Shown here piece after piece: positions 1-31,469 of a stretch of DNA of 31,469 nucleotides. The notes below the pieces were generated by a model that was given only the letters and a program-made list of their open reading frames with translations, was not told where the DNA came from and searched no databases. The stretch is taken from positions 1 to 31,469 of IMG/VR virus record IMGVR_UViG_3300006119_000035; one strand, 5' to 3'. Made by a program: the position numbers and the translations under genes. Positions within the stretch are counted from its first letter, which is position 1. Each line of letters starts with the position of its first letter. Source of the DNA: a virus.

Positions 1-101
1 CCTTCGTCCATGTATCTAAATTGATTATTGAATATACGGCAAAAGCCAATCGCGTTTTGCAATCGTGCCTTTATGTCTAATATCGCTTTATTTATGCCCA
101 T
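1..101 (-). CDS. Partial gene, probable head/neck-region phage protein
   Basis: Only the first 33 codons are inside the window; the frame is open to the left edge. It starts with ATG at 101-99, overlapping the end of the preceding gpG-like gene by 10 bases, which indicates translational coupling. The visible part begins MGINKAILDIKARLQN and contains a FNNQFRYMDEG stretch. From memory, small proteins with such a stretch follow gpG-like genes in Bacteroidetes phages and are uncharacterised; I cannot confirm this here. Its position suggests a head completion or neck role (inference). Confidence 0.55.
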   Translation of the reverse strand, partial: MGINKAILDIKARLQNAIGFCRIFNNQFRYMDE

Positions 102-529
102 ATTCTTTGCATGTAGCTTTTAATTTTATCTAATTGGCGTTGTCTTAGCTTTGGCGTATCCCCCATGAATTGCCTTTGCGGTATTTTATCGGTACCGACA
201 TTATGATAAGCGCCATAATCATTCTTTACTTTAAATCTTATCATGTCCCAATCGGCACGCTCCAAACTATTAACCACGTCACGCCTTAACTTACCCGTTT
301 TTACCAATATCGCTCTTCCATGTCTTGCGTCTGCGCCTTTCTTTGGATATTTATAAGCTTTTGTCCCGGGGATTTTTCTTTGTACTTGTTCCCAAGCTGT
401 CCCGTTCCATTCTTGCTTATTAAACTCTTCGACAAAATAGTTTTTGGTGTCGTTAGCCAATACCTTTGGCAATTCGTGTTTTAAACGCTCCAAATTTTTG
501 CCTATTTTATCAAAATTAAATTTATCCAT
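92..529 (-). CDS. Virion morphogenesis protein, Mu gpG / P2 gpS-like
   Basis: A 145-residue protein. ATG at 529-527 is chosen because it lies next to the upstream stop at 531 and opens the conserved part (MDKFNFDKIGKNLERL); a longer in-frame reading upstream would overlap the neighbour by almost 100 bases. The C-terminal third has the family signature: a basic segment with GRAILVKTGKLRRDV, then YGAYHNVGTDKIPQRQFMG, matching the usual 'Y..H..G...PQR.F.G' of phage tail completion proteins. In Mu and P2 relatives these act at head-tail joining or tail completion. It follows MuF and accessory head genes, as gpG follows gpF in Mu. Confidence 0.8.
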   Translation of the reverse strand: MDKFNFDKIGKNLERLKHELPKVLANDTKNYFVEEFNKQEWNGTAWEQVQRKIPGTKAYKYPKKGADARHGRAILVKTGKLRRDVVNSLERADWDMIRFKVKNDYGAYHNVGTDKIPQRQFMGDTPKLRQRQLDKIKSYMQRIWA

Positions 530-530
530 T

Positions 531-818
531 TTATGCTTGTTCCCATAATTCAATAACAATCGGCGTCGATTGCATGTCCGAACCTTTTTCGATATATACA
601 CCATCAAAACAAAGCGCGTCTTCATCCGTAAGTCTGCGACCGCCTAATTTTTTCATTTGTATATCGGCCCATTGCTGATATTGACCGTACATTCTAGGCA
701 ATATGTGAACCGCTTTGATAGGTACGTTTTTAATTCTGTGAGCGTAAATGGTTGCCGCGCACATATCCACCGCCTGACATCCGGTCCCCTTAAACTCTTT
801 CCAATTAAAGTATTCCAT
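531..818 (-). CDS. Hypothetical protein in head module (95 aa)
   Basis: I do not recognise this 95-residue protein. The start ATG at 818 overlaps the TAA of the upstream gene (TAATG), and its stop lies 2 bases before the gpG-like start, so it is embedded in the head operon. It is compact and mixed in charge, with three cysteines, a WKEFKGTG start, a tyrosine-rich RMYGQYQQWADIQMKKLGG helix-like stretch and an acidic VIELWEQA end. No signal peptide or membrane segment. A structural accessory role is suggested only by position. Confidence 0.75.
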   Translation of the reverse strand: MEYFNWKEFKGTGCQAVDMCAATIYAHRIKNVPIKAVHILPRMYGQYQQWADIQMKKLGGRRLTDEDALCFDGVYIEKGSDMQSTPIVIELWEQA

Positions 819-1168
819 TATTTTAAAGTTAACATGTATTTAGTACGATTAACAAGTTCCTTCATATCCGCTAAGATATTAAGTAAATCTGTACACTTTT
901 TATCGATTTTTGGTTCCATCAATTCCAAAGTTACGTAAGTTTCGTCCATTAACTCGTCTACGTCCTCAACTTTTACGTTTATTAAGCCGTTAAGATTCAT
1001 TCGGCCATACTTACCCATGTAAGCTTCAACAAACGTGTCTAAAAGTTCGGTTAATTCGTCGTAAAACTTGCCTAATGCTTTATGTTGCGAAAAAACGCGC
1101 GTTTCCCAATGTAAAATATGGGCTTTGTCGCGCAATTCAATTAGGCTAATAATGTCTTGATTAATCAT
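818..1168 (-). CDS. Dps/ferritin-like small protein (DUF5856-like)
   Basis: A 116-residue, mostly helical protein. Residues 16-52 read like helix B and the start of helix C of a Dps mini-ferritin: H20-W21, H29, D44 and E48. In E. coli Dps the ferroxidase ligands H63, D78 and E82 are spaced 15 and 19 residues apart, and H29, D44 and E48 here have the same spacing; H51-W52 of Dps corresponds to H20-W21 with a loop shorter by three residues. The D67 ligand has no equivalent. The chain is shorter than normal Dps (about 165). I associate such phage proteins with the DUF5856 family. It overlaps its upstream neighbour by 8 bases and sits within head genes. Iron or DNA binding is inferred, not shown. 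Confidence 0.7.
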   Translation of the reverse strand: MINQDIISLIELRDKAHILHWETRVFSQHKALGKFYDELTELLDTFVEAYMGKYGRMNLNGLINVKVEDVDELMDETYVTLELMEPKIDKKCTDLLNILADMKELVNRTKYMLTLK

Positions 1169-1349
1169 TTTTTTTCTTTTTTATTGGTTCAAAAACTATA
1201 TCGTTTTTTTGCTCCGGCAATGGTCTTGCATGGTTATTGTCGCCGCTTAATATCTCAAACGGGATATCTTCCTTTCCAAAAGCCTTGCAAAGACTTGTTT
1301 CTATATCAAAATGAGCGCATTTAAAACAAATTGGTTCAGTAAATAACAT
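1161..1349 (-). CDS. Small Cys-motif protein (62 aa)
   Basis: A 62-residue protein whose N-terminal half has C8-x2-C11-x-H13 and C21, followed by AFGKEDIPFEILSGDNNH and an FEP near the end. This matches a widespread small family of the form CxxCxH...CxAF..IP..I..G...H..P...F.P found in phages and bacteria, with a probable zinc knuckle and no known function. ATG at 1349 overlaps the TAA of the MuF gene (TAATG), so translation is coupled. The C-terminus is lysine rich (KKKKND). Because it directly follows a MuF-peptidase fusion, an immunity role is conceivable, but this family is also common where there is no toxin. Confidence 0.75.
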   Translation of the reverse strand: MLFTEPICFKCAHFDIETSLCKAFGKEDIPFEILSGDNNHARPLPEQKNDIVFEPIKKKKND

Positions 1350-2974
1350 TATTTTAATATTTTAAGTGATTCTTTAAACCATTCTTTAAATGGTATTTCT
1401 ATTTTTGCTTTTTCATGGTATTTTTTCATCATTAATTCGCCCATTTCCTTAGCAATTGGCCTAGGATTTGGCGAGGACGTAAACTCTGCCCAACTTTCGG
1501 CAATAAATTCAAAAGGTTTTTGGCTAGCCTTTCCCCCCGCTGTTGCTCCATACGTGCTTAATTTTTCCGCTATTGATTTTTCGCCTAACGCCCTTTCTCT
1601 TTCGTATATTTTTAAAAAATCAGCATCATTCCTTATCCCTAAAAACTTGTCTACTTCATGGCCTAATTCGTGATTCATAATATATTCAAAATCTTTAGCG
1701 CCTTTTGTAAACCAACCTTGCTTTTCGTTCGCTATTATTATTTCATCCAATAATTCTTTGCTTTTGCCGGCTTTTTCACTAACAAAAACACCTCTATATC
1801 TTGATAAATCTATTTTTTCGCCTCCGGGAATTGTTATCTTATCTATATTTGACGACCAAGCTAAAGTATTTTGGCCAACCTTTTGTACATGCCTATTTGC
1901 AAAAGCTAGCGCCGACCTATCCGCTGATTTTTCGCCATAAGTTTTAATTATAGTTTGGTAAAAGTCAGAATTTTTATAAGCTTGTTTAACAATATCTTTT
2001 ATTTCTTTATTGGCCTTTTGCGCACTTCCTAATCCGGGGATTTCAATTTCAGGCATGATTTTTTTAGTCTTTTGTACGCCTCTATTAATATCATTGGCCA
2101 CTTTTACATCAATTCCCTTATAGTTAACATATTTAACCCCTAAATTTTCTTTTGCCCAATCTTCGGCTTCCCTTGTTGTCTTTGCTGATATAAATTCTAC
2201 AATATCAGCCGGCATAGGTAAATCAAAATTTCTTTTGGCTAAATCTTGGTCTTCTCTTGGTACCTTAAAATAAGGATGGTCCGGACTGAAAACTATTTCA
2301 TCTTTACCCACATTCATTTTAAACACGTCTTGCATGTCCTCGTCTGCGTGTTCTTTTGCTTTGTCTACTTCTGCCTTACTGCTAATTTCGCCTTCATCTA
2401 ATTGTAAAACAGTAGAACGGCAATTCCAATGATTGGGCGGGTAAAACTCATCCCAAAATGGGTCATTGACCGGCAATGTTATTCCGTCCAATGGTTCGCA
2501 AATTTCCGTTGTCTGTGCATCTTCAACTACTGTCATTTTTAACAGCGGTAAAATTTCCTTATCAGCTTCAATCTGATTCCATCTTATACCCATTTGTCCA
2601 CTTGCTACCGCGGTGTTGTATTCCGTTTGCGCATAGTTGACATTGTAATTGTTATAAATGGCCCTAGCGTCCTCAAAGAACTCATCAAAAGGCTTAACCT
2701 TGTCGTCTTCGTTATATAATAAATCCGTCATGGTTCGCACTTCCTGATAAGTCTTGGCCGCGCTAAACATGTAAATATTTGTTCTTAGTTCTTGGATTAA
2801 GTCTAAGTCCTTACCGTCAAAACTTGTAACGGGTCCGCCCGCGCCTTTCAATAAGCCTTTTTCTAAGAATTCGGCTATTGATTGGTACAAGTCTACGGGT
2901 AAATTTTCCTTCGTAATATCGCCCGCAAAAATACCTTTAAGTAAATCTTCAATTTCACTATCGGTAAAATTCAT
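1349..2974 (-). CDS. MuF-like minor head protein fused to HELGH metallopeptidase
   Basis: A 541-residue protein. Residues about 100-200 are a Mu gpF / SPP1 gp7 minor head domain, seen in TTEICEPLDG, DPFWDEFYPPNHWNCRS and the following acidic LDEGE. This part binds near the portal and goes into the capsid. Residues about 330-541 form an extra domain with a zinc-protease motif HELGH (435-439, HELGHEVDKFLG) and a downstream EFIAESWAEF (E493 or E497 as third ligand), a layout like the M34 anthrax lethal-factor-type peptidases. Fusion of MuF to variable enzymatic C-termini is known as the MuF polymorphic toxin arrangement. The gene overlaps the portal gene by 17 bases. The virion could carry the peptidase into the host, or it could process head proteins; the sequence does not decide between these. 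Confidence 0.85.
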   Translation of the reverse strand: MNFTDSEIEDLLKGIFAGDITKENLPVDLYQSIAEFLEKGLLKGAGGPVTSFDGKDLDLIQELRTNIYMFSAAKTYQEVRTMTDLLYNEDDKVKPFDEFFEDARAIYNNYNVNYAQTEYNTAVASGQMGIRWNQIEADKEILPLLKMTVVEDAQTTEICEPLDGITLPVNDPFWDEFYPPNHWNCRSTVLQLDEGEISSKAEVDKAKEHADEDMQDVFKMNVGKDEIVFSPDHPYFKVPREDQDLAKRNFDLPMPADIVEFISAKTTREAEDWAKENLGVKYVNYKGIDVKVANDINRGVQKTKKIMPEIEIPGLGSAQKANKEIKDIVKQAYKNSDFYQTIIKTYGEKSADRSALAFANRHVQKVGQNTLAWSSNIDKITIPGGEKIDLSRYRGVFVSEKAGKSKELLDEIIIANEKQGWFTKGAKDFEYIMNHELGHEVDKFLGIRNDADFLKIYERERALGEKSIAEKLSTYGATAGGKASQKPFEFIAESWAEFTSSPNPRPIAKEMGELMMKKYHEKAKIEIPFKEWFKESLKILK

Positions 2975-4319
2975 CTAGTTTGTTTTTTATCTTGGCGCTG
3001 AATTTTTGTGGTTCGTTCTGTTTAGGAACGGCCGGTGCTTCTATTTTTAAAGTAGGGATTCCCGTTCTTTCCTCAAAGTATTTAGCATCCATTTCCAAGC
3101 CGGCGTTTTTCATTGCAACCGCGATGTCAGCCGTTAGCTTGTTGTTGGCGTCTTCGTTCTTTCTTTGTTCAACTAACTCGTGGTTATTGCTGAAACAGAA
3201 TTTAACATCGTCAGGAATAGACATGCCAATTTTTCTAAGCTTAGGCAACAAAATGTCATTAACAACATCTTCTAAAAACGCCGCGTCTACCGCCGCCGTA
3301 TCATCCAATGCAACTTGGGCCGGGCTTTTTTCGCCACTATTGCCAAGCTTTCCGGGTACTGAATCCAAAGCGTCGGCGTGTCCTAAAATAATCTTAGATA
3401 TTTTCTTTTCGCATCTTAACTCTAACGATTCGTAAATCTTAAAGCCTTGTCCGTTTCCTTTTGTTTCTACCAATTCCACTTCATCATATAAGTCGGTAAG
3501 GATGTAACCCGCTGAACCCATATTTGCCAAGGCGCTTTCAAAAGCCGCTCTTTCGTCTTCGTTTGTTTTGGTTGTTTTACCTTTTCTTATTGGCATACCG
3601 TATAACTCCGCCGCGTCTGTGTTGAATCCTAAAACGTTACGGCAAATGATTTCGTAAATAGCCACATAGTACAACAACCCATATCCAACCTTTGCAATAC
3701 CCACGTCCGTTGGTGTGTCAACCCATACGTGCCAATCCACGTAAGGTTCCTCAAGGAATTGCGCACCGCTCAAAGAATAAACATAAGATGTTACGTTTAA
3801 ACGGTCCGGGGAAATATTAAATCTTCTAATTATTGATAAATCCGGGAAATTGTCATTCTCAAAATCGCCTAAAGTAATTAAGCTATAACCAAAAAACTTG
3901 GCTTCTAAAGCATATTCCAAAAGGTTTGCAAACCATTTTTTATTAAACATTTTGATTACATCCTCATTAATCGCATCTTTTGAATCCTTAAACTCCCAAT
4001 CGCGAAGCAAAGTAAGGTCCTTTCTGCGCTTCAAACAGCTATAAACGTGTCCGTTTAAGATTGTATCGTTGTACATACGTTGCATACGTACTCTGTGCGG
4101 ATACCATGCTTGTTCTGCCTCTTTAACTGCATCGCGCCACATTTGGACGTCATGTCTAATACGTTGTAATTGAACCGGCGTAATATATGCGCGCAAGTTC
4201 TTTTCAACGTGTGTCGCTCCCCTCCATTCTGCGCCATACTCTGTTAAAGCGTTAGGCTTGCCGTCAACCGGCGGCGTTGGGAAAACGTAGTTCTTTATAT
4301 TTTGAAATAAATTTGCCAT
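2958..4319 (-). CDS. Portal protein, DUF935 (Mu gp29-like)
   Basis: A 453-residue portal. It has features of the Mu gp29-like DUF935 family: an early CLKRRKDLTLLRDWEF segment, the EAKFFGYSLITLGDF region where the family usually has 'a..GyS..E', a LYGMPIRKGK motif, and a late SVPGKLGNSGEKSPAQVALDD segment. Portals form a dodecamer at one capsid vertex, through which the terminase pumps DNA and to which the neck and tail attach. It follows the neck-like gene by 2 bases and overlaps the MuF gene, giving the Mu-like order portal, then MuF, then gpG. The length is normal for the family. Confidence 0.88.
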   Translation of the reverse strand: MANLFQNIKNYVFPTPPVDGKPNALTEYGAEWRGATHVEKNLRAYITPVQLQRIRHDVQMWRDAVKEAEQAWYPHRVRMQRMYNDTILNGHVYSCLKRRKDLTLLRDWEFKDSKDAINEDVIKMFNKKWFANLLEYALEAKFFGYSLITLGDFENDNFPDLSIIRRFNISPDRLNVTSYVYSLSGAQFLEEPYVDWHVWVDTPTDVGIAKVGYGLLYYVAIYEIICRNVLGFNTDAAELYGMPIRKGKTTKTNEDERAAFESALANMGSAGYILTDLYDEVELVETKGNGQGFKIYESLELRCEKKISKIILGHADALDSVPGKLGNSGEKSPAQVALDDTAAVDAAFLEDVVNDILLPKLRKIGMSIPDDVKFCFSNNHELVEQRKNEDANNKLTADIAVAMKNAGLEMDAKYFEERTGIPTLKIEAPAVPKQNEPQKFSAKIKNKLDEFYR

Positions 4320-4321
4320 TA

Positions 4322-5200
4322 TTAATAAGAATTTATGTTTCTAACTTGTCCGCCCCATCTTACGCGTCGACCTTGGGCCGGTTGTAATAAAGGTAAATTT
4401 GGTGTGACCTCCCCACGCGCGCACATTTTAAGCCAATCTATTGCGGCTTCGTATCTCGCCACCCTTAATTCGGGAATGTTACGCGGTGCAATGCGCGCGT
4501 GTAAGTGGTATAAAGTGATATCCGTAAAATACATAACCATTTGTTGGTCGCGGTTATCAGCCGGGGACCAAATGTTAGCTAATAATAAATCAGTATTTGC
4601 GGGAATAATATAGTTTTCCTGAAATGACCAATTCTTAGGTCCTACGTTCGGGTCATTTGGGAAAACGTTTGTATAAGGAATATTTTGTGATAAGTAGTAT
4701 TGTATACCGTCCTCATGTGCTAGTAACGGCGTAGCAACTATACATTCATAAATGTTACCGGCCCAAAACACAAAATCGCCCACATTGTAAAGCTTATTTA
4801 AGTCAAAAAGCGGGTAAGGATTCAATGCGTAATATAGGTCGTATTGGTAACCTAATAAATTCCAAGCGGTCATATCAAATGTCCCGGTAGTTGTTGCGAT
4901 ACATTCATAAACTTTGCCTAAATATAAAGTTAGGTCAGCAATTTGATAAGTATTTGTGCTAACATAAGCCGGCGCATCTAAATAAACTCTGTCCCCGGCG
5001 CTATAAGGATTTTGCCTATTCCATTTTGTAGTATTGGCAAACTCTGTGCTTACGTCATATTTTTGACGTAGGTAAGATATTGCCTCGGCTTGTGCCGCTA
5101 ATTCTGCGCCCCCTTGAATTACTGCGTTTGACGTGATAATCTGTTGTAAGTTCGCGTCCTGAATTATACGCAAATAGTCGGAAGGGATTAAATATGCCAT
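4322..5200 (-). CDS. DUF1320/gp36-like neck protein with inserted CBM-like modules
   Basis: A 292-residue protein. The first ~55 residues (MAYLIPSDYLRIIQ...) and the last ~90 (DNRDQQMVMYFTDITLYHL, then ELRVARYEAAIDWLKM and GEVTPNLPLLQ) resemble the two halves of the DUF1320 / Mu gp36 head-tail connector family. Between them, residues about 60-200, lie two modules resembling chitin-binding CBM5/12 domains: YSAGDRVYLDAP...YLGKVYECIATTTGTFDMTAWNLLG, and YNVGDFVFWAGNIYECIVAT. Each has the usual 'GD.V...G..Y.C...T' pattern. The insert could be displayed at the neck and bind a surface glycan. Unlike in Mu, the gene lies between terminase and portal. Confidence is high for the gene and moderate for the domain reading. 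Confidence 0.75.
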   Translation of the reverse strand: MAYLIPSDYLRIIQDANLQQIITSNAVIQGGAELAAQAEAISYLRQKYDVSTEFANTTKWNRQNPYSAGDRVYLDAPAYVSTNTYQIADLTLYLGKVYECIATTTGTFDMTAWNLLGYQYDLYYALNPYPLFDLNKLYNVGDFVFWAGNIYECIVATPLLAHEDGIQYYLSQNIPYTNVFPNDPNVGPKNWSFQENYIIPANTDLLLANIWSPADNRDQQMVMYFTDITLYHLHARIAPRNIPELRVARYEAAIDWLKMCARGEVTPNLPLLQPAQGRRVRWGGQVRNINSY

Positions 5201-5476
5201 TTATTTAGTTTTTTTAACTGCTTTTTTTGGTGCCGCCTTTTTAGGTGTCGACAAACCCGGATTAATCTTTTTATTTAACCCTTTTAAAGTTTCGCGTCTA
5301 TTGGCAATAATGCTTTCAATCTTTGCCAATTGACTTTCTTTTATAGTCAATTCTTCGGTTCTTCTGTGAATAAGTACATGATAAGCGTCGGATGCACTTT
5401 GCGTTATTTTTAATTCTACTTTAGCATCCTCAAGCTTTTTTCTTGTGTTAATTAAATCCTTTAAGTTTTTAAACAT
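5201..5476 (-). CDS. Coiled-coil protein with Lys/Ala-rich tail (91 aa)
   Basis: I chose ATG at 5476-5474; the longer reading would begin with TTG inside the terminase gene. The protein is a helical, heptad-like chain (LINTRKKLEDAKVELKI, ESQLAKIESIIANRRETL), then a basic tail PKKAAPKKAVKKTK resembling histone H1 or other DNA-neutralising tails. It lies 22 bases after the terminase stop and directly abuts the neck gene. A DNA-binding or packaging-accessory role is plausible from the basic tail and position, but it matches no family I know. Confidence 0.7.
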   Translation of the reverse strand: MFKNLKDLINTRKKLEDAKVELKITQSASDAYHVLIHRRTEELTIKESQLAKIESIIANRRETLKGLNKKINPGLSTPKKAAPKKAVKKTK

Positions 5477-5498
5477 GTTGCGTTGTTTTGGTGTAAAT

Positions 5499-6929
5499 TT
5501 AGTAACTATTTTTTGAATTCCGGTTTTTCCCAAACGAAATATTGGTAATACCGCCCCTTTGGAACTTGTCGTATTCGCTTATAAAAGCAAATGTAAGCAT
5601 GTAATCGGCACAATCCGACATGTGACCGTACTTTTCGTAAGTGACGCCCGTTTCAGTATCTTTAACCTTTTCTTTGTGCTTGGTGCCATCGCTCGCCTCT
5701 TTTAAATAGCTAAAGTCTGATATTGTTTGCCCGCAATTCTCGTCTATTGATATGACTACCCCGCCTTCGTTAAATCCTAATATTTGATTAATCCAATTAC
5801 CACGCATTGCCACGGCCGGCGCCTTTTGATGGACGCGCATTTGAGGTCTAAGGCTTGCAAGTTCTGTTTGAATAATCCTAAAATCATTCTGCCCTTGCTC
5901 TGACCTTGTATCGGCTGACCTACCGGACGGGTCGCCATACACAAATAATCCGCCTTTATGGGCAAAATACTTTTGTAAAAATAACTTTGAGGCGCCCTTG
6001 GTGTTGTTATTTGGGTATCGTGCCGGGATTTCATCAATACATCTAACGTCTAAGCCTTTTATTTGCCATATTTGGACCGAACAATAAGGGTTGACGTTAA
6101 AGTCAAAGGATACATGCAAAGGCAATTCCGGGTCATAAACCAACTTTTTAACATGCTTAGCCCTTGAAAACTCTTTATAAAAGTTCCCGCCGGTTTCCTT
6201 AGCCGTCCATAATCCCTTAGCGTAAACAGAATATAAATAAGGGTTCTTTGTTTTGTAGTCTTCAATCTGCGCTTTTACTTCATCCGGCAACCATCTGTTA
6301 TCCTGATAGGTTGAATGATGGACCGTATAATAGTAATCAATGGAGCGCCCTTCGACTTCAACGGTTGTTTTTTGTCTATAAGATAATTCGTGATGGTCCT
6401 TGAAAAACCTTTGCCAAAACCAATTATCCTCGGGATTGCCCTCAACTTGGGGGTTTATCGTGAAAATTTCTTGTAATAAATCAGCTTTGCCGGACCTGAT
6501 AGTTAAGGAAATCGTGGCGAAATCTGATTCGGCCGGAATGTCCTCTTCATACCAAACCATGGTCGGGTCCTTTATTGACTTTAACTTATTTGGGTCGTCC
6601 CCACCTCTAGCGATAAACTTATTCCCATTTAAGCAAACAATTTCCAAAGGGGAAAGCTTAAACACAAATAAAGATTCCAAGCCAAGGTCAAATATGGCTT
6701 GTTTTATAGTGTCATAGGACGAATCCTTAATAGAATTAAAGTTTTTACGATACAAAATGCACTTAAAATACTTATGTGTAAGGCAAAAGAATATCAAACG
6801 CTTTGCGGTATAATCTGACTTACTCGAACCCCTTGAACCATATAAAATCAAATATCTGTCAACGCATTTGTTTAGTTCTATAAAGCGTTCGTTAATGATT
6901 CGTCGCCAATGGGGCCAATCAATTGTCAT
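5499..6929 (-). CDS. terL: Terminase large subunit
   Basis: A 476-residue DNA-packaging motor. The N-terminal ATPase has Walker A GSRGSSKS (31-38) and Walker B MVWYEED (124-130) with the catalytic glutamate, followed by a coupling-type segment near FTINPQ (157-161). The C-terminal RNase H-like nuclease shows D276 in SFDFNVNP, D333 in VYGDPSGRS and the final acidic site in GHMSDCADY (D439, D442), as in Terminase_3/6 families of Mu-like and PBSX-like phages. It translocates DNA into the prohead through the portal and cuts the concatemer. Its start lies within the last codons of the small-subunit gene (11-base overlap), which indicates coupled synthesis. Confidence 0.93.
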   Translation of the reverse strand: MTIDWPHWRRIINERFIELNKCVDRYLILYGSRGSSKSDYTAKRLIFFCLTHKYFKCILYRKNFNSIKDSSYDTIKQAIFDLGLESLFVFKLSPLEIVCLNGNKFIARGGDDPNKLKSIKDPTMVWYEEDIPAESDFATISLTIRSGKADLLQEIFTINPQVEGNPEDNWFWQRFFKDHHELSYRQKTTVEVEGRSIDYYYTVHHSTYQDNRWLPDEVKAQIEDYKTKNPYLYSVYAKGLWTAKETGGNFYKEFSRAKHVKKLVYDPELPLHVSFDFNVNPYCSVQIWQIKGLDVRCIDEIPARYPNNNTKGASKLFLQKYFAHKGGLFVYGDPSGRSADTRSEQGQNDFRIIQTELASLRPQMRVHQKAPAVAMRGNWINQILGFNEGGVVISIDENCGQTISDFSYLKEASDGTKHKEKVKDTETGVTYEKYGHMSDCADYMLTFAFISEYDKFQRGGITNISFGKNRNSKNSY

Positions 6930-7374
6930 CGTCCGGTACTTTTACAATAATTCTTTGTTCTACTTTTTCAGCGGCATAAACTCCGCGCTTTTTCCATACC
7001 TCGGCCAAAGCGGCGCGCATTTCAGCCGGCGTCGGTTTACGGGTGTTAATTACTATTCCGTTAGGCATGTCGGTACGCTCTTCGATTTCCATTTCCCCAA
7101 ACCCAATTTTGAGCAATTGTTCCTCTATCTCTAAATCGGATTTTAAGGTGGTTATTTTGGCCTCTGCTATTTCCTCGAGTTTCTCATTCACTAACTCCCT
7201 AACAGCCTCTAGGTCTTCGGCTAATAGCTTTTTAGCCTCACTTAGCCGGCTTTCAAAGGTTCTTTTACTGACCTTTCGCAATTTTTCGCAAAAATCCGTA
7301 AAAATATCTTGCGTTTTTTCGCCTTTCCGCAATTTTTCCGCAATAAAATCGATGTCAACTTGCAATTTTGCCAT
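6919..7374 (-). CDS. Probable terminase small subunit
   Basis: A 151-residue protein starting at ATG 7374-7372 (a TTG two codons upstream is possible but weaker). Residues 1-50 could form an HTH: LRKGEKTQDIFTDFCEKLRKVSKRTFESRLSEAKK, in the style of 'K.S.rTF..R...A'. Residues 45-95 are a charged helical stretch, rich in E and K, suited to oligomerisation. The C-terminus is acidic (PDDDN). The assignment rests mainly on position, directly upstream of and overlapping the large subunit, with support from this HTH-plus-coil layout, usual for small terminases that recognise the packaging site. Confidence 0.72.
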   Translation of the reverse strand: MAKLQVDIDFIAEKLRKGEKTQDIFTDFCEKLRKVSKRTFESRLSEAKKLLAEDLEAVRELVNEKLEEIAEAKITTLKSDLEIEEQLLKIGFGEMEIEERTDMPNGIVINTRKPTPAEMRAALAEVWKKRGVYAAEKVEQRIIVKVPDDDN

Positions 7375-7388
7375 AAGCAAAGGTAAGA

Positions 7389-7622
7389 TTAAATATCTTT
7401 TAAATCAGGGTTACCCCCTAAAGTAAAGTCTAAATAGTCTTTTTTGTAAAGTATATCGGTCCCGGCCATATAGGTTAAAACCTTACTCAAGGCTTCTATT
7501 TCGTCGTTACCGTAGTGATGTACTATGATTTTGTCAACGTACAAGGAAGCTTGAAAACATTTAACAACGCTTTCAAGCTTTTTCACTTGCACCTTATACC
7601 CGTTTATTACTAGGGTTCTCAT
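7389..7622 (-). CDS. Hypothetical protein (77 aa)
   Basis: I do not recognise this protein. It starts MRTLVINGYKVQVKKLESVV and continues with a basic and aromatic centre (DKIIVHHYGNDEIEAL), compatible with a small alpha/beta fold. There is no signal peptide or membrane helix. Its start overlaps the stop of the upstream 25-residue membrane peptide (ATGA), and it ends 14 bases before the terminase small subunit, so it is the last small gene before the packaging module. Confidence 0.65.
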   Translation of the reverse strand: MRTLVINGYKVQVKKLESVVKCFQASLYVDKIIVHHYGNDEIEALSKVLTYMAGTDILYKKDYLDFTLGGNPDLKDI

Positions 7623-7696
7623 ACAATGTTGTGTTTATGCCAAAACATGTAAGCAAATGGGAAAACTGCCCAAAAAACGATTAATGCTACTATCAT
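7619..7696 (-). CDS. Micro-protein, single membrane helix (25 aa)
   Basis: This 25-residue reading frame begins MIVALIVFWAVFPFAYMFW, which is almost entirely one hydrophobic helix, and ends in a basic HKHNIV tail. Its stop overlaps the ATG of the next gene (ATGA), and its start lies one base after the stop of the preceding micro-gene. Tight coupling on both sides is the main support that it is translated. Function unknown. Confidence 0.5.
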   Translation of the reverse strand: MIVALIVFWAVFPFAYMFWHKHNIV

Positions 7697-7697
7697 A

Positions 7698-7793
7698 CTA
7701 TCTATTTTTAATTGTGTAAGTTATTAAAATTATTATTGAAATAATCAAAAACCACATAACGGCTATTTCGGTTTTTGTGTTTCTCGGCCTCAT
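7698..7793 (-). CDS. Micro-protein, basic N-terminus plus membrane helix (31 aa)
   Basis: The product is 31 residues: a positively charged N-terminus MRPRNTKTE, a hydrophobic stretch IAVMWFLIISIIILITY and a basic end TIKNR. By the positive-inside rule both ends are basic, so the orientation is unclear. It is preceded by a run AATATAAAAAAATG, an A-rich leader, and lies one base from the next micro-gene. Function unknown. Confidence 0.5.
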   Translation of the reverse strand: MRPRNTKTEIAVMWFLIISIIILITYTIKNR

Positions 7794-7831
7794 TTTTTTA
7801 TATTAAAGGTTTCGTTTACAAATATTCTTAT

Positions 7832-7984
7832 TTAGTTGCTTTTATAATGCCTGACCATTCCTCCATCGCACAAAATTACGCACCAAATGTCATTTTCTAA
7901 CATTCCGCTATTTGTAACATATAAAGCGTAACCGTTTTTATTGCCTTCCACCACTACCGGGATAGGTTTGCTAAATTCTAACAT
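7832..7984 (-). CDS. Hypothetical small soluble protein (50 aa)
   Basis: A 50-residue protein beginning MLEFSKPIPVVVEGNKNG and continuing ALYVTNSGMLENDIWCVILCDGG, which looks like a small all-beta fold with alternating hydrophobic residues. The ATG at 7984 directly follows the stop of the preceding 23-residue peptide (TAAATG). I recognise this only as a kind of small protein common in Bacteroidetes phages; no function known. Two cysteines are present near residue 40. Confidence 0.6.
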   Translation of the reverse strand: MLEFSKPIPVVVEGNKNGYALYVTNSGMLENDIWCVILCDGGMVRHYKSN

Positions 7985-8056
7985 TTATTTACTTACAAGT
8001 TTATAAAATAACCATTTAATGAATTCCCATCCTATTATTGATAAAATTATAATCAT
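7985..8056 (-). CDS. Micro-protein, hydrophobic (23 aa)
   Basis: This frame encodes 23 residues, MIIILSIIGWEFIKWLFYKL followed by VSK: an amphipathic or membrane helix with aromatic residues and a basic C-terminus. Its stop abuts the next ATG. The ATG itself follows a TTTTATTTT stretch without a recognisable leader motif. It may be translated only as a coupling leader for the 50-residue gene after it. Confidence 0.38.
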   Translation of the reverse strand: MIIILSIIGWEFIKWLFYKLVSK

Positions 8057-8069
8057 AAAATAAAATTTA

Positions 8070-8132
8070 TACCCCCACCGAAAACATCGATAACACCCTA
8101 TATTTTGTTAATTAATAATTGTGGCGGGGGTA
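8070..8132. other. Imperfect inverted repeat in intergenic gap
   Basis: TACCCCCACC (8070-8079) can pair with GGCGGGGGTA (8123-8132), nine of ten pairs with one A-C mismatch, across a loop of 43 bases that is AT rich. It occupies the gap between two genes (8057-8137). The stem is GC rich in an AT-rich setting. It could slow or terminate transcription, or shield the downstream micro-genes; no clear U tract follows on the minus strand. Confidence 0.35.
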
Positions 8133-8137
8133 ATATT

Positions 8138-8341
8138 TTAATAAACCGGGTTTCTTTCTTCTTCTAGTTCTAACCCAATTTTGTAAGTAACGGGTTCTTT
8201 TTGTAACCCTTTTACCATTTTGTCTAAAGCTGCTTTTTCAATTAGTTTTAATCTATGTTCTAAAGCTTTAACCTTTTCCCTTAAAGCTTCGTTTTCTAGT
8301 TCTAACGTATCAATGTACGTTCCAATTCTTAATCCCGCCAT
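8138..8341 (-). CDS. Short coiled-coil protein (67 aa)
   Basis: A 67-residue protein dominated by a heptad-rich helix, residues about 10-45 (TLELENEALREKVKALEHRL, then KLIEKAALDKMVK), with leucines at coiled-coil spacing. The remainder (EPVTYKIGLELEEERNPVY) is charged. It follows the preceding gene by 2 bases. Probably oligomeric; partner and function unknown. Confidence 0.65.
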   Translation of the reverse strand: MAGLRIGTYIDTLELENEALREKVKALEHRLKLIEKAALDKMVKGLQKEPVTYKIGLELEEERNPVY

Positions 8342-8343
8342 AA

Positions 8344-8727
8344 TTATTTATTTTTTATTCTTTCTTGATACCATTTAACGCCTTCCTTAAATCCTATTTT
8401 TACCCTATCGCCGCCTCCGGTTCCACTAGGAACTTCATCTTTGATTCTATTTGCGGCTTCGTTTAATTCTGATTCGAAAGCCTCTTCCGGGGTCGGGGTA
8501 TATTCAATAAAATACCCTTCTTCTAGCGCCTCAAGTAAATCAAAATGAACAAAACTTCCGGTTGCTCTGATTTCAGGACTTATAGTATAATCCAATCTAT
8601 AATATGGCGAAATATAATTCATTTCAGGACTTGCGCTATCGTAACTAAAAATGTCGCCTATTTGAAACCCATAAAATGATTTTAAGCATTTAAGGTATTT
8701 TGGCGGGTTTGTTAAGTCAATTTTCAT
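8344..8727 (-). CDS. Hypothetical protein (127 aa)
   Basis: I do not recognise this 127-residue protein. It is preceded by the recurring leader (ACTTTAAAAAC before ATG). The N-terminal 75 residues alternate aromatic and hydrophobic residues (KYLKCLKSFYGFQIGDIFSY), then come an acidic linker (TPTPEEAFESELNEAANRIK), a glycine-rich break and a C-terminal FKEGVKWYQERIK helix of a type often seen at the ends of small phage proteins. No membrane segment. It follows ninG with a 4-base gap. Confidence 0.65.
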   Translation of the reverse strand: MKIDLTNPPKYLKCLKSFYGFQIGDIFSYDSASPEMNYISPYYRLDYTISPEIRATGSFVHFDLLEALEEGYFIEYTPTPEEAFESELNEAANRIKDEVPSGTGGGDRVKIGFKEGVKWYQERIKNK

Positions 8728-8731
8728 GTTT

Positions 8732-9106
8732 TTAAAGTTTATATTTTTGAATAATGAATTCTAATTCTGCCCGGGACCATTTTTTTACCTCCCTATGATT
8801 CTGTTCTAGCCATTCGACTTTTTTTTCGCCTATCTTATTAATCAGGTTTTTGCGGTATCCCACCAAATGGAATTGATTAAACCCGTTACAGCCTTTACAT
8901 TCCCCGTGTACGTTATCCTCGTTAAATCTTAGCGCCGAACTGTTTTTAACCGGGACGTAGTGGCCGGCGTCCATTTGGCTAACGTCTTTAACCATCCCGC
9001 AACTAATACAGCGGAACCGACTTCCGTCTAAGTCGCGTTGCCTTATCCAAGTATTAAAAATCCTTTGTGCTTTTGCTAAAAGCTTAGGAAGCGTTATTAA
9101 ATTCAT
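8732..9106 (-). CDS. ninG: NinG/Rap-like recombination protein
   Basis: A 124-residue protein with the NinG pattern in order: AQRIFNTWIRQRD, a first zinc pair CISCG, DAGHYVPV, SALRFNEDNVH, a second pair CKGCN, and YRKNLINKIG. In phage lambda, NinG (Rap) promotes recombination, probably as a Holliday-junction nuclease, and this family is metal-dependent with an HNH-like core. The length is short compared with lambda NinG (about 200), as is common outside enterobacteria. Its start overlaps the upstream gene by 23 bases. It belongs to the replication/recombination part of the early region. Confidence 0.87.
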   Translation of the reverse strand: MNLITLPKLLAKAQRIFNTWIRQRDLDGSRFRCISCGMVKDVSQMDAGHYVPVKNSSALRFNEDNVHGECKGCNGFNQFHLVGYRKNLINKIGEKKVEWLEQNHREVKKWSRAELEFIIQKYKL

Positions 9107-9266
9107 CTAGTTTTACTTTGTGTTTACTAATAGGAAACTTTTTGCCCTTACATTCTACTATCAAAGCTAAACCACAATCTTTAATAATTGTCACTTTTTC
9201 CCCTTTTAGCGCATAAATGACTTTTTTTAAGGAACTTATGGCGTCTTCTGTTAATATTCCGGTCAA
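9084..9266 (-). CDS. Hypothetical protein with TTG start (60 aa)
   Basis: The only plausible start is TTG at 9266-9264, because no early ATG exists; the TTG overlaps the TGA of the upstream micro-gene (TTGA), so it would be used by coupled reinitiation. The protein (TGILTEDAISSLKKVIYALK, then VTIIKDCGLALIVECKGKK) looks like a small alpha/beta domain and overlaps ninG by 23 bases. Function unknown. Confidence 0.55.
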   Translation of the reverse strand: MTGILTEDAISSLKKVIYALKGEKVTIIKDCGLALIVECKGKKFPISKHKVKLDEFNNAS

Positions 9267-9376
9267 AATAAATTATCGTTTATATTGTCAGGGTCTTTGT
9301 CAATGATTGGTTGGTTAATAGCATTAAACAAAAAGTAAATAAGAATAAAGCATAACAAGCCGGCTAAAATTTTCAT
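9263..9376 (-). CDS. Micro-protein, N-terminal membrane helix (37 aa)
   Basis: The 37 residues begin MKILAGLLCFILIYFLFNAI, a membrane helix or uncleaved signal, followed by an acidic tail with QPIIDKDPDNINDN. The start overlaps the upstream stop (ATGA). The short charged tail would lie on the periplasmic side if the N-terminus stays in. It has a cysteine at position 9 but no convincing lipobox. Function unknown. Confidence 0.5.
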   Translation of the reverse strand: MKILAGLLCFILIYFLFNAINQPIIDKDPDNINDNLF

Positions 9377-9525
9377 GATTTTTTTATTTTTATTATAGAA
9401 ACGAATATTCTTATAACATAGTATAAAAAAAGCAAAAACAAAACCAATTGAAACGGTGCTAATAAGTCAACAAATGTGGTCGGATGGGTTAAGCTTTGCC
9501 AAACGAAGTTTAAATAGTCTTTCAT
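9373..9525 (-). CDS. Small membrane protein (50 aa)
   Basis: Fifty residues: a polar N-terminus (MKDYLNFVWQSLTHPTTF) and then one long hydrophobic helix (FQLVLFLLFLYYVIRIFVSI) ending in basic KIKKS. The start overlaps the end of the upstream 92-residue gene, and the stop overlaps the next start (ATGA). Function unknown; the layout (one helix, basic C-terminus) recurs in several tiny genes of this region. Confidence 0.55.
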   Translation of the reverse strand: MKDYLNFVWQSLTHPTTFVDLLAPFQLVLFLLFLYYVIRIFVSIIKIKKS

Positions 9526-9800
9526 AAGTATTTGTTATCAGTAAAAATTGTATAATAATCTGATTTTTCAGTTTTAAAATAAATTAAATAATCAATAGCG
9601 GACATAGGAAGTATATTTTTACCTTCATTTATATCCATTATATATTTTGTTCCCTCTTTCCATGAATCCATTATTTGCTTATTTTCTTTTTCAAGCGCTT
9701 CAAGTTCTAATTGCCTAAAAAGTTCATAGCTATTTTTATTTTGTTTTATTAAGTATAATTTTTCTATCTTTTCAATTAATTCTTGCATTGCTGTTTTCAT
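9522..9800 (-). CDS. Hypothetical helical protein (92 aa)
   Basis: This 92-residue protein starts MKTAMQELIEKIEKLYLIKQ and continues with a strongly charged helix (ELEALEKENKQIMDSWKEGT), then a tyrosine-rich end (YYTIFTDNKYL). Proteins of this layout are frequent in the early regions of Flavobacterium-type phages, but I know no function. It starts 3 bases after the upstream stop and ends 4 bases inside the next gene. Confidence 0.65.
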   Translation of the reverse strand: MKTAMQELIEKIEKLYLIKQNKNSYELFRQLELEALEKENKQIMDSWKEGTKYIMDINEGKNILPMSAIDYLIYFKTEKSDYYTIFTDNKYL

Positions 9801-9803
9801 GTC

Positions 9804-10427
9804 TTATTTTTTAGATTTTAGTAAATAATCAATCCTAGCGGCTTCATGCTTGCTTCTGTCTTCCTTGGTAAATGTTTCACTTACTCTTTCTTCGTGGTAG
9901 CTTGGGCGATGGCTTGAGGCTTGCTCGTCCCTAATATTTCGGATTGCCTGCCATCTTTCCTCTCTGTATTGCTCGAACATATCCATAAACTTTGGAATAT
10001 CTAAGCTTTCGTAAAGCTTCCCATATTGACCGCGGACCAACTGTTGTAAAAAAAGCATGACATCCTCTATGCTCAATTGGTCCTCTTCTGACGTTTCGAT
10101 TATTGCGTCTACTAAATCCATTATTTGGGTTGCGTTCATGGGGCGAATTAAATTCATAGACTCCATCGCGTTAGTAACAGCAACTAAAACAACCGCAAAT
10201 GTCCTTTTAAGGTCAATTTTAGCCATGGCCGGCAATCTGCTTTCTCTATTGATAGAAAATATAGCGGGAAAATTTATTTGCCCTTGTGGGGTCTTATATT
10301 CTCTTAAAGCTATATTCATTTCTATTTTATTATTGGTTTCTAAAGCGACCATTATATTGCTGTTGAATATCGCTTTTGAGGTCTGAACCTGATTTTGCGT
10401 TTGTTGAATTTCGTTTGATGATTTCAT
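9804..10427 (-). CDS. DUF6633-like, replication-associated protein
   Basis: I choose ATG at 10427-10425 (207 residues); an upstream TTG is unlikely, and a later ATG at 10352 would reduce the unusually long 98-base overlap with the preceding gene. The C-terminal half (VMLFLQQLVRGQYGKLYESL, then MFEQYREERWQAIRNIRDEQ) matches what I remember of DUF6633 proteins in Bacteroidetes mobile elements, which pair with replication proteins. The C-terminus is very charged and rich in E, R and K. A DnaA- or primase-loading partner role is only a guess from its position after the DUF1376-like gene. Confidence 0.65.
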   Translation of the reverse strand: MKSSNEIQQTQNQVQTSKAIFNSNIMVALETNNKIEMNIALREYKTPQGQINFPAIFSINRESRLPAMAKIDLKRTFAVVLVAVTNAMESMNLIRPMNATQIMDLVDAIIETSEEDQLSIEDVMLFLQQLVRGQYGKLYESLDIPKFMDMFEQYREERWQAIRNIRDEQASSHRPSYHEERVSETFTKEDRSKHEAARIDYLLKSKK

Positions 10428-11004
10428 CGTTAAATGATTTGTTGTGTAAATATGTTGCGGGGTCCTTTCTGAAATTTTTATCAGGTGTTGAAGCCACATA
10501 GTCTTTGACAACTATTAAAGCCAATTCCTTTTCTTTGTCGTTTAACTTATCCCATTTGGCCTTTGCTTTTTCCTTGCTTCTTTTTTTATCGTAGCAATCC
10601 CACCAATAATTAAAATTTTCGTCGACAATTTCAGCTTTAGTTCTAGTTATAGTTTCAGTTACTATTTCAGTTTCAGTTTCCATATGCTTTGCATATGCTT
10701 CGCTAGTGTTATTGTTTTTAGAAGATTTTGCATTGTTTCTTCGGCTTTCGCTGAACTTTTGCCTTCTCTCCGTTTCCTTAAACATTCTTTCATTAAAAAA
10801 CATTCCGTTTTCGTTCGCGAATTTCGACCATATGTCAACATCATATGCTTTGCATATGCTTAACATATCCTTTTCGGAAAGTTTGCCTTTTTGGTGCTGT
10901 AAACACAATAAACGCATATACATACCAACTTGTTCATTTGTCATTGTAAACGTGCCGCTTAAAAAATCGGACGTATAAAATAATACCGCGGGGTCTTTAG
11001 CCAT
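10330..11004 (-). CDS. DUF1376-like replication protein
   Basis: A 224-residue protein. The first ~75 residues (DPAVLFYTSDFLSGTFTMTN, then GMYMRLLCLQHQKGKLSEKD) match the DUF1376 / phage replisome-organiser N-terminal winged-helix domain. The middle is low complexity (ETETEIVTETITRTKAEIVD), and the C-terminal part (WWDCYDKKRSKEKAKAKWDK...DPATYLHNKSF) resembles the DnaD-like or helicase-loader tail of such proteins. These proteins open an origin and recruit the host helicase. The gene contains two identical 20-bp repeats, an arrangement like the origin inside lambda O. It overlaps the HNH gene by 8 bases. Confidence 0.78.
   Translation of the reverse strand: MAKDPAVLFYTSDFLSGTFTMTNEQVGMYMRLLCLQHQKGKLSEKDMLSICKAYDVDIWSKFANENGMFFNERMFKETERRQKFSESRRNNAKSSKNNNTSEAYAKHMETETEIVTETITRTKAEIVDENFNYWWDCYDKKRSKEKAKAKWDKLNDKEKELALIVVKDYVASTPDKNFRKDPATYLHNKSFNDEIIKRNSTNAKSGSDLKSDIQQQYNGRFRNQ
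10681..10700 (-). repeat. 20-bp repeat copy 1 (GCATATG iterons)
   Basis: On the minus strand the sequence is AAGCATATGCAAAGCATATG: two GCATATG boxes spaced by 11 bp, about one helical turn. It lies inside the DUF1376-like gene, where it is read as Ala-Tyr-Ala-Lys-His-Met. An identical copy lies at 10842-10861 in another frame. Candidate initiator binding site. Confidence 0.65.
10842..10861 (-). repeat. 20-bp repeat copy 2 (GCATATG iterons)
   Basis: Identical over 20 bases to 10681-10700, but here the frame reads Ser-Ile-Cys-Lys-Ala-Tyr. A further CATATG lies just to the left (near 10829), so five CATATG boxes fall within about 180 bp. Conservation in different frames indicates that the DNA, not the protein, is under selection. 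Confidence 0.65.
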
Positions 11005-11338
11005 TTTCTACCTCCTTTTTTTCTCTTTCATAAATCATTCCGTGATAAATTAAAGTTATAAGCCCGTCGCTAGTTTCTCCCGCTATGTAACATTTTTCAA
11101 TTAATTCTTGTAAAACTTTTTTATTATATTCTTCTTCCTCATGGCATTCGTGACAAAGCGTTTTTAAATAAATATTGTCATATTCCCAAGGCTCTAAACC
11201 TTTTTTATAAATTACATGGTGTACATGCAAAGTTTTATTATCACATTGACAATTTTTACATGTAAAATTATCGCGTTCCATAACTTCTAAACGCTTTCTT
11301 TGCCATCTTGGGTCTTTAAGTTTTTCTCCGTAAGTCAT
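10997..11338 (-). CDS. HNH endonuclease
   Basis: A 113-residue protein from ATG 11338 (MTYGEKLKDPRWQRKRLEVM, a usual opening for phage HNH proteins); a TTG at 11392 and an ATG at 11356 are alternatives. It has a first zinc pair C27-x2-C30, the catalytic H40-H41 motif in LHVHH, N55, and C62-x2-C65-H66. HNH enzymes next to early genes may nick DNA for recombination or packaging, or act as homing nucleases. The leader upstream holds two hairpins with complementary loops, so the start choice matters: with ATG 11338 both hairpins lie in untranslated RNA. Confidence 0.88.
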   Translation of the reverse strand: MTYGEKLKDPRWQRKRLEVMERDNFTCKNCQCDNKTLHVHHVIYKKGLEPWEYDNIYLKTLCHECHEEEEYNKKVLQELIEKCYIAGETSDGLITLIYHGMIYEREKKEVENG

Positions 11339-11363
11339 AAAATAAAAATGCCCCATCGGCTCC

Positions 11364-11382
11364 CCAACTGTCGGATAGTTGG
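11364..11382. other. Hairpin 1 of candidate kissing-loop pair
   Basis: Perfect 6-bp stem CCAACT/AGTTGG closes a 7-base loop GTCGGAT (11370-11376). The loop is the exact reverse complement of the loop of the hairpin at 11409-11427. Located just upstream of the chosen HNH start on the minus-strand transcript. Confidence 0.7.
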
Positions 11383-11408
11383 TTCGCGTCAAGGGCTAAA
11401 GTCTTTAA

Positions 11409-11427
11409 TTGAGTATCCGACACTCAA
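11409..11427. other. Hairpin 2 of candidate kissing-loop pair
   Basis: Perfect 6-bp stem TTGAGT/ACTCAA closes a 7-base loop ATCCGAC (11415-11421), complementary over all seven bases to the loop of 11364-11382. The outer flanking bases also extend the complement to 9 bp (TGTCGGATA with TATCCGACA). It lies in the gap between the 103-residue gene and the HNH gene. Confidence 0.7.
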
Positions 11428-11432
11428 GGTTG

Positions 11433-11440
11433 CAAATATA
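11433..11440 (-). promoter_or_regulatory. Weak Bacteroidetes -7-like element
   Basis: On the minus strand this reads TATATTTG, matching the TAnnTTTG -7 consensus of Bacteroidetes, upstream of the hairpin pair and HNH gene. No TTTG or TTG box is found at the expected distance upstream, so it is only a half match. Confidence 0.3.
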
Positions 11441-11444
11441 TAAA

Positions 11445-11756
11445 TTAAATATAAACTTCGTCAGCCTTACTAACTCTTTTTCTAAAAAATCCTTCATACT
11501 GTGGATATTCTTTCATGAATAAACGACTGTAAAAAGGCTTTGCGTTATTGTTTATTTTAAAATCATCCCCGGCTTTTATCGGGGTTTCCCATCTAATAAC
11601 ATTAAAAATAAACTCCGCGGATAAGTTTTTAAATCCTCTTTCTATTGAACGAAGCGTATATCTTCGGAAAAATTCCCAAATTTCAGGGTTTGCCTTATGG
11701 TATTCCATAAACCACTTAAATTGCGGGGTTTCTTGTTCGTCAAATAAATTTTTCAT
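11445..11756 (-). CDS. Hypothetical phage protein (103 aa)
   Basis: A 103-residue protein with PQFKWFMEYHKANPEIWEFF and RYTLRSIERGFKNLSAEFIF, aromatic and basic, then FYSRLFMKEYPQYEGFFRKR. This is a recurring small family in phage early regions whose function I do not know; the many aromatic and basic residues suggest nucleic-acid contact. Its ATG overlaps the TGA of the upstream micro-protein (ATGA). Confidence 0.7.
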   Translation of the reverse strand: MKNLFDEQETPQFKWFMEYHKANPEIWEFFRRYTLRSIERGFKNLSAEFIFNVIRWETPIKAGDDFKINNNAKPFYSRLFMKEYPQYEGFFRKRVSKADEVYI

Positions 11757-11854
11757 TTGGTAGTTTTATAAGTAAAAAATGAATAAAGAAGCTTTGCTAA
11801 TCCTACAATAATGTAGGAAAAAAATAAAAAGTCGAAAGCTGTTTCGTGTTTCAT
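11753..11854 (-). CDS. Micro-protein, single membrane helix (33 aa)
   Basis: Thirty-three residues, MKHETAFDFLFFSYIIVGLA followed by KLLYSFFTYKTTK: one membrane helix flanked by a charged N-terminus and a basic C-terminus. It starts immediately after the TAA of the upstream gene, and its stop overlaps the next start (ATGA). This double coupling supports translation. Confidence 0.52.
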   Translation of the reverse strand: MKHETAFDFLFFSYIIVGLAKLLYSFFTYKTTK

Positions 11855-12265
11855 TTACATAACGTTTTGACTGTATTGTGAAATGGTCATTTCCGTTTTT
11901 AAAGCACTTATTGCGGTCCTCATAGCATCTATAACGTGTACAATTGTCCTTGAGCATCTTTCGCACATATCATAAGCGTATTGCTCGTCACTACATTGAG
12001 CGGCTACGTAATCCTTTGCCAATGACGGAGCATAGTATTTTTGTTGCGCATGGGAACTCATTGTAAGCTTATTATAAGCCCTAACCTTTGCTTCATTCAA
12101 TAGGCGTTTAGTGACAGCCATTTGACTATTTACAAAGGGTAAGGCGTTACATAACAAGTCTAACTTATGAATTAAAGAATCGACCGATTGCATTTCGCCC
12201 GTAGCTTGAAACTCGGTTTCTAACCATTGGAACGCTTTTTCAATTCTTTCTAATTCTAGTTTCAT
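11855..12265 (-). CDS. Hypothetical helical protein (136 aa)
   Basis: A 136-residue, probably all-helical protein of unknown function. Features: a charged N-terminus MKLELERIEKAFQWLETEFQ, several cysteines (LLCNALPF, QCSDEQYAYDMCERCSR) and a helix at the end. There are no membrane segments. It overlaps the next upstream gene by 4 bases (ATGA) and belongs to the operon of the SSB-like gene. It may be a partner in recombination, but nothing in the sequence proves this. Confidence 0.65.
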   Translation of the reverse strand: MKLELERIEKAFQWLETEFQATGEMQSVDSLIHKLDLLCNALPFVNSQMAVTKRLLNEAKVRAYNKLTMSSHAQQKYYAPSLAKDYVAAQCSDEQYAYDMCERCSRTIVHVIDAMRTAISALKTEMTISQYSQNVM

Positions 12266-12744
12266 TTCGCAATTGTTACTTTATAAGATGATGTGCTAGA
12301 TTTTGCCGGCGGGTAAACGTGGATAGGTTCGCCATCCGGTGTGATAACGTCAATACCCGATAACGGAAGGTTTTTAAGGAATTTTTCCCTTTCCTCTACT
12401 TTAGCTTTAATTTGCTCTAAAGTTTCGTAAAGGTCCTTTAATTCAATATCCCCGCATTGGCTAAAATCATATTTTGTGCCTACTTCGGCCAATTCCATTT
12501 TAACCGGCCCGGATGTATATTCTTTACCATACTTAGAAATCTCATCCCTGATGCCATCTTTTAAAGCTTTATTTTCTTTGATAAGCTTTACAAGTGTTTC
12601 GGTCTGCGCTATCATTTCAGCCGCCTTTAAAGCGTTGCCGGATTCTATTGTATTGTTTACAAAGTTAACCGCCATCGTTCCAAGCTGACTTTTTGTTAAA
12701 CCCGTTTCAATTGATAACGGGTTGTCAAATGTTATTATTTCCAT
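12262..12744 (-). CDS. Hypothetical protein next to SSB, Gp157-like layout (160 aa)
   Basis: A 160-residue protein. It has a long helical centre (residues 40-75, AAEMIAQTETLVKLIKENKA) and a second helix (ELKDLYETLEQIKAKVEERE) around a beta hairpin (GPVKMELAEVGTKYDF), a layout like siphovirus Gp157-type or RecT-neighbour proteins, although I cannot claim homology. It carries the AACTTAAAAATC leader before ATG. It lies 12 bases after the SSB-like stop, so a role in ssDNA metabolism is suggested. Confidence 0.65.
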   Translation of the reverse strand: MEIITFDNPLSIETGLTKSQLGTMAVNFVNNTIESGNALKAAEMIAQTETLVKLIKENKALKDGIRDEISKYGKEYTSGPVKMELAEVGTKYDFSQCGDIELKDLYETLEQIKAKVEEREKFLKNLPLSGIDVITPDGEPIHVYPPAKSSTSSYKVTIAK

Positions 12745-12756
12745 GATTTTTAAGTT

Positions 12757-13377
12757 TTAAAATGGTAAATCGTCGGCCACTTCGTTATTATTATCTAAAT
12801 GGGTACTGTTAGGGTCTGCGATTTTTGCATACTCTAAAGATGTAATCATTTTGTTTTTAATAAAGTCAGGCAATGAATTAAAAACCTCTACATCGAAATT
12901 GTCATAAGAAAGTAAAGTCTGCGGAAGGATTGGGGCCGGTGCCGGTATGCCTTTGGGTATTGCGGTTACTCCGGCGATTTCCTCATAAGTCTTAGTACCG
13001 TCCTTACTTGGTTTGTGTATAATGTTAATCATACAAGGAACGCCCAAAAGCTTTGTAATATCAAACGCTTTGGCTTCGTCTTCTGTAAAATCTTTACCAC
13101 GCCATGCGGCTAACATTTTACGAAGGTTTGCTTTTTCATTCATTGACAAAGTATACTCCTTACTAATAACGCAAGGTTGCTCGCCTTTGTCGGGGTTAAA
13201 TACTTTAAGTTCTGTCGGTAATTCCCAACCAATACGAACTTTTGTTAAAATCTTTTCCGTCCCTTGGATTGTTTCTTTGATTGTTCCAATTTCAATCATT
13301 TGATAACATCTAGCTAAGTAATTGTTAGCCGGGATTAATTCACGGACTGTGCCGTTGTTTGTAGCGATAATTGCCAT
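12757..13377 (-). CDS. SSB-like single-stranded DNA-binding protein
   Basis: A 206-residue protein. The N-terminal ~125 residues are beta rich (NNYLARCYQMIEIGTIKETI, then KVRIGWELPTELKVF, CMINIIHKPSKDG), compatible with an OB-like fold. The C-terminus ends in acidic NNNEVADDLPF, the hallmark of SSB tails (D-D-I/L-P-F), which recruit host replication and repair partners. A basic, aromatic middle (LAAWRGKDFTEDEAKAFDI) may contact DNA. It differs from ordinary SSB in sequence, like many phage SSBs. It is preceded by the recurring AACTTAAAAAC leader and a weak promoter-like pair (TTTG at 13422-13425, TACATTTA at 13396-13403). Confidence 0.78.
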   Translation of the reverse strand: MAIIATNNGTVRELIPANNYLARCYQMIEIGTIKETIQGTEKILTKVRIGWELPTELKVFNPDKGEQPCVISKEYTLSMNEKANLRKMLAAWRGKDFTEDEAKAFDITKLLGVPCMINIIHKPSKDGTKTYEEIAGVTAIPKGIPAPAPILPQTLLSYDNFDVEVFNSLPDFIKNKMITSLEYAKIADPNSTHLDNNNEVADDLPF

Positions 13378-13434
13378 GTTTTTAAGTTTAGAATGTAAAT
13401 GTATGTATTTTTTAAATTACCCAAAAATTTATTT

Positions 13435-13716
13435 TTATATTATCCATGTTTTTTCTTTGCACTCATATACATCAAAAAAAACCATTTCAGAACTAGGCGT
13501 TTGCTCTTCCCTTAATATGGTAGTTTTTTTGCCTAATCCAAGCTTTGCACAGTATAAACAAATATTGGTTTTTGATGTGCTTAAATGGTCCGCCATTTGA
13601 CGATAAGATAAACGATGGTAGTTATTGATAATATAATCTGTTTCGTCTTCTGTGTAAATTCTTTTATTCTTTTTTGACTTATGCCACATACGGGATAAGT
13701 TTATTACTTCTGCCAT
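13435..13716 (-). CDS. HTH (Myb/SANT-like) DNA-binding protein (93 aa)
   Basis: A 93-residue protein. Residues about 20-62 (YTEDETDYIINNYHRLSYRQ, then MADHLSTSKTNICLYCAKLG) follow the 'W/Y-T-x-E-E-x-x-x-I-x-x-N-Y...S...A..L..S...I..R...LGL' pattern of small homeodomain-like HTH proteins in phages. The N-terminus is basic (WHKSKKNKRI). It is preceded by the AACTTAAAATC leader. It probably regulates early genes or binds the repeat-rich non-coding stretch; which sites it binds is not shown. Confidence 0.72.
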   Translation of the reverse strand: MAEVINLSRMWHKSKKNKRIYTEDETDYIINNYHRLSYRQMADHLSTSKTNICLYCAKLGLGKKTTILREEQTPSSEMVFFDVYECKEKTWII

Positions 13717-13728
13717 GATTTTAAGTTT

Positions 13729-13878
13729 TTAATGTTTACCCCAATTGTCACTATTATTCCAAAAATCGTGACGGTCTTTGTCTTTTCTTTCTTTTTCCTC
13801 TATGTAAATTTTTACCAAGCCTAAAAAAAGAACTATTAAAGCTATTAAGATTAAAATAATTGTGTTTTGCTGTATCAT
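13729..13878 (-). CDS. Small membrane protein (49 aa)
   Basis: Forty-nine residues: a membrane helix (MIQQNTIILILIALIVLFLG) followed by a very charged segment (EEKERKDKDRHDFWNNSD) and WGKH. N-out/C-in topology is likely because the basic region follows the helix. It starts 2 bases after the upstream stop and ends just before the leader of the HTH gene. Function unknown; in layout it resembles small phage inhibitors of membrane targets, a guess only. Confidence 0.58.
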   Translation of the reverse strand: MIQQNTIILILIALIVLFLGLVKIYIEEKERKDKDRHDFWNNSDNWGKH

Positions 13879-13880
13879 GA

Positions 13881-14213
13881 TTAATCATTTATAGGGTTAA
13901 TAATTCCGTTTTCGTCAACGCTAAAAGTTCCCAAGTCTTTAACCTCATCTAATTCGTGCAATTCTTTTAGTTCTAAGGTAGTGTGAAACGTAACCCCATG
14001 GTCAGCGCTTAAGTGAATTGTTTTGCCTTCATAAACTACCATTCCAAACTTTAAATAACTCATTGGGAATTTAGTTTTCATGATTTTAAAATAGGAAATC
14101 AGGTCCTTAAATTCAAAGGTTGCTATTCCTTTGTTAAAATCGGCAATAAGGCATAAAATGTCCGATTGGATAGCGTTGTACTCATGTAGAGTAAATGTGA
14201 TTTTTTGTTTCAT
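13881..14213 (-). CDS. Hypothetical protein (110 aa)
   Basis: An unrecognised 110-residue protein. It begins MKQKITFTLHEYNAIQSDIL, has a basic middle (FKIMKTKFPMSYLKFGMVVY) and ends with acidic strands (ELHELDEVKDLGTFSVDENG). It looks like a small soluble alpha/beta protein with no signal or membrane segment. It lies 2 bases after a 28-residue membrane peptide gene. Confidence 0.65.
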   Translation of the reverse strand: MKQKITFTLHEYNAIQSDILCLIADFNKGIATFEFKDLISYFKIMKTKFPMSYLKFGMVVYEGKTIHLSADHGVTFHTTLELKELHELDEVKDLGTFSVDENGIINPIND

Positions 14214-14215
14214 GA

Positions 14216-14302
14216 CTATTTTTTTAATAAAGTTTTAATAAATACATAACCGAATAATGTAATACCGGCGATGATGATTGCGTCTAAAATGTTAATGTTC
14301 AT
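14216..14302 (-). CDS. Micro-protein, single membrane helix (28 aa)
   Basis: Twenty-eight residues, MNINILDAIIIAGITLFGYV then FIKTLLKK: one membrane helix with a basic tail. The leader on the minus strand (TTTAAAAATCAATAT) resembles the recurring A-rich motif found at other starts here. It ends 2 bases before the next start. Function unknown. Confidence 0.5.
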   Translation of the reverse strand: MNINILDAIIIAGITLFGYVFIKTLLKK

Positions 14303-14379
14303 ATATTGATTTTTAAATTTAAAAGTTAGCCGGTTGTTCCGTTGGCGATACCGGCCTAAACGCATGGGGGATGGATTAG

Positions 14380-14715
14380 TTATTTTTTGTATGCTATACT
14401 ATTTAATCTATTTAAAGTTTCCTTAGCATCTTTTTTTAATTGTTCCAATGCTTCCTCCGGGGATAAACCCATAGTATTTTTATAAGGAAATGTTGTAAGT
14501 CCCAAAGTTTTATTATAATGTCTTATTGCCGTGCCATGTTCCCCTTTACCAACTAAATCTAAACGACCAAAATAATAACTTCCGTAAGGTGTACATGCTA
14601 CGTATTCGCGGTTGCTTCTGCGTTCGCTAATTACTGTACCATTTTCGTCAATAACTTGATAATGAAATTTACCGGCTTTGTTTTTAGTTTCTGTAACTTT
14701 TAATTGATAATTCAT
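14380..14715 (-). CDS. Hypothetical protein (111 aa)
   Basis: An unrecognised 111-residue protein starting MNYQLKVTETKNKAGKFHYQ, followed by beta-strand-like pieces (VIDENGTVISERRSNREYVA, SYYFGRLDLVGKGEHGTAIR) and a helical end (LSPEEALEQLKKDAKETLNR). It is the first gene after its own promoter (14761-14793) and a terminator upstream, so it starts an early transcription unit. Its position in an early unit is compatible with a host-takeover or regulatory role, which is not shown. Confidence 0.68.
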   Translation of the reverse strand: MNYQLKVTETKNKAGKFHYQVIDENGTVISERRSNREYVACTPYGSYYFGRLDLVGKGEHGTAIRHYNKTLGLTTFPYKNTMGLSPEEALEQLKKDAKETLNRLNSIAYKK

Positions 14716-14760
14716 GATTATAGATTTTTAAGTTTTTTGGGTTATTTCCCGTTTGTTTCA

Positions 14761-14793
14761 CAAATATAGGTAAGTTTTAAAATACCAACCAAA
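14761..14793 (-). promoter_or_regulatory. Bacteroidetes-type promoter (TTTG-N21-TATATTTG)
   Basis: On the minus strand: TTTG (14793-14790), 21 bases, then TATATTTG (14768-14761), matching the -33 TTTG and -7 TAnnTTTG consensus of Bacteroidetes primary-sigma promoters. It lies about 45 bases before the ATG of the 111-residue gene and just downstream of a terminator. Confidence 0.6.
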
Positions 14794-14844
14794 TATTTTT
14801 TAAACTTTTTTTTAAAATATTTTTTTACCTCGGTTTTAGGCATT

Positions 14845-14868
14845 AAAAAAGGGGGTAGAAACCCCCTT
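14845..14868 (-). terminator. Rho-independent terminator
   Basis: On the minus strand: AAGGGGGT, loop TTCT, ACCCCCTT, and then a run of T (14850-14845). The stem is eight perfect base pairs. It ends the unit of the 61-residue gene (14906-15091), separating it from the next promoter at 14761-14793. Confidence 0.85.
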
Positions 14869-14905
14869 CGCCTTTTACTTAAAATCTATAAAACCACCTA
14901 TGAAT

Positions 14906-15091
14906 CTAAACTTTTGATAAATCCTTAGCCATGGCTTTAATACCGGCCCTAATAGCTTTTTTATCCTCTTCCGTGAATTCTATTGGCTTATTGTGGCCAT
15001 TTTTACCCCTAAGCTTATGGCCCCAATTGACTACTTCCGGGGCATATTTAGGAAAAAAGTATTTAGCGACTATGTATTTAAAAGGATTCAT
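14906..15091 (-). CDS. Hypothetical basic protein (61 aa)
   Basis: A 61-residue basic protein: MNPFKYIVAKYFFPKYAPEV, then WGHKLRGKNGHNKPIEFTEE and a final helix DKKAIRAGIKAMAKDLSKV. It is transcribed alone: its promoter lies directly before the ATG and a strong terminator directly after. The promoter -7 box ends only four bases before ATG, so the transcript may be leaderless. As the first gene after the repeat-rich stretch it is a candidate immediate-early gene. I do not recognise the protein. Confidence 0.65.
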   Translation of the reverse strand: MNPFKYIVAKYFFPKYAPEVVNWGHKLRGKNGHNKPIEFTEEDKKAIRAGIKAMAKDLSKV

Positions 15092-15095
15092 GGCG

Positions 15096-15128
15096 CAAAA
15101 CTACAAACGGAATTTATAAACTACCAAA
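15096..15128 (-). promoter_or_regulatory. Bacteroidetes-type promoter (TTTG-N21-TAGTTTTG)
   Basis: On the minus strand: TTTG (15128-15125), 21 bases, TAGTTTTG (15103-15096), the same spacing as at 14761-14793. Transcription would begin near 15091, at or next to the ATG, suggesting a leaderless message. A large inverted repeat lies directly upstream (15136-15181). Confidence 0.62.
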
Positions 15129-15135
15129 AATAATT

Positions 15136-15181
15136 TTATCGTTCAAATAACGTGTCAAAAAAGGGATTTTTTGAGCGATAA
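15136..15181. repeat. Nested inverted repeat upstream of promoter
   Basis: Outer arms TTATCGTTCAAA (15136-15147) and TTTGAGCGATAA (15170-15181) pair at 11 of 12 positions, with the odd position a possible G-T. Inside lies a second dyad, TCAAAAAA-GGGA-TTTTTTGA (15155-15174). It sits 7 bases upstream of the -33 box of the 15096-15128 promoter, a position for an activator or repressor. Confidence 0.6.
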
Positions 15182-15201
15182 ATGATACTTATAAGTCACA
15201 T

Positions 15202-15230
15202 TGCATGAATTTTGACGCATATTTCATGCA
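15202..15230. repeat. Inverted repeat TGCATGAA...TTCATGCA
   Basis: Perfect 8-bp arms (15202-15209 and 15223-15230) with a 13-base spacer, so arm centres are 21 bp apart, two helical turns, as expected for a dimeric regulator. It lies in the early control stretch. Confidence 0.5.
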
Positions 15231-15354
15231 TTATATTACACATATAATTCTAATTGTTTAATCTTTTTAAAATATTGTAAACATAACAGCTTGAACAATT
15301 GGAAATATATTGCACATTTTGGGTTATAAAAAATTGTTGTGCTAGAATTATAAT

Positions 15355-15395
15355 AAAGTGTCGTAAAAGGAACAAAAGTGTCGCAAAAAGTGTCG
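15355..15395 (+). repeat. Three AAAGTGTCG direct repeats
   Basis: AAAGTGTCG occurs at 15355-15363, 15375-15383 and 15387-15395, each followed by T or C and then mostly A or T. Starts are 20 and 12 bp apart. A partial relative (GTGTCAAAAA) is near 15153. The direct-repeat order resembles origin iterons or a regulator array. Confidence 0.5.
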
Positions 15396-15673
15396 TTTAA
15401 GGTACTTTATGGGCGCAAATGTTACTTTTCTATGTGTTTTAGTAACAAATAAAGCATGCAAAATGTTACAAAATAGGGTTAAAATTTTCCAAAGTCTGTA
15501 ATAAAGTAAGGGCAAATTTGAAAAAGTAAACTGTGGACTTTACAATTTTTGAAAAAAGTAAGGTAAGTTGTCCCGTTTTTTTTATAAAAAACTAGACAAA
15601 TTATGTCACAATTTTATATAAATATATAACAAAGTAGGTAGTAATACTACTAAAAGTTTGCTAATAGTAAACT

Positions 15674-15725
15674 GTTCACTTATATAGATTGTTCACAGCC
15701 GGTGAACGTTCACGTTTTCGTGAAC
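15674..15725. promoter_or_regulatory. GTTCAC/GTGAAC operator-like array
   Basis: Five copies of GTTCAC or its complement lie in 52 bp: 15674, 15691, 15702 (reverse), 15708 and 15720 (reverse). Two abut to form the perfect palindrome GTGAACGTTCAC (15702-15713), and GTTCACG-TTTT-CGTGAAC (15708-15725) makes a 7-bp hairpin. Strong candidate for a protein-binding array. Confidence 0.6.
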
Positions 15726-15823
15726 ATTCAAATTGTCCAATTTTTTATACGTTTTAAGATATAAATAAAATGATTTTAGCTTATTTGTATGCTTTTACGT
15801 ATATAAACGAATAAATACGAATA

Positions 15824-16345
15824 TTATTCCTTAAATACGGTAAACATGCGGGTAGTAACTATACGACCAAAGTATATTTTATAAACTTTTACTCCTAGTT
15901 CGTCACATTCGCTTTTTAAGGCGTTTTTGATGGCCGTTAATGTTTTCTTATTCTTTATGTCTTCCCAATCGCAATCGGTCAAATAATCGGCTATTACGCC
16001 CCTTGTTACGTCGTGTAAGTTATCCGCGGCATTATTAACCTCTAATAAGTATTTTTTAGGGTCTATAATGTCAAATTTGACAATGGGTTCAACGCTTACT
16101 TGTTTCCCATCTAAGGTCACAATGTCAACCGGCATGATGTGCAAAGTGTCAATGGTCCAAATGACCGTGTGTATTTCGTCAATGATTGGAAATTTCCAAT
16201 TCAAACCGACTTTTAAATTTCTTTTGTATTTACCTATCCTCAACAAAACGCCCATTTCGTAATCTCTTAAAACTACAATTGGCGAAAGATAATCGCGCCA
16301 TTTTTCCCCGACCCATTCAAGCAATTTAATAAGGCCGTCTAACAT
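15824..16345 (-). CDS. SPFH/band 7 domain protein (173 aa)
   Basis: A 173-residue protein with the SPFH pattern in the first ~110 residues: IVVLRDYEMGVLLRIGKYKR, then GLNWKFPIIDEIHTV, VDIVTLDGKQVSVEPIVKFD and IDPKKYLLEV. Its N-terminal helix (LDGLIKLLEWVGEKW) is amphipathic, not a clear membrane helix. Bacterial relatives (HflK/HflC, QmcA, stomatin-like) form membrane rings that control FtsH-like proteases. It is shorter than usual (about 300), lacking the C-terminal coiled coil. It directly follows a membrane-anchored HExxH protein and is the last gene before the non-coding stretch. Possible host-membrane or superinfection role (inference). Confidence 0.85.
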   Translation of the reverse strand: MLDGLIKLLEWVGEKWRDYLSPIVVLRDYEMGVLLRIGKYKRNLKVGLNWKFPIIDEIHTVIWTIDTLHIMPVDIVTLDGKQVSVEPIVKFDIIDPKKYLLEVNNAADNLHDVTRGVIADYLTDCDWEDIKNKKTLTAIKNALKSECDELGVKVYKIYFGRIVTTRMFTVFKE

Positions 16346-16346
16346 G

Positions 16347-16766
16347 TTATTTAGTTTTAGCGTTAAATTGTGTCGTCAAATATTGTAATTCGTAGGCGTA
16401 GACTTCCTCCGTATCTTCTGTAAGCGGCACGCTAGCCCATTTCATTACGTCAATCGTGGCGTGTAACAATTCATGTTGCACCACGGCCGGGTCTTCTAAG
16501 CTAGGAACCCATACAATCGGGCTAAGGCCATCCCTAGATGGGAAGGTCACGCCTCGAGCGTCAAAGTCGCCGGCTTCAACCGTACTATCTAAATTTTTTT
16601 GTACGTATTTAACCGCATATTCAAGGTCTGACGTTACTAATACCCTAACCCCTAAATCAAATTCGCCGCCGGAAATAGTAAATTCGTAGTCACTCGAAGG
16701 CTTACCCCATACAATAATTGCAAGGATAAGAATTGTAAAAATAAATATGCCTATTCTTGAACCCAT
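16347..16766 (-). CDS. Membrane-anchored HExxH zinc-protease-like protein (139 aa)
   Basis: A 139-residue protein. An N-terminal membrane helix (IGIFIFTILILAIIVWG, residues 5-21) is followed by a soluble domain with HELLH (98-102) in VVQHELLHATIDVM and a downstream EEVYAYELQYL (E120, E121 and E126 as possible third ligands). HExxH with a later glutamate is a gluzincin-like zinc site. I recall small phage proteins of this pattern ('HE..HA...E.YAY...YL') with no known function. Start overlaps the upstream stop (TAATG). It faces the periplasm if the basic N-terminus stays in. Activity is not proven. Confidence 0.78.
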   Translation of the reverse strand: MGSRIGIFIFTILILAIIVWGKPSSDYEFTISGGEFDLGVRVLVTSDLEYAVKYVQKNLDSTVEAGDFDARGVTFPSRDGLSPIVWVPSLEDPAVVQHELLHATIDVMKWASVPLTEDTEEVYAYELQYLTTQFNAKTK

Positions 16767-16957
16767 TATATACCTTTTAAAGCTTCTACGTCCGGGCGGT
16801 AGTCTTCCTCCGCTATTTTTATTTTTACCTTTCCTCTCACTTGGGCCAACATTCTTTTAACGCTTTGCTCTTCGGCCACAATTTCCCCGTATTTTTTTAC
16901 TAACCAATTTTCTTGCTCTGCTAAAGTTAGCTTGTTCCAATTTTTAGGCATCTTCAT
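16766..16957 (-). CDS. Hypothetical small helical protein (63 aa)
   Basis: A 63-residue charged protein beginning MKMPKNWNKLTLAEQENWLV, with a helix (EIVAEEQSVKRMLAQVRGKV) and an acidic stretch (AEEDYRPDVEALKGI). It sits between the metallophosphoesterase gene (3-base gap) and the membrane HExxH gene (1-base overlap). No known domain. It may be a small partner of one neighbour. Confidence 0.65.
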   Translation of the reverse strand: MKMPKNWNKLTLAEQENWLVKKYGEIVAEEQSVKRMLAQVRGKVKIKIAEEDYRPDVEALKGI

Positions 16958-16960
16958 TTT

Positions 16961-17932
16961 TTAATGAATTTTGTTGTTTATGATTCTTTTGTTTAGTACC
17001 TCAAAATTACCGTCTTTTTCAACTAATATTTGCGCGAATCCTACATTATGTTTTGTATTGTGCGGGTCATAATCCGGGGCCAATGTACAAAGACATCCGG
17101 TTGACCAACACGAAATCGGTTCCTCTTTTATGTTTGTTTCTGAATGATTCGATGTGCTATGTACGTGTCCAATAAGCATTGAACTTTTAGCCCTCATAAA
17201 AACACCCCTTGCGGCGTTTACCGGCGCCATAAAACCCCTTACAATAGTATGCCCGTGCAATAAGTGTAATTTGCCGGCCCTTACAACGATATGTTGCTCG
17301 TAAAAGTCAACATTGAATTTTTTTAAATCTAATCTTTGCGGCAATTTGTAATAAGGGTCATTAAAAAGCATTGGGGCTTTTTTCATTAAATATCGCATGT
17401 ACCAATTGTCGTGGTTGCCCTCAATCCAAACTATGTGCGCTTTTGGAAATTTTGTTCTTAAATGGCTTAAAAATATTTGGCAATACTCAAACCACTCTAC
17501 CACATCATCAGCGCTTGGCGGCGGCGAATCGTGGCTAGTAAATGGCGTATTATCCAATACGTCCCCGCCTAATACAATACAATTAATTTTATTTTTTACG
17601 CCGTAATCAATAGCCAATTTTAACGCTTCGTTATCCTGATTAGGAATGTGAATATCTGACATCCAAAGAATGTTATTTGAACTAACCGGAAGGTCTACGA
17701 ATTCACGATTCTTTGATTTTGTAGGCGGAAGGTCCGGCGTATGGACGATTGCTATTCCGTTTTTTCTGTGTGTTTTTCCATAACTACCCGTTGCGTTTCT
17801 AACGTGTGACCTTGCATCCTCTTGGTCTTTATACATTGTCGGATGGTCGTTAAACAATTTAGCCGCTATTGAGGCTTTTGAAATCGACGGGAATTTCGCG
17901 ACATACTGTGCCGCTAAATCTTTTTTTGTCAT
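16961..17932 (-). CDS. Calcineurin-like metallophosphoesterase
   Basis: A 323-residue enzyme with all metal-binding motifs of the family: DIH (93-95), GDVLD (G123-D124), GNHD (172-175), HGH (226-228) and GHVH (255-258). Two divalent ions are bound and phosphoester bonds are hydrolysed; phage relatives act on nucleic acids or cyclic nucleotides. Residues 1-55 form an extra N-terminal domain (LAAQYVAKFPSISKASIAAK...) that looks like a helical HTH-like DNA-binding unit, suggesting a nucleic-acid substrate. It starts 13 bases after the probable endolysin stop. Substrate is unknown; it could also counter a nucleotide-based host defence (inference). Confidence 0.9.
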   Translation of the reverse strand: MTKKDLAAQYVAKFPSISKASIAAKLFNDHPTMYKDQEDARSHVRNATGSYGKTHRKNGIAIVHTPDLPPTKSKNREFVDLPVSSNNILWMSDIHIPNQDNEALKLAIDYGVKNKINCIVLGGDVLDNTPFTSHDSPPPSADDVVEWFEYCQIFLSHLRTKFPKAHIVWIEGNHDNWYMRYLMKKAPMLFNDPYYKLPQRLDLKKFNVDFYEQHIVVRAGKLHLLHGHTIVRGFMAPVNAARGVFMRAKSSMLIGHVHSTSNHSETNIKEEPISCWSTGCLCTLAPDYDPHNTKHNVGFAQILVEKDGNFEVLNKRIINNKIH

Positions 17933-17945
17933 GCGTTGTTAATTT

Positions 17946-18476
17946 TTAAGCAAAAATTTGTTCTGCTTGTTTATACATCGAAAGAAAGTCTTTTGCTTCT
18001 GCCGGCGTTGTATTGTGGTCCTCCCCGTAAACCCACTCATCCTCGTAAGCGTCCGCCAAGTCCGTTGGCGTTGCAATAGCGCCTTTATGATACCTCATTT
18101 TAGCCGTATTGCCTATAAATATACCTTTTGCCTCTAATCTTTCACATAAAAACGCTAATCCGTCATGAATATTGTTAAATATTACAAAACCTCTTTCCTT
18201 CCCGGTCATGTTTTCATTGTGTGTGCAAACTGAATCAATAGCGACATCCCATTTCGCCGGCCATCTTCCCGAATCGCTTTGAGCGCCGCAAAAATTGGTC
18301 CCGCCAATTACATATTTCCCGTTTCCGGTTTCTATTCTCACAACCGCATAAGCCGCGCGCTTTATTTCATTTGAAAACGGTAATTCTTTTAACGCCTCAA
18401 TAATAACGTACATTTCAACAAATGCAATGCGAAAAGGAACTATTGGTTTTTCAGGATAAAAATTCTTTACACTCAT
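17946..18476 (-). CDS. Probable endolysin (lysozyme/glucosaminidase-like)
   Basis: A 176-residue protein beside holin-like and spanin-like genes. It has the pattern of a lysozyme-like glycosidase: a helix with the presumed catalytic glutamate E49 in AAYAVVRIETGNG, then GGTNFCGAQSDSGRW, resembling 'E(S/T)G.G.....NN..G....G' of glucosaminidases and transglycosylases. There is no signal peptide, so export would need the holin. The start overlaps the spanin-like stop (ATGA). Family assignment is from pattern and context only; an amidase or peptidase is not excluded, but no HNH, Cys-His or zinc motif supports that. Confidence 0.68.
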   Translation of the reverse strand: MSVKNFYPEKPIVPFRIAFVEMYVIIEALKELPFSNEIKRAAYAVVRIETGNGKYVIGGTNFCGAQSDSGRWPAKWDVAIDSVCTHNENMTGKERGFVIFNNIHDGLAFLCERLEAKGIFIGNTAKMRYHKGAIATPTDLADAYEDEWVYGEDHNTTPAEAKDFLSMYKQAEQIFA

Positions 18477-19030
18477 ATAATGCCTTTAAATTTTGCTGTA
18501 ATCCAAGCGCCATTGGAAATAAAACCCAATGAAACGGCGCCTATAAGTAACCAAATTAAACTTGTATTTTTAGACTCCCCGTCTTTTACTCTTTTATCTT
18601 TTTCAATAATTTGACCTTCTGAACTAGCTAAAATAATCCTAAGCTTTGCCGCTGAATCTTTCCATATTTGCTCGGCCTTATGGTCAATTATTGTTTGAAT
18701 TTTAAGCTTTGTAATTGTTTGCACCGTATTTATACGTATCGTATCCGGTACTAAAGAATCGACTAAGCCTATTAAGGTTGTATCGTGATGGGTTGTTGTA
18801 TCATTCATTAAACGCACTAAAGTATCATTTGCGCATGGATGTAATAAAGACCATTCCGCGCCTATCTTATCAAAAGAATTTGGTTCAGTTCTTACAATCT
18901 GTTCCGCACGCTGAATCTTGCGTTCCGGATTACAACCCGATAACGCCGATAATAATAAAATAAGAAAAACCACAAACATTAAAAAAGTCAATAAGACCGT
19001 AAGTGGAAGCGGATTTTTATTCTTGCTCAT
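18473..19030 (-). CDS. Probable unimolecular spanin (u-spanin)
   Basis: A 185-residue protein with a lipoprotein signal (hydrophobic stretch LLTFLMFVVFLILLLSALSG, lipobox LSGC with C33), a periplasmic middle of about 120 residues including a helical charged part (KAEQIWKDSAAKLRIILASS...), and a C-terminal membrane helix (SLIWLLIGAVSLGFISNGAW). One protein tethered to the outer membrane by lipid and to the inner membrane by a C-terminal helix is the layout of u-spanins, such as T1 gp11, which fuse the two membranes at lysis. The residue after Cys is Asn, not Asp, consistent with outer membrane sorting. It sits between holin-like and endolysin-like genes. Confidence 0.72.
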   Translation of the reverse strand: MSKNKNPLPLTVLLTFLMFVVFLILLLSALSGCNPERKIQRAEQIVRTEPNSFDKIGAEWSLLHPCANDTLVRLMNDTTTHHDTTLIGLVDSLVPDTIRINTVQTITKLKIQTIIDHKAEQIWKDSAAKLRIILASSEGQIIEKDKRVKDGESKNTSLIWLLIGAVSLGFISNGAWITAKFKGII

Positions 19031-19043
19031 AGATAAGAAAATT

Positions 19044-19063
19044 ATAGGGACCGAAGCCCCTAT
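19044..19063 (-). other. UUCG-type RNA hairpin before spanin gene
   Basis: On the minus strand ATAGGGGC-TTCG-GTCCCTAT makes an 8-bp stem (one G-U) capped by a C(UUCG)G tetraloop, followed by AATTTTC. It lies 14 bases before the spanin start and 4 bases after the holin-like stop. It may attenuate transcription or protect the mRNA. Confidence 0.5.
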
Positions 19064-19067
19064 TTAA

Positions 19068-19262
19068 TTACTGTTGTGTTGTTCCGCCGGTAACGTTATG
19101 GTCCTTAGCGTAAACGCCGATTAGGATAACTCCGATACCAACCGCCAATTGAGAAAGTGACTTTCCCGTAAATTGACCCGCGTTGTAAGCGTCCAAAATT
19201 GATTGAATCGCTACCGGTAAACCGGCTAAAATACCCGCTAAAGTTGTTTTGTAACTTTTCAT
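19068..19262 (-). CDS. Holin-like small membrane protein (64 aa)
   Basis: A 64-residue protein with two hydrophobic segments, residues about 7-24 (TLAGILAGLPVAIQSILD) and 37-51 (SLSQLAVGIGVILIGVYAKD), a short polar loop and a hydrophilic tail (HNVTGGTTQQ). Proteins of this layout, MKxYKTT...GxxAKDHNVTGG, are very common before endolysin genes in Bacteroidetes phages and are often called holins. It is followed by the spanin and endolysin candidates. It is a two-helix holin candidate; pore-forming activity is inferred. Confidence 0.65.
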   Translation of the reverse strand: MKSYKTTLAGILAGLPVAIQSILDAYNAGQFTGKSLSQLAVGIGVILIGVYAKDHNVTGGTTQQ

Positions 19263-19283
19263 GATTATTGTTTTTGATGAAAT

Positions 19284-19520
19284 TTATTTTTTATCAGCCT
19301 TAGAAGATAACGAAACCTTAACGTCATTAATTCCCTCTTGCAATTTGTCCAACTTCTGATTAATCATGTCGTCGGACTTTTCTTTCATTGTCATTCTTAA
19401 TTCTAACGCCGACAATCTAACGTCAGTTGTTTTCCAAAATATTAATGCTGACGCAACGAAGGCAACGCATAAACCGATAAACTCGGCGTAGGAAATAGAT
19501 GCTTTTTGTTTAGGTTCCAT
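19284..19520 (-). CDS. Membrane plus coiled-coil protein, XhlA-like (78 aa)
   Basis: A 78-residue protein: one membrane helix (FIGLCVAFVASALIFWKTTD, residues about 14-33), then a heptad-like helix (LSALELRMTMKEKSDDMINQ, KLDKLQEGINDVKV). This membrane-helix-plus-coil order is the reverse of typical XhlA, which has its helix at the C-terminus, so that comparison is loose. It stands next to the holin candidate and may be its antiholin or co-holin. Confidence 0.6.
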   Translation of the reverse strand: MEPKQKASISYAEFIGLCVAFVASALIFWKTTDVRLSALELRMTMKEKSDDMINQKLDKLQEGINDVKVSLSSKADKK

Positions 19521-19523
19521 TTT

Positions 19524-19781
19524 TTACTTTTTGATAGGCTTAATTTGTTCTTTTGGCTTATCAGCTACTAATTGATAATTCATTAATGGGGCCATGATGT
19601 TTTCTTTAATCATTTTGCCGGTTAATGTACGACTGTCTATGTTTTCGTCAATTAGTTTAATGACGTTTTTAAAAGTTGTCGTGTCAATTGTAATCTGCAA
19701 TACCAAGCTGTCTTTTTTTCTTTCTTGCGCAAAAGTTGACAAAGACACAAAAAGCCCTAAAGCTAAAAATGTTTTTTTCAT
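19524..19781 (-). CDS. Small secreted protein (85 aa)
   Basis: An 85-residue protein with a clear signal peptide MKKTFLALGLFVSLSTFA followed by QER, a usual Bacteroidetes cleavage site. The mature ~66 residues are hydrophilic: KKDSLVLQITIDTTTFKNVI, then NIMAPLMNYQLVADKPKEQI and a basic end. It sits between the second secreted gene and the lysis cassette and ends 3 bases before the next start. Unknown function; possibly an envelope factor for lysis or exclusion. Confidence 0.62.
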   Translation of the reverse strand: MKKTFLALGLFVSLSTFAQERKKDSLVLQITIDTTTFKNVIKLIDENIDSRTLTGKMIKENIMAPLMNYQLVADKPKEQIKPIKK

Positions 19782-19814
19782 GTTTTTTATGATTTTATAC
19801 CCAAAAATAAGGGA

Positions 19815-20159
19815 TTATTCCGGTTTTATAAATACTAAATTATAAAGTTTACCGACAAAGGCAAAAGGAAAAATATTGCTTCCGTTCCAACTTTGATAAT
19901 CAGCCCCGGAAATAGTAGCGTTTCCGTCAACGTGAATTAACCCGGTTGAATCTAATAACGCCCAATATAAAGTACATGTAGCATGTAAATCATCCGAAAT
20001 GCTCCTAACTCCTAAATGGTCAACATTTATTGTGTCTGTCCATTTGGCTTTAAAGGATTGAATTTTACACGCTGTCATTGACTTAAATGCTGTGTCGATT
20101 GTTTGGCTTTTTGCTGTGAAAGCTGCTAACACAAAAAGAATGATAAATAATTTTTTCAT
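19815..20159 (-). CDS. Small secreted beta-rich protein beside fibre (114 aa)
   Basis: A 114-residue protein with signal peptide MKKLFIILFVLAAFTAKS then QT. The mature part has beta-strand-like pieces and a conserved-looking ending: TLYWALLDSTGLIHVDGNAT, then GADYQSWNGSNIFPFAFVG and VFIKPE. It comes 18 bases after the fibre gene and shares its kind of signal. It is likely a fibre-associated or receptor-recognition accessory (inference). Why it should carry a signal peptide is unclear. Confidence 0.62.
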   Translation of the reverse strand: MKKLFIILFVLAAFTAKSQTIDTAFKSMTACKIQSFKAKWTDTINVDHLGVRSISDDLHATCTLYWALLDSTGLIHVDGNATISGADYQSWNGSNIFPFAFVGKLYNLVFIKPE

Positions 20160-20177
20160 TATTGCTTTTTTTATTTT

Positions 20178-23100
20178 TTAATTTATTCCCGTATAAATAG
20201 GTATATAATAAGTTGTTCCGTTTACTACTATTGATAAAATATTACCGCCTGAGCTTCCTAACACACTTCCCGCATATGCGCTATTAATCTTCCATGATTG
20301 ACCTTGCGTTGTTATTGTGCCATTAACTTGCAATTTTGCTCCGTTATCTGTTGACGTTCCGATTAATACATTGCCATTTGTTAATACCAAATTATTAGAA
20401 TAAGATGAACTATTATTTAATAAATCGAATGAGTATTTAACCAAACCACTTGTCACAATAGTATTTAATTGTAATCTATATGCACTTGAGGCGGAATTGT
20501 AACTCCATTGTTGTATTTGAGAAGAAGATGTTGAGGCTGATACTATGTCTAAAGGAGCATTTGGATTGGTTGTTCCAATTCCAACGTTACCACTATTTTG
20601 CAACCAAAGGGCAACAAAATTTGAACCCGATGGACTTCTAAGTGAAAAAGACATGTGATTTTGGTTAGCCGCGGTATATTCGTGTTGAATTTGTCCAACC
20701 ATAATGCTATTTCCAACGGTAAATTGTATTGCACTTTGCAAACCCGCATTATTAGGTCTATTAAGTTCTAATAAAACTCTTTGGTCACTACCGGGGGAAT
20801 AAATTGTCATTCCGTTTACTGTCCCGCTTGTAGTATTAATTCCCACTTGTCCATTTGCGGCCAAGTTTATATATGAAGCATTTGCACTTCCACCATTTAA
20901 TAATTGCAATTGTTTGGTTGTGCTTCCGCCTTGTGTTGCGTAAATAGAAAATAAAGAATTATCATTATAAATTTCAGCTACTGCCAAACTTGTAGTTGCA
21001 TTACCGGTATAGTTTAAATATCCGGATGAAGTTATACGCAATCTTTCATAACCATTATTGGTATAAAATATATGGTTTAACCCACTAAATGTATATTGGT
21101 AAAAATCGCCTCCGGTTGTTAATCCTTGTTGGTATTTTTCATTGCCATCAGTTCCATACATTCTAAGCAAACCAGTATTACCATAACTATTTGAATATAA
21201 TTTTAAATTGTTACTATTAACTTGAATATCTCCGTTAGTTGTCACACTACTTGAGAATGTAGCTGCTCCTGATACTTGCAATTTATTCCCATTATCAGTT
21301 GAAGTGCCTATTAAAACATTTCCGTTTGTTAAAACTAAAGTATTGTTGTAAGACGTACTATTATTTTTTAAGTCAAATGAATATTTAACTAATCCGCTTG
21401 AAGCAATAGTATTTAATTGAAGGTTATAGGCAACGGGTGCTGAATTATAACTCCATTGTTGTAATCCTGATGAACTACTTGAAACTGATAAAATATCTAA
21501 TGGAGCATTAGGAGTAATCATACCTATCCCAACATAACCACTACCATTTATATACATTCTCGAAGTAGTTGAACCACTTAAAAAATTAACTCCTCCCCCT
21601 GAATTAAAATTTAAGTTTAAATCAGTTGAACCTCCATTATTAGGGCCAAAATTATTTGAGTAAATACCATTTGATGCATCCGACTGTGCTAAACCATGAG
21701 AAGCATAAACATAATTACTAAATACAGCATTACCATTTGAACCATCTATTCTAAAAACCGGACTTGCATTACCTCCAATACCAAAAGATAAATCATAAGT
21801 ACCCATTGTTGTTAAATACAATGATTGTCTTGTTGTTCCGCCTAAATTAGCCGCAGTAACTTTTAATGAACCAACATAATTATTAGCAACAGTAAAATTT
21901 AATTGCGCTTGCGTTGAAAAATCTGTTGTTGTTGCATCATTATTTATAATGTTAATAGCTGTGTAACCATGTTGGTCTTTTCTAACTGTTAAATTATCGG
22001 ATAAAGTTCCTCCGGTTAATAATAAATAAGTAGAACTTGCCGAACTTGTTGTTAAATATGTACTATTATCGTAACTAATAGTCGTTCCGCTTGCTTTTAC
22101 AAAACCCGTTCCATTGAGTTGCGGTTGTCCGCCTAATCCTGACAAAGTATAATTAGGAACGTTTAAAGTATTTGAACTAAAAGTAGCCGCACCGCTTGAA
22201 CCGGTTGTGGTTAAAGATATTGGCGCTTGGTAATCTGTTCCCGCACTTGCCGCGCTTATTGTTGTTCCATTACTTTTTACAATTCCGTTTATTGCTTTTA
22301 CTACCGGGTCCGTTTCTGTATAACTTGAAATAAAGCCCGCGCCGTTTGTTAATTGGTTTGTATTTGTTGGAATAGTAATTACGCCGGTTGCGTTATTATA
22401 AGCCCCCGAACCCGCTGTAAATGATAAAGCGGCCCTTGGATAATATGTTTTGTATCCCGATAGCATCGACGCCGTATCGGAAATGTTAACTTTTAAGTTA
22501 AGTTTTGCGTCTGTCGCTGTTTTATTGTAGTAAGCCGATAACATGCTTGCGGTATCTGTATAATTAACCTTTCCGCTTATCGCTGAACTTGTAATATATC
22601 CGGCCGGGTTAGTTTGTAAATAATAAGTAGACGCCGCGTTTGATTGTGTTAAATAAGTTGCCGCGGCATTTGCGCTTCTTAAATATGGACTAAGCATTGA
22701 GGCCGTATCCGTATAATTAACCTTTCCCGTAATTGCTGACGCTGTAATATATCCGTTAGGGTTTGAATTTCTATAATACCCGCTTAACATGCTCGATGTA
22801 TCGGTGTATTTAACGTTCAAAGCTTGCTTTGCGTCAACCGCTGTTTTGTTATAATATGCGCTTAACATTGACGCGGTATCCGTATAATTTACCTTTCCCG
22901 CAATATCCGCCGCAGTTAAATAAGTTGAATTGTCATAAGATATTGTCGTCCCGGAAGCTTTCACAAAACCCGTTCCGTTTAATTGAGGTTGAGCGCCTAA
23001 ATTACTTAAAGCGCCGCTTGCCGTTGACGCACCCGTACCGCCTCTGTTTATTGCTATTGTATTACCGTTCCAAGTTGCGGAAGTTATAGACCCCGGATAA

Positions 23101-24587
23101 TCAAAAGTATTTGTGGACCAACTTACATTGGATGGCGCCTCAAAATGCGCATCCCAACTTCCGGCCGCGCTTGAATTATCCGTTAATGTTAAAGATAAAT
23201 AAGCGCCCGAAGGAACCGATTTTACTAAAGTGTTAGAATTATTATTTACACTAATAGCGCCGGTTGTTTGATTGTTATTAAAAACATAAACCGCTCCGTT
23301 TGGAAGCGTTGTTGCGTCCGGTAATTTTATAGTCTGTCCACCCGAACCCGTAATCAAATAACTTGGGGTAGAATTTACCGTTAAATTTATTTGTGTCCCT
23401 GACGCGGCAACCGAAGTAAACCCATCAAAAAAGTTATTTCCATAAAAATTATGTGTGCCTAAATTCAAATTGTTTGTTCCGCCCGTATATGGCACATATC
23501 CGCTTAAAGCCAAAGTTCTTGCGTAAGGACTTAGCATATTTGCCGTATCCGAAATATTTAATTTTGTAGCCAATAAAGCGTTTGTAGCTGTTTTATTGTA
23601 ATATGCCGAAAGCATAGACGCAGTATCCGTATAATTAACCTTTAAAGCTAATTTGCTATCAGTTGCGGTTTTGTTATAGTAACTAGATAACATTGAGGCC
23701 GTGTCTGTATATTTTACATAAGGCGCCAATGATGGCAAATTTGATGTTCTAGCATAAGGGCTTAACATGGACGCGGTATCGGTATATTTTACCTTTTGCG
23801 CATCTAAAGCCGCAACACTATCTATTCCTTTTTGACGCCAAAGCTTAGTCGATAATAAAGAACTATCGGCGCTAACGGTTTGTCCTGATTTCAATAACCC
23901 ATAATTGGCTGAACGCAAATAAGGATTAAGCATATTGGACGTATCCGAAATGTTAACTTTTAAATTAACTTTTGAATCCACCGCGGTTTTATTATAATAC
24001 GAAGACAGCATATTTGCCGTATCCAAAATATTTAATTTTAAGGCTAATTTAGCGTCCGTTGCTGTTTTGTTATAATATGCCGACAACATTGAAGCGGTGT
24101 CCGTATATTTAACGTAAGGTGCCAAAGATGGCAAGTTTGACGTCCTAACATAAGGCGCAAGCATATTTGCAGTATCGGAAATATTAAGCTTAAGGGCCAA
24201 TTTAGAGTCAATAGCCGTTTTGTTGTAATAAGCCGATAAAAACGCCGCTGTATCCGTGTATTTAACTAAATACGGTAAATAACCAACCGACAACCATTTG
24301 CCGGTCGTGTCTAATTTTCTTAAATAAGGAACTAACATATTTGCAGTATCCGTATATTTTACGCGCGCGTCTATTCGGTTACTTAATGAGGTTGTATCCA
24401 ATGGCGACTTAGAAGATAATCTTAAACGGCCGTTTTGGTCTACGCTTAAAACGCTGTCTAAAGTCGAATTGTTTTTGTATTTAGCAAATGTTAAAGAATC
24501 CGTGTATTTATATTTACCCGTGATTACAGTTTGGCTTTTTGCTAAAAATGGGAGCAATACTACTAAAAATATTAATATTCTTTTCAT
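20178..24587 (-). CDS. Tail fibre with N-terminal signal peptide (1469 aa)
   Basis: A 1469-residue fibre. Residues 1-19 (MKRILIFLVVLLPFLAKSQ) are a full Sec signal peptide. Residues about 60-700 are a shaft with repeats of YTDTASMLSAYYNKTATDAK; seven YYNKTA copies are seen, with related KYTDTA... units. Residues about 800-1469 have the SSGYVGIGMITPNAPLDI, ERLRITSSGYL and LVLTNGNVLIGTSTDNG motifs usual in Bacteroidetes surface and fibre proteins, including a ~110-residue duplication. No S74 intramolecular chaperone domain ends the chain. It overlaps the LysM-like gene (TAATG) and sits where the fibre follows the baseplate. A phage fibre is normally made in the cytoplasm, so the signal peptide is odd. 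Confidence 0.85.
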   Translation of the reverse strand: MKRILIFLVVLLPFLAKSQTVITGKYKYTDSLTFAKYKNNSTLDSVLSVDQNGRLRLSSKSPLDTTSLSNRIDARVKYTDTANMLVPYLRKLDTTGKWLSVGYLPYLVKYTDTAAFLSAYYNKTAIDSKLALKLNISDTANMLAPYVRTSNLPSLAPYVKYTDTASMLSAYYNKTATDAKLALKLNILDTANMLSSYYNKTAVDSKVNLKVNISDTSNMLNPYLRSANYGLLKSGQTVSADSSLLSTKLWRQKGIDSVAALDAQKVKYTDTASMLSPYARTSNLPSLAPYVKYTDTASMLSSYYNKTATDSKLALKVNYTDTASMLSAYYNKTATNALLATKLNISDTANMLSPYARTLALSGYVPYTGGTNNLNLGTHNFYGNNFFDGFTSVAASGTQINLTVNSTPSYLITGSGGQTIKLPDATTLPNGAVYVFNNNQTTGAISVNNNSNTLVKSVPSGAYLSLTLTDNSSAAGSWDAHFEAPSNVSWSTNTFDYPGSITSATWNGNTIAINRGGTGASTASGALSNLGAQPQLNGTGFVKASGTTISYDNSTYLTAADIAGKVNYTDTASMLSAYYNKTAVDAKQALNVKYTDTSSMLSGYYRNSNPNGYITASAITGKVNYTDTASMLSPYLRSANAAATYLTQSNAASTYYLQTNPAGYITSSAISGKVNYTDTASMLSAYYNKTATDAKLNLKVNISDTASMLSGYKTYYPRAALSFTAGSGAYNNATGVITIPTNTNQLTNGAGFISSYTETDPVVKAINGIVKSNGTTISAASAGTDYQAPISLTTTGSSGAATFSSNTLNVPNYTLSGLGGQPQLNGTGFVKASGTTISYDNSTYLTTSSASSTYLLLTGGTLSDNLTVRKDQHGYTAINIINNDATTTDFSTQAQLNFTVANNYVGSLKVTAANLGGTTRQSLYLTTMGTYDLSFGIGGNASPVFRIDGSNGNAVFSNYVYASHGLAQSDASNGIYSNNFGPNNGGSTDLNLNFNSGGGVNFLSGSTTSRMYINGSGYVGIGMITPNAPLDILSVSSSSSGLQQWSYNSAPVAYNLQLNTIASSGLVKYSFDLKNNSTSYNNTLVLTNGNVLIGTSTDNGNKLQVSGAATFSSSVTTNGDIQVNSNNLKLYSNSYGNTGLLRMYGTDGNEKYQQGLTTGGDFYQYTFSGLNHIFYTNNGYERLRITSSGYLNYTGNATTSLAVAEIYNDNSLFSIYATQGGSTTKQLQLLNGGSANASYINLAANGQVGINTTSGTVNGMTIYSPGSDQRVLLELNRPNNAGLQSAIQFTVGNSIMVGQIQHEYTAANQNHMSFSLRSPSGSNFVALWLQNSGNVGIGTTNPNAPLDIVSASTSSSQIQQWSYNSASSAYRLQLNTIVTSGLVKYSFDLLNNSSSYSNNLVLTNGNVLIGTSTDNGAKLQVNGTITTQGQSWKINSAYAGSVLGSSGGNILSIVVNGTTYYIPIYTGIN
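20339..20590 (-). repeat. Fibre C-terminal duplication, copy 2
   Basis: It encodes the second copy of the segment beginning NAPLDIVSASTSSSQIQQWS and ending in LVLTNGNVLIGTSTDNGAKL. It is similar in DNA and protein to 21286-21545. Internal duplication of a fibre distal module. Confidence 0.75.
21286..21545 (-). repeat. Fibre C-terminal duplication, copy 1
   Basis: It encodes the first copy, NAPLDILSVSSSSSGLQQWS through LVLTNGNVLIGTSTDNGNKL, homologous to 20339-20590. The two copies differ at many codons, so the duplication is not recent. Confidence 0.75.
22450..24390 (-). repeat. Fibre shaft repeat region
   Basis: Tandem and interspersed coding repeats of about 20-25 residues built on (K/N)YTDTASML(S/A)(A/S/P)YYNKTA(T/V)D(A/S)KL, interrupted by one non-repeat segment (about 22940-23500) containing GYVPYTGGTNNLNLGTHNFY. 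Degenerate at DNA level. It forms the shaft length of the fibre. Confidence 0.72.
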
Positions 24588-25141
24588 TATAAAGTTACCG
24601 TTTGCGTGTATAAAATAAATAAGATTTCGCCCGCCGCCAATGGGTCAACACCAACTAAAGTGATTGTTCCCGTTACGCTATCAAAAATAAATTCTGATTT
24701 CTTAAGCGGTTTAATTTCTCTTTCAATTTGTTGAACATTCATTCCTTGTAAGTCAACAATAGTGATTACAGTTTCGCCGCCTTGGGCCGTGTAATCCAAA
24801 GACATTGGTTTTATATACATAGAAGTTCCGCCCGGCGGGTTTACGGGTTGAGGATTGACCGGCAATACTGACGGGTTTTCCGTACCTAATATTTGAAAAT
24901 AGTTATTGTTATTTATTCCAAAAGATGTGGCATAAGTAATCCCGCCGCTTGAAATTTTAGTATAAACGCTTTGGTCCGCTACTAAATTTTCATCCCACAA
25001 TAAAGCCTCATTTGAATAAGGCGCCGTGTCAGGGGTAACATTGTTATCCTCTAATAATTTAACGTAACTATCCAATGAACCGTAAGTATTCAAACAAACG
25101 TCACTAAAAGATTGTCCACTTATGCAATTATATGTTAACAT
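24587..25141 (-). CDS. LysM-like tail/baseplate protein (184 aa)
   Basis: A 184-residue protein. Residues about 1-60 resemble a LysM-like fold: the pattern SGQSFSDVCLNTYGSLDSYV then KLLEDNNVTPDTAP follows 'GQsl.Di....YGs.......NN' seen in phage LysM tail proteins (as gpX in P2). A long linker rich in P, N and V follows, then a beta-rich end with GTITLVGVDPLAAGEILFIL. It is coupled by TAATG to gene 25141-25446 and by the same overlap to the fibre, so it may connect fibre and baseplate. It is the only candidate left for a linking protein in this module. Confidence 0.62.
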   Translation of the reverse strand: MLTYNCISGQSFSDVCLNTYGSLDSYVKLLEDNNVTPDTAPYSNEALLWDENLVADQSVYTKISSGGITYATSFGINNNNYFQILGTENPSVLPVNPQPVNPPGGTSMYIKPMSLDYTAQGGETVITIVDLQGMNVQQIEREIKPLKKSEFIFDSVTGTITLVGVDPLAAGEILFILYTQTVTL

Positions 25142-25446
25142 TATAAGGTTGCGTTTGGATTAATAATGAATTGACCGCTTGGCGACAAAGTGATTGACGG
25201 ATTGTTTACCGTGTAGCCGTCCGATTGTAAATTAAGCCTTAATTGCTTTGATAATTCCTGAATCTGTGCCGCTCCTTTCTGCCATGCTCCAATACCGACC
25301 CCGTCTTGCGGGTATTGCTTCCACCATCCCGGGAAAGCGTTTATCGTATCAATGATATGTTGCTCATCGCTTATGGCAATAACAAAATCGCCATTTTTAA
25401 CTAGGCAATCATTGTTTACTAAATATATATCTTGTCTAAATGCCAT
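25141..25446 (-). CDS. gp25/GpW-like baseplate wedge protein (101 aa)
   Basis: A 101-residue protein. It starts MAFRQDIYLVNNDCLVKNGD, then DEQHIIDTINAFPGWWKQYP and a C-terminal beta part (NPSITLSPSGQFIINPNATL). The order 'D.......G....s..e......in.....pG....P..G.G' fits the gp25/W family of contractile baseplate wedges, including the GVGIG after the pG. It overlaps the spike gene by 11 bases and is followed by the LysM-like gene. In this family the ring it forms triggers sheath contraction. Similarity is read from pattern, so moderate confidence. Confidence 0.65.
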   Translation of the reverse strand: MAFRQDIYLVNNDCLVKNGDFVIAISDEQHIIDTINAFPGWWKQYPQDGVGIGAWQKGAAQIQELSKQLRLNLQSDGYTVNNPSITLSPSGQFIINPNATL

Positions 25447-25990
25447 GAGTAATCTTATTATTTTCTATGTCCGCTTCAATTGTAGGGGTTAAGGACCCGT
25501 TAACTGTTGAGGTTGTTGGGCTTGTTGGGCTTCCAACCGATACAACCCCGTGCGTATGTGCGTTAAAATTACTAATTAATTCATTCACTTTGTTTTCTAA
25601 GTTGTTTAATTTTTGCGTCAACGCCCCGCCTTTTACTAATCCATTCAAAGAACCGTCATTTAGCGTTATGCTTCCATCGTTTAATATTTCAATACTTGAA
25701 TTCCCCACTTGTAAATAAGCGCGGTCAATATCGGAATATAAAGCCACAAATGGGCTTATTTGCGTTGAATAAGCTATAACCACAGTCGAACCAACAACCG
25801 GGACCAATAGCCAACCATCGCACGAAGCGGCTTGTAAATTAACGGCCGGTAAAACCATTTGGTCGTCAATAGTAACCGTACACGTATTGCCTTGGATACT
25901 TTGAACAATACCGACAGACAATTTAACCTTGTCTTCCTTGAACGTTCCGGTAACCTTTTGAATTGCGGTTATAATGTGGCGGTCACTCAT
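25436..25990 (-). CDS. Baseplate spike, gpV/Mu gp45-like (184 aa)
   Basis: A 184-residue protein with an OB-like N-terminal part (VGIVQSIQGNTCTVTIDDQM, then GWLLVPVVGSTVVIAYS), a short beta segment (SSIEILNDGSITLNDGSLNG), a heptad coil (LTQKLNNLENKVNELISNF) and an HTH metal-binding-type motif (H145-T-H147) in FNAHTHGVV, as in P2 gpV-like puncturing tips. The tail end is rich in S, T and P. It is expected to form a trimeric tip under the hub. It overlaps the hub gene by 4 bases (ATGA). Typical gpV length is about 210; this is similar. Confidence 0.82.
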   Translation of the reverse strand: MSDRHIITAIQKVTGTFKEDKVKLSVGIVQSIQGNTCTVTIDDQMVLPAVNLQAASCDGWLLVPVVGSTVVIAYSTQISPFVALYSDIDRAYLQVGNSSIEILNDGSITLNDGSLNGLVKGGALTQKLNNLENKVNELISNFNAHTHGVVSVGSPTSPTTSTVNGSLTPTIEADIENNKITHGI

Positions 25991-27189
25991 AATAATTTAT
26001 AATCTAAGGTTATTATTTGTCTATGTCCGGCAACGCCTCCGGTATATTCAACGGCTTTAACGTTATAATATCCGTTTCGGTCCGGCATCCTTGCGTCTTC
26101 TAAATATATTTTGTCCCCTATTTTTACGTAAGGATGTGCAAAAGTTGTGAACTTGCCCTTAAAACCTGAATAATAATACTTTTTAAGGGTCGCAGTTCCT
26201 AAGTCTGCCAATGTCTTAGCCGTAACGACTTTACTTGCTAAATAAGCGTCTTTTTGACTAGGGCTTAACAATGCCAAAGCTTCTTCATCCAAAGTGGACG
26301 GGAAAAATAAAGTTCGACGCTCCCCCTCTACATTTGCGGGTAAATCTTCCCCTTTTTTCTTTTCTACATACGAAAAAGTACCATCCGGATTATTGTAAAC
26401 TAATACGGATAAATGTTCTTTTTTTGTTTTTACTTCCCCCTTTTTATTGTAGCCATTTGATACCGTGTTAATAGATTGAACCACGGCCGACAATTTCACA
26501 TCATCTTTTCTTTGCCAATCTAACTCATCGCTAATAATATTTCCTTGGAAAGTAAATTTATAAACATCCGAATTCGGTGTGATTCCGGCGTATGGGTCAA
26601 AACCTAAAATCAATTTATTGCCAACAAAAACGCTTTCTATATGAAAATCTTTTCTTATTCTTATTAAGAATTGTGCGACTGTTTCATTTTCTATTATAAT
26701 ACTTCCGACGCTTATTGCCGCGGTTGTGTCGACTGTTAAACCCAACGGCGTTAATAAACTAGAAAGTAATTCTTGTAAAGGCTTACTAGCCGGCCAAAGT
26801 TGACGCGGTATTGGCGTTTGTTTAAGCAACCACATGTTATCCTCACATTCCAATTGAATTGGTTTTTTAGAGGTAACCTTTGATATATAACCCTCAAAAA
26901 CTTCGATAGGTTGTGGCGTTGTTTCTATGTAACCATATTTTATCGTTACCTTATCCCCTCTTTGAAATAAGTTGTCAACTTGAACGCTCGATTGTATACC
27001 GCCCAATGGTTGTCTAACTCCGTTTGCATCTAATACGTACACATTTTTTGGGAACGTTATTTTGCAATCGTTCGTTAAGTCTACCCACGAAGTCTTAACG
27101 CTAAATTCGTTGCAAAAATTAAAAGAAAAGATTTTGGACCTTCCGTTTGCTTTTTGCTGAATTATTATTTCGGTTACGGGCCTAAACAT
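25987..27189 (-). CDS. Baseplate hub protein, gpD/gp27-like (400 aa)
   Basis: A 400-residue protein with the gpD/gp27 layout: early beta barrel (SVKTSWVDLTNDCKITFPKN, then DKVTIKYGYIETTPQPIEVF, GYISKVTSKKPIQLECED), a mid helical segment (LLSSLLTPLGLTVDTTAAIS, then QFLIRIRKDFHIESVF) and a late beta part ending RNGYYNVKAVEYTGG. It would form the trimeric hub that joins the tube to the spike. It is located between DUF6046-like and spike genes, with overlaps at both ends (8 bases, then 4). Confidence 0.8.
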   Translation of the reverse strand: MFRPVTEIIIQQKANGRSKIFSFNFCNEFSVKTSWVDLTNDCKITFPKNVYVLDANGVRQPLGGIQSSVQVDNLFQRGDKVTIKYGYIETTPQPIEVFEGYISKVTSKKPIQLECEDNMWLLKQTPIPRQLWPASKPLQELLSSLLTPLGLTVDTTAAISVGSIIIENETVAQFLIRIRKDFHIESVFVGNKLILGFDPYAGITPNSDVYKFTFQGNIISDELDWQRKDDVKLSAVVQSINTVSNGYNKKGEVKTKKEHLSVLVYNNPDGTFSYVEKKKGEDLPANVEGERRTLFFPSTLDEEALALLSPSQKDAYLASKVVTAKTLADLGTATLKKYYYSGFKGKFTTFAHPYVKIGDKIYLEDARMPDRNGYYNVKAVEYTGGVAGHRQIITLDYKLL

Positions 27190-27817
27190 TTGTCATTAAT
27201 TCTTTTAATTCAATTGGAACGTCTGAAATTGCGTTAATTGAAAACATTTGATAACTTATTCCGCCTTCCATTTGTGGCAAATTATAATTTTCAACAACTA
27301 TTTGGCTAATCCCTAAATCATTAAGCCACCAAGCCGTCACGCCTTTTGATACCGGAGCGTCTAACCAAGCTTTTAAATTAGCTACGGTTGCGCTTGGATA
27401 ACCTCCATTTGTGCCGGTTATCATTCCGTTAATAGTTATTTTTGCGTCATCCTTACCGATATATTCTTTTACTGAACCATCGCGGCCCTGAATTTCTGTT
27501 TTTACAATTCTGATAGGTTGCTCAATTGTTATCAATACCGTTTCTAATACAATATCATTTGCCGATGGCGTAATTGTTTTACCTAAAAAATCCACATAAG
27601 GGTCGATGGCGTTTAATACTAAATTACTATAAACCGGATTTCCTAAACTCGATGTTCCTATTTCCGGATTTTTAGTATTTGCCGCCGGGATTGAACCATC
27701 GTAAGGGTTATTCTGTTTAGCGTTAATGATTGCGACATTATGTAAATTATAATATCTAGCAACTTTTAAAGCCGCACCCGTAAGATTAAATCCACCCTGA
27801 TAATTAATTAAACTCAT
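27182..27817 (-). CDS. DUF6046-like tail protein (211 aa)
   Basis: A 211-residue protein: an N-terminal polar segment with YSNLVLNAIDPYVDFLGK, then a beta-rich domain with VLETVLITIEQPIRIVKTEI, QGRDGSVKEYIGKDDAKITI and a C-terminal NYNLPQMEGGISYQMFSINA. I associate it with the DUF6046 family found after tape measure genes in Bacteroidetes phages. The order (tape measure, this, hub) suggests a tail-tip adaptor, equivalent in place to gpL-type or gp53-type connector proteins. It overlaps the hub gene by 8 bases and follows the tape measure by 2. Confidence 0.65.
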   Translation of the reverse strand: MSLINYQGGFNLTGAALKVARYYNLHNVAIINAKQNNPYDGSIPAANTKNPEIGTSSLGNPVYSNLVLNAIDPYVDFLGKTITPSANDIVLETVLITIEQPIRIVKTEIQGRDGSVKEYIGKDDAKITINGMITGTNGGYPSATVANLKAWLDAPVSKGVTAWWLNDLGISQIVVENYNLPQMEGGISYQMFSINAISDVPIELKELMTNV

Positions 27818-27819
27818 AT

Positions 27820-29361
27820 TTATACGCTTGTATGGACTTGAAATTCATTTACTGACCTTAACAATGCGTTAGCTACCATCTCTTCGACTTGGTTTGCACC
27901 TTCCTTCATTGTTATTGTACTAACTTTAAATGATTCAATAAGTTTTCCTATTGAAACGTTTATAGTTGTGGATTGCTGACCCTTTGCGCCTTTTGGCGAA
28001 ATGTCTTTTCCGGCCGCTCCCGTTTCCCCCGGTGCGCCTACAATACCAACTTTATTAATCTTACCTTCTTTCTTTTTTTCCTCTTCGGTTTTTGCAAAGT
28101 CTTTTAATCCCGCCGCATATCCTTCCTTCGCCGCTGTTCCTATTCTAGTTGCCGCGTTTCTTACCGCTCCGATTGCTTGGTCCGCACCTGACGCAATCAT
28201 TTTAGGGTCAAAAGTAAGTATACCCATGATGGCTTTGCCTAATCCGGTATATACATCGACGACAATACTTGCAAACTCTTTTAATACAGCCCATGTAGCC
28301 CAAAGGCCGGCCCTAAACGATGCGACTTTTTCGTAAGCGTAAACAATGGCCGCAACCATGGCCCCAATTGCAACAACTACAATCCCGATAGGGTTTGCAT
28401 CTAAAGCCGCATTTAATAACCATTGGGCCGCTGTCCAAATATTTGTCGCTATTGCCGCCGCATTTACAACCAAAGAATAAACGCCATAAACTCCAATTGC
28501 AACGCCTACGCCAATTGCAACCGCTTTGACTAATTCTTTATGTTCTTTTAAATATTCAATAAATGATTTCAAATTTTCGCCCGCTTTTACAAAAAAGCTT
28601 CCGACAGCTTCCAAAGCCGGCTTTAATACTACCAATAATTCCATCCCGGCTTCGCCCACGGCCATTTTAAATGCGCCCATCATTTTATTAAATCTAAACA
28701 TTGGGTCCGCATCGGCCGCCGCTTTTGCTGAACCGCCAAACTCTGTCCTTAATTCTTTCATGATTGCCGCTTGCGCTTGTGCTGTATGGCCACTACGAAC
28801 CATATTTTTAATCATTTCGGTTTGCGCTTCATTAAAGTTAACACCGACACGACGTAACGCGGTAACTCCCTTAATAGGGTCTTGCAATGCCTTACCCACC
28901 TGAATAGCTGAACTTTTAAGGTCCTGACCTAAACGGGTTGACATATCGGCTATGATTTCACTTGCCGGGGTAAATGATTCTTTTGTAACTGATGGGAACG
29001 TCAATAAAATTGATTGCATTTCCAAAAGCGCCGACCTTGAATAAGGTAATTGAGCGGCTAAACCTTTTGCGCTTTTTTGTACGTCGTCAAAAGTTAATCC
29101 CGCCGCGCCTTTTGTAGAAACAAGGCCCGCTTGAACTTGTGCGTTAGCTTGTTCCAATTGATGGAACGCCTCTACTGATTCCTTTATAAATTCGCCACCT
29201 TTAAAAACGGCAAAGCCCACACCCAATAAGCCTAAACCTTTTTTAAGCATCCCCATTGTTCCTTCTAATTGTTGGGCGGCCGCGTTTGCTTCGCCTAGTT
29301 TTCCGGTTAATAGGTCCTTAAGTGTAAGGGTATATTGGACGTTCTCGTTTACTGTTGCCAT
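27820..29361 (-). CDS. Tail tape measure protein (513 aa)
   Basis: A 513-residue protein. The N-terminal helical part (residues 20-80, NAAAQQLEGTMGMLKKGLGL) leads to the family-typical segment IIADMSTRLGQDLKSSAIQV, then GKALQDPIKGVTALRRVGV (residues 135-173). A long hydrophobic region (about 280-343, VAIGVGVAIGVYGVYSLVVN and PIGIVVVAIGAMVAAIVYAY) follows. Near the C-terminus is a short collagen-like GAPGETGAAGKD. It sets tail length and is ejected through the tube; 513 residues suggest a short tail, about 75 nm by the usual 0.15 nm per residue (inference). Its start overlaps the frameshifted chaperone product. Confidence 0.9.
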   Translation of the reverse strand: MATVNENVQYTLTLKDLLTGKLGEANAAAQQLEGTMGMLKKGLGLLGVGFAVFKGGEFIKESVEAFHQLEQANAQVQAGLVSTKGAAGLTFDDVQKSAKGLAAQLPYSRSALLEMQSILLTFPSVTKESFTPASEIIADMSTRLGQDLKSSAIQVGKALQDPIKGVTALRRVGVNFNEAQTEMIKNMVRSGHTAQAQAAIMKELRTEFGGSAKAAADADPMFRFNKMMGAFKMAVGEAGMELLVVLKPALEAVGSFFVKAGENLKSFIEYLKEHKELVKAVAIGVGVAIGVYGVYSLVVNAAAIATNIWTAAQWLLNAALDANPIGIVVVAIGAMVAAIVYAYEKVASFRAGLWATWAVLKEFASIVVDVYTGLGKAIMGILTFDPKMIASGADQAIGAVRNAATRIGTAAKEGYAAGLKDFAKTEEEKKKEGKINKVGIVGAPGETGAAGKDISPKGAKGQQSTTINVSIGKLIESFKVSTITMKEGANQVEEMVANALLRSVNEFQVHTSV

Positions 29362-29848
29362 TGGGCGGTCTTTTTAAGGGCGAATTGTAATCTTCCGATA
29401 TATTGTGCGAATTTTTCATCGCCCAAAGTGTCGGGGTCTATTTTAAAATAATATTGAATTAAACATTCCCATTGCGTTATATCATCACAATTCTCGTCAA
29501 CCCAAAAGTCTTCTATTTTTTTTTAAACTGATTAACCGCTAAAGTGACTAAGTTGTAAGCCTCAAGCGTTGCACCTAAATAATACTTGTCATTCTCGGGC
29601 GCTTCGCTGTAAATTCTAGGGTCGCTTTCCTCTTTAATTAAGTAAGCGTCTACAACTTCGCTTGCCGCTGTCACGGGGCTAGTTAATCCCTTGTCCATAA
29701 CTCGAAGCTTTACGAATCTTGGCGGTTCTTTAATGAATCCGACGATAGTGTCTTCGCTGTCTTCTACTTTAAATACAATAGGATGTATAACCGCCGAATG
29801 TTTAACGGATAATTCCTGAACTTTTGATTCGATTTCCTCTTGTGTCAT
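29349..29848 (-). CDS. Frameshifted tail assembly chaperone (about 166 aa)
   Basis: Reading through from the 111-residue chaperone by a -1 shift at the A9 run gives a product of about 166 residues. The -1 frame has a TAA just before the run and is then open for 55 codons (IEDFWVDENCDDITQWECLI, then FKIDPDTLGDEKFAQYIGRL, QFALKKTAQWQQ) and ends inside the tape measure start. Lambda gpG/gpGT-type chaperones use the same arrangement directly before the tape measure gene: a short and a long form coat the tape measure during tail assembly. The extension has no ATG start of its own. The alternative, a homopolymer sequencing error, would make one 166-residue gene. Confidence 0.78.
29513..29848 (-). 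CDS. Tail assembly chaperone, short form (111 aa)
   Basis: A 111-residue protein with an acidic, helical character: MTQEEIESKVQELSVKHSAV, then VEDSEDTIVGFIKEPPRFVK and a C-terminal ATLEAYNLVTLAVNQFKKK just before the stop. These proteins keep the tape measure soluble and recruit tail tube units. Its last codons, TTT-AAA-AAA-AAA-TAG, form a slippery site for the longer product. It is preceded by the leader ACATTAAAAAC and a TACATTTG box (29872-29865) without a clear -33, after a terminator that ends the sheath-tube unit, so it may have its own transcription start. Confidence 0.85.
   Translation of the reverse strand: MTQEEIESKVQELSVKHSAVIHPIVFKVEDSEDTIVGFIKEPPRFVKLRVMDKGLTSPVTAASEVVDAYLIKEESDPRIYSEAPENDKYYLGATLEAYNLVTLAVNQFKKK
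29516..29524 (-). promoter_or_regulatory. -1 frameshift slippery site (A9 run)
   Basis: On the minus strand CAG-TTT-AAA-AAA-AAA-TAG: nine consecutive A in the zero frame, ending right at the stop. An A-AAA-AAA heptamer allows -1 slipping; the next stop in the -1 frame is upstream of the run, so the long frame opens exactly here. Confidence 0.75.
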
Positions 29849-29880
29849 GTTTTTAATGTTTGTACAAATGTAATAAAAAA

Positions 29881-29902
29881 GCGGGATATAAAAATATCCC
29901 GC
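29881..29902 (-). terminator. Rho-independent terminator after tail tube gene
   Basis: On the minus strand GCGGGATAT-TTTT-ATATCCCGC followed by TTTTTT. Nine perfect base pairs and a 4-base loop. It separates the sheath and tube genes, whose products are needed in many copies, from the chaperone and baseplate genes, needed in few. Confidence 0.88.
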
Positions 29903-29945
29903 CTAACTTAAAAATCATGAAACAACGCAAGAAAAAAAAGATTGT

Positions 29946-30365
29946 CTATTTATGGTCGATTGAACCAATGATTAAAGGGATTTCAACAAGTATTTTTGTA
30001 TCCCCTTGCGCTACTGTGAAAGGGTCTTCCATGAATTCGCATGCTTTTAAAACATCCAAAACCGGTTGAACTCTACTTCCCGCGAAGGAAACTTGAATAT
30101 CAAACCAAGGAATATCCAATGGGTCACGATTAGGAGCGGCCGCAATAATAGCGTTCCACTCGTCACGATACAAGGTAATTTTTCCCTCATATTCTTTATT
30201 TCCGTAACCTCTACTTACCGGTTCTAAACCAAAGCCGTAGTTGTTCTCTTTCTTTTGTTTGCGCTTATATTCAATTTGGGTAATACCAACAACCGGAACT
30301 CCGAAAAGTACCAATTTTACGTTGGCCCATGAATAATTAACGCCATTAATTAACGGATTTGACAT
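29946..30365 (-). CDS. Tail tube protein (139 aa)
   Basis: A 139-residue protein right after the sheath gene. It begins with a flexible part (MSNPLINGVNYSWANVKLVL) and has the beta-barrel strands of the tube/Hcp fold: FGVPVVGITQIEYKRKQKKE, then GKITLYRDEWNAIIAAAPNR, DIQVSFAGSRVQPVLDVLKA and VAQGDTKILVEIPLIIG. Conserved-looking is YEGKITL and the ILVEIPLII ending. It forms stacked hexameric rings through which DNA passes and around which the sheath contracts. It is followed by a strong terminator. Assignment by place and fold pattern. Confidence 0.82.
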   Translation of the reverse strand: MSNPLINGVNYSWANVKLVLFGVPVVGITQIEYKRKQKKENNYGFGLEPVSRGYGNKEYEGKITLYRDEWNAIIAAAPNRDPLDIPWFDIQVSFAGSRVQPVLDVLKACEFMEDPFTVAQGDTKILVEIPLIIGSIDHK

Positions 30366-30369
30366 TTTA

Positions 30370-31469
30370 TTAGATTGATGTTGTGAACTTAATATTTACT
30401 TGGATTGCTCTTGCAACTCCGATAGGTACCAATTTTACAGCGATTATCAAAGTGTTTGTAGCCAATACGTTTTGAGTAGTATTGATTGAAACTTGTTGTG
30501 CGCTCAATTCGTTATCTCTAATCATTTGAGTCAAATTAGTTTCCGCCAAACTTGTAAAATAAGCGATTGTTGTATCTGTTAAAGTACCATCTGAATTCAA
30601 TTGCAATGGACCATTTAAAGCCGGCAATAAGCTAGCGTATACGCCACGGATTGCCTTGTCTATTGTTCTGTTGTTCTCGATATAAGCATAATCAGAAGTT
30701 ACAACGATAGCCGTGTGACTGTCATTGATATAAGAACCGCTAATGCCTACATATTTAACTAAGAAAATATATCTTAAATTGTCCAAGTTGTTTAAGAAGC
30801 TTTGAGAAGACGAAGCAACTAAAACACCATTTGCAAAAGCCAAAGTGTCTAATTCATATCCGTTACTCATGTTAAATTTACCAACCCAAGCGATGTCATC
30901 GCTTACAGCCGCTAAACTTGTTGCACCTAAAACCGCACCTAAAACAGTAATTGACTTACCGTAACTCTTATACAAAAGTGAACCTAAACCCGCACCATCT
31001 TGTCCAATTACCGCGCTCGCTTTGTTAGCTGATAATGTGTTTAAATCGGTTAAAGTTGAAAGGTCAGCCGTTGCGCTTAAGTCAGCCGCATAGATAGCCG
31101 ATAATGGCTTGTGGTTTGCGTCGTCGTTAGCTACAATTTCGTTATGAATTGTAGTTAAGTCGCCAACCGCGAAAGTTGCATCCTTCCAAACTCCTATTTG
31201 ACGGATTTTACCGCTCGCATAGTTTTGCATGGTTGTAATTTCCGCAAAAGTATATGTTGAAGGCACCGCAAAGATACCAACAAATAAATTTCCTTGAGGT
31301 TGAATACGGAAGTATTCTGCAATATGGTAGTGCCAAACAGCTTGCTTAGAAGCTACGCCACCCGTGAATTGAGTAATCGTACCGGCAATTGTTCCCACAA
31401 TGGTTACAGCTATCGGAGCGCCGCTATTTAAAAATACACCGTTTTTCTTAGGTGCTGTAATTGTTACGG
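30370..31469 (-). CDS. Tail sheath protein, DUF2586-like (5' part beyond window)
   Basis: The reading frame is open to the right edge of the window, so the true start lies outside; the visible part is about 365 codons. The C-terminal 95 residues match the sheath of DUF2586 type: RTIDKAIRGVYASLLPALNG, then PLQLNSDGTLTDTTIAYFTS, DNELSAQQVSINTTQNVLAT and KLVPIGVARAIQVNIKF. Sheath proteins form the contractile outer tube; the C-terminal strands knit subunits together. A GTG at 31398 is an internal codon, not the start, since the frame continues upstream. It precedes the tube gene by 4 bases. Confidence 0.85.
   Translation of the reverse strand, partial: VTITAPKKNGVFLNSGAPIAVTIVGTIAGTITQFTGGVASKQAVWHYHIAEYFRIQPQGNLFVGIFAVPSTYTFAEITTMQNYASGKIRQIGVWKDATFAVGDLTTIHNEIVANDDANHKPLSAIYAADLSATADLSTLTDLNTLSANKASAVIGQDGAGLGSLLYKSYGKSITVLGAVLGATSLAAVSDDIAWVGKFNMSNGYELDTLAFANGVLVASSSQSFLNNLDNLRYIFLVKYVGISGSYINDSHTAIVVTSDYAYIENNRTIDKAIRGVYASLLPALNGPLQLNSDGTLTDTTIAYFTSLAETNLTQMIRDNELSAQQVSINTTQNVLATNTLIIAVKLVPIGVARAIQVNIKFTTSI

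Follow-up and report, generated by a model that had tools for sequence, protein, structure and literature searches.

The window, the whole stretch of 31,469 nucleotides analysed here (IMG/VR virus record IMGVR_UViG_3300006119_000035), carries two hairpins upstream of an HNH endonuclease gene. The first-pass annotation wrote them as CCAACT-GTCGGAT-AGTTGG (11364-11382) and TTGAGT-ATCCGAC-ACTCAA (11409-11427). Both lie at exactly these positions, each spanning 19 bp with a perfect 6-bp stem, and the 7-nt loops, read directly from the window sequence, are reverse complements as had been claimed. All genes neighbouring the site are on the minus strand, and the relevant RNA is therefore the reverse complement of the strand written in that annotation, which also missed an outer stem (11392-11396/11350-11354) and a U-tract (11339-11349). 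Read 5' to 3' on the minus strand, the order is TATATTTG, P1, TTAAAGACTTTA, GCCCT, P3, GGGGC, ATTTTTATTTT and the ATG of the HNH gene (11338). The features of the locus are listed below with the evidence for each.

11433..11440, minus strand: putative promoter -7 motif TATATTTG (TAnnTTTG, Bacteroidetes type); motif match, conserved in relatives.
11409..11427, minus strand: 5' hairpin P1, TTGAGT-GTCGGAT-ACTCAA, with loop L1 at 11415-11421; sequence and covariation.
11397..11408, minus strand: P1-P2 linker TTAAAGACTTTA, for which the type A consensus is TTAAnAACTTATT; alignments.
11392..11396, minus strand: outer terminator stem P2, 5' strand GCCCT; RNAfold minimum free energy (MFE) structure and covariation.
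11364..11382, minus strand: hairpin P3, CCAACT-ATCCGAC-AGTTGG, nested in the putative terminator, with loop L3 (11370-11376) complementary to L1; sequence, covariation and MFE structure.
11350..11354, minus strand: P2, 3' strand GGGGC; covariation and RNAfold MFE structure.
11339..11349, minus strand: U-tract ATTTTTATTTT, with the start codon immediately 3'; sequence, and stem-to-ATG spacing in relatives.
10997..11338, minus strand: gene for an HNH endonuclease of 113 aa, MTYGEKLKDPRW..., here an insert separating the leader from the replication gene; PHROGs HNH, best 9e-16.
10330..11004, minus strand: replication-initiation / primosomal protein gene, MAKDPAVLFYTSDF..., with an 8-nt overlap with the HNH stop; PHROGs matches.

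The gene at 10330-11004 matched phrog_270 (replication initiation, 1.4e-9) and phrog_9327 (primosomal, 3.3e-9), and this gene, rather than the HNH gene, is likely to be the real target of the leader. A few genes further downstream on the same strand lies a NinG-family gene (8732-9106; Pfam 1.4e-33). A tRNA search of the window found none.

The RNAfold MFE structure of the minus strand contains P1, the outer stem P2 (GCCC/GGGC) and P3 with an L3 loop of exactly 7 nt. In this fold P1 gains two more pairs than are shown above, which leaves a 3-nt loop, and the energy model folds the leader without needing the kiss. A generic terminator scan did not report the leader hairpin; its rule (a loop of 3-8 nt, and a stem followed by T at once) does not suit a nested hairpin. 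A chance origin had been called very unlikely, and simulation agrees: of 1500 windows simulated with matching dinucleotide frequencies, none contained a pair of hairpins with stems of at least 6 bp and complementary 7-nt loops, at most 80 nt apart. With 4-bp stems the same simulation gave a mean of 0.013 pairs per window. The decisive evidence for the hairpin pair is conservation, since loops and stems covary across relatives.

More than 200 distinct relatives in viral contigs keep this layout. They form two sequence families, A (that of the window) and B, which have the architecture in common and not the sequence; the same plan was also seen in one case of a third type (L286) and in a B-like variant (L547/L472). 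Relatives were found by HNH homologues, by the loop pattern, by the linker and by the downstream replication proteins, and all counts are "at least" values. The HNH homologues in viral contigs had the same leader layout with other loop sequences. The initial loop-pattern scan was noisy because both loops together form a palindrome, and only stem-bearing matches at a fixed distance were kept. Members with the loop GTCGGAT were partly found by loop, and GTACGAG and GTACCAG came to light when protein-fetched loci were scanned for complementarity. The remaining loop kinds of family A came from protein-fetched loci, and family B was found via the linker only. Covariance models were built for family A (R1, without the kissing pairs) and family B (R2).

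Covariation was assessed in both families. Paired cells made up 94.5% of the total in family A (16 sequences), compared with 79.3% in shuffled and 36-51% in slid controls, and double changes were present in 18 of 24 pairs. P3 cells were 100% paired and kissing cells 95.5% paired in the A3 alignment. The outer stem P2 covaries as well (GCCC/GGGC, GGCTC/GAGCC, GGCC/GGCC and AGGG/CCCT). Pairing reached 98.5% in family B (19 sequences), where the kissing helix is the most variable part and yet 100% paired, with double changes in 5/7 of its pairs.

When the loops of family A were read from the stems alone, all 58 distinct sequences were complementary at 7/7 positions, in 8 loop pairs. Perfect complementarity was likewise seen in 74 of the 76 distinct sequences of family B (6 loop pairs), the other two pairing at 6/7. 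These two (L147 and L303) each combine loops of two different types, and they look like natural recombinants or assembly chimeras of known kinds. A linker-only sample of family A gave three more loop kinds, ATTGCAG, GTCGTAT and GTCAGAT. Nine sequences of the linker sample read GGAT-GTAGGAT-ATCC with ATCCTAC, and their seeming mismatches are register errors only. The total is at least 17 loop pairs, with nearly every distinct sequence matching at 7/7 bases. In one close comparison (L427 and L431) linker and tail are identical, two bases differ in each loop, and both changes are matched. Most records have one element; two (G010 and G011) have two elements with different loop pairs.

The first-pass annotation had suggested that the loops kiss as RNA and had proposed looking in related phages for loop changes matched in the partner loop. 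Such compensatory changes were found, and they strongly support that reading. Chance and simple shared ancestry do not account for the matching. Judged from the alignments, it is near certain that the loops pair and that the RNA has the secondary structure given above with a 7-bp L1/L3 kissing complex.

The element is bounded by conserved motifs on both sides. TAnnTT[TC]G was found at its 5' side in 183/187 instances, and when 33 unrelated upstream contexts were compared, TATATTTGY alone stood out sharply and a -33 box was absent. The sigma-ABfr -7 consensus has this form, TAnnTTTG; it was described for B. fragilis and has been confirmed for F. johnsoniae, whose promoters likewise yielded no -33 motif (PMC7366714). 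On the 3' side a U-tract follows the stem, and the stem-to-ATG distance is 9-11 nt in 160/187 instances. Going by these motifs and the covariation, the element has a putative promoter, a structured leader and a GC stem with a U-tract, as an attenuator leader would.

The first gene after the element is replication-initiator-like, with several N-terminal types, in about 145 of the 187 instances. Most other first genes are HNH, GIY-YIG, NUMOD4-HNH or methylase-like, and they nearly always overlap or abut the replication gene. The nuclease genes (window 10997-11338, L122-L150, L260 and L256) usually overlap the replication gene start by 1-35 nt; in L256 the NUMOD4-HNH gene follows a second leader. 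The junction of leader and replication gene is a recurrent insertion point for small nucleases. Mosaic junctions were also seen at the leader (L034-L256 and L422-L501), where the same element has differing upstream genes and differing replication genes, and the leader may be a recombination anchor for swapping replication modules.

Rfam 15 gave no match to the window at gathering cut-offs, to 11250-11550 at E<=5 or to nine related loci at E<=0.5. A DNA-similarity search of named phages found no element, and an open-access literature search found no description of it. A covariance-model search of 397 Flavobacteriaceae genomes found none among the 10 candidates scored per genome, a depth too shallow for the negative to be informative. 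The only family A or B instance seen in a cellular genome bin is a type A element in a Lutibacter MAG (L551, Flavobacteriaceae), with loops GTTGCAG/CTGCAAC, before an SNF2-like helicase gene. We regard the leader as a new family of RNAs and as a new form of attenuation by a leader, its regulatory effect being predicted.

Kissing loops in natural gene control mostly join two molecules or lie within ligand-binding riboswitches. In ColE1, RNA I and RNA II form kissing complexes with fully complementary 7-nt loops, but that kissing is between two RNAs, whereas the two loops of the phage leader are on one RNA. The P4 CI and P1 C4 elements are phage leaders in which complementary segments of one transcript cause premature termination before replication or antirepressor genes. 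The likeness to our leader lies in the complementary segments and the predicted termination; the structure is different and there is no Rfam C4 match. A replication initiator is also the gene regulated by the pT181 attenuator. The pT181 repC leader has a 5' hairpin and an intrinsic terminator in its 5' UTR, with loop-loop kissing as a central step (PMC4878617), and the phage leader resembles it in all three respects. As in pT181, a terminator (by motif only) stands just before the start codon of a replication initiator, the gene being assigned by replication-initiation PHROGs. However, control in pT181 works through an opposite-strand antisense RNA and an anti-terminator helix, whereas the phage leader has both loops on one RNA, most of its members pair only as far as the loop edges, and antisense promoters are under-represented. 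Over 66 distinct downstream genes, we counted 5 TAnnTTTG-like sites on the opposite strand of the first 200 nt, against 13 expected; the lack of a conserved antisense promoter argues against antisense control of the pT181 type. The position of the loop edges likewise makes a branch-migrating anti-terminator, in which a long-range helix replaces the kiss, unlikely. The window is an exception in that its loop pairing extends to 9 bp. The lack of any obvious ligand pocket conserved between subtypes speaks against a riboswitch.

On balance we think that the leader is probably a cis-acting attenuator that holds down expression of the phage replication operon, and that the kiss locks its terminator. 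A leader RNA of about 95-100 nt would head the operon. Transcription would begin at the TATATTTG promoter, so that P1 is the first part made. P3 and P2 would then fold into a hairpin resembling an intrinsic terminator, whose U-tract ends just before the start codon, and the 7-nt loop of P1 would pair fully with that of P3 and so anchor the 5' hairpin to the terminator. Most transcripts would stop at the U-tract. In those that read through, the same hairpin would cover the start region and hinder initiation, and the supply of replication initiator would stay low and fixed for as long as the fold holds. We infer attenuation and its direction from sequence. Because kissing leaves the terminator stem intact, we expect the kiss to stabilise or gate the terminator state and not to replace it; the sign of the effect is a guess.

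Matching loops fit pairing in cis and in trans alike, and several alternatives to cis attenuation have to be weighed. The terminated RNA of about 95 nt could itself be the product, a stable phage small RNA with its ends clamped by the kiss and acting elsewhere. In its favour are a promoter motif of its own, P1 at the very start of the RNA, a 3' end like that of a terminator, and a conserved linker. However, the U-tract-to-ATG spacing of 9-11 nt is kept in most cases before many unrelated first genes, which a free-standing RNA would not need, and no fixed sequence is seen in the loops, its most accessible parts; we regard this reading as unlikely. Pairing in trans could instead serve immunity or copy control in the style of P4 CI and P1 C4, a resident leader pairing with an incoming leader of the same loop type and forcing its termination. 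It is favoured by the variety of loop pairs (at least 17) on scaffolds that are otherwise conserved, by close relatives that differ in their loops, and by the two differing elements in each of G010 and G011. Against it, the loops of each RNA can be satisfied in cis, no Rfam C4 match was found, and no integrase or repressor, which would point to a temperate life style, was identified among the window genes tested. We judge it, together with its corollary that loop types are specificity groups, quite unlikely. A search for trans targets in the window found no exact copy of the 9-mer TGTCGGATA beyond the two hairpins; with at most one mismatch there were 8 matches, including both hairpins, against 4.8 expected.

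A put-like element would bind RNA polymerase and make it resist downstream pausing or termination. HK022 put acts to suppress termination and does not serve as a terminator, whereas the phage leader ends in a terminator-like U-tract. No kissing loop is known in HK022 put or between put hairpins, and no bases that could make contacts are conserved in the loops of our leader. A precedent for phage early-region RNA that acts on transcription in cis exists in HK022 putRNA, and RNA hairpins next to a phage promoter are common to both (PMC9378689). A put-like role is very unlikely. Intermolecular kissing into dimers or rings, as in phi29 packaging RNA or GOLLD and ROOL cages, is slightly less credible still. 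Complementary loops on one RNA would allow it, and GOLLD and ROOL, which are phage-encoded like the leader and phi29 pRNA, have covarying intermolecular kissing loops (PMC12286853). However, the linkers (about 26 nt between the hairpins in A, and 19-20 nt to the terminator in B) should permit pairing in cis. The known oligomer-forming RNAs are also much larger or differently placed and have no link to a replication-gene leader, and a gene-leader position is unlike that of a packaging RNA. The suggestion that the hairpins form a DNA double cruciform, or a nicking or recombination target of the HNH enzyme, did not survive comparison with relatives and is extremely unlikely. HNH, GIY-YIG and NUMOD4 genes do adjoin the element, but in a minority of phages; about 145 of the 187 elements are followed directly by the replication gene with no nuclease gene, so that no consistent association with an HNH gene exists. 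In Pan5 and Abp95 a related HNH gene also precedes a replication gene, with no such leader seen upstream. The polarity of the element, which has a conserved promoter motif at one end and an ATG preceded by a terminator-like U-tract at the other, points to RNA.

Similar pairing between the 5' end and the terminator loop was also seen in four more distant leaders. Most of the more distant loci before the same replication gene have no terminator. In a small sample that had been inspected by eye beforehand, the terminator loop is complementary to a 5' segment of the leader in a Chitinophagaceae MAG (L383), a Lutibacter MAG (L387) and a virus (L420), with 0/300 shuffles as good; a fourth locus (L392) has the same complementarity in weaker form (p 0.033). 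The four leaders are unrelated in sequence. The pairing is GTAATCAACGAC/GTCGTTGGTTAC with one mismatch in L387 and CCAAACAGCG/CGCTGTTTGG in L420. A plain terminator with no 5'-segment pairing was found in L390. The shuffle script judges short kisses poorly, as several true members of A and B had p >0.1 or were mis-parsed, and L385 was mis-parsed too. This sample suggests that pairing of the 5' end with the terminator loop could be in general use, the kissing hairpins being its neatest version.

Matched loop changes in fixed scaffolds, together with differing loops in one phage, hint at selection for specificity. The loop pair might be a fast-changing specificity code by which each phage or operon leader recognises only itself, within a general replication-control device of Bacteroidetes phages; we offer this broader idea tentatively and consider it rather unlikely. 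If it were true, the loop code would give loop-specific control or exclusion between co-infecting phages.

A conserved kiss between a 5' hairpin and a terminator loop within one short leader, present in many phages in at least 17 loop pairs, provides a natural set of variants in which to study what a tertiary contact with a terminator loop does to termination. As an RNA family absent from Rfam, it is a possible handle on replication timing in Bacteroidetes phages, and its naturally varied loop pairs may be ready parts for RNA circuits. Two further loci (L548, at 274-369, and L549) have a terminator-like hairpin and U-tract abutting an ATG with the kissing partner absent, and these precede other small phage genes (MKYIKFF... 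and MSNKLYEH...).
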